A stretch of DNA of 35,607 nt from Clostridia bacterium (GTDB lineage: Bacteria; Bacillota; Clostridia; Peptostreptococcales; JAAYPU01), in assembly GCA_016278615.1 (NCBI GenBank), contig JADQBM010000119.1:1-35607 (forward strand), written 5' to 3'. Shown in pieces: positions 1-35,607 of the stretch. Under the pieces are notes generated by a model, which worked only from the letters and a program-made list of their open reading frames with translations, was not told the origin of the DNA and made no database searches. Both the position numbers and the translations under genes were made by a program. Each line of letters starts with the position of its first letter. Position 1 is the stretch's first letter.

Positions 1-57
1 AGAGTTTCGGTATGAGACCTGCACATCAAATCAAAGATTTGAGCTAGGGCTTCAAGA
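1..57 (-). repeat. Dispersed repeat, inverted relative of the right-edge tandem repeat
   Basis: Read on the minus strand, this edge begins GAAGCCCTAG and contains CAGGTCTCATAC, the same order and spacing as the tandem units at 35456-35607. Between these two blocks lies a small AAATC-loop-GATTT hairpin, also present in the right-edge units with different flanking bases. No coding potential is visible. The element is cut by the window edge, so its full size is unknown. Confidence 0.65.
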
Positions 58-118
58 ATTAACAATTAGAATTAATGAGGATTTTGCTTTTGCAAAATCT
101 TCTTTAAGTAAAGGCTCT
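58..118. repeat. Hairpin-core repeat element (GATTTTG/CAAAATC family)
   Basis: A perfect 8-bp hairpin, GATTTTGC-TTTT-GCAAAATC, sits at 80-99. It is preceded by degenerate AATTAATG-type units and followed by TTCTTTAAG. The core matches seven other intergenic hairpins in the window, but the flanking heptad arrays are degraded here. The stretch 119-248 leading to the first gene is AT-rich and shows no feature I can support. Confidence 0.55.
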
Positions 119-248
119 CTTTGTAAAAGATAATAAACAAATGGATAAATTAAATGTACATATGTAACATTGGATTGTTTATGATAGAATAAATAGTGAG
201 TCTTCGATATATTTGTTCTTGTTTTGCTGATAAGATTAGGAGTAAGAT

Positions 249-722
249 ATGGATCAATTACTAAAGGTAAAAAAAAGCATAGCGGAGTTGCCTTTCTCAC
301 TTAAAATATATGAGTTTGAAGAAGGCACCACAAAGACTTCGGAAATGGCAGCTGAACAGCTTGGTGTGACTGCTGCACAGATTGCTAAAACCATGTTGTT
401 TATCTGCGGCGACAGGCCTATTCTTGTGGTAACCTGTGGCGATATGAAAGTTAAACAAGGTCAGCTAAAAAGAGAAGCAGGTTTCAAACCAAGGTTTGCA
501 ACTTTTGATGAATGTAAAGAGATAACTGGATATGAGCCGGGAGGGGTTTGCCCTTTTGCTTTGAAAACTGAAATAGAGATATTTTTAGATAAAAGCATTG
601 AGCGATTTACCAAAGTATATGCAGCTGCAGGAACCGCCAATACAGCAGTACCATTGAATATGGAGCAACTTCTTTATATAACAAATGGAAAAGTTGTTGA
701 CATTTGTGATTTGAAACTTTAA
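249..722 (+). CDS. YbaK/EbsC-family aminoacyl-tRNA deacylase-like protein
   Basis: The 157-residue protein is the usual length for the single-domain YbaK/EbsC family, relatives of the ProRS editing domain that hydrolyse mischarged tRNA, for example Cys-tRNA(Pro). Visible family features are the N-terminal TSEMAAEQLGV segment followed by QIAKTMLF, the central MKVKQGQLKREAGFK stretch with the conserved lysine, GYEPGGVCPFAL, and the late AAAGTANTAVPL segment. The last two are the characteristic G-x-P-F and G-x-x-x-x-x-V/L substrate-pocket signatures. The start ATG is preceded by AGGAG with short spacing. It appears monocistronic: the next gene follows 59 bp later with its own RBS. Substrate specificity cannot be read from the sequence. 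Confidence 0.88.
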   Translation: MDQLLKVKKSIAELPFSLKIYEFEEGTTKTSEMAAEQLGVTAAQIAKTMLFICGDRPILVVTCGDMKVKQGQLKREAGFKPRFATFDECKEITGYEPGGVCPFALKTEIEIFLDKSIERFTKVYAAAGTANTAVPLNMEQLLYITNGKVVDICDLKL

Positions 723-781
723 CTTAAACTGCACTTTAGGGGCTATTTAAACTTAGTATTTAATTAGAGGGAGCGTGTATC

Positions 782-2158
782 ATGATAAAGTATGATGTAA
801 TCATAATTGGAGCAGGTGCTAGCGGCGTATTTATGTCTTATGAAATGACTAAGCTTAAAAACAATGCTAAGGTTTTAATGATTGAAAAGGGAAATGCACT
901 TTCTGAAAGGGTTTGTCCGATAGATGGCAAAAAGATTAAAGAATGTATTTCTTGTAAAACATGCAATATTATGAATGGATACGGAGGCGCAGGAACCCTC
1001 TCAGATGGGAAATATAATATTACTACCCAATTTGGAGGCGATCTTCATAGATATCTTGGTGAAGACATGGCAAATGAACTCATGTATTATGTAGATGAAA
1101 TACTATGCCAAATGGGGGGGAGTGATGCAAAGCTTTATTCCACTACTAATTCGAATTTAAAAACGGTTGCGTTAAGACACGACCTTCATTTACTGGATGC
1201 AAAAGTAAGACATCTGGGCACAGATCGAAATATAAAAATTTTATCAAAGATTTATGATTATATTAAAGATAGAATTGATATGATATTTAATGCGGAAGTT
1301 AAGGATATTCAAAACTTGGAAAAGGGTTTTTGCGTCATCACTGAAAATGAAACTTATTATTGTGAAGATTTAGTTTTAGCCACGGGAAGGTCAGGGTCCA
1401 AATGGATTTCTCAAATATGTAATAAGTTTGGAATAGAAACTGAAAGTAACAGAGTGGATATCGGCGTAAGAGTGGAACTTCCTGCTGCAATATTTGAACA
1501 CATAACCAGTGAAGTATATGAAAGTAAAATTGTTTACAAAACTGAAAAATACAATGATATGGTTAGAACATTCTGCATGAATCCTTATGGAGAAGTGGTC
1601 ACGGAAAACACCAATGGTATTATCACAGTCAATGGACATAGTTATTCTGATCCCAAATTACGTACAGAAAATACCAATTTTGCACTCTTAGTATCCAATA
1701 AATTTACGGAACCTTTTAAGGACAGCAATGAATATGGAGAATCCATTGCACGGCTGAGTAATATGTTAGGCGGAGGTGTGCTCCTTCAAAGATTTGGAGA
1801 CTTGGTCAAAGGAAGAAGAAGTAGCCAACGTAGGATGGAAAAATGCTTTACAAGACCAACCCTAAAAGCGGTTCCAGGAGATCTGAGCCTTGTTATCCCC
1901 AAAAGGCAGCTGGACAATATAATAGAAATGATTTATGCACTGGATAAGATTGCTCCGGGAATTGCAAATGAAGATACTTTGCTTTATGGTGTTGAAGTGA
2001 AATTTTACAATTCAAAAGTAGAAGTCAATGATGATTTGCAAACCAACTTAAAGGGGATGTATGTTCTAGGAGATGGCTCTGGAGTGACCCATTCCCTTTC
2101 TCAAGCATCTGCAAGCGGTGTGTATGTAGGCAGGATATTGGCAGAAAAGTATCAATAG
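782..2158 (+). CDS. COG2509-type FAD-dependent dehydrogenase (uncharacterised)
   Basis: The 458-residue protein has an N-terminal dinucleotide-binding fold (DVIIIGAGASG, residues 5-15), a cysteine-rich segment CPIDGKKIKECISCKTC (about 45-61), then GYGGAGTLSDGK, an ATGRSG second nucleotide-contact motif (about 200) and a C-terminal GDGSGVTHSLSQASASG FAD-binding segment. This order is typical of the uncharacterised FAD-dependent dehydrogenases of COG2509, and the length is normal. The cysteine cluster could bind metal or be redox active, but that is inference. GAGGGA lies 9-10 bp before the ATG. No neighbour in the same operon points to a substrate, so the reaction is unknown. Confidence 0.85.
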   Translation: MIKYDVIIIGAGASGVFMSYEMTKLKNNAKVLMIEKGNALSERVCPIDGKKIKECISCKTCNIMNGYGGAGTLSDGKYNITTQFGGDLHRYLGEDMANELMYYVDEILCQMGGSDAKLYSTTNSNLKTVALRHDLHLLDAKVRHLGTDRNIKILSKIYDYIKDRIDMIFNAEVKDIQNLEKGFCVITENETYYCEDLVLATGRSGSKWISQICNKFGIETESNRVDIGVRVELPAAIFEHITSEVYESKIVYKTEKYNDMVRTFCMNPYGEVVTENTNGIITVNGHSYSDPKLRTENTNFALLVSNKFTEPFKDSNEYGESIARLSNMLGGGVLLQRFGDLVKGRRSSQRRMEKCFTRPTLKAVPGDLSLVIPKRQLDNIIEMIYALDKIAPGIANEDTLLYGVEVKFYNSKVEVNDDLQTNLKGMYVLGDGSGVTHSLSQASASGVYVGRILAEKYQ

Positions 2159-2184
2159 GAAAACTGAAGTTTAAATATTAAGTG

Positions 2185-2240
2185 CAAGTGTAAGTGATAT
2201 AGGGTCGGGTCCCTGTGCCCGACCGCTTGAAGTGTAAGTA
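2185..2240. repeat. GC-rich hairpin flanked by AAGTGTAAGTG units
   Basis: GGTCGGG (2203-2209) pairs perfectly with CCCGACC (2218-2224) across an 8-nt loop. Left and right flanks hold short units of the type AAGTGCAAGTGTAAGTG and CTTGAAGTGTAAG, the reverse complement of the ACTTACACTTAA-type arrays seen before pyrC and carA. It lies between the flavoprotein stop and the tRNA promoter. There is no U-run, so it is not a standard terminator. The remainder of 2159-2377 is AT-rich and otherwise featureless. Confidence 0.5.
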
Positions 2241-2360
2241 TTGGAACTTACCTTAATTTGAAAGACTCATGAAATTTAATACTTAGTTTTTAACTTACCC
2301 TTACAAGAAGAATTTATTTAAGCTTAATACTTCAAAGTTTTACTTTTTAAATAAAAATGT

Positions 2361-2366
2361 TATAAT
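2361..2366 (+). promoter_or_regulatory. -10 element of the tRNA-Leu promoter
   Basis: TATAAT lies 11 bp upstream of the mature tRNA 5' end, a spacing that suits a tRNA promoter. No convincing -35 hexamer is present at 17 +/- 1 bp; the region is only T-rich. Confidence 0.5.
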
Positions 2367-2377
2367 ATATTTAAGAT

Positions 2378-2464
2378 GCGGGTGTGGCGGAATTGGCAGA
2401 CGCGCATGGTTCAGGTCCATGTGAAGTTTACTTCATGGGGGTTCAAGTCCCTTCATCCGCACCA
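2378..2464 (+). tRNA. tRNA-Leu, anticodon CAG
   Basis: This is an 87-nt class II tRNA with the 3' CCA encoded. The acceptor GCGGGTG pairs with CATCCGC with one G-T wobble. The D-arm contains GGCGGAATTGGCAGACGC, typical of bacterial leucine tRNAs. The anticodon stem CATGG/CCATG encloses the loop TTCAGGT, giving anticodon CAG for CUG codons. A variable arm (GTGAAGTTTACTTCAT) and the T-loop GTTCAAGTCC follow. The 3' end is duplicated downstream at 2659. Confidence 0.97.
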
Positions 2465-2743
2465 AATTAAAGTAGCCATCAGTTATATTGATGGCTACTT
2501 TAATTTGGTATAAAATATAGGGACGAAGAACCCGAGAGGGCGCTAAGCGTTAAGAAAAAGTGCTAAACGCACTTTTTTAGCTTGGCGTAGGAGACCGGTA
2601 CCGAAACCTTAGTTCGGTGGTCGACGTCAATAGTATGCGAGCAAAGCGAAGCAGACGGCAAGTCCCTTCATCCGCACCAAATTAAAGTAGCCATCAGTTA
2701 TTTCGATGGCTATTTTAATTTGATATGGAAATAGGGACGAAGA
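2444..2743. repeat. Imperfect direct repeat of the tRNA-Leu 3' end bracketing a structured insert
   Basis: Repeat A (2444-2529) covers the T-arm and acceptor end of tRNA-Leu, its hairpin and the tail GGGACGAAGA. Repeat B (2659-2743) repeats this with a few substitutions, including a 41-nt identical block starting CAAGTCCC. Between them (2530-2658) are a 9-bp hairpin AAAAAGTGC-TAAAC-GCACTTTTT with a T-run, and a second nested dyad ACCGAA/TTCGGT inside GACC/GGTC. No reading frame of note occurs in the insert. The arrangement resembles attL/attR left by integration at a tRNA gene, or a collapsed tRNA duplication. The rest of 2744-2830 is AT-rich with no feature. Confidence 0.75.
2463..2508 (+). 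terminator. Hairpin downstream of tRNA-Leu
   Basis: AAATTAAAGTAGCCATCA pairs with GATGGCTACTTTAATTT around a short AT loop, an exceptionally long dyad that begins at the tRNA CCA end. The distal arm ends in TTTAATTT rather than a pure T-run. It may act as terminator and 3'-processing signal. A diverged copy follows the duplicated tRNA end at 2676-2722. Confidence 0.7.
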
Positions 2744-2830
2744 TTTATTATTAATCTTCCTTTTTTTTAATTTTTGTAATTGAATAGAGTACATTTGGAT
2801 AAGATTAAAAAAATATTACATAAAAAATAC

Positions 2831-2882
2831 TTGACAAATTAAATGTAATTACATATAATTTAATTACAAAATTAAATGTAAT
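2831..2882 (+). promoter_or_regulatory. Consensus promoter overlapped by TGTAATTACA-type dyads
   Basis: TTGACA (2831-2836) and TATAAT (2854-2859) are separated by exactly 17 bp. The spacer contains the perfect palindrome TGTAATTACA (2844-2853). A second dyad ATTACA-N8-TGTAAT lies at 2863-2882, and ATTAAATGTAAT occurs as a direct repeat. A perfect promoter buried in operators suggests tight repression. The candidate repressor is the PaaX-like protein encoded in the same operon (inference). Confidence 0.75.
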
Positions 2883-2898
2883 GAATTAGGAGGTTATT

Positions 2899-3126
2899 AT
2901 GAAAAAGGAATTTAAAAACGAAAATTCTAAAAGTATAAGGGAGGAAGAAGAAAGAAGAGGGTTCAGGATTCATAGAACGGTTTACCTATGTGTTATTACG
3001 ATGTTAATACTTATTAACTTAACGGTATCACCTGAATTTTTGTGGTTTATTTTTCCCCTTGGGGGCATGGGTATCGGGCTAACTTTACACTATTATTTCG
3101 GTGTTAAAGGAGGCAGCTGGTCTTGA
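2899..3126 (+). CDS. Small 2TM-domain membrane protein
   Basis: This 75-residue protein has a charged N-terminus (about 1-24, rich in K/E/R) followed by two hydrophobic helices, about 29-43 and 48-66, separated by SPEFLW. The pattern HRTVYL-helix-loop-WFIFPLGGMGIG-LHYYFG matches the 2TM domain (PF13239), found alone or fused to signalling proteins. AGGAGG precedes the ATG by 7 bp. It is the first gene of a three-gene operon, 22 bp before the PaaX-like gene. No function is known for stand-alone members; a membrane partner for the downstream enzyme is possible. Confidence 0.8.
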   Translation: MKKEFKNENSKSIREEEERRGFRIHRTVYLCVITMLILINLTVSPEFLWFIFPLGGMGIGLTLHYYFGVKGGSWS

Positions 3127-3148
3127 ATAAAGAAAGGAGATAGGTATT

Positions 3149-3973
3149 ATGAAAATCACATTAAGAAAGAGAGATAGCGTCACTAGCAGTGTGCTATTTC
3201 TCTTTAATCTACTTGGAGAATACAAAAATGAATATTCCATTAATCTTAGCCACTTAATGGAATTCATGAAGTATTTTCATAAAAGTGAAGCATCTATTCG
3301 AACAGGACTTTCAAGAATGGTTAAAGCAAACATACTCATTAATAAAAGAGAGCATAATGAAATCATATACCAATTAACTGAAGAAGGAGTACAAAATATC
3401 CGTCAATGGAATAAAAGCTTAGCCAAATTTTATAAAAGATATGAGCTAAGGCAGGCAGATTGGAACCATCAATGGTGCTTTTTAACGATACTAGATTTCA
3501 ATAAATCTGAATATAACAATTTATTTATATTAGAAGAGCTTGAAGGGTGTGGGTTAAGGGAGGTTAACAATAATCTCTGGATTACCCCATACAACATTGA
3601 TGATGAAATATTGACTCTATTAAAGAATCATAAGTTCAACTATCTTAAAGGGTTAGGAACGTTTGAAACCAACATGAATTTAAACGACTTTCTTAGGGAT
3701 ACTTTTAACCTTGAAACAATACGTAGAAGGTACATTGAATTCATTAATAAAGTTAAAGAAATTAATAATCAGAGGAATGTCCCAAATGGGAATCTTTTAC
3801 CCATATTATTTGAGGTAGGGTGGGATTTCTACGATATCGTTACATCAGATGCGGTATTGCCAAAGGAATTAATGAAAGACTGGGAAGAAGATCAAGCTGT
3901 AAGAGAGATGAAAGCTGTTAGGTCTGAACTTTACAAGAAAATCAGCGATTTCTTTAAAGAGAATAATTTATAA
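3149..3973 (+). CDS. PaaX-like transcriptional regulator
   Basis: The 274-residue protein begins with a winged-helix domain (about residues 12-80) containing SEASIRTGLSRMVKANIL and YQLTEEG, which match the recognition helix and wing of PaaX, the phenylacetyl-CoA-responsive repressor family. The middle (about 105-175, WCFLTIL...LWITPYNID) resembles the central ferredoxin-like PaaX domain, and an all-alpha C-terminal domain follows. No phenylacetate genes are present, so the effector is unknown. An AGGAGATAGG RBS precedes the ATG. The stop codon overlaps the next start by 1 nt, indicating translational coupling. It is a plausible autoregulator of the dyad-rich promoter at 2831-2882. Confidence 0.82.
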   Translation: MKITLRKRDSVTSSVLFLFNLLGEYKNEYSINLSHLMEFMKYFHKSEASIRTGLSRMVKANILINKREHNEIIYQLTEEGVQNIRQWNKSLAKFYKRYELRQADWNHQWCFLTILDFNKSEYNNLFILEELEGCGLREVNNNLWITPYNIDDEILTLLKNHKFNYLKGLGTFETNMNLNDFLRDTFNLETIRRRYIEFINKVKEINNQRNVPNGNLLPILFEVGWDFYDIVTSDAVLPKELMKDWEEDQAVREMKAVRSELYKKISDFFKENNL

Positions 3974-4983
3974 TGGAAAGGAAAGTGTTATTTTTGAAAT
4001 TTCGAATATCTCCTGTATGGTGGCCACTGTTGGGAATAATATCTCCCGTTCTTATTCCTTGGCTCGTCATAAGAAACAAAAGATTTCGGAGAGTCCAAAT
4101 CGAAGCCGACAGAATAAATCACAAGAGAATAGAGGAATCACACCCCATCCAATTACCAGAAGCTGATTTTCTTGAATTGGATGTGTTAGTCGAATGGAAA
4201 GCCAATAAAGGGTTTATGGGGGATGCTGGTGTATCCTATCTATTCAAAACGGACTCAGGTTCCGTACTTTACGATATTGGTCATGGTCCTGAGAATGCAG
4301 TATTACTTCATAACGCCAAAAAATTGAACTTTAGCTTTGATGAAATCGATGCATTGATTATATCTCATTTACACAAGGATCATATGGGCGGATTAGAAGC
4401 CTCACGGAAGAAAAAGGTATTAATCCCGAAAGAATTAATGTCTTCAAAGATACTCCCCCTCTTTCTACCGGATGTAGCTGAAGCTGAGGGTTTCATTAGA
4501 GCAGTAGTAACAACACCTCAAGTATTAGGTTGTGGAATTGCCTCTACGGGGCCTTTAGCACGGAGTTTATTTATTCTCGGGCATACAGAAGAGCAAGCAT
4601 TGGTTATAAAATTAAAAAAGAAAGGCTTGGTAATTTTCACTGGATGTGGACATCCAACAATTGAAGTTATATTAAAAATGGTAAGAAAGATTTCCCACGA
4701 GCCAATTTATGCCATTGGAGGGGGACTGCACTTTCCAGTTGGAGAAGGGAGAGGAAATAAAGCCGGAGTTCAGTTTCAAACGATATTTGGTACAGGTAAA
4801 CCTCCTTGGGAGAAAGTTGCAATAGAAGATATGAATCGGACTATTGAAGCTATTAATATAGCAAACCCGAAAAAAGTTTATCTTTCTGCCCATGATAGTT
4901 CAGATTTTGCACTTGATTATTTGAAACAAAAGCTAAAGGCAGAAACCGTTGTTTTAAAAGCGGGAGAAACGTATCGTATTTAA
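3973..4983 (+). CDS. Membrane-anchored MBL-fold metallohydrolase (COG1237-like)
   Basis: The 336-residue protein has a hydrophobic N-terminal helix (about residues 13-33) and then a metallo-beta-lactamase fold. The metal-binding signature is SHLHKDHMGG, with His132, His134, Asp136 and His137. GCGHPT near residue 219 supplies a further histidine, and SAHDSS lies near the C-terminus. The arrangement resembles COG1237 proteins annotated as beta-ribofuranosylaminobenzene 5'-phosphate-related (dihydropterin) enzymes. That name should not be taken as a proven activity. Its ATG overlaps the paaX-like stop by 1 nt. The helix is probably a membrane anchor, since no cleavage site is evident. Confidence 0.82.
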   Translation: MERKVLFLKFRISPVWWPLLGIISPVLIPWLVIRNKRFRRVQIEADRINHKRIEESHPIQLPEADFLELDVLVEWKANKGFMGDAGVSYLFKTDSGSVLYDIGHGPENAVLLHNAKKLNFSFDEIDALIISHLHKDHMGGLEASRKKKVLIPKELMSSKILPLFLPDVAEAEGFIRAVVTTPQVLGCGIASTGPLARSLFILGHTEEQALVIKLKKKGLVIFTGCGHPTIEVILKMVRKISHEPIYAIGGGLHFPVGEGRGNKAGVQFQTIFGTGKPPWEKVAIEDMNRTIEAINIANPKKVYLSAHDSSDFALDYLKQKLKAETVVLKAGETYRI

Positions 4984-4992
4984 AAGCTTTTC

Positions 4993-5156
4993 ATTCTCTT
5001 GCACACTCTGAATCTTTTCCCTGTAGAATATCTATTCCATGCTCTATGCTTGTCAAGATGTATGCTAACACTTCTTTTATAGCTTTTAGAGCTCCCTGGC
5101 ATATTCACAATAAGTGCTTTCCCTCTGATGCCGGCTTCTCCACGAGAGAGCAACAA
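4993..5156 (-). pseudogene. Frameshifted duplicate of the 3' end of mog
   Basis: On the minus strand this stretch is homologous to the last ~50 codons of the intact mog gene at 7179-7673. Homology starts in the LSRGEAGIRGKALIVNMPGS segment and runs to the C-terminal CAR. A 57-bp block (about 5091-5147) is identical to 7278-7334, while the rest is roughly three-quarters identical by eye. After the AGC-TCT-AAAA position the fragment has one extra A relative to mog, shifting the frame. There is no start codon or 5' half. It lies 10 bp after the MBL gene stop. 5157-5226 may hold further degraded homology (TGATTTGAAGAAAAT). Confidence 0.85.
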
Positions 5157-5226
5157 GCTATTTTCTCAGTTCCTTCGTTGATTTGAAGAAAATCGGATAG
5201 AATCTGTCAAGATAGTAAAAGTATTA

Positions 5227-5256
5227 TTGCGATAGTAAGACGAATTATGTTATAAT
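5227..5256 (+). promoter_or_regulatory. Promoter of the riboswitch-controlled SLH gene
   Basis: A -10 TATAAT at 5251-5256 is preceded by TTGCGA at 5227-5232 with an 18-bp spacer. It lies about 40 bp before the riboswitch aptamer, as expected for its transcription start. Confidence 0.6.
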
Positions 5257-5292
5257 TTCAAAAAATGAATAATAATATAAAGCTTCTAAATA

Positions 5293-5385
5293 TTAACTTA
5301 TAAAGGCAAACTTATCGAAAGATAAGGACGCAAAGCTATGGATCTACGGATCTTTGATCTAGGATTGCCAGGCTGCTGATTTAAT
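5293..5385 (+). ncRNA. Cyclic di-GMP-I (GEMM-I) riboswitch
   Basis: The conserved aptamer core is present in order: GGCAAAC, the hairpin CTTATCGAAAGATAAG with its GAAA tetraloop, GGACGCAAAGC, then the second arm GGATCTA...TAGGATTGCC. The tetraloop and GGACGCAAAGC are diagnostic of GEMM-I. P1 is AT-rich and poorly defined. GCTGCT at 5372-5377, at the aptamer 3' edge, is complementary to AGCAGC (5408-5413), the 5' arm of the terminator that follows. Aptamer folding and termination may therefore be mutually exclusive. The gene controlled encodes an S-layer-homology surface protein. Confidence 0.9.
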
Positions 5386-5404
5386 TATTTGAATATTATA
5401 ATTT

Positions 5405-5433
5405 AAAAGCAGCTATTTATTAGCTGCTTTTGT
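5405..5433 (+). terminator. Riboswitch expression-platform terminator
   Basis: AAAAGCAGC (5405-5413) pairs with GCTGCTTTT across TATTTATTA, ending in a T-tract. It lies between the c-di-GMP aptamer and the SLH gene, so it is probably the regulated terminator of the leader. Confidence 0.8.
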
Positions 5434-5516
5434 TATTGAAACATGTTTTAATATCAAGAATTAATATTTAACTTTAGTCATTATTTATAAACACTAAGAG
5501 AAGGAGTAGATGAAAC

Positions 5517-7079
5517 ATGAAAAAAATGATCTTTATATCAATTTTATTTGTCTTTTTATTCAGTAGTATGGCATATGGTGAATATACAGAATATACAGAT
5601 TACGCAGAACAATTAAAAAGCATAGGAGTTTTTAAAGGAACTGAAAATGGATTTGAGCTTGAAAGAGAGGCGACGAGAGTAGAAGGTTTAATCATGTTTA
5701 TACGTTTGCTCGGACAAGAGAGTGAAGCGTTGGAACAAGATTGGAGTCATCCGTTTCAAGACGTGCCCGGGTGGGCAGATCAATACATAGGTTGGGCTTA
5801 TCAAAATGGATATACGAAAGGAATCAGTCAGACAAAGTTTGGAAGTGGAAATATTGATGCAAAATCATATATGACGTTTTTGTTAAGGGCATTGGGATAT
5901 GATGATTCAAATGGTGATTTTCAATGGGCGCAATCTCTTGAAAAAGGTGGAGAAATAGGGATAATCGAACAGTCAAAAGTTGAAGAACTTGAGAAAGAGA
6001 GATTCATTAGAGGTGATCTAGCATATCTTTCCTATTATACGTTAAATGTAGATTTAAAAGAAAGTGATGTAATGTTAAAAGAAAAGCTTCATATCAATCT
6101 GGATCATAATATTTCGAATAACGAAACAATTCAAGAAGATAATACAATAAATAACGAGCTCCAAATGGCAAATATATATTCCAATGCTGCTAATTTGGGA
6201 CGTATTATAAAAAAGGGAGATTATTTATATTTCAGAGATTCACAAAATGGATTGATAAAACACAACACAATAACAAATGAAAAAGAAACTATTTATAATG
6301 ACGGTGTTGTCAATAATATGAATTTGATCGACAACACGATCTATTTCAGAGACGAGGTTGGTATTTACTACATTGATCTTTCTACATATGAAACTGAATG
6401 TATTCATAAATTCAATTATGCTAACGTTCGACCACAGGCCGGTATGATGTTTATCACAGGAAATGAGATTTATTTCAAAGGCAGTACATTCGGAATAGAA
6501 AAAATGAACTTAGACGGTTCCAATCACAAAGTCTTATATTCAAGTGAAATAATGGATTTTGCAGTTTATGAAAATAAAATCTATTTTATAGATAAAAACC
6601 AGGATGCATTTTATTTTATGAATACAGATGGAACAGACAGAAAATTATTTACAGATATTGAACCGTGGTTTTACTCACGAGGCAGTGCAAATGATGGATG
6701 GATCTATTTTAGAGCGAAATCACCTAATCCGGAATACGCCGGGGCACTTTACAGAATAAAGCCGGATGGAAGTGGCATAGAATGTATCCTTGAAGATTGT
6801 GATTACTATAATTTTATTGAAGATAAAATTATTTTCGTAGTCGTTGACACTGTATATAAAAATAATATGCGATCAGAAACACACAAATTTTATACAAGTA
6901 ATCTCGATGGTACAAATGCTGATAAATTGATGGAAGGAAAAGGAAATGTGAATAATATTTGTGTTGTCGATGATAAAGGGATATTTTACGAAATGTGGGT
7001 TGACGATGATAAAGGAAATGATGGATTTTATTATTTAGATTTAGAAACGCTGAAAAATATAAACTTTGCAGAATATTAA
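5517..7079 (+). CDS. SLH-domain / DUF5050 surface protein
   Basis: The 520-residue exported protein has a signal peptide with hydrophobic core at about residues 4-17 and likely cleavage after SMAYG. Two S-layer-homology repeats follow (about 25-68, ending LEREATRVEGLIMFIRLLG, and about 75-127, FQDVPGWADQYIGWAYQNGYTKG...), with a weak third to about 165. Residues ~215-515 form repeated beta-strand units (YFRD, IYYIDLST, IYFKG, KMNLDGSN, FYFMNTDGTD, YRIKPDGSG, FYTSNLDGTN) typical of DUF5050, a propeller-like extracellular domain. The SLH repeats would anchor it to cell-wall polysaccharide. AGAAGGAG precedes the ATG. The leader carries a c-di-GMP-I riboswitch, so a role in surface attachment or the sessile state is likely; the ligand is unknown. 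Confidence 0.88.
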   Translation: MKKMIFISILFVFLFSSMAYGEYTEYTDYAEQLKSIGVFKGTENGFELEREATRVEGLIMFIRLLGQESEALEQDWSHPFQDVPGWADQYIGWAYQNGYTKGISQTKFGSGNIDAKSYMTFLLRALGYDDSNGDFQWAQSLEKGGEIGIIEQSKVEELEKERFIRGDLAYLSYYTLNVDLKESDVMLKEKLHINLDHNISNNETIQEDNTINNELQMANIYSNAANLGRIIKKGDYLYFRDSQNGLIKHNTITNEKETIYNDGVVNNMNLIDNTIYFRDEVGIYYIDLSTYETECIHKFNYANVRPQAGMMFITGNEIYFKGSTFGIEKMNLDGSNHKVLYSSEIMDFAVYENKIYFIDKNQDAFYFMNTDGTDRKLFTDIEPWFYSRGSANDGWIYFRAKSPNPEYAGALYRIKPDGSGIECILEDCDYYNFIEDKIIFVVVDTVYKNNMRSETHKFYTSNLDGTNADKLMEGKGNVNNICVVDDKGIFYEMWVDDDKGNDGFYYLDLETLKNINFAEY

Positions 7080-7113
7080 TTTTAATGCAACTAGACCACT
7101 GTCAGATTTTATT

Positions 7114-7146
7114 AAAAAACATTGGGTAAAACCAATGTTTTTTTCT
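7114..7146. terminator. Bidirectional intrinsic terminator
   Basis: AAAAAACATTGG and CCAATGTTTTTTT form a perfect stem around GTAAAA. A-tracts and T-tracts on both sides allow it to serve the SLH gene and the convergent mog gene, which ends at 7179. Confidence 0.85.
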
Positions 7147-7178
7147 TAAATCTTAAATTCTAAATCCTTAATCTAAAA

Positions 7179-7673
7179 TTAATTCCTTGCACATTCAGAA
7201 GTATTTCCCTGTAAAATGTCCAAGCCATGTTCTATGCTTGGCAAGATATATTCTAACACTTCCTTTACGGCTTTAGGGCTCCCTGGCATATTCACAATAA
7301 GTGCTTTCCCTCTGATGCCGGCTTCTCCACGAGAAAGCATAGCTCGAGGCGTAATTTGAAGACTAAAATATCTCATGGCTTCAGGTATGCCAGGAACTTT
7401 TCTTTCTATTACCTCGTGGGTCGCTTCCGGTGTGATATCTCTTTTTGAGAAACCGGTTCCCCCTGTTGTCAGAATCAAGTCTATATCTTCCTGATCACAC
7501 ATTCGGATCATTTCTTCAACAATTTTGTCCTTTTCATCGGGTAAGATTAGAGTTTTGCTGACCCTAAAATTTTCATGATTTTTTAGTATCTCTTTTATAG
7601 CAGGACCACTTAAGTCCTCCCTTTCTCCAGCTGCCCCCTTATCACTTAATGTCAAAACACCAACTTTATACAT
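7179..7673 (-). CDS. mog: Molybdopterin adenylyltransferase, MogA/MoaB type
   Basis: The 164-residue protein is full length for the MogA/MoaB family, which adenylylates molybdopterin before metal insertion by MoeA. Motifs are VGVLTLSDKGAAGEREDLSGP at the N-terminus, the MPT-binding loop LTTGGTGFSKRDITPEAT (about residues 67-85), and the C-terminal IVNMPGSPKAVKE segment, where PGSP is characteristic. On the minus strand an AGGTGTG-type RBS precedes the ATG. It is separated from the thiF-like gene upstream by 239 bp filled with a heptad/hairpin repeat. The 3' end is duplicated at 4993-5156. It belongs functionally with the tup/moe/moa genes on the opposite strand. Confidence 0.92.
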   Translation of the reverse strand: MYKVGVLTLSDKGAAGEREDLSGPAIKEILKNHENFRVSKTLILPDEKDKIVEEMIRMCDQEDIDLILTTGGTGFSKRDITPEATHEVIERKVPGIPEAMRYFSLQITPRAMLSRGEAGIRGKALIVNMPGSPKAVKEVLEYILPSIEHGLDILQGNTSECARN

Positions 7674-7685
7674 AACACACCTCCG

Positions 7686-7905
7686 AAATTAATAATGAAC
7701 AATGAACATTGAATAATGAATAATGAAGGTAGATTTTGTGAAACAAAATCCTCCATAACTATTATCTGTTATCTATTATCCCTTATCTTTCTCATCTTTA
7801 TCTCTTATCTATCCCTGTCCCCTATTATCTATTATCTGTTATCTATTATCTATTATCTCTCATTTGACCCTGTCCCCTGTTATCTATTATCTCTCATCTC
7901 GTACT
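7686..7905. repeat. Composite heptad-array/hairpin element between thiF-like gene and mog
   Basis: The left array is built of AATAATG/AACAATG units (about 7690-7727). The core hairpin GATTTTGT-GAA-ACAAAATC is at 7732-7750 and identical to that at 16771-16789. The right array (about 7758-7900) consists of ATTATCT/GTTATCT/CTTATCT heptads interrupted twice by CCCTGTCCCCT. In the direction of transcription (minus), the thiF-like gene ends in the stop-rich AGATAAT orientation and mog starts after the CATTATT orientation. No genuine gene is seen here. Confidence 0.8.
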
Positions 7906-7912
7906 TCTCCAT

Positions 7913-8590
7913 TCACAAAGTAATCGTCTCATATTCATTATCATATAAATTTACAGTTAACATTTTATTTTGTAAAACATCCCCTCGTTTAAAAAGGACT
8001 TTTAATATTTCACTTACCTGAATAGATGCTACCAGAGCTGGGGTGAAAGAAGGGTTGCCTAAATCTGTTTCAATTCCTTTTTCTACATTCTCTGGATAGA
8101 TTCGATCCAGGGTATCATCTCCGGGGAATACGGTACATACTTGGCCATACCAACCTGCGATTGCGCCATGTACAAGGGGAATGCTTTGTTCTTTACATTG
8201 TTTTTGAAGTAATTTTCTCATGGAGAGATTGTCTAAAGCATCTACTATGACATGATGGCCCTGAAGGATTTTCTCAGCGTTATTGAGACTAAGAAATTCA
8301 TCAATGGCATTGATCTCAATATTAGAATTAACTTGGCTCATTCTCTTTTTAAACATAATGGCCTTCTTCATACCAATATTTGTTTCATCTGAAATGATTT
8401 GTCGGTTTAAGTTAGAGATTTCAAAAACATCCCCATCAACTGCTGTAAGATAGCCGACCCCCAACCTTCCTAAAAACTCCAATATGTAGCCCCCCAAGCC
8501 ACCGCAACCAATAACACAAACCCTAAAATCTTTCAGCTTTTCATTTTCTTCTTTCGAAAGCATGTTCATATTTCGACTGTATCGGTTCAT
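7913..8590 (-). CDS. ThiF/MoeB/HesA-family E1-like adenylyltransferase
   Basis: The 225-residue protein carries an E1-type nucleotide-binding domain: VCVIGCGGLGGYILEFLGRLG (Gly-rich loop), VDGDVFEISNLNRQII (Asp and Asn-x-x-Arg that position ATP) and VDALDN. These enzymes adenylate the C-terminal Gly of ubiquitin-like sulfur carriers such as MoaD or ThiS. The two CxxC zinc pairs of classical MoeB/ThiF are absent, so it is closer to the HesA-like subgroup and its exact substrate is open. I chose the ATG at 8590 because AGGAGG lies 7 bp before it; an upstream in-frame ATG at 8614 lacks an RBS. The neighbouring mog and tup/moe/moa genes suggest a role in pterin cofactor synthesis. Confidence 0.83.
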   Translation of the reverse strand: MNRYSRNMNMLSKEENEKLKDFRVCVIGCGGLGGYILEFLGRLGVGYLTAVDGDVFEISNLNRQIISDETNIGMKKAIMFKKRMSQVNSNIEINAIDEFLSLNNAEKILQGHHVIVDALDNLSMRKLLQKQCKEQSIPLVHGAIAGWYGQVCTVFPGDDTLDRIYPENVEKGIETDLGNPSFTPALVASIQVSEILKVLFKRGDVLQNKMLTVNLYDNEYETITL

Positions 8591-8640
8591 ATGAAATCCT
8601 CCTAATTCGTACATTTTCTAATTGTATTTTATCATAATAA

Positions 8641-8668
8641 TTGATTTTTATATTTCTTATGATATAAT
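8641..8668 (+). promoter_or_regulatory. Promoter of the tup operon
   Basis: TTGATT (8641-8646) and TATAAT (8663-8668) are spaced by 16 bp. They lie just upstream of the Moco-family riboswitch and divergent from the thiF-like gene. Confidence 0.65.
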
Positions 8669-8702
8669 ATTTTACGTGCACAAGTTACATAATTTGATAA
8701 TT

Positions 8703-8803
8703 AAATTTTCCGATTTGATTTACCTAAGGCATCGGCTATGGTAAATCAGACGATGGGTATTTGTAGAAATGCATGTGCCTCCCGCGTTTGGAAAGGAAAA
8801 TGG
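8703..8803 (+). ncRNA. Moco-family (Moco/Tuco) riboswitch
   Basis: The 3' part, GCCTCCCG-N3-TTGGAAAGG (8777-8796), has the same GCCTCCCG...GGAAAGG signature as the Moco RNA in front of E. coli moaA. P1 can form between ATTTTCC (8705-8711) and GGAAAAT (8795-8801). A 9-bp P2 stem TGATTTACC/GGTAAATCA (8716-8724/8740-8748) and a small GTATTT-GTAG-AAATGC hairpin follow. I do not see a clear P3 arm; Moco-family RNAs lacking P3 have been proposed to sense tungsten cofactor. Its position ahead of a tungstate transporter fits that proposal. Confidence 0.8.
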
Positions 8804-8872
8804 ATAAAGTTTCTATTTTTTGACTGGTCCTTTCCTTAGGATTATTTTTTTTGTCGATTTAGGTAAAATCGA
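8790..8872 (+). promoter_or_regulatory. Candidate expression platform of the tup riboswitch
   Basis: GGAAAGGA at 8790-8797, conserved within the aptamer, is perfectly complementary to TCCTTTCC at 8828-8835, just ahead of a T-rich stretch (8841-8852). Forming this 8-bp helix would destroy P1. A second hairpin TCGATTT-AGGTA-AAATCGA lies at 8854-8872, followed by TTTT. Either could be the ligand-controlled terminator. The tupA RBS is a further 40 bp downstream. Confidence 0.5.
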
Positions 8873-8927
8873 TTTTACTGAGGTTTTTATTTCTACTGAA
8901 GTATTTGTTTCTAAGAAGGAGGACAAA

Positions 8928-9797
8928 ATGATATTTAAAAAGAGTTTTAAGAGGCCATGGCGCTTCATGGCATTACTTATAGTGTTATCCCTTATTTTTT
9001 CAGGGTGTACACGTACACCACCTGAAGAGGCACCTGAGCAAATTGAAAATCCTAGTTTTATTCTTGCAACGACTACCAGTACTCAGGACAGTGGTCTTTT
9101 AGATGATCTTCTGCCAGTATTCACAGAAGATACTGGCATTGAGGCTAAAGTTGTAGCTGTAGGAACTGGTAAAGCACTACAAATGGGTGTAGATGGCGAA
9201 GCAGATGTGCTGTTGGTGCATGCAAAGGCCGCAGAGGAAGCATTTGTTGCCAATGGGGATGGTCTAAAAAGATTTGATGTTATGTACAATGATTTTGTTG
9301 TTATTGGGCCCAAAAGCGATCCTGCTGGCGTATCAGAAAAAGCGCCTAATAATGTGATAGATGCTTTTACAGCGATACGTGAAACCCAAACGGCCTTTGT
9401 TTCCAGAGGCGATGATTCGGGAACCCATAAGAAAGAGTTGTCTATTTGGGATTCAATTGGCACTATACCCAGTGGAGATTGGTATGTATCTGCTGGAAAA
9501 GGAATGGGGGACGTAATACAAATGGCAAACGAAATGTTGGGATATACCTTGACGGATCGAGCCACTTATTTGTCCATGGCCCAAGGCATCGAGATCATTC
9601 CTTTGGTAGAAGGAGATGAACGCTTGTTTAACCAATATGGCGTTATTGCAGTCAATCCAGAGAAGAATGAAATGATTAATGCTGAAGGGGCACAAGCCTT
9701 TATAGATTGGATTTTATCAGAAAAAGCGCAAGAACTAATTGGCGAATACGGTATAAGTGAATACGGTGAACCATTGTTTGTTCCTAACGCCAAATAA
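8928..9797 (+). CDS. tupA: Tungstate ABC transporter substrate-binding lipoprotein TupA
   Basis: The 289-residue lipoprotein precursor has basic residues, a hydrophobic core and the lipobox LIFSGC with lipidated Cys27. The mature part starts ATTTSTQDSGLLDDLLPVF, the TupA hallmark whose TTTS segment forms part of the oxyanion pocket. SRGDDSGTHKKE and the late QYGVIAVNP segment also match. TupA binds tungstate with very high selectivity over molybdate in characterised systems. The ATG at 8928 has AAGGAGG 6 bp upstream; a TTG at 8820 would extend the ORF but has no RBS and would precede the signal peptide. It is first in the tupABC operon and sits behind a Moco-family riboswitch. Confidence 0.93.
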   Translation: MIFKKSFKRPWRFMALLIVLSLIFSGCTRTPPEEAPEQIENPSFILATTTSTQDSGLLDDLLPVFTEDTGIEAKVVAVGTGKALQMGVDGEADVLLVHAKAAEEAFVANGDGLKRFDVMYNDFVVIGPKSDPAGVSEKAPNNVIDAFTAIRETQTAFVSRGDDSGTHKKELSIWDSIGTIPSGDWYVSAGKGMGDVIQMANEMLGYTLTDRATYLSMAQGIEIIPLVEGDERLFNQYGVIAVNPEKNEMINAEGAQAFIDWILSEKAQELIGEYGISEYGEPLFVPNAK

Positions 9798-9813
9798 GAA
9801 GGAGCTGTTAGAA

Positions 9814-10500
9814 GTGGGAGAAATAATACTAGGGATTGAAGAAGCCTTTTTACTGCTAATTTCATTTAATAAAGAAATTTATGGCATTATCCTTTTATCT
9901 TTATATGTTTCTCTTGCTTCTACTTTTTTTTCTACAATTATTGCCGTTCCTATAGGGACTGCCTTGGGAATGAGGAACTTCAAAGGAAAAGGTATTCTTA
10001 TCCGACTCATTTACACCTTTATGAGTCTTCCCCCTGTTATTGCGGGTTTGTTTGTATTTCTGGTGATTATGAGAAAAGGCCCTTTGGGACATTTGAGGCT
10101 ATCTTTTACGCCTACAGCAATGATTCTGGCACAAATATGTATTGTTGTACCCATTATCGTGGGGCTAACGTATAATGGTGTAAAAGAAAAAGGAAATACT
10201 ATACGGGATCTTGGAAAGACTTTGGGTGCAAATAATAGGCAAACATTATTTTTATTAATTTATGAGATGAGAATTATTATTTTAGCTGCTGTGATTGCAG
10301 GCTTTGGACGAGCAGTCTCAGAAGTTGGGGCGGTTATGATTGTAGGAGGCAATATTAAAGGACATACAAGAGTGATGACCACTTATATTGCCATGCTTCA
10401 AAATATGGGAGATTACAGTAAAGCCATTGCAGTAGGAATTGTGTTGTTGGCGCTATCCTTTCTTATTAATGGCATTCTCTTTAATTTGCAACAGAGATAA
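9814..10500 (+). CDS. tupB: Tungstate ABC transporter permease TupB
   Basis: The 228-residue membrane protein has about five hydrophobic helices. Its cytoplasmic loop contains the binding-protein-dependent permease EAA-type motif region (TLGANNRQTLFLLIYEMR) and GFGRAVSEVGAVMIVGGNIKGHTRVMTT, which is strongly TupB-like. It forms the channel that receives tungstate from TupA. I place the start at the GTG at 9814, 9 bp after AAGAAGGAG. An upstream in-frame GTG at 9757 would overlap tupA and has no RBS. The spacing from tupA is 16 bp. Confidence 0.9.
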   Translation: MGEIILGIEEAFLLLISFNKEIYGIILLSLYVSLASTFFSTIIAVPIGTALGMRNFKGKGILIRLIYTFMSLPPVIAGLFVFLVIMRKGPLGHLRLSFTPTAMILAQICIVVPIIVGLTYNGVKEKGNTIRDLGKTLGANNRQTLFLLIYEMRIIILAAVIAGFGRAVSEVGAVMIVGGNIKGHTRVMTTYIAMLQNMGDYSKAIAVGIVLLALSFLINGILFNLQQR

Positions 10501-10534
10501 AACTTTGTTATGTTTTTTATGGAAGGTAGCGATT

Positions 10535-11248
10535 ATGAATATTTATTTGGAGAATGTGATAAAAGAATATGAAGGAAAGAGGATTGTTCATATTGATGAG
10601 TTGCACATAAAAAATGGGGCACTCTATGGTTTTGTTGGCCCAAATGGAGCAGGGAAGAGCACTTTAATTAAGATGATTGCAGGCCTTGAACCGCTAAATT
10701 CAGGAAATATATATTATGGACATAAACCAAAATCGAACCCTCCTTTTGAAATAATGACCTTAGTATTTCAAAAGCCGTATCTCTTAAGGACAACGGTGGA
10801 AAAGAATATTCTCTATCCCCTCAGACTAAGAGGATGGACTGAGAAAGCCATGGAAGAAAGAGTTACAGAATTGTTAAAGGATATGGGACTTAGTGAATTT
10901 AGAAATCAGAAATCTTGGAAGCTTTCAGGGGGAGAAACTCAAAAAGTAGCTCTTGCAAGAGCCATGTCTTTTCGGCCCAAGCTATTATTATTAGATGAAC
11001 CAACGGCGAACATCGATCCTTCAACCATTGCAATAATTGAAAAAATGCTTCGTAAAGCCAACCAAGAGGAGAAGACCACAGTCATTATCATCACCCATAA
11101 TCTACAGCAGGCCAAGAGACTGTGTAGCGATTTGGTATTTATGCATAGGGGTAATGCCGTAGAACACGGAGATGTAGAAAAAGTACTAAACCACCCAACC
11201 CACAGCCTAACCCAACGTTTTATTGAAGGCGAATTGATTGTGGATTAA
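10535..11248 (+). CDS. tupC: Tungstate ABC transporter ATP-binding protein TupC
   Basis: The 237-residue ATPase has Walker A GPNGAGKST (about residues 35-43), the Q-loop LVFQKPYLL, signature LSGGETQKVALARAM, Walker B LLLLDEP and the H-loop histidine in IIITHNLQQA. The length is normal for a stand-alone ATPase. The start ATG at 10535 follows GGAAGG; the longer frame from 10439 overlaps the tupB 3' end and has no family similarity. It energises TupB and completes the tup operon. Its stop at 11246-11248 is followed at once by purine-rich GTAAGAG units that lead into a heptad array. Confidence 0.93.
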   Translation: MNIYLENVIKEYEGKRIVHIDELHIKNGALYGFVGPNGAGKSTLIKMIAGLEPLNSGNIYYGHKPKSNPPFEIMTLVFQKPYLLRTTVEKNILYPLRLRGWTEKAMEERVTELLKDMGLSEFRNQKSWKLSGGETQKVALARAMSFRPKLLLLDEPTANIDPSTIAIIEKMLRKANQEEKTTVIIITHNLQQAKRLCSDLVFMHRGNAVEHGDVEKVLNHPTHSLTQRFIEGELIVD

Positions 11249-11271
11249 AGTGAAGAGTAAGAGTAAGAAAG

Positions 11272-11420
11272 AGAGATGACAGATAACAGATAATAGATAA
11301 TAGTTAAGGAAAAGTTTTGCCTAAGGCAAAACTAAATGATTATAATAAAATGAGATGAAGATTTTGAGGATCAAAATCCTCCTTAACTCTTATCTGTTAT
11401 CTATTATCTCTTATCTATCT
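11272..11420. repeat. Composite heptad-array/hairpin element between tupC and moeA
   Basis: The left array of AGATGAC-AGATAAC-AGATAAT-AGATAAT ends in AGTTAAGG (11302-11309). The right array begins CCTTAACT (11381-11388) and continues CTTATCT-GTTATCT-ATTATCT-CTTATCT, so the ends form long inverted repeats. Inside are two perfect hairpins: GTTTTGCC-TAA-GGCAAAAC (11314-11332) and GATTTTGA-GGA-TCAAAATC (11360-11378). The element at about 16663-16829 has the same architecture. No coding function is evident. Confidence 0.85.
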
Positions 11421-11453
11421 TTTCAACCAAGTTATAATATCTCGGAGGTCATA

Positions 11454-12686
11454 ATGAAATTATTAAAGGTAGATACCCTTAAAGAAGTCAAGAAAAAGAT
11501 GGAAATGCATTTTTCAGAAATAAAGCCGAAATATGAAGAAGTCCCTTTACATGATTCTATTGGTAGGGTTTTGGGTGAGGATTTGACGGCTCAGATTAAT
11601 GCGCCTGATTTTAACCGTTCTGTTGTAGACGGATATGGTATTCATGCAGAAGATTCTTTTGGTGCCAGTGAAAGCATGCCTATTATTTCAAATGTCATGG
11701 GCAGTATCGAGATGGGGGAATCTGCTCATATGGTAATTAAAAAAGGTGAATCCGTTTATATTCCCACGGGTGGAATGATTCCTCAAGGGGTAGATGCCAT
11801 GGTTATGATAGAATACGTAGAAATTCTGGACGATAATTCTATTGCCATACAAAAATCAGTTGCACCTGGGGATGGGATTATGGCTGAAGGGGATGATTTT
11901 AAAATAGGGACTTTACTCCTTAAAAATGGGCATAAAGTTCGGACTCAGGATATTGGGGCAATGGCAGCAATAGGAAAATCTAAGGTAAAAGTATATAAAA
12001 AACCTCTTATCTCGATTATTTCTACGGGAGATGAATTGGTAGACATCCAAAGAGAACCCAATCTCGGACAAGTAAGAGATATTAATTCTCATGCCATTGG
12101 TGCTTTGGCTGTGGCAGCAGGTGCAGATGTTCATAGTATTTTTATTGCTTCAGATAATTTTGAATTATGCAAAACCAAAGTAATGGAAGCCCTAATAAAG
12201 AGCGATATTGTTTTAATATCAGGCGGAAGTTCTGCTGGTTCAAAAGATATGACAGTAGATATCATAAATGCTTCCGGAAAACCGGGTGTGTTTGTTCATG
12301 GCATAGCCATAAAACCTGGAAAACCGACGATTGTAGCTAAAATAAATGATAAAGCGGTATTTGGACTACCCGGACATCCATTATCAGCCATAATCGTATT
12401 TAAGGCGGTTGTTGAAGACTTTATCCAAAAGTACTATCTGAAGCATTCAGATGACGAAGATACCCTAATGGCTTTTTTAGATTCAAATGTACATGCATCG
12501 GAAGGTCGAGAGACTTATCAAATGGTAAATCTCATCAAAGGAGCTCAAGGTTATATAGCTATACCCCTTTACTCAAAATCTGGGGCCGTATCCATTTTGC
12601 TAAAAGCGGATGGGTATTTCAGAATTCCTGTAGGTAAAGAAGGTGCTTTGAAAGGCGAACTTGTTGAAGTCGTTTTGTTGAATTAA
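11454..12686 (+). CDS. moeA: Molybdopterin molybdenumtransferase MoeA (paralog 1)
   Basis: The 410-residue protein is the normal MoeA length. It inserts molybdate or tungstate into adenylylated molybdopterin. Visible signatures are the N-terminal segment with APDFNRSVVDGYG, PTGGMIPQGVDAMVMIEY, the GDELV loop in ISTGDELVD, the MPT-binding stretch LISGGSSAGSKDMT, HGIAIKPGKPTIVA and GLPGHPLSA, then a C-terminal barrel domain. The start ATG at 11454 is preceded by CGGAGG; the upstream extension to 11355 is translated heptad repeat and should be ignored. A second, larger MoeA follows after a MITE-like insertion. Confidence 0.93.
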   Translation: MKLLKVDTLKEVKKKMEMHFSEIKPKYEEVPLHDSIGRVLGEDLTAQINAPDFNRSVVDGYGIHAEDSFGASESMPIISNVMGSIEMGESAHMVIKKGESVYIPTGGMIPQGVDAMVMIEYVEILDDNSIAIQKSVAPGDGIMAEGDDFKIGTLLLKNGHKVRTQDIGAMAAIGKSKVKVYKKPLISIISTGDELVDIQREPNLGQVRDINSHAIGALAVAAGADVHSIFIASDNFELCKTKVMEALIKSDIVLISGGSSAGSKDMTVDIINASGKPGVFVHGIAIKPGKPTIVAKINDKAVFGLPGHPLSAIIVFKAVVEDFIQKYYLKHSDDEDTLMAFLDSNVHASEGRETYQMVNLIKGAQGYIAIPLYSKSGAVSILLKADGYFRIPVGKEGALKGELVEVVLLN

Positions 12687-12695
12687 AAATTTATA

Positions 12696-13018
12696 ATTCA
12701 ATTTCCCCACCACGAAAGTTAATTTAAAGGTTTATGTTACTAAATAGACCAGGGACATTCCTCAGAAAGATAGACCCTTAAGCGAAAGGTGTGTCCCTTT
12801 ACCTTATATATTTATTTTTGTTTTGCAAAACGAACCCTTAAGATAGGATTAAGCTTTTGCAAAGACACGGTGCGCTAAAACTTTGCAGAATAATATGTAG
12901 GGACCGGTTTTTATACTAAAAACAGAAGCAAAACAAAACTAAATACATTAAACATCTTTTTCAAATATTGGAGTTAGAATGTATGAGATACATCCTGTGC
13001 AGTGGGAAAACTTTAGAT
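12696..13018. mobile_element. Diverged MITE-like element, copy 1
   Basis: This is similar along most of its length to the element at 29111-29416. The left end ATTCAATTTCCCCACCACGAAAGTT matches the TIR with two changes, and the right end AGTGGGAAAACTTTAGAT is a decayed complement. The shared interior includes GCAAAACGAACCCTTAAGATAGGATTAAGC (two blocks), GGTGCGCTAAA, GTAGGGACCGGTTTT and AATACATTAAACATCT. It carries an extra ~50-bp segment with a GGGACA/TGTCCC stem absent from copy 2. No transposase or ORF occurs. It occupies the moeA-moeA2 spacer; 13019-13078 adds only an RBS. Confidence 0.75.
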
Positions 13019-13078
13019 GAAAACTAAGAATTATCGGTTTAAATAAATTCATGTATCAGTTGAGAAGAAGGTAGGAAA

Positions 13079-14995
13079 ATGAAAAGAAATATTTATTTAT
13101 CCAATATGGATTTAGAGGAAGCTCTAAAAATTTATTTTAATAGGATTCAAAGTTGTATGAGCTCCCTAAAGAAGCAAGAAATAGAGGCTAATCGTTGTGT
13201 GGGAAGGGTTACAGCAGAGCCTGTTTTCGCTCGATGTTCTTCTCCCAATTATAATGCGGCTGCTATGGATGGAATCGCTGTCATTTCTAAATCAACTTTT
13301 AATGCCAATGAACATAACCCTTTGATTTTAGAAGAAGGCGTGGATTTTGAAACCGTTAATACAGGATATATGATTCGTGATCCATACGATGCAGTGATTA
13401 TGATAGAAGATATTGTGGAGATAGATGAGAACCATGTACAGATTATTGTTCCTGCTTCTCCCTGGCAGCATATTCGCCCAATAGGAGAAGATATTGTTGC
13501 AGGTGAAATGATTGTTCCTGCCAATCATAAAATTCGCCCTTGGGACTTGGGGTCTATTTTCAGTGCTGGTGTGAGACAAATATCTGTTTATGAAAAAGTA
13601 AAAGTCGGGATTATTCCAACAGGAACTGAGATTATAGAGCCTCATGAAACGTTAGAAAAAGGATTAATTTATGAATCTAATTCAAGAATGTTTGCAGGCC
13701 TTGTGGCCGAATATGGAGGGGAGCCTTATGGATGCCCTCCAGTAAAGGACGATTACCATTTGTTGAAAAAAGAGATTATGAAGCAAGTGCAAAAAAGTCA
13801 TATGGTCATTGTCAACGCGGGTTCTTCAGCAGGAAGCAAGGACTTTACAAGCACGATTATTAGTGAACTGGGAGAAGTGACTGTTCATGGTATTGCAATT
13901 AAACCAGGAAAACCTACGATTTTGGGTGTCATTCAGGAGAAGCCCATAATTGGAATACCTGGATATCCTGTATCGGCCTATTTTACCTTTGAAGCTTTCG
14001 TAAAGCCTTTAATATTTAAAATGCAAAAAATGAAGCAACCAAAAGAAGAAACGGTGACAGCAATCACTTCCAGAAGAGTGGTTTCTTCTCTAAAGCATCA
14101 GGAATATGTAAGGGTCAAGCTTGGTGAAGTAGGTGGAAAGTTAGTGGCAACGCCTTTGAACCGAGGTGCCGGCGCAACCATGTCTTTGGTAAGAGCAGAT
14201 GGGGTTCTCACAATACCAAGGAACAGTGAAGGTATTGAAGCCGGTGAAAGCGTAGAAATTAAGTTGTTAAAAGATATTTATGACATTAAAAAAACCATCG
14301 TTTCCATTGGAAGCCATGATTTGATTCTTGATATAATAGGAAACCAAATTCAGACAGAGAATCCGGATATCCATTTATCTTCTGCTCATACAGGGAGCAT
14401 GGGTGGGATTATGGCCCTTAGACGGGGAGAAGCACATATTGCGCCCATACATTTGTTGGATGAAGATTCAGGAGAATACAACATTTCATATATAAAGAGA
14501 TACTTTGGAGATAAAAAAATGGCACTGATAAAAGGGGTTAAAAGAGAGCAAGGGATTATGACACTTCAGAGTAACCCTAAAAAAATTGAAAATTTATCCG
14601 ACTTTACAAAAGAAGACATCCGGTTTGTTAACAGACAAAAAGGATCTGGAACCAGAATATTGACAGACTATTTGATGAAGAAAAAATCCATTAATGTAGA
14701 GGATATCACGGGTTATGAAAGAGAAATGATGACCCATACATCAGCTGCTGCTTCAGTTGAATCCGGCTCTGCTGATGTTGCCATAGGCATTTATTCAGCG
14801 GCCAAACATTTTGGGTTGAATTTCATTTCAATTGGATTTGAGTCATATGATTTCGCAATCCCTCAAGAATATTTGAATCTGGAAATCGTACAATACTTTA
14901 TCAGTCAATTAAAAAGTCCCATATTTAAAAAGGAATTAGAGAAGCTGGGAGGATATCAGACGGAAGAGATTGGGGAAGTCGTTATCATTGATTAA
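13079..14995 (+). CDS. MoeA fused to a periplasmic-binding-protein-like (COG1910) domain
   Basis: The 638-residue protein has two parts. Residues ~1-400 are a complete MoeA: SPNYNAAAMDGIAV, PYDAVIMIED, IPTGTEI, VNAGSSAGSKDFTS, HGIAIKPGKPTILG and GIPGYPVSA. Residues ~410-638 are a binding-protein-like domain (HLSSAHTGSMGGIMALRRGEAHIAPIHLLD, FVNRQKGSGTRILTDYL, TSAAASVESGSADVAIGIYSAAK) of the COG1910 type, related to molybdate-binding proteins but without a signal peptide, so cytosolic. A metal- or oxyanion-sensing role for this domain is inferred. A GAAGGTAGG RBS precedes the ATG. Having two MoeA proteins next to tupABC may reflect separate handling of Mo and W. Confidence 0.9.
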   Translation: MKRNIYLSNMDLEEALKIYFNRIQSCMSSLKKQEIEANRCVGRVTAEPVFARCSSPNYNAAAMDGIAVISKSTFNANEHNPLILEEGVDFETVNTGYMIRDPYDAVIMIEDIVEIDENHVQIIVPASPWQHIRPIGEDIVAGEMIVPANHKIRPWDLGSIFSAGVRQISVYEKVKVGIIPTGTEIIEPHETLEKGLIYESNSRMFAGLVAEYGGEPYGCPPVKDDYHLLKKEIMKQVQKSHMVIVNAGSSAGSKDFTSTIISELGEVTVHGIAIKPGKPTILGVIQEKPIIGIPGYPVSAYFTFEAFVKPLIFKMQKMKQPKEETVTAITSRRVVSSLKHQEYVRVKLGEVGGKLVATPLNRGAGATMSLVRADGVLTIPRNSEGIEAGESVEIKLLKDIYDIKKTIVSIGSHDLILDIIGNQIQTENPDIHLSSAHTGSMGGIMALRRGEAHIAPIHLLDEDSGEYNISYIKRYFGDKKMALIKGVKREQGIMTLQSNPKKIENLSDFTKEDIRFVNRQKGSGTRILTDYLMKKKSINVEDITGYEREMMTHTSAAASVESGSADVAIGIYSAAKHFGLNFISIGFESYDFAIPQEYLNLEIVQYFISQLKSPIFKKELEKLGGYQTEEIGEVVIID

Positions 14996-15208
14996 ATTAA
15001 CAATTAATAATGAATAATGAAGAATTATGGTGGATTTTGTTCCAAAATCTTCATTAGTATTTTTTAAACCCTTGTGGATATGAACAATCAATATATTTAT
15101 AATCCATAAAGCTATTATTATAATTTTGTTATAATGGAAGGCTTTGCCTTAAGGCAAAGCCAACCTCAATTATTCATTATTCATTGTTCATTATTAATTT
15201 GAGAAGGA
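14996..15208. repeat. Composite heptad-array/hairpin element between moeA2 and moaA
   Basis: The left array AATTAATAATGAATAATGAAG starts one base after the moeA2 stop. The GATTTTG-TTC-CAAAATC hairpin is at 15033-15049. A perfect 22-nt palindrome centred on CCTTAAGG with GGCTTTG/CAAAGCC ends lies at 15140-15161. The right array TTATTCATTATTCATTGTTCATTATTAATTT mirrors the left one. The middle (15060-15135) is AT-rich with TTGTTATAAT but no supported promoter. Confidence 0.8.
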
Positions 15209-15216
15209 GTAACAAC

Positions 15217-16176
15217 ATGAAAGATCAATACGGAAGAGAAGTAAATTATTTACGGGTATCTATAACGGATTTGTGTAATTTGAGATGTCAATATTGTATG
15301 CCTGAATCAGGGATAGAAAAGAAGGCACACTCCAATATTTTATCTTTTGAGGAGATTATAGAAATCGTTGAAACTGCTGTGGAATTGGGCATAGACAAGA
15401 TAAGAATAACTGGTGGGGAGCCCCTTGTGCGTAAGGGCGTGGTTTCGCTTATTCACAGCCTTTCTCAAATCAAAGGCATTAAGGATTTAGCCATGACCAC
15501 CAATGGTATTTTATTAAAAGAATATGCAAAAGATCTCAAAGATGCTGGGTTAAACAGAGTGAACGTAAGTTTAGACACATTGAATGAAGAGCGATACAAT
15601 GAGATTACCAGAGGAGGAAATATTGAGGCCGTTATGGAAGGTCTGGAAGCTGCTATGACCGTAGGTCTAACACCCTTGAAGATAAATACAGTTGTGATTA
15701 AAGATTTTAATGATGATGAAATCATGGATTTTGTTCAAATGACTCTGAACTTACCTATTGATGTAAGGTTCATTGAATTGATGCCAATAGGGCAAGTAGG
15801 AGTAGAAGGAAAGCATCAATTCATGTCCAATAAGGAAATTCGTGGTAAACTTCAAGGGCTTATTCCCGTTGAGACAGAAGATTCTGTTGCAAAGATTTTT
15901 AAATTTCCTGGCGCAGAGGGAAGAATTGGATTTATCGATCCCATTAGCAGCCATTTTTGTAGTACATGCAATAAAATAAGGCTTACGTCGGATGGGAAAG
16001 TGAAGACTTGTCTTCATAATAATGATGAGGTTGATTTGAAAGACATTTTATTAAAAAAGGATCACCAGCTTCTAAAGAATACTATTGAAGCCGTCATTTT
16101 AGATAAGCCGGAAAGGCACCATCTTAATGAGGCACAGGAACCTATTACTCGTGACATGAACAAGATAGGAGGCTGA
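15217..16176 (+). CDS. moaA: GTP 3',8-cyclase MoaA
   Basis: The 319-residue radical SAM enzyme catalyses the first step of molybdopterin synthesis, converting GTP to 3',8-cyclo-GTP. The radical SAM cluster is CNLRCQYC (CxxxCxxC). The C-terminal [4Fe-4S] motif is CSTCNKIRLTSDGKVKTCL (CxxC-x13-C). RITGGEPL is the SAM-binding GGE motif, and the chain ends in the Gly-Gly tail MNKIGG needed for activity in MoaA. The ATG at 15217 follows GAGAAGGAG; the frame upstream to 15184 is translated repeat. moaC starts 6 bp after the stop. Confidence 0.96.
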   Translation: MKDQYGREVNYLRVSITDLCNLRCQYCMPESGIEKKAHSNILSFEEIIEIVETAVELGIDKIRITGGEPLVRKGVVSLIHSLSQIKGIKDLAMTTNGILLKEYAKDLKDAGLNRVNVSLDTLNEERYNEITRGGNIEAVMEGLEAAMTVGLTPLKINTVVIKDFNDDEIMDFVQMTLNLPIDVRFIELMPIGQVGVEGKHQFMSNKEIRGKLQGLIPVETEDSVAKIFKFPGAEGRIGFIDPISSHFCSTCNKIRLTSDGKVKTCLHNNDEVDLKDILLKKDHQLLKNTIEAVILDKPERHHLNEAQEPITRDMNKIGG

Positions 16177-16182
16177 TGAAAC

Positions 16183-16671
16183 ATGGACTTGACACATATG
16201 GACAAAAAAGGAAGACCAAAGATGGTAGATGTTGGGGATAAAATGGATACCGAGAGAATGGCTGTAGCCAAAGGGACCATTGAAATGTCCTTGGATACGA
16301 TTCTTAGAATAAAGGAGGGACACATTGCCAAGGGAGATGTTCTTTCAGTAGCACAAACAGCCGGTATTATGGCCGCAAAAAATACATCCTACACAATCCC
16401 TATGTGTCATAATATATTCATTTCAGGGATTGAAATGGACTTTAGAATTGATATAGAGAATCAGGCCATTTATATCGAAGCATGTGCAAAGACCATTGGG
16501 AAAACTGGAATAGAAATGGAGTCTTTGAATGCGGTCTCAGTTGCGGCGTTAACCATTTATGATATGTGCAAAGCCGTAGATAAAAATATGATAATCACAG
16601 ATATTCGCCTGGTAAAGAAAGAAGGCGGGAAGTCTGGTACTTATATTAGGGAAGAAGAAAAAGATAGATAA
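16183..16671 (+). CDS. moaC: Cyclic pyranopterin monophosphate synthase MoaC
   Basis: The 162-residue protein rearranges 3',8-cyclo-GTP to cyclic pyranopterin monophosphate, the step after MoaA. Conserved segments are [45 protein letters not shown], and [26 protein letters not shown], followed by the [14 protein letters not shown] end with the catalytic lysine region. AGGAGG in the moaA 3' end serves as its RBS, so translation is coupled. The last codons and the TAA stop lie inside the first units of a heptad repeat, so the KDR tail appears to be repeat-derived. Confidence 0.95.
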
Positions 16672-16829
16672 TAGATTAGAAAAGATAGATAACAGATAAC
16701 AGATAATAGATAAAAGTTAAGGTAAGTTTTGCTTAGGCAAAACAATCATACTATGTTTAAATATAATGTAGATTTTGTGAAACAAAATCCTCCTTAACTG
16801 TTATCTATTATCTCTTATCTTTTATCTCA
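16663..16829. repeat. Composite heptad-array/hairpin element between moaC and the MOSC gene
   Basis: The left array of AGATAGATAATAG, then ATAACAGATAACAGATAAT, ends in AGTTAAGG. The right array starts CCTTAACT and runs GTTATCTATTATCTCTTATC. Hairpins GTTTTGC-TTAG-GCAAAAC (16726-16743) and GATTTTGT-GAA-ACAAAATC (16771-16789) have the same order as in the 11272-11420 element. The left array overlaps the moaC stop codon. Confidence 0.85.
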
Positions 16830-16855
16830 CAAAGTAATGAAGGGAGAGGTTTGGA

Positions 16856-17287
16856 TTGGCGGAAGTTTTAGCGATTAATACCAGTGATAAAAAAGGGGTC
16901 ATTAAGGTGCCAGTAAAAGAGGCTGAATTGATTGAAGACTTCGGTATTCAAGGGGATGCACATGGAGGGCCCTGGCATAGACAAATCAGTTTGTTAGCGG
17001 ATGAAAGTGTGGATAAAATGAGAGCCTCGGGAATTGAACTCAACAGTGGGGTTTTTGCAGAGAACATTACCACCAAAGGCATAGAGCTCCATACACTTCC
17101 CGTAGGAACCAGACTAAGAATCGGAAAAACCATTCAAGAAGTAACTCAAATAGGAAAAGAGTGCCATCACGGCTGCGCCATTAAGCAGCAAGTGGGACAT
17201 TGCATAATGCCTACTGAAGGTATTTTTACAAAGGTCATCAAGGGCGGGAAATTAAAAGCCGGTGATACCATCGAGATAATCGAATAA
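16856..17287 (+). CDS. MOSC-domain protein
   Basis: The 143-residue stand-alone MOSC domain is related to the C-terminal domain of molybdenum cofactor sulfurases and to YiiM. Family features are GIQGDAHGGPWHRQISLLA near residues 31-49 (with the G-D-x-H segment), FAENITTKGIEL, LPVGTRLRIG and the conserved-cysteine region ECHHGCAI...GHCIMPTEGIFTKVIKGG. MOSC proteins bind or transfer sulfur to pterin cofactors, and stand-alone clostridial ones commonly lie in moa/moe operons. The start is TTG at 16856, 6 bp after GGGAGAGG. It is probably the last functional gene of this cofactor cluster. Confidence 0.88.
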   Translation: MAEVLAINTSDKKGVIKVPVKEAELIEDFGIQGDAHGGPWHRQISLLADESVDKMRASGIELNSGVFAENITTKGIELHTLPVGTRLRIGKTIQEVTQIGKECHHGCAIKQQVGHCIMPTEGIFTKVIKGGKLKAGDTIEIIE

Positions 17288-17370
17288 ATATATTGACCAG
17301 AGCCTATCAGATAAGAAAGTTGATTTAATCATGTATTACATTATAGAAACAAAGGGTTTGGTGACTTAGA

Positions 17371-18692
17371 ATGTCAACAAAATATGATTTAACAAAGGAT
17401 TCCATAGGAAAACTATTTTCCCATTATGTCTTTATGTCTGCAACAGGGTTGATGGTGCTTTCTGTGCACATCATTTAGACGGTATTTTTATTGGGCACGG
17501 GATTGGCAGCAATGGACTTGCTGCTATTAACATAGCAGGAGTTGTTTTTCCATTTCTAAATGCCATTGCATTTACCATAGGATTTGGAGCGGCGGCAGCT
17601 ATCTCTATAGAATTTGGTGAAAGCAAAGTAGAAAAGGCAAATGCTATTTTTAATCAGTCTTTTATTCTTGCGGTGATCATCTCCATTATTTATACGGTCT
17701 TATGCGTGATCTTTATTGATAAAATAGTTTATTTGTTAGGGTCAAATGAAATGCTGTTCCAAGGCGTTAAAGATTATTTGCTTACTTTCTCACTTTTTTC
17801 ATTTTTTTATGTCTCTGTTTTGGTTTTTGAGGGTGCCGTTAGAAACGATGGAGAACCAAGAAAATCCATGATGTCTCTTATTCTCGGGGCAGTTATAAAC
17901 GCAGTTTTAGATTACATTTTCATTTTTATTTTTCATTGGGGATTGAAAGGTGCTGCGTTTGCCACAGGGATTGGACAAATTGTAAGCTTTGCTTATCTTA
18001 TCTTTCATTTTGTTCTTCATAAAGGAAAGCTTCATTTTATTATGCCAAAGTTTGATATGAAAGACATGGGTCGCATCTTTAAAAATGGGTTGCCCAACTT
18101 TATTTCTCAAATGTCAATTACCCTTGTAATCATTGCAGGCAACTGGATTGTAATCGATATGTTAGGAGAAACAGGGGTAGCCGCCTTTAGCATACTTCTT
18201 TATGTAAACGAATTTATGATTCTTGGATATCAAGGCATCGCAGAAGCCTTGCAACCTCTCGTAAGCTTCAATTACGGTGCAAAAGAATATGGTCGAGTAA
18301 AAACACTTGTGAGGTTATCCGTCTATATGTCTTTAGCCATAGGAATTGTGATGTTATTGATTAGCACCTTGAAACCAGAGTTGGTTATCCGGTTATTTAA
18401 TGATGAACAGAATCTTATTGAACTCGCTTCTCATGCCATGAGGCTATTTTTTATAGGTATTTTATTTACCGGGATCAATATGATATTTGCGGCCTATTAT
18501 CAGGCCATTGAAAAAGCAAAGTTGTCAAATACAATCCAAATTTTGAGAGGCTTTGTATTTGTGGCGATAGCATTATTAACACTCCCTAAACTAATGGGAG
18601 AAAATGGCTTGTGGATAGCCGTTTCTGTAGCAGAAAGCCTGACTCTTATTGTGACCCTTCTATTGATTAAATCAAACAAGCTATTCTTGTGA
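17371..18692 (+). pseudogene. MATE-family multidrug/Na+ antiporter gene, frameshifted
   Basis: Translation from ATG 17371 gives a MATE N-terminus (MSTKYDLTKDSIGKLF...SATGLMVLSVHII) but reaches TAG at 17476-17478. The continuation DGIFIGHGIGSNGLAAINIAGVVFP, the conserved MATE TM1-TM2 loop, is in another frame, consistent with loss of one base around 17470-17478. From there the frame stays open to 18692 through about twelve predicted helices, giving roughly 440 residues in total, the usual MATE length. A shorter product could start at GTG 17673 but would lack the first two helices. Either the gene is recently broken or this is a sequencing error. The start has only a weak RBS. Confidence 0.85.
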
Positions 18693-18708
18693 AAAAAATT
18701 TCAATCAA

Positions 18709-18726
18709 TTGTTAAAAAATTAACAT
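18709..18726. promoter_or_regulatory. Upstream Rex-like operator
   Basis: The 18-mer TTGTTAA-AAAA-TTAACAT differs from the clostridial Rex consensus TTGTTAANNNNTTAACAA only at the last base. It lies about 190 bp before the Rex-like dyad overlapping the hnd promoter and 17 bp after the MATE stop. Confidence 0.6.
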
Positions 18727-18740
18727 TACATTCATGTGAT

Positions 18741-18778
18741 TGCATAAAAATAGAGCATTAAGCTACTATTTTTATGCA
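18741..18778. other. Long perfect inverted repeat downstream of the MATE gene
   Basis: TGCATAAAAATAG pairs perfectly with CTATTTTTATGCA (13 bp), with an inner AGC/GCT extension in the 12-nt loop. On the plus strand it is followed by an A-run, not a T-run, so it is a poor terminator. It could be an operator or an RNA-processing hairpin. 18779-18870 is extremely AT-rich with nothing else recognisable. Confidence 0.6.
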
Positions 18779-18877
18779 AAAAAAAGTAAAATATACTTTA
18801 TTATCCCAAAAACATCAAATAACGACAAATGATTTTCCATATTTTTTAAAAAATTTTAAAAAATATGAAAAGACCTA

Positions 18878-18917
18878 TTCACAAATAGAAAAAACTTTGT
18901 TATAATAATAACAAAGT
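18878..18917 (+). promoter_or_regulatory. hnd operon promoter overlapped by a Rex-like operator
   Basis: TTCACA (18878-18883) and TATAAT (18901-18906) are 17 bp apart. The -10 lies inside the dyad ACTTTGTTA-TAATAA-TAACAAAGT (18894-18917), whose core TTGTTA-N6-TAACAA (18897-18914) fits the half-sites of the NADH-sensing repressor Rex. Binding would block RNA polymerase, so hydrogenase genes would be induced when NADH/NAD+ rises. Confidence 0.75.
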
Positions 18918-19078
18918 ACAGTTGACCTTCTAAGTTAAGCTTTTGCTCACTTTTTAGAGCATCTTAAAACATGAACCAAGATATGAGTCTTTAAGATTTG
19001 CATATCTTGTATTGACTCATAAGGAGAGCTTTAGATATTTGAAAAATTCAAACTAGAATACTTACTAATGAAAGGAGA
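18918..19078 (+). other. Long 5' leader of the hnd operon
   Basis: The ~160-nt untranslated leader contains a 7-bp dyad ATGAGTC...GACTCAT (about 18982-19020) enclosing AAGAT...ATCTT, and a small GCTC/GAGC hairpin. I do not recognise a known riboswitch. GAAAGGAG precedes the hndA start. Confidence 0.4.
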
Positions 19079-19084
19079 AAAAAC

Positions 19085-19564
19085 ATGCCAACCAGTTTTT
19101 TATGTGAAGAAAACTTTGCGAAACTTGACAAAGTGATTGACAAGTATAAAGGTATCGGTGGGGCTCTTATGATGGTACTTCAGGAAGCTCAGGGGATTTT
19201 CGGGTGCTTGCCTATGGAAGTTCAAAAAGTAATATCCCAGAAGCTTGATGTACCTCTTGCAGAAGTGTATGGAGTTGTTACTTTTTACTCCCAATTCAGA
19301 TTACTCCCAACGGGTAAATATACTGTCAGTGTATGTCTAGGTACAGCTTGTTATGTAAGAGATGCACAAAAAATTGTAGATGCCATCAAACAAGAACTCA
19401 ATATTGAACTTGGTGAAACAAGCAAAGATGGTCTGTTTACTTTTGAAGCAACAAGGTGTATAGGAGCTTGTGGTTTAGCACCTGTCATTACCATTAACGA
19501 AGAAGTATATGGCAGACTAAAAGAATCCGATATTAAAGAGATACTTGCAAAATACAACAAGTAA
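19085..19564 (+). CDS. hndA: NAD(P)-linked [FeFe] hydrogenase, NuoE-like subunit (HndA/HydC)
   Basis: The 159-residue subunit has the thioredoxin-like [2Fe-2S] fold of NuoE. Its cysteines are in VCLGTACYVRDA and EATRCIGACGLAP, giving the C-x(4-5)-C...C-x3-C pattern. GIFGCLPMEVQ and YGVVTFYSQF are typical NuoE segments. It passes electrons between the NuoF-like flavoprotein and the hydrogenase subunit in a soluble complex. It is first in a four-gene operon in the same order as hndABCD of Desulfovibrio fructosovorans. The start ATG has AAAGGAG upstream. Expression is probably under Rex control via the overlapping dyad at the promoter. Confidence 0.92.
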   Translation: MPTSFLCEENFAKLDKVIDKYKGIGGALMMVLQEAQGIFGCLPMEVQKVISQKLDVPLAEVYGVVTFYSQFRLLPTGKYTVSVCLGTACYVRDAQKIVDAIKQELNIELGETSKDGLFTFEATRCIGACGLAPVITINEEVYGRLKESDIKEILAKYNK

Positions 19565-19580
19565 TATGGGGAGGTAAAAA

Positions 19581-19982
19581 ATGAAATCTTTAGATGAACT
19601 TGCTAAAATTCGAGACGAAGCCAAAAGTAAAATGGGCGTAAGAGAAGGCAGTAAGGATATTCGTATTGTGGTAGGAATGGCAACCTGTGGAATTAGTGCT
19701 GGTGCCCGCCCCGTTTTAAAAGCCTTAGTAGAAGAAATTAAAATTAGAAGTCTTCAAGATATATCAGTGAGTCAAACTGGATGTATCGGTATTTGCAGAT
19801 ATGAGCCAATTATTGAAGTTTTTGAATCTGGAAAAGAAAAAGTAACTTATATCGAAATGACACCAGAAAAGGCGAAAAAAATAGTTTCTGAGCATATTGT
19901 TAATGGAAATGTTATTGATGATTATACCATTGGAAGCGTAAGCGGAAAATATAGTTCTCATGGAACAGTAGAAGATTTTTAG
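19581..19982 (+). CDS. hndB: [2Fe-2S] ferredoxin-like subunit (HndB)
   Basis: The 133-residue protein has a thioredoxin-like ferredoxin domain with cysteines in ATCGISAGARPVLKAL and SQTGCIGICRYEPI, a four-cysteine [2Fe-2S] pattern. This matches the small HndB-type subunit between NuoE- and NuoF-like genes in clostridial NAD(P)-linked hydrogenase operons. Its likely job is an extra electron relay within the complex. GGGGAGG lies before the ATG; the gap from hndA is 16 bp. The 60 bp to the next gene contain no recognisable signal apart from the RBS. Confidence 0.88.
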   Translation: MKSLDELAKIRDEAKSKMGVREGSKDIRIVVGMATCGISAGARPVLKALVEEIKIRSLQDISVSQTGCIGICRYEPIIEVFESGKEKVTYIEMTPEKAKKIVSEHIVNGNVIDDYTIGSVSGKYSSHGTVEDF

Positions 19983-20042
19983 AATGCAACAATGAAATGC
20001 CAAATAGATGATGTTACGAATTAAGCTAAGGAGGTAATGTCT

Positions 20043-21839
20043 ATGGATTTATACAGAGCACATGTATTGGTTTGTGGAGGAACAGGATGTACAGCATCAA
20101 ATTCAGAAGCAATCCTAAATACATTTCAAAAAGAATTAAAAAAGAATGAATTAGACCAAGAAGTCAAAGTTATAAAAACAGGGTGTTTTGGCTTGTGTGA
20201 AGCCGGACCCATTTGTATTGTTTACCCTGAAGGCGCTTTTTACGCAGGGGTACAAGTAAAGGATATATCAACTATTGTTGAAGAACACCTTCTAAAGGGA
20301 AGGATTGTAAAAGACCTTCTTTACAAAGGTGCCTTTGAAAAAGATACTATTCGTTCTCTTGACAATGTTGACTTTTATAAGAAGCAGATGAGAATCGCTT
20401 TACGTAATTGTGGTGTAATCGACCCTGAGGATATCAATGAGTATATTGCAATGGATGGATATCAAGCATTGGGAAAAGTTCTGGCGGAAATGACACCTAT
20501 GGAAGTGACGAAAATTGTTCAGCAATCAGGCTTAAGAGGCCGAGGCGGCGGTGGATTTCCTACAGGTAAGAAGTGGGAGTTTGCAAGCAAGATAAAAGGA
20601 GAACAAAAATACGTGGTATGTAATGCAGATGAGGGAGACCCTGGTGCATTTATGGACCGTTCTGTTCTTGAAGGAGACCCCCATGTCGTTGTTGAAGCAA
20701 TGGCTATTGCTGGATATGCAATAGGGGCAAATGAAGGATATGTTTATGTAAGAGCTGAATATCCCATTGCGGTGAAAAGACTACAGATTGCCATTGACCA
20801 GGCAAAAGAAATGGGATTATTAGGCGATAATATATTTGACTCTGGATTTAATTTTAATTTAAGTATCCGATTAGGTGCAGGTGCTTTTGTCTGTGGAGAA
20901 GAAACAGCACTCCTAAATTCCATTGAAGGAAAACGAGGAATGCCCAGACCGAGACCACCATTTCCTGCCAATAAGGGATTGTGGCAAAAGCCAACTCTAT
21001 TAAGTAATGTAGAAACTTTTTCGAATATACCCAGGATTATCATAAATGGACCTGAATGGATGGCGAATATTGGAACAGAAAAAAGTAAGGGAACTAAAGT
21101 ATTTGCTTTGACAGGAAAAATTAATAACACAGGATTAGTTGAAATCCCTATGGGAACAACTCTTAGAGAAGTTGTTTATGAAATAGGTGGTGGAATTCCC
21201 AATGGTAAAAAATTCAAGGCAGTTCAAACAGGAGGGCCATCTGGTGGTTGTATAACAAAGGACCATTTAGATACGCCTATAGACTATGACAATTTAATAC
21301 AATTGAGCTCTATGATGGGTTCAGGTGGAATGGTTGTTATGGACGAAGATAACTGCATGGTAGATATTGCAAAATTCTTTCTTGAGTTTACAATGGATGA
21401 ATCTTGTGGCAAATGTCCCCCTTGTAGAATCGGAACAAAAAGAATGTATGAAATTTTAGAGGATATTACAAACGGAAAAGGTGAGATGGAAGATATAGAA
21501 AGACTTGAAAAACTTGCTTATAACATCAAAGCATCTGCTTTATGTGGGTTAGGTCAAACATCACCAAATCCAATTCTGTCTACCCTCAGGTTTTTCCGTG
21601 ATGAATATGAAGCACATGTTAAAGACAAAAGGTGTCCAGCGGGCGTCTGTCAGGAATTATTAACTTATAGCGTTGTAGCAGACCTGTGTAAAAAATGTGG
21701 TATTTGTGCAGGCAAATGTCCCGCCGAATGTATTGATGGTGAAAAAGGAAAGACGGTTTATACCATTCAAAAGGATAAATGTATTAAATGTGGTGCTTGT
21801 CTTGAAGCTTGTCCTTTCAAGGCCATCATAAAAAGCTGA
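20043..21839 (+). CDS. hndC: NuoF-like NAD(P)H-binding flavoprotein subunit (HndC/HydB)
   Basis: The 598-residue protein contains, in order: an N-terminal ferredoxin-like [2Fe-2S] domain (LVCGGTGCTASNS, TGCFGLCEAGP), the NuoF core with NADH/FMN motifs (GLRGRGGGGFPTGKKWEF, CNADEGDPGAFMDR, GAGAFVCGEETALLNSIEG), a [4Fe-4S] site ESCGKCPPCRIGT, and two C-terminal [4Fe-4S] clusters (CKKCGICAGKCPAEC, CIKCGACLEACPFKAI). This is the HydB/HndC layout, where FMN is the proposed site of electron bifurcation between NAD(P)H and ferredoxin. I prefer the ATG at 20043 because AAGGAGG is 8 bp upstream; an ATG at 20037 would be only 2 bp from it. The gap to hndD is 19 bp. Confidence 0.93.
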   Translation: MDLYRAHVLVCGGTGCTASNSEAILNTFQKELKKNELDQEVKVIKTGCFGLCEAGPICIVYPEGAFYAGVQVKDISTIVEEHLLKGRIVKDLLYKGAFEKDTIRSLDNVDFYKKQMRIALRNCGVIDPEDINEYIAMDGYQALGKVLAEMTPMEVTKIVQQSGLRGRGGGGFPTGKKWEFASKIKGEQKYVVCNADEGDPGAFMDRSVLEGDPHVVVEAMAIAGYAIGANEGYVYVRAEYPIAVKRLQIAIDQAKEMGLLGDNIFDSGFNFNLSIRLGAGAFVCGEETALLNSIEGKRGMPRPRPPFPANKGLWQKPTLLSNVETFSNIPRIIINGPEWMANIGTEKSKGTKVFALTGKINNTGLVEIPMGTTLREVVYEIGGGIPNGKKFKAVQTGGPSGGCITKDHLDTPIDYDNLIQLSSMMGSGGMVVMDEDNCMVDIAKFFLEFTMDESCGKCPPCRIGTKRMYEILEDITNGKGEMEDIERLEKLAYNIKASALCGLGQTSPNPILSTLRFFRDEYEAHVKDKRCPAGVCQELLTYSVVADLCKKCGICAGKCPAECIDGEKGKTVYTIQKDKCIKCGACLEACPFKAIIKS

Positions 21840-21858
21840 GAAGGAGAGGAGCGATAAA

Positions 21859-23640
21859 ATGGATAAAGAACAATTGCAAGTCACTTTAACCATAGATGGT
21901 GTTGAAGTCACAGTACCTGATGGTACAACAATTTTAGAAGCTTCAAAGCAGATAGGAATTGATATTCCCACTTTATGTTACTTGAAGGATATCAATGAAG
22001 TGGGCGCGTGTCGTATGTGCGTTGTTGAAGTAGAAGGCGCGAGGGCACTTCAAGCATCTTGTGTTTACCCAGTATGGGATGGTATGGTCATTAATACAAA
22101 GAGCAAACAAGTAAGGGATGCAAGAAAATCAACACTTGAACTAATCTTATCGAATCATAATAGAGAGTGTACCACTTGTGTTAGAAGTGAAGATTGTGAA
22201 CTTCAGAACTTATCAAAAGACTTAGGGATTAGCAGCATTCCATATGATGGGAGAAAAGAAATACTTGCTATAGACGAAATATCTCCTTCTATCGTAAGAG
22301 ATCCCAATAAATGTATTCTGTGTGGAAGGTGTGTCAACACTTGTAGAAATGTACAAGGCATTGGCGTACTAGACTTTATTAATAGAGGATTTGATACAAA
22401 AGTAGCACCCGCTTTTGAAGTCAGTATGGGAGAAGCCTCTTGTATCTACTGTGGACAGTGCATAGAAGCATGTCCTGTAGCAGCTCTCAGAGAAAAAGAT
22501 GATATCGATAGAGTATGGGACGCTTTAGATGATCCTGAAATGTTCGTGGTTGTACAAACAGCACCTGCTGTAAGAGCTGCCATAGGAGAAGAATTTGGTT
22601 ACCCCATTGGAACCAGGGCAACAGCCAAAATGATTGGCGCTTTAAAAAAGATTGGCTTTGACAAAGTATTTGATACAAACTTTGCAGCAGATTTGACCAT
22701 CATGGAAGAAGGAACAGAACTTATTTCCAGAATTAAGAACCAAGGTGTTTTACCAATGATTACATCTTGTTCTCCAGGATGGATTCGATATTGTGAGCAC
22801 AATTATGGGGACTTATTGAACAATTTATCTACTTGTAAATCACCTCATCAAATGATGGGTGCCATACTCAAGACTTATTACGCAGAGAAGAACCAAATTG
22901 ACCCCAAAAAAATGTTTGTGGTTTCCATTATGCCATGTACTTCTAAAAAGTCTGAGATTGTTAGACCCGAAATGGCCAATGATGTAGATGTGGTCTTGAC
23001 AACAAGAGAATTGGCAAGAATGATTAAACAAGCTAGAATTAACTATCGCGCCTTAAACGATGAGGAACAATTCGACCAAGATTTAGTTGGCGAGTACACA
23101 GGTGCAGGTGTTATTTTCGGTGCTACTGGAGGTGTCATGGAAGCAGCTCTAAGAACTGTAGCGGACATCTTGGGTAATACGGACCTTGAAAATGTTGAAT
23201 ATACACCTGTAAGAGGCATTGAGGGCGTTAAAGAAGCAGAAGTTTTAATTGGAGACTTAAAAGTGAAAGTCGCCGTGGCTCATGGAACTAAAAATGCCAA
23301 AGTTGTAATGGATATGATAAGAGAAGGAAAAGCCGATTATCATTTCATTGAGATTATGGGTTGTAGTGGTGGCTGTGTATGTGGTGGCGGGCAGCCCCAT
23401 GTTTCAGCTAAAGCCCTTATGGATTTAGATATAAGGCAAGAAAGAGCAAAAGCGCTATATGAAGAAGACTTGCTAATGCCCCAAAGAAAATCCCATAAGA
23501 ATAGCCAGATTATGAAACTTTATGAAGACTTCTTAGGCGAACCCAATGGGCAAAGATCTCATAGGCTCTTGCATACACATTATGCACAAAAAGAATCATA
23601 CGAAATCAAAAAAAACCAAAAAGTTAAAAAGAATTCTTAG
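21859..23640 (+). CDS. hndD: [FeFe] hydrogenase catalytic subunit (HndD/HydA)
   Basis: The 593-residue protein starts with a [2Fe-2S] domain (CYLKDINEVGACRMC, residues ~38-52), then the His-Cys cluster segment HNRECTTCVRSEDC, two [4Fe-4S] motifs (CILCGRCVNTC, CIYCGQCIEACP) and the H-cluster domain. H-cluster motifs are L1 TSCSPGW (302-308), L2 MPCTSKK (358-364) and L3 MGCSGGC-VCGGGQP (500-512). The ligand cysteines 304, 360, 502 and 506 are all present. L1 has Ser305 where prototypic enzymes have the proton-relay Cys, and L3 reads GCSGGC rather than ACPGGC. A basic C-terminal tail (~60 residues) ends the chain. AGGAGAGGAG precedes the ATG. Confidence 0.93.
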   Translation: MDKEQLQVTLTIDGVEVTVPDGTTILEASKQIGIDIPTLCYLKDINEVGACRMCVVEVEGARALQASCVYPVWDGMVINTKSKQVRDARKSTLELILSNHNRECTTCVRSEDCELQNLSKDLGISSIPYDGRKEILAIDEISPSIVRDPNKCILCGRCVNTCRNVQGIGVLDFINRGFDTKVAPAFEVSMGEASCIYCGQCIEACPVAALREKDDIDRVWDALDDPEMFVVVQTAPAVRAAIGEEFGYPIGTRATAKMIGALKKIGFDKVFDTNFAADLTIMEEGTELISRIKNQGVLPMITSCSPGWIRYCEHNYGDLLNNLSTCKSPHQMMGAILKTYYAEKNQIDPKKMFVVSIMPCTSKKSEIVRPEMANDVDVVLTTRELARMIKQARINYRALNDEEQFDQDLVGEYTGAGVIFGATGGVMEAALRTVADILGNTDLENVEYTPVRGIEGVKEAEVLIGDLKVKVAVAHGTKNAKVVMDMIREGKADYHFIEIMGCSGGCVCGGGQPHVSAKALMDLDIRQERAKALYEEDLLMPQRKSHKNSQIMKLYEDFLGEPNGQRSHRLLHTHYAQKESYEIKKNQKVKKNS

Positions 23641-23676
23641 CTTTAAAGATACAGCTAAAACACAATAGGATGTTTA

Positions 23677-23707
23677 TTAGAGAGCGATTATGCTCTCTAA
23701 TTTTTTT
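23677..23707 (+). terminator. Terminator of the hnd operon
   Basis: TTAGAGAGC and GCTCTCTAA form a perfect 9-bp stem around GATTAT, followed by an uninterrupted T-run. Confidence 0.9.
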
Positions 23708-23832
23708 AAATTATAATTTTGTAGAAAAACTAAACTTACTATTGAAATAAGAATGGGATACAATATATAATAGGATACATCTAAGAATCGGAAAAGTATA
23801 GAAAGATAGTACAGTTAGAGGAGGAATCTGAA

Positions 23833-25230
23833 TTGGCCAAGGTTAAAATTACTGAGACAATACTAAGAGATGCCCACCAGTCTCTGATTGCAACCAGAAT
23901 GAAAACAGAAGAAATGATAGCTATATTGGAGACATTAGATCAGGTTGGATATAATGCACTTGAGATGTGGGGTGGTGCTACCTATGATTCCTGCTTGCGA
24001 TTTTTGAATGAGGATCCATGGGAAAGATTAAGACTTATAAGAAAGAATGTAAAGAACACCAAGCTTCAAATGCTTCTTAGGGGTCAGAATTTATTGGGAT
24101 ATAAGCATTATGCAGATGATGTGGTAGAAGAATTTGTTAAAAGAGCTATTGGAAATGGCATAGACATCATTCGAATTTTTGATGCTTTAAACGATGTAAG
24201 AAATATAAGTAAAGCGTTAGAAGTGACTAAAAAAGAAGGTGGACATGCACAAGCGACCATTTCTTATACCATTAGTCCTGTCCATACCAATGAAGCTTTT
24301 ATTGACTTAGGTGTAGAACTTCAACAAATGGGGGCAGACTCTATTTGTATAAAAGATATGGCTGGATTACTGGATCCTTATGGGACTTATGACTTAATAA
24401 AATCTATGAAAAAGAAGATTTCTATTCCAATTGAGCTACATACCCATGCTACCAGTGGATTGGGAAGCATGACGTATTTAAAAGCCATTGAAGCAGGAGT
24501 GGACATTATTGATACTGCTATTTCTCCATTTTCTGGGGGAACTTCACAGCCACCAACAGAGCCCATGGTAGCGACCCTACAGGGTACAAAGTATGACACA
24601 GGTTTGGACATGAAGTTGTTAAATGATGTTGCAGAGCATTTTGAACCTATAAGAGATAGAAGCATCGAAAGTGGTCTTTTAGATCCCAAGGTTATGGGTG
24701 TGGATATTAACACATTAATCTATCAAATACCCGGTGGCATGTTATCCAATCTTGTATCTCAATTAAAACAACAAAATGCGATGGATAAGTACCAAGAAGT
24801 TCTGAATGAAGTACCAAGAGTAAGAGAAGACCTGGGATACCCACCATTAGTGACGCCAACAAGTCAGATTGTTGGGACACAAGCGGTGTTAAATGTGGTA
24901 ATGGGTGAAAGATACAAAATGGTAGCAAATGAAGTTAAAAATTTAGTTAAAGGCATGTATGGAAAAACCACTGTACCCATAAAAGAGGATATCATAAAGA
25001 AAATAATTGGAGACAGTGAAGTGATTACTTGTAGACCTGCAGATTTAATAGAGCCGGAGCTTGAGAGACTAAAAAAAGAAATCTCCCAATATATGGAACA
25101 AGAAGAAGACGTTTTATCCTATGCCCTCTTTCCACAAGTTGCCCTTGATTTCTTTAAATATAGAAATGCACAGCGATACCAAATAGATCATTCAATGTTA
25201 AATGAGGAAGATATGGTATATCCAGTTTAA
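23833..25230 (+). CDS. Carboxyltransferase subunit: oxaloacetate decarboxylase alpha / pyruvate carboxylase subunit B type, without biotin domain
   Basis: The 465-residue protein matches the DRE-TIM carboxyltransferase domain: ETILRDAHQSLIATRM (metal-ligand Asp), MWGGATYDSCLRFLNEDPWERLR, LLRGQNLLGYKHYADD, RIFDALND, CIKDMAGLL (carbamylated Lys) and IELHTHATSGLG (metal histidines), then a PYC_OADA-type C-terminal region to ~460. No C-terminal biotinyl MKM motif is present, so it needs a separate biotin carrier. No biotin carrier, decarboxylase pump or acetyl-CoA carboxylase genes are adjacent, so decarboxylase versus transcarboxylase is unresolved. The start is TTG with GAGGAGG 9 bp upstream. 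It is monocistronic, with its own terminator. Confidence 0.9.
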   Translation: MAKVKITETILRDAHQSLIATRMKTEEMIAILETLDQVGYNALEMWGGATYDSCLRFLNEDPWERLRLIRKNVKNTKLQMLLRGQNLLGYKHYADDVVEEFVKRAIGNGIDIIRIFDALNDVRNISKALEVTKKEGGHAQATISYTISPVHTNEAFIDLGVELQQMGADSICIKDMAGLLDPYGTYDLIKSMKKKISIPIELHTHATSGLGSMTYLKAIEAGVDIIDTAISPFSGGTSQPPTEPMVATLQGTKYDTGLDMKLLNDVAEHFEPIRDRSIESGLLDPKVMGVDINTLIYQIPGGMLSNLVSQLKQQNAMDKYQEVLNEVPRVREDLGYPPLVTPTSQIVGTQAVLNVVMGERYKMVANEVKNLVKGMYGKTTVPIKEDIIKKIIGDSEVITCRPADLIEPELERLKKEISQYMEQEEDVLSYALFPQVALDFFKYRNAQRYQIDHSMLNEEDMVYPV

Positions 25231-25253
25231 AAACAGCCGTAAGGCTGTTTTTT
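25229..25253 (+). terminator. Terminator of the carboxyltransferase gene
   Basis: AAACAGCC pairs with GGCTGTTT across GTAA, followed by more T residues. It begins immediately at the stop codon. Confidence 0.9.
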
Positions 25254-25263
25254 ATATGCTACG

Positions 25264-25320
25264 GAGATAACAGATAACAGATAATAGTTAAGGTCGATTT
25301 TGCTGTGCAAAATCTGCATT
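25264..25320. repeat. Half heptad-array/hairpin element
   Basis: GATAACAGATAACAGATAATAGTTAAGG is followed by the GATTTTGC-TGT-GCAAAATC hairpin at 25296-25314. The right-hand heptad array is missing, so this looks like a truncated member of the family. 25321-25400 is AT-rich with no supported feature. Confidence 0.7.
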
Positions 25321-25401
25321 ATATAAGAATAAATCTAAGATCTTTGATATGCTGTTAAAAAAATAGTTAATCGTGTATAATTAAAAAAAGAAGAGCTTTT
25401 C

Positions 25402-25532
25402 ACGGGCAGGCACAGGACCAGCCCCTACATAATTTTCACGGGCAGGTGCGAGACCAGCCCCTACATAACTTTACTTACACTTAAACTTCAACTTACTTTT
25501 ACGGGCAGGTGCGAGACCAGCCCCTACATAAC
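25402..25532. repeat. Three GGGCAGGTGCGAGACC hairpin repeats with ACTTAA-type spacer, upstream of pyrC
   Basis: Units ACGGGCAGG...ACCAGCCCCTACATAA occur at 25402-25432, 25438-25470 and 25501-25532. The last two are nearly identical. Each folds as GGGC-A-GGT-GCGAG-ACC-A-GCCC, a stem with one A/A mismatch. The spacer 25470-25498 is built of ACTTACACTTAAACTTCAACTTAC units. The third unit ends directly at the GAGGTGA RBS of pyrC, so pyrC mRNA should carry these hairpins if transcription starts upstream. Confidence 0.8.
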
Positions 25533-25544
25533 TGAGGTGATACA

Positions 25545-26825
25545 ATGCGGCTTCTTATTAAGAATGGGATCGTAATCGATCCAAGTCAGAATTTAAATGG
25601 CAAATATGATATTTTGATAGATGAAGGAAAAATAAGAGACATCAGAACAACTTCTTTGGATAGAGATTGTATTTCTATTGATGCGGAAGGGATGTATGTG
25701 GTTCCTGGGCTTATCGACGTGCATGTTCATTTGCGAGATCCAGGATATGAGCACAAGGAGACTATTATGACAGGCGCTGAATCTGCGGCAGCTGGTGGAT
25801 TTGCAACCATTGTGTGTATGCCCAATACTCAACCTGTAATCGATCATCCAGATACAGTTCGATACATTCAAAATAGAGCAAAGCTCGCGGATGTTAATAT
25901 CTATATGTTGGGAAGTGTGACTAAAAACCTTGAAGGTGAAGTGTTAAGCGATTATGCTATATTAAAGGAATTAGGTATTGTGGGTATTACAGATGATGGG
26001 ATGACCCTTAATAATGCAAAAGTTATGTATGAAGCATTAGAAAGGGCTCGGGAATATAAGTTGTTGACTTGCCTGCATTGTGAAGACAAAGAGCTTGTTT
26101 ATGACAATAGCATTCATCAGGGTGATGTTGCAAAACAGCTGGGGCTATTAGGAAGACCCGCGGTATCTGAGGATATCATTGTAGCAAGAGATATTGTGTT
26201 GGCAGAGAGCTTGGATGCAAAGATACATATTCAGCATGTTTCATCGGGAAATTCTGTGAAGCTTATTAGAAGGGCGAAAGAAAGAGGCGTAAAAGTTTCT
26301 TGTGAAGCAACGCCTCACCATTTATTAGGAACAGATCATTGGGTCAGATCACAAGGAACCAACGCAAAGATGAGCCCGCCACTGAGAAGTGATAAAGATA
26401 AAAAGGAAATTATTGAAGGTTTAAAAGATGGCACCATAGATATTATTGCAACGGACCACGCGCCCCATACAGAGGAAGATAAAGGACAAGATATCCTTAA
26501 AGCAGCCAATGGCATAGTAGGCCTAGAGACAGCTTTAGGTGTGATTATGACACATTTTGTTCATTCCGGCATAATTGATATGAGACGTTTGGTGATGCTT
26601 ATGAGCTTAAAGCCTTCGGAACTTTTTGAGCTGGATAAAGGCACTTTGAAAGTGGGTAAAGATGCAGACGTTACCATTATAGACCCAAATAAAAAATGGA
26701 CGGTGGATAAAAATCAATTTAAATCAAAAGGGAAAAACACCCCTTTTCATGGCATGGAATTAACAGGTAAAGCGGTCATGACCATTGTTAATGGAAAAGT
26801 GGTTTATGATGAGATTACAAGGTGA
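25545..26825 (+). CDS. pyrC: Dihydroorotase PyrC (class I)
   Basis: The 426-residue amidohydrolase converts N-carbamoyl-aspartate to dihydroorotate in pyrimidine synthesis. Active-site motifs are DVHVHLRDPGYEHKET (metal-binding HxH and substrate Arg), the metal histidine-containing CLHCEDKEL and IHIQHVSS, EATPHHLL and ATDHAPH (catalytic Asp). Size and motifs fit class I bacterial dihydroorotases. The ATG follows GAGGTGA by 6 bp. No other pyr genes are contiguous, but carAB lie 3-8 kb downstream. The stop codon lies in AGGTGACAGGTGACAG, the first units of a repeat. Confidence 0.95.
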   Translation: MRLLIKNGIVIDPSQNLNGKYDILIDEGKIRDIRTTSLDRDCISIDAEGMYVVPGLIDVHVHLRDPGYEHKETIMTGAESAAAGGFATIVCMPNTQPVIDHPDTVRYIQNRAKLADVNIYMLGSVTKNLEGEVLSDYAILKELGIVGITDDGMTLNNAKVMYEALERAREYKLLTCLHCEDKELVYDNSIHQGDVAKQLGLLGRPAVSEDIIVARDIVLAESLDAKIHIQHVSSGNSVKLIRRAKERGVKVSCEATPHHLLGTDHWVRSQGTNAKMSPPLRSDKDKKEIIEGLKDGTIDIIATDHAPHTEEDKGQDILKAANGIVGLETALGVIMTHFVHSGIIDMRRLVMLMSLKPSELFELDKGTLKVGKDADVTIIDPNKKWTVDKNQFKSKGKNTPFHGMELTGKAVMTIVNGKVVYDEITR

Positions 26826-27058
26826 CAGGTGACAGGGATAGATAAGAGATAACAGATAATAGATAATAGTTATGGAGGATTTTGGTTCACAAAATCTACA
26901 TAATTAATACTTTAGAGTAAAATTAAAGATTCTGAGCATGGCGAAGAATCCACTTTCATTATTCATTGTTCATTATTCATTATTTATCATTCATTCTTAA
27001 TTCTTTTAAATTCTTAATTCTTAATTCCTAATTCTTAATTTGTAATGCGATAGCATTA
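26821..27058. repeat. Heptad-array/hairpin element between convergent pyrC and argC
   Basis: GGTGACAGGTGACAG leads into GATAAGAGATAACAGATAATAGATAATAG, then the GATTTTG-GTTCA-CAAAATC hairpin (26878-26895). On the right, TTCATTATTCATTGTTCATTATTC and TTCTTAATTCTTAATTCCTAATTC arrays follow. A perfect GTAATGC-GATA-GCATTAC hairpin (27042-27059) overlaps the argC stop codon. It may aid argC 3'-end formation but has no U-run. No terminator of standard type is visible between the two genes. Confidence 0.8.
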
Positions 27059-28075
27059 CATAAGCCCTTCTTTCTCATCAAAGCCAAACAGAATATTCAT
27101 ATTTTGAATTGCTTGTCCTGCTGCACCTTTTACTAAATTATCAAGTGATGAGGTGACAATAAGTCTTTTGGTTCGTATATCAATTCTTATGCTAATATCG
27201 CAAAAATTGGTGTCTTTTACAAAACGTGTTTCAAGGTATTCCTGGCGTATTCTAACAAAAGGCGCATTTTTATAGAATGCTCTATAGATGCTATAAATTT
27301 CTTCTTCAGTAGAGAAAGCAGGTAAGGTGCCGTAACACGTGGCAAGAATACCTCTTTGCATAGGAATCAGATGTGGTGTAAAAGTAACATTAATACGTTC
27401 TCCATATGCCTTTGAAAGTTCCTGCTCGATTTCCGGGGTATGTCTGTGGGAAGCAATACCATAGGCTTTTACAGATTCGTTGCATTCTGCGAACATAAGT
27501 GAAAGATCGGTCTTTCGGCCACCGCCTGTAATACCAGATTTCGCATCAATGACAATAGAATAAGGGTCAACAAGTCCAAATTTGAGTGCAGGAGCAAGGG
27601 CTAAAATACTGGCAGTGGTATAGCACCCAGGATTTGCAACTATTTGTGAGGATTGAATTTTATCTTTCCATAATTCAGGTAATCCATATACAGCAGAGTC
27701 CAATAAATTTTCGCAGAGGTGCTTTGTTTTATACCAATGTTCAAAGATTTCCTTATCATTTAATCGAAAGTCAGCGCCTAAATCAATTACTTTTATACCC
27801 GCTTCATAAGCTTGTCTCACATAGTTAAAAGATAAACCATGTGGCAGTGCCGTAAATAAAACATCTATTTCATCAAATTTGTCAATGGCCTTTTCCGAAT
27901 GAATTAATACATTATCTACAACACCTTTAAGGGCAGGGTAGACTTCGCTAAAGCCTTGATTCTCATAACTATTTGAACTTAAAAAAATGATTTCCACTTC
28001 GGGATGCCCCACCAGCCTTTTTACCAGTTCGTGTCCTGCATAGCCGGTGGAGCCAATAATACCTATTTTTATCAT
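27056..28075 (-). CDS. argC: N-acetyl-gamma-glutamyl-phosphate reductase ArgC
   Basis: The 339-residue enzyme performs the third step of arginine synthesis, the NADPH-dependent reduction of N-acetylglutamyl phosphate. The N-terminal IGIIGSTGYAGHELVKRL nucleotide-binding motif, ALPHG, LGADFRL and the catalytic-Cys motif NPGCYTT (Cys151) are present, as is GITGGGRK and the HRHTPEI segment. AGGAGA precedes the ATG on the minus strand. It diverges from argB across 155 bp, and the usual partners argJ and argD are absent from the window. Its stop lies within a small palindrome that ends the neighbouring repeat element. Confidence 0.95.
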   Translation of the reverse strand: MIKIGIIGSTGYAGHELVKRLVGHPEVEIIFLSSNSYENQGFSEVYPALKGVVDNVLIHSEKAIDKFDEIDVLFTALPHGLSFNYVRQAYEAGIKVIDLGADFRLNDKEIFEHWYKTKHLCENLLDSAVYGLPELWKDKIQSSQIVANPGCYTTASILALAPALKFGLVDPYSIVIDAKSGITGGGRKTDLSLMFAECNESVKAYGIASHRHTPEIEQELSKAYGERINVTFTPHLIPMQRGILATCYGTLPAFSTEEEIYSIYRAFYKNAPFVRIRQEYLETRFVKDTNFCDISIRIDIRTKRLIVTSSLDNLVKGAAGQAIQNMNILFGFDEKEGLM

Positions 28076-28174
28076 ATTTACATCTCCTGTTCTGTTGGGG
28101 ATTATCGTTCTCTAAAAAAACGCTGTACTAAGTACTACTATAATAAAAAAAGAGAAAAAAATCAACTAATGGAT

Positions 28175-28210
28175 TGCATAAATATTAAAAAAAATGTATA
28201 ATTATTAAAA
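28175..28210. promoter_or_regulatory. Tandem ARG-box-like repeats between argC and argB
   Basis: TGCATAAATATTAAAA (28175-28190) and TGTATAATTATTAAAA (28195-28210) repeat with a 20-bp period, two helical turns, like paired operators of the arginine repressor ArgR. The sites precede the argB RBS and are shared by the divergent argC. ArgR boxes are AT-rich and degenerate, so chance resemblance is possible. Confidence 0.5.
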
Positions 28211-28230
28211 TGGTAAAGGAGATTAAATAA

Positions 28231-29091
28231 ATGGAAAAGGTAAATGTGTTAATAGAAGCCCTTCCGTATATAAAGAAATTTTATGGAAAGACTTTTGTTA
28301 TTAAATATGGTGGAAGTATCATGGAACACACCCAAGCAAAGAAAGCATTTATAGAGGATGTTGTACTTCTTAAGCTTGTGGGAATAAATATTATCATTGT
28401 TCATGGTGGTGGGCCGAATATTTCTAAAATGCTGAAGAAATTAGATATACCATCAGAGTTTATTAATGGACTCAGAGTTACAGACGAAGCGACCATGGAA
28501 GTTGTTGAAATGGTTTTGTCTGGGAAAGTTAATAAAGAGATTGCCGGTGAATTGTGCCAGCATGGGATTAGTGCTTTAGGAATTAGCGGAAGAGATAGCA
28601 ATTTAATTAAAGCTAAGAAAATCGCTTCAAATCAGGAAGGACAAGATGACCTTGGCTGTGTAGGAGCTGTTGAGGAAATAAATAAAGATTTAATAGAGGA
28701 TTTATTACAAAGCGGACATGTTCCTGTTATTTCTCCTGTTGCGGCAGATTATGCGGGAAATATTTATAATATTAATGCTGATTACGCAGCAGCTGAAATA
28801 AGCTCGGCATTGAAGGCAGAGAAATTGATTCTTCTTTCAGACGTAAAAGGACTTTATAAAGATTTTAATAATCCGGATACATTTATTTCTGAAGTAACGT
28901 CTGTGGAAATACAGAAATATTTGTATGAGGGTGTGATTACTGGAGGGATGATTCCTAAAATGCAGTGTTGCATTCAAGCCATTCAAGATGGAACGAAGGA
29001 TGTACACGTCATTGATGGAAGAAAAGAGCACAGCCTTATACTCGAGATTTTCACCAACGACGGTAGTGGGACTATGATTCGAGGAATATGA
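28231..29091 (+). CDS. argB: Acetylglutamate kinase ArgB
   Basis: The 286-residue amino-acid kinase phosphorylates N-acetylglutamate, the second step of the arginine pathway. Motifs are VIKYGGSIM (phosphate-binding lysine), IIVHGGGPNIS, GLRVTDEATMEVVEMVLSGKVNKE, GISGRDSNLIKAKK, NINADYAAAEIS, ILLSDVKGLYKD and GGMIPK. AAAGGAGA precedes the ATG. It lacks an obvious N-terminal extension of the arginine-feedback-inhibited type, so inhibition cannot be judged from sequence. It is transcribed away from argC; a MITE-like element inserted in a heptad repeat follows its stop. Confidence 0.95.
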   Translation: MEKVNVLIEALPYIKKFYGKTFVIKYGGSIMEHTQAKKAFIEDVVLLKLVGINIIIVHGGGPNISKMLKKLDIPSEFINGLRVTDEATMEVVEMVLSGKVNKEIAGELCQHGISALGISGRDSNLIKAKKIASNQEGQDDLGCVGAVEEINKDLIEDLLQSGHVPVISPVAADYAGNIYNINADYAAAEISSALKAEKLILLSDVKGLYKDFNNPDTFISEVTSVEIQKYLYEGVITGGMIPKMQCCIQAIQDGTKDVHVIDGRKEHSLILEIFTNDGSGTMIRGI

Positions 29092-29110
29092 TATTAATTA
29101 ATAATGAATA

Positions 29111-29416
29111 ACTCAACTTTCCCACCACGAAAGTTAATTTAAATGATTTATGTTACTATAGGAGACGTTCAATGTATTTATTTTTGTTTTGCAAACGAAC
29201 CCTTAAGATAGGATTAAGCTTCAGCAAAGACGCGGTGCGCTAAACCCTTGCAATATGATGTGTAGGAACCGGTTTTCATAGTAAGTTACTAAATTATATG
29301 CCTAACTGAAATTTACAATGAAAACTAGTGCAAAACAAAAATAAATACATTAAACATCTCTTTCAACATGGAAATTATAATTTAAGAAGTGCTTTTATGA
29401 GGTGGGAAAGTTGAGT
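29111..29416. mobile_element. 306-bp MITE-like element with perfect 16-bp terminal inverted repeats
   Basis: ACTCAACTTTCCCACC (29111-29126) is exactly complementary to GGTGGGAAAGTTGAGT (29401-29416). GAATA flanks both ends (29106-29110 and 29417-29421), a possible 5-bp target duplication, although the host sequence is itself a GAATAAT array. The interior has no ORF but is conserved with 12696-13018 in several blocks (CGAACCCTTAAGATAGGATTAAGC, GGTGCGCTAAA, GTAGGAACCGGTTTT). It seems to have inserted into a heptad array between argB and carA. Confidence 0.8.
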
Positions 29417-29522
29417 GAATAATGAATAATAAAGGAAGATTTTGCGAAGTAAAATCCCCAACTTAAACTTAAACTTAAACTCACACTTACACTTAAACTT
29501 AAACTTACTTACACTTACACAT
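29417..29522. repeat. Heptad array, hairpin and hexanucleotide array before carA
   Basis: GAATAATGAATAATAAAGG is followed by the GATTTT-GCGAAGT-AAAATC hairpin (29438-29456). A run of ACTTAA/ACTTAC/ACTCAC hexanucleotide units covers about 29460-29522 and ends at the carA RBS. The array contains no stop codon in one frame, giving a spurious N-terminal LNLNLN extension to the carA frame. Confidence 0.8.
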
Positions 29523-29537
29523 GAAAGGATGCAAAAT

Positions 29538-30620
29538 ATGGATGGGCTTATATATTTGGAAGATGGAACGGTATATTGGGGAAAAGGTTTTGGATATAAA
29601 GGGACTGCTGTAGGGGAGATTGTTTTTAATACATCTATGACAGGGTATCAGGAGATTTTGACAGATCCATCTTATGCAGGTCAGGTAATTAATATGACGT
29701 ATCCTCTTATAGGGAATTACGGGGTTAATTCAGAGGAAAATGAATCACAGAAGATTCATGCAAAGGGCCTTATTGTAAAAGTCATATCAGAAACCCCTTC
29801 AAACTACAAAAGTAATAAGACTTTAAGCCAATGGTTGAAAGAAATGCGGGTTACAGGCATTTTTGATGTAGATACAAGAAGTATTACTCGTAAAGTACGT
29901 AAAGAAGGAACCATGAAATGTGTGATTTCCAATGAAGAAATCAACTTAGATGTACTAAAAGAAATTTGCGACAAAAATACTTTGAAGCAAGATTTAATGA
30001 AAAGTGTGGGAACCAAAGAGGTGATTCATATTGAAGGTACCTCTTATAAAGTAGCTGTCTGGGATTTTGGAATAAAGAGCAATATTGTAGAAAGTCTTAG
30101 AAAAAGAAATTGTGATATTACCATTTTTCCTTATGATGCAAAAATTCAAGACATTAAGAGTATTAACCCAGATGGCCTATTGCTTTCAAATGGACCAGGT
30201 GACCCGAAAGAATCAGTAGAAGCCATTAATGAAATTCGTAAGTTAATCCTTAATATTCCAACTTTCGGGATTTGCCTAGGGCATCAGCTTTTAGCTTTAG
30301 CGGTTGGTGGCGATACTTATAAACTCCAATATGGACACAGAGGGAGCAATCATGGGGTATACGATAAGAAGACAGGAAAAGCTTATATTACATCCCAAAA
30401 CCATGGATTTGCAGTAAAAGCTGAAAGCATTATTTTAAAAGGAATGGATGCCACTCATATTAATTTGAATGATGGAACTATAGAAGGGATGAAGCATAAC
30501 AGTTTGCCTTTCTTTTCGGTTCAATTTCACCCTGAAGCTTCACCAGGGCCACATGATACCGCCTATTTGTTTGATGATTTTATAAAGTTAATGGCAGAAA
30601 ATAAAAATAGGGGACAGTGA
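29538..30620 (+). CDS. carA: Carbamoyl-phosphate synthase small (glutaminase) subunit CarA
   Basis: The 360-residue protein hydrolyses glutamine and channels ammonia to CarB. The N-terminal domain (YLEDGTVYWGKGFG, FNTSMTGYQEILTDPSYAGQ) is followed by a class I glutaminase with PGDPKE, the nucleophile in FGICLGHQ, and FHPEASPGP with the catalytic His-x-Glu. I chose the ATG at 29538, where the CarA family begins; AAAGGA is 8 bp upstream. The frame open from 29442 is translated hexanucleotide repeat. The stop codon lies in a GACAGTGAACAGGTGATAGG-type repeat stretch. carB follows after 67 bp. Confidence 0.95.
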   Translation: MDGLIYLEDGTVYWGKGFGYKGTAVGEIVFNTSMTGYQEILTDPSYAGQVINMTYPLIGNYGVNSEENESQKIHAKGLIVKVISETPSNYKSNKTLSQWLKEMRVTGIFDVDTRSITRKVRKEGTMKCVISNEEINLDVLKEICDKNTLKQDLMKSVGTKEVIHIEGTSYKVAVWDFGIKSNIVESLRKRNCDITIFPYDAKIQDIKSINPDGLLLSNGPGDPKESVEAINEIRKLILNIPTFGICLGHQLLALAVGGDTYKLQYGHRGSNHGVYDKKTGKAYITSQNHGFAVKAESIILKGMDATHINLNDGTIEGMKHNSLPFFSVQFHPEASPGPHDTAYLFDDFIKLMAENKNRGQ

Positions 30621-30687
30621 ACAGGTGATAGGCGACAAAGGACACAGGGAACAATAGAAACAATAATTTTATCTTGAGGTGAAAAAT

Positions 30688-33600
30688 ATGTCTAAGGATT
30701 ATTCGTTGGAGAAAGTATTGATTATTGGCTCGGGGCCAATTATTATAGGGCAAGCAGCAGAGTTCGATTATTCAGGGACTCAAGCGTGTAAAGCCATAAG
30801 AGAAGAAGGCATTGAGACCATTTTGGTGAACAGCAACCCAGCCACCATTATGACAGATAGAGATATTGCCGACCGTGTGTATATTGAACCTTTAACAGAA
30901 GAAGCGTTAGAGGAAATCATTAAAAAGGAAAGGCCTGATGGTATTCTTGCTGGATTTGGGGGCCAGACGGCGCTGAATCTTTCAATCAGATTGGATGAGA
31001 AGGGGATATTGTCAAAATACAATACAAAACTCATAGGCATTAATAAGGAAAGTATAAAAAAAGCTGAAGATCGTGACGAATTTAAGAAGTTAATGATTGA
31101 AATCAATGAACCCATTCCCGCCAGCATCATCGCTACAAATTTTGAGCAGTGTAAGGCCTTTACAGAGGAAATCGGTTATCCTGTTATCGTTCGTCCAGCT
31201 TATACATTAGGAGGAACCGGAGGCGGGATTGCAAATGATGATGTTGAGCTAAAGGAAATATGCAAAAGTGGTATACAAAACAGTTCAATTGGTCAGATAC
31301 TGTTGGAACAATCCGTTTCAGGTTGGAAAGAAATAGAATACGAAGTCATGAGAGATGCAAAAGACAATTGTATCATTGTTTGTAATATGGAAAACTTTGA
31401 TCCTGCAGGAATTCACACAGGAGATAGTATTGTTGTAGTACCTTCACAGACCTTACGGGATACAGAATATCAAATGTTGAGAGATGCGTCCCTCAAGATA
31501 ATTCGAAGCTTAAAAATAGAGGGTGGGTGTAATATTCAGTTTGCCTTAGATCCTTTAAGCAATCAATATATTGTTATTGAGGTTAATCCTCGTGTCAGTC
31601 GTTCCTCCGCTTTAGCATCTAAAGCGGCAGGATATCCCATTGCGAAAATTGCCGCAAAAATCGCTTTAGGATATACCTTAGATGAATTGAAGAATTATGT
31701 GACAGAAAACTCCAGCGCTTGTTTTGAGCCAACACTGGACTATTGTGTTGTCAAATTCCCTAAATGGCCTTTTGATAAATTCAGGACGGCTTCTAAAAAA
31801 TTAGGGACCCAGATGAAAGCCACGGGAGAGGTTATGGCAATCAGTAGGACTTTCGAGAGTGCCCTTTTGAAAGCGCTTACGTCTCTTGAAATTAAGTATA
31901 ATGGACTCCGCATTCAATATATAAAAGATATGAGTGATGCAGAACTTTTGAATAAAATGAAACATACGGATGATGAGCGGATCTTTGCCTTAGCAGAGGC
32001 GCTTCGAAGAGAATATGACATTGAAACTCTCAATCACATAACTGGAATCGATCCATGGTTTTTAAATAGCATTAATAACATTGTGTTAATGGAAAAAAGG
32101 CTGATAGAAAAGCAAGTTGATGTACAATTGCTCTATGAAGCAGAGGCCATGGGGTTTACGGATAGTGAAATACTGAGTCTATCAGGACTGCCACGTGAAG
32201 CGTTACAAGACATGAGAATTTATCATGATATTTTCCCTGTATATAAAATGGTAGACACATGTGGGGGTGAATTTGAGGCTGCTACACCCTATTACTATTC
32301 ATGCTTTGATGATGAAGACGAATGTAAGATATCCGAAAGAAAAAAGATTCTCGTAGTGGGTTCGGGACCCATTCGAATCGGACAGGGAATTGAATTTGAT
32401 TATTGTTGTGTTCATGGTGTAGGAGCAATCAGAGAAGCGGGCTATGAGTCCATTATTATCAATAATAATCCGGAAACCGTTAGTACGGATTTTGATACAT
32501 CAGATAAGTTATATTTTGAAGCACTTCATATAGATGATATTATGAACGTATTGAAAAGAGAAAAGCCTGAAGGTGTTATTCTGCAATTTGGGGGACAAAC
32601 ATCACTCAACTTAGCTAAACAGCTTTATGAGAGAAGTATTAATATATTGGGGACTTCTTTTACATCTATTGATTTGGCTGAAGACCGAGAAAAGTTTGGT
32701 GAATTTTTAAACCGTCTGGATATTCCGACTCCTGAAGGATATGCGGTGGCTACCTTAGATGAGGCACATAAGGTGTTAGACAAGTTAGGTTTTCCAGTAG
32801 TCGTGAGACCTTCCTATGTTATTGGAGGTAGAGCCATGCAAGTCATCTATGAGAGAGAAAGCTTAGAGGCGTATCTAAAAGAAGCGGTTGAATTGTCTAG
32901 TGACTCCCCTGTTATTATTGATCGGTATATTCGAGGCACAGAGATTGAAGTAGATGCAGTTGCGGATGGGAAAGAAGTGCTGATACCAGGTATTATGGAA
33001 CATATTGAAAAGACAGGTGTCCATTCTGGAGATAGCATTTCAGTATATCCTCATTTTACACTGAATGATGAGACAGTAAAAACCCTTGTGGCATACACAA
33101 AAAAAATCGTTAGCAATCTTAAAATTGTAGGACTTATTAATATTCAATATGCTTATGATGGGGAAAAAATATATGTGATTGAGGTAAACCCCAGAGCCTC
33201 CAGAACAGTACCCATACTCAGCAAAGTGACAGAAGTACCTATGGTTAAGTTGGCTGTTGAGGCAATGTTGGGTAAATCCATTAAAGAGATGGGTTATGGG
33301 ACAGATCTCATGGAAAGGAAACCTTTTTATGCTGTTAAAGTACCTGTTTTTTCAGGTGAAAAATTGATAGATGTGGATATTTCTTTGGGCCCTGAAATGA
33401 AATCAACAGGAGAAGTATTAGGGATTGATACAGTTTTGGACAATGCCATATACAAAGGGTTCTTAGGTGCGGGAATAAAAATTCCTACCCAAGGCGGTAT
33501 CTATGTTTCAATAAAAGATTTTGACAAGACACCCGTTACTCTGAATACGTTACAAAGATATATTAAGATGGGATTTAAGATATTTAGCTCGCAGGGAACT

Positions 33601-33885
33601 TACGAATATTTGGATGAAAATGGGATTAATAGCACTCAAATGGATGTTTTGGACGTTGAATCATGTATTTATAATTCCGAGATTGTTATGGTTATCAATA
33701 CTCCTACCAAGGGAGGAGATACCATTAAAGGCGCTTTTAAAATCAGGCGGAAGGCTTTGGAGAATCGTTTGCCTGTTCTGACATCTATAGAAACTGCACA
33801 AGCATTTGCGACAGCAGTTCAATTAAGCCAAGAAAAAAGATTGATTCATTACAAAACCATCGATGAGTATGTAAATAATATTTAA
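30688..33885 (+). CDS. carB: Carbamoyl-phosphate synthase large subunit CarB
   Basis: The 1065-residue protein is full length. Two homologous ATP-grasp halves are visible. The first starts LIIGSGPIIIGQAAEFDYSG, with VRPAYTLGGTGGG and IEVNPRVSRSSALASKAAG. The second starts VVGSGPIRIGQGIEFDYC, with VRPSYVIGGRAMQVIY and IEVNPRASRTVPILSKVTEVP. A C-terminal MGS-like allosteric domain (about 935-1065, PTKGGDTIKG, IRRKALENRLPVLTSIETA) follows. I prefer ATG 30688, 9 bp after TTGAGG, over GTG 30679, which would sit on the RBS. It makes carbamoyl phosphate for both arginine and pyrimidines; the surrounding pyrC and argC/argB agree with either use. Confidence 0.96.
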   Translation: MSKDYSLEKVLIIGSGPIIIGQAAEFDYSGTQACKAIREEGIETILVNSNPATIMTDRDIADRVYIEPLTEEALEEIIKKERPDGILAGFGGQTALNLSIRLDEKGILSKYNTKLIGINKESIKKAEDRDEFKKLMIEINEPIPASIIATNFEQCKAFTEEIGYPVIVRPAYTLGGTGGGIANDDVELKEICKSGIQNSSIGQILLEQSVSGWKEIEYEVMRDAKDNCIIVCNMENFDPAGIHTGDSIVVVPSQTLRDTEYQMLRDASLKIIRSLKIEGGCNIQFALDPLSNQYIVIEVNPRVSRSSALASKAAGYPIAKIAAKIALGYTLDELKNYVTENSSACFEPTLDYCVVKFPKWPFDKFRTASKKLGTQMKATGEVMAISRTFESALLKALTSLEIKYNGLRIQYIKDMSDAELLNKMKHTDDERIFALAEALRREYDIETLNHITGIDPWFLNSINNIVLMEKRLIEKQVDVQLLYEAEAMGFTDSEILSLSGLPREALQDMRIYHDIFPVYKMVDTCGGEFEAATPYYYSCFDDEDECKISERKKILVVGSGPIRIGQGIEFDYCCVHGVGAIREAGYESIIINNNPETVSTDFDTSDKLYFEALHIDDIMNVLKREKPEGVILQFGGQTSLNLAKQLYERSINILGTSFTSIDLAEDREKFGEFLNRLDIPTPEGYAVATLDEAHKVLDKLGFPVVVRPSYVIGGRAMQVIYERESLEAYLKEAVELSSDSPVIIDRYIRGTEIEVDAVADGKEVLIPGIMEHIEKTGVHSGDSISVYPHFTLNDETVKTLVAYTKKIVSNLKIVGLINIQYAYDGEKIYVIEVNPRASRTVPILSKVTEVPMVKLAVEAMLGKSIKEMGYGTDLMERKPFYAVKVPVFSGEKLIDVDISLGPEMKSTGEVLGIDTVLDNAIYKGFLGAGIKIPTQGGIYVSIKDFDKTPVTLNTLQRYIKMGFKIFSSQGTYEYLDENGINSTQMDVLDVESCIYNSEIVMVINTPTKGGDTIKGAFKIRRKALENRLPVLTSIETAQAFATAVQLSQEKRLIHYKTIDEYVNNI

Positions 33886-33901
33886 TTTTTTTCAAAAAAC
33901 C

Positions 33902-33932
33902 TTAGACAAATTCCCCCAAAAAAATGTATAAT
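33902..33932 (+). promoter_or_regulatory. Promoter of the HD-GYP gene
   Basis: TAGACA (33903-33908) and TATAAT (33927-33932) are 18 bp apart, between the carB stop and the HD-GYP gene. Confidence 0.5.
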
Positions 33933-33982
33933 ATTTTATTAAGAGATAGATAGAGTCGTTACATGGAAAAAAGGGTGATTAT

Positions 33983-35077
33983 ATGAGATTTGTACCTTCT
34001 GTTTGCTTACAAGAAGGAATGGTTATCGGCAAAGATCTGTATGGTTTGGACGGTATACTTTTATTAAAAGAAGGACAATCAATATCTGAAACAAATATTA
34101 ACAGAATTCTGAGTTTAGGTTTTCAGGGTATTTATATCGTTGACAAAATATCTCAGGATATTTATATTCAGAATATTATTGATGATACCTTAAGGCAAAA
34201 GACCATTAGTGCTGTGAAACACATCTTTAATTGTTTAGAGAACCAGGATGAAAAACAGGCTGAAATGAATTTAATGGATGCGATGCAATATGTTGAAGAT
34301 ATTATCGATGAGATTCTTAATAACAAACATGCCATTATCAATATGGTAGATTTAAAGTTTTTTGATGATTATACTTACTATCATTGCGTGAACGTGTCGG
34401 TTATTTCTGTGGTTGTTGGAATGGGTTTGGATTTAAGCAGAGAGGACTTATGCAAATTAGGGTTGGGGGCATTGCTTCATGATATTGGGAAAGTTTTCGT
34501 TCCAAAAGAAATATTAAATAAGGAAGGTCATTTAACAGTTGAAGAGATGGCCATTGTCCAAAACCATTCTGAAGACGGGTATAATTATTTAAGGGAAAAA
34601 TGGGAAATTCCCATTAAATCTTATATTGCAGTTTTGTTTCATCATGAAAGATATAATGGAACAGGCTATCCAAGAGGTAAAGAAAAGAATGATATCCAAT
34701 TGTTCAGCAGAATAATTGCCGTTGCAGATGTTTATGATGCATTAATATCAGACCGGCCTTACAGAAAAGCAGTTTTGCCATCAGATGCTGTCGAGTATGT
34801 TATGGGTGGCTCAGGTCTCTTTTTTGACCCAGACATCGTTAAGGTTTTCGTTCAAAAAGTAGCTCCGTATCCCTTGGGAACATGTGTGCGGTTAAGCAAT
34901 GGAAAAGTAGGTATTGTGGTTGGTAATTATGAAGATGCTTGTTTAAGGCCCAAATTGAAACTTTTAAACCATGAGGATGAAGATGTTTATATAGACTTAA
35001 AAAATGATCCAGATTCTTGGAATGTTACAATTGTAGAAAATATCGTAGATAATGTAGAAGAGATATTGAATATATAG
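33983..35077 (+). CDS. HD-GYP-domain protein, probable c-di-GMP phosphodiesterase
   Basis: The 364-residue cytosolic protein has an N-terminal DUF3391-like region (about 1-60) and an HD-GYP catalytic domain (about 130-300). Metal-binding motifs are LLHDIGK (His166-Asp167), QNHSEDG, HHERYNGTGYPRG (His220-His221; Gly-Tyr-Pro 228-230) and VADVYDAL. All HD-GYP signature residues are in place, so it is likely active; members hydrolyse c-di-GMP to pGpG or GMP. There is no transmembrane or receiver domain. The C-terminal ~60 residues (VRLSNGKVGIVVGNYED) form a small beta domain often found after HD-GYP. GGGTGATT is a modest RBS. It could feed the c-di-GMP riboswitch circuit at 5293. Confidence 0.9.
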   Translation: MRFVPSVCLQEGMVIGKDLYGLDGILLLKEGQSISETNINRILSLGFQGIYIVDKISQDIYIQNIIDDTLRQKTISAVKHIFNCLENQDEKQAEMNLMDAMQYVEDIIDEILNNKHAIINMVDLKFFDDYTYYHCVNVSVISVVVGMGLDLSREDLCKLGLGALLHDIGKVFVPKEILNKEGHLTVEEMAIVQNHSEDGYNYLREKWEIPIKSYIAVLFHHERYNGTGYPRGKEKNDIQLFSRIIAVADVYDALISDRPYRKAVLPSDAVEYVMGGSGLFFDPDIVKVFVQKVAPYPLGTCVRLSNGKVGIVVGNYEDACLRPKLKLLNHEDEDVYIDLKNDPDSWNVTIVENIVDNVEEILNI

Positions 35078-35179
35078 GCTTGCATGTAAAACAATAGAGG
35101 TTCAATTGAAAAGATTAAGTATAATTTTTTCCTTCACGTTAAATAATAAAAATATTATTTAATAATTGGAGGGCTTAAA

Positions 35180-35377
35180 ATGCCAAGAGATGGTGCCTAT
35201 ATCAACCATAATGACTTTGATCAACCTCAAGGAAATAAAGATATTTCTGACAATCTCTATGAGAAAACAAAAAGCAAGATGAAATCCAATAAACCTAAAG
35301 AGTCTCTTGAAGATCCAATGATGGAAGCAATCAAAAAAGATGAACACCCGGTTAAGGACGAAAATCCAGATGAATAA
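35180..35377 (+). CDS. Small charged hypothetical protein
   Basis: This 65-residue ORF is preceded by a good RBS (TTGGAGGG, 8 bp before the ATG) and by a separate AT-rich region that could hold a promoter. The product is highly charged (many K, D, E), has no hydrophobic segment or cysteine, and is probably disordered. I do not recognise a family. The stop codon TAA lies in the first GAATAATGAATAATG units of a heptad array, as for several other genes here. The overlapping minus-strand frame is translated repeat and is not a gene. Confidence 0.6.
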   Translation: MPRDGAYINHNDFDQPQGNKDISDNLYEKTKSKMKSNKPKESLEDPMMEAIKKDEHPVKDENPDE

Positions 35378-35436
35378 TGAATAATGAATAGTGAATAATG
35401 AATAATGAAGGAAAGGAATTTGTTCTAAGAACAAAT
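35370..35436. repeat. Heptad array with 14-bp hairpin
   Basis: The AATAATGAATAATGAATAGTGAATAATG array is followed by the perfect hairpin AAAGGAATTTGTTC-TAA-GAACAAATTCCTTT (about 35412-35442). It could act as the 3' end of the small gene's transcript. The core sequence differs from the GATTTTG family. Confidence 0.75.
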
Positions 35437-35455
35437 TCCTTTAAATCTTAAATCC

Positions 35456-35607
35456 TGAAGCCCTAGTCAGAATCTCTGATTCTGTCACAGGTCTCATACT
35501 GGAATTCTAAAATCTCTGATTTTAATAGAATTCTTCAGTTGAAGCCCTAGTTAGAATCTCTGATTCTGTCACAGGTCTCATACTGGAATTCTAAAATCTC
35601 TGATTTT
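35456..35607 (+). repeat. 84-bp tandem repeat at the right edge (at least two copies)
   Basis: 35456-35523 and 35540-35607 are identical except for one C/T difference (GTCAGAAT versus GTTAGAAT), with an 84-bp period; the last copy is cut by the window end. Each unit holds the hairpins AGAATC-TCT-GATTCT and AAAATC-TCT-GATTTT, the latter nested in GAATTCT/AGAATTC. An inverted, diverged relative is at 1-57. There is no ORF. Confidence 0.85.

Follow-up and report, generated by a model that had tools for sequence, protein, structure and literature searches.

The Moco RNA motif (Rfam RF01055, the Molybdenum/Tungsten riboswitch) lies upstream of tungsten and molybdenum transport and cofactor genes, and is built from the helices P1, P2 with a tetraloop receptor, P4 with a GAAA loop, and P5, together with the conserved stretches CCTCCCG and GGAAAGG (Regulski et al., PMC2408646). 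In 2008 copies lacking the P3 helix were proposed to be sensors of the tungsten cofactor ('Tuco'), and terminators have been known 3' of some members since the same year (PMC2408646). The E. coli moaA Moco RNA, for which repression by the cofactor is expected, is reported to mask the ribosome-binding site (RBS) with P1. Here we examine the leader of a tungstate importer operon in the window, by which we mean the whole 35,607-nucleotide stretch of Clostridia bacterium DNA that was analysed (contig JADQBM010000119.1). We place this leader in the known family as a new and well-resolved member with a classical terminator/anti-terminator platform, and what is worked out here for the tupA locus is the specific anti-terminator/terminator pair.

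A sequence-only reading of the locus had placed the leader in the Moco class on the strength of a GGAAAGG signature and had seen no P3 arm, and both observations are borne out. By cmscan, 8696-8814 (+) matches RF01055 at 77.8 bits (E 2.3e-17), against a gathering score of 36 and over the full length of the model (positions 1-135); it is the only RF01055 copy in the 3.5 Mb genome. Alignment and folding recover all the hallmarks of the family. The 5' strand of P1, ATTTTCC (8705-8711), pairs with 8795-8801; P2 (8714-8750, 8714-8724 with 8740-8750 in the cmscan alignment) carries the receptor CCTAAG...TATGG; P4 (8755-8780, 8755-8765 with 8770-8780) is capped by GAAA at 8766-8769; and P5 (8781-8791) is closed by CC 8781-8782 with GG 8790-8791. 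The conserved core consists of GCCTCCCG (8777-8784) and GGAAAGG (8790-8796). The P3 columns were left empty by Infernal, and only the four-nucleotide linker CGAT (8751-8754) stands in their place, between the 3' strand of P2 and the start of P4 at 8755. In fold the RNA thus shares every listed element with the described motif, and we find no feature that would put it outside the family.

The genomic context is equally typical, with the aptamer preceding the gene order tupABC-moeA-moeA-moaA-moaC on the same strand. Its direct link to a tungstate importer, as the sequence-only reading had it, holds at the level of homology: tupA (8928-9797), whose ATG at 8928 lies 114 nt 3' of the aptamer behind the RBS AAGGAGG (8916-8922), matches NF041772 (E 2.3e-70) at 237 bits, below the equivalog cut-off of 400 bits, and the tungstate-binding protein of PDB 3lr1 (E 8.6e-67), so that its tungstate specificity is judged from family and PDB relatives. 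The nearest named TupA loci are those of clostridia such as Schnuerera and Tepidibacter. A tupB-like permease (9757-10500) scores above the cut-off of NF038017 and below that of the TupB family NF041773 (151 bits), and a tupC-like ATPase (10439-11248) matches NF041774 (E 8.5e-41) as one of many ABC ATPase families, none of which reaches its cut-off. There follow moeA (11355-12686), a moeA with a PBP-like C-terminus (13079-14995), moaA (15184-16176) and moaC (16183-16671). Upstream, TTGATT-16-TATAAT with TG before the -10 (8641-8668, +; 10 of 12 consensus positions) is only a candidate promoter, as two such sites were found where shuffles give 2.2. Two further observations concern the window at large: MoaC and a MOSC protein are encoded by separate genes 185 nt apart (16183-17287), where NCBIfam PRK14499 describes a fusion, and a c-di-GMP-I riboswitch (5295-5380, +; 81.8 bits) lies 136 nt before the open reading frame (ORF) 5517-7079.

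The 3' part of the aptamer core has a second partner. The complementarity claimed between GGAAAGGA (8790-8797), which forms the 3' strand of P5, the junction and P1, and TCCTTTCC (8828-8835) is exact, with eight Watson-Crick pairs. The aptamer 3' element pairs with its own downstream 100 nt at -14.7 kcal/mol, compared with -9.1 kcal/mol in shuffles (z -3.2, p 0.02, 100 shuffles). The strand exchange proposed from this pairing stands in part: the helix and the ligand-bound core are mutually exclusive, each using GGAAAGGA, but the process does not end with this helix, which competes with an intrinsic terminator (8825-8852, +) that had gone unseen, a hairpin TGGTCCT-TTCCTT-AGGATTA (8825-8831 with 8838-8844, loop 8832-8837) with eight T directly after it (8845-8852). 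With two G-U pairs and -5.7 kcal/mol the stem is a weak one, and a terminator scan of the leader with default rules reported none because its rule wants three G-C pairs and the stem has two. Because TCCTTTCC spans the terminator 5' arm (8828-8831) and, with its remainder, the loop, the helix and the terminator cannot coexist; the helix is therefore an anti-terminator, with GGAAAGGA as its 5' and TCCTTTCC as its 3' strand, and this arrangement predicts an OFF switch. A second, weaker terminator-like structure (8834-8892, +), in which CCTTAG (8834-8839) pairs with CTGAGG (8878-8883) and is followed by TTTTTATTT, is possibly due to chance; it has no counterpart in the nearest relative, L004.

Enforced folds indicate which state the free RNA would adopt. 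With the transcript extended to 8836, the point at which successive folding flips away from P1, the anti-terminator state has -40.9 kcal/mol against -36.8 for P1, and at 8852 it has -44.0 against -37.6 for P1 plus terminator. The anti-terminator state being lower in energy, the apo RNA favours read-through, and the ligand must pay the difference or act kinetically, through folding speed. We consider it probable that the leader is a P3-lacking Moco-family riboswitch through which plentiful pterin-metal cofactor causes premature termination of transcription and so reduces tungstate import. Without ligand, GGAAAGGA would leave the aptamer core and pair with TCCTTTCC, the hairpin 8825-8844 would be blocked, and polymerase would continue into tupABC; with ligand bound, P5, the junction and P1 would retain GGAAAGGA, leaving TCCT available for pairing with AGGA, and polymerase would stop at the U8 tract. 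As natural ligand the tungsten-bearing cofactor is most likely, or else the cofactor with either metal. What computation shows is the match to the aptamer model, the complementary strands, the terminator and the conservation of the arrangement; that a ligand binds, which metal it carries and whether it represses or activates is what we infer. The E. coli moaA RNA shares the fold and the expected repression by cofactor, but the window RNA is predicted to terminate transcription instead of masking an RBS.

Conservation was assessed in 86 RF01055 matches from 60 genomes of the window's order, in TupA loci of named genomes (80 collected, of which 60 were scanned for the RNA), and in about 110 matches from the phylum. 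Among 96 non-redundant leaders drawn from the order and TupA-locus sets, the core complement CCTTTC occurs within 100 nt downstream in 25, against 3.0 expected from shuffles (8-fold), and TCCTTTC downstream in 14, against 0.9 (about 15-fold). A terminator-like hairpin lies 3' of the aptamer in 77 of the 96, and in 41 of these 77 a complement to the GGAAAGG core sits in its 5' arm or loop (a raw count). L004 has the same terminator arrangement as the window, TAATCCTTTCCGAGGATTA-T8. Where P1 has changed, the downstream partner has changed too, as in L028 (GGAAAGTAATCAA with TTGATTGCTTTC), and in L090, L092 and L095 GGAATG is matched by CATTCC in the terminator loop; a swap test restricted to the variable flank, over all relatives, is marginal (p 0.038).

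Several of these relatives have contexts of their own. At L004 (1502-1783, genome G001) the switch is kept while the first long ORF, a MATE transporter, is 550 nt away; tupA has probably decayed there, as 13 residues at 1745-1783 still match TupA (E 0.007). Two tandem Moco RNAs precede tupA in a Desulforudis MAG (L129, 2040-2358), and in the second of them the P5/P1 core is degraded. P3-less Moco RNAs also precede S-layer (SLH) proteins that are secreted and match Oxidored_molyb weakly (L016, L021 and L060, also L039); L035 and L058 fall in the same ORF cluster as the SLH proteins of L016, L021 and L060, and at L016/L058 two Moco RNAs stand in tandem 255 nt apart. L032 and L316 lie near an ABC_cobalt (PF09819) permease-type protein (by Pfam in L032, by sequence resemblance in L316), possibly an unrecognised importer of a metal or pterin.

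A distinct sub-group of weak RF01055 members is found before operons for aldehyde:ferredoxin oxidoreductase (AOR). Four P3-less RNAs (L080, L081, L082 and L084) have the core CTGCC/GCAAAGG with P5 swapped, lack the P2 receptor and mostly carry loops other than GAAA; the 3' strand of P1 in the aptamer doubles as the 5' arm of their terminator. Searching the order and phylum with a covariance model built from these four (R1) recovered eleven further members with E below 1e-11; listed for the sub-group are L080, L081, L082, L084, L297, L299, L312-L315 and L317-L320. Parsing succeeded for ten of the new members: in nine an AOR reading frame lies no more than 1.5 kb away, and the remaining one reaches the end of its contig. 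Since R1 covers P1 and only a few nucleotides beyond, the terminator 3' arm lay outside the search, and by a strict test a P1-strand terminator is present in 8 of these 10 against 5 of 94 ordinary RNAs. A looser test for ON-type hairpins was positive in 26 of 94 standard RNAs and was discarded as too noisy in favour of the strict one. These RNAs are predicted to be ON switches for tungsten-enzyme genes. The window RNA lies outside the sub-group, with CCTCCC/GGAAAGG and an R1 score of 42.7 bits against 65-104 for members, and no AOR-type variant was found before the window genome's own AOR genes (the region 5' of the second gene in an adjacent AOR pair on C102 left out). In a literature search conducted mostly at the level of titles and abstracts, with partial journal coverage, we found no description of the sub-group.

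The sign and the metal of the tupA switch admit other readings, of which the most substantial, an appreciable though minority possibility, keeps the OFF switch but has it sense the molybdenum cofactor or fail to discriminate the metal, P3 loss being a trait of the lineage and tungstate import filling a common pterin pool. With the 'Tuco' subtype (PMC2408646) the window RNA shares the absence of P3, tupA as first gene and a genome with tungsten-type genes; P3 loss is, however, lineage-wide in the window's order and weak evidence there. P3 status was sorted against the first gene in 213 RNAs, the phylum sample consisting of best-scoring matches, and was scored by helix search because MAFFT misaligned the P5 loop; ModA, WtpA and MobA labels were given by reading the sequences, except L030, which is WtpA by NCBIfam. 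At phylum level P3 absence does correlate with tungsten-type first genes, a split that tells against the molybdenum reading: TupA-like first genes follow 45 copies without P3 and 5 with it, and ModA-like ones 2 without and 11 with (Fisher p 4.6e-7, kinship ignored), while WtpA-like (4), TupB-like (5) and AOR-like (7) genes all follow P3-less copies and the two MobA-like genes follow copies with P3. Yet five P3-bearing copies precede tupA (L121, L125, L130, L138 and L270; the fold served to assign L121, where the script called no ORF), and P3 is missing from all parsed standard Moco RNAs of the window's order, including four before XDH-family aldehyde oxidoreductases. The one odd exception in the order, L085 (around 3500-3640, - strand), has a P3-like hairpin TGGACCAAAGGGTCCA with a GCAA loop, and its downstream genes resemble a ferredoxin, a MoeA-like protein and TatC. 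As copies in the order are nearly all P3-less whatever the gene, the absence of P3 says little about the window copy, and alone it should not serve as a tungsten marker. Better support for tungsten comes from the transporter together with nine AOR-family genes in the genome (nine AFOR_C matches against one MoCoBD_2, XDH-family, and two PF00384), which makes tungsten specificity of the window riboswitch plausible; since an XDH-family gene and PF00384 genes are also present, molybdenum cofactor may be too. The P3-bearing RNA of E. coli, moreover, was reported to be unresponsive to tungsten (PMC2408646), a further point against the molybdenum reading.

Two other explanations concern the downstream pairing itself. 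No other local structure is as stable as the helix of GGAAAGGA and TCCTTTCC (-14.3 kcal/mol including an inner helix), and the AOR-linked sub-group does contain genuine P1-strand terminators, so that the helix could be a terminator or transcript-stability element with the ligand turning tupA ON; but it is followed in the window by TTAGGATTA, with no U tract, whereas U8 stands directly behind the competing hairpin, and an importer would be expected to be repressed by its end product. We regard this as improbable. Slightly less probable still is that the pairing is a chance echo of the purine-rich core, with control through the RBS, by some other route or absent. The core is of low complexity and the window's own p is only 0.02; against this stand the strong excess of core complements across relatives, their conserved position within terminators, the same design in L004, and an RBS lying 60 nt past the terminator. 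The attenuation of tupA by a bound cofactor is our preferred reading.

Taken with the AOR-linked sub-group, the tupA leader may belong to a tungsten-cofactor regulon of two signs, a proposal to which we give somewhat less than even weight: ordinary P3-less copies, such as that before tupA, would be OFF switches acting by termination, and the AOR-linked RNAs, with swapped P5, no P2 receptor, a non-GAAA loop and the P1 strand as terminator arm, would be ON switches responding to the same cofactor. The sub-group is the better test object, because its target enzymes belong to a tungsten family. For the tungstate importer, an explicit and mutable switch makes the tungsten-cofactor proposal of 2008 testable with tungsten or molybdenum.
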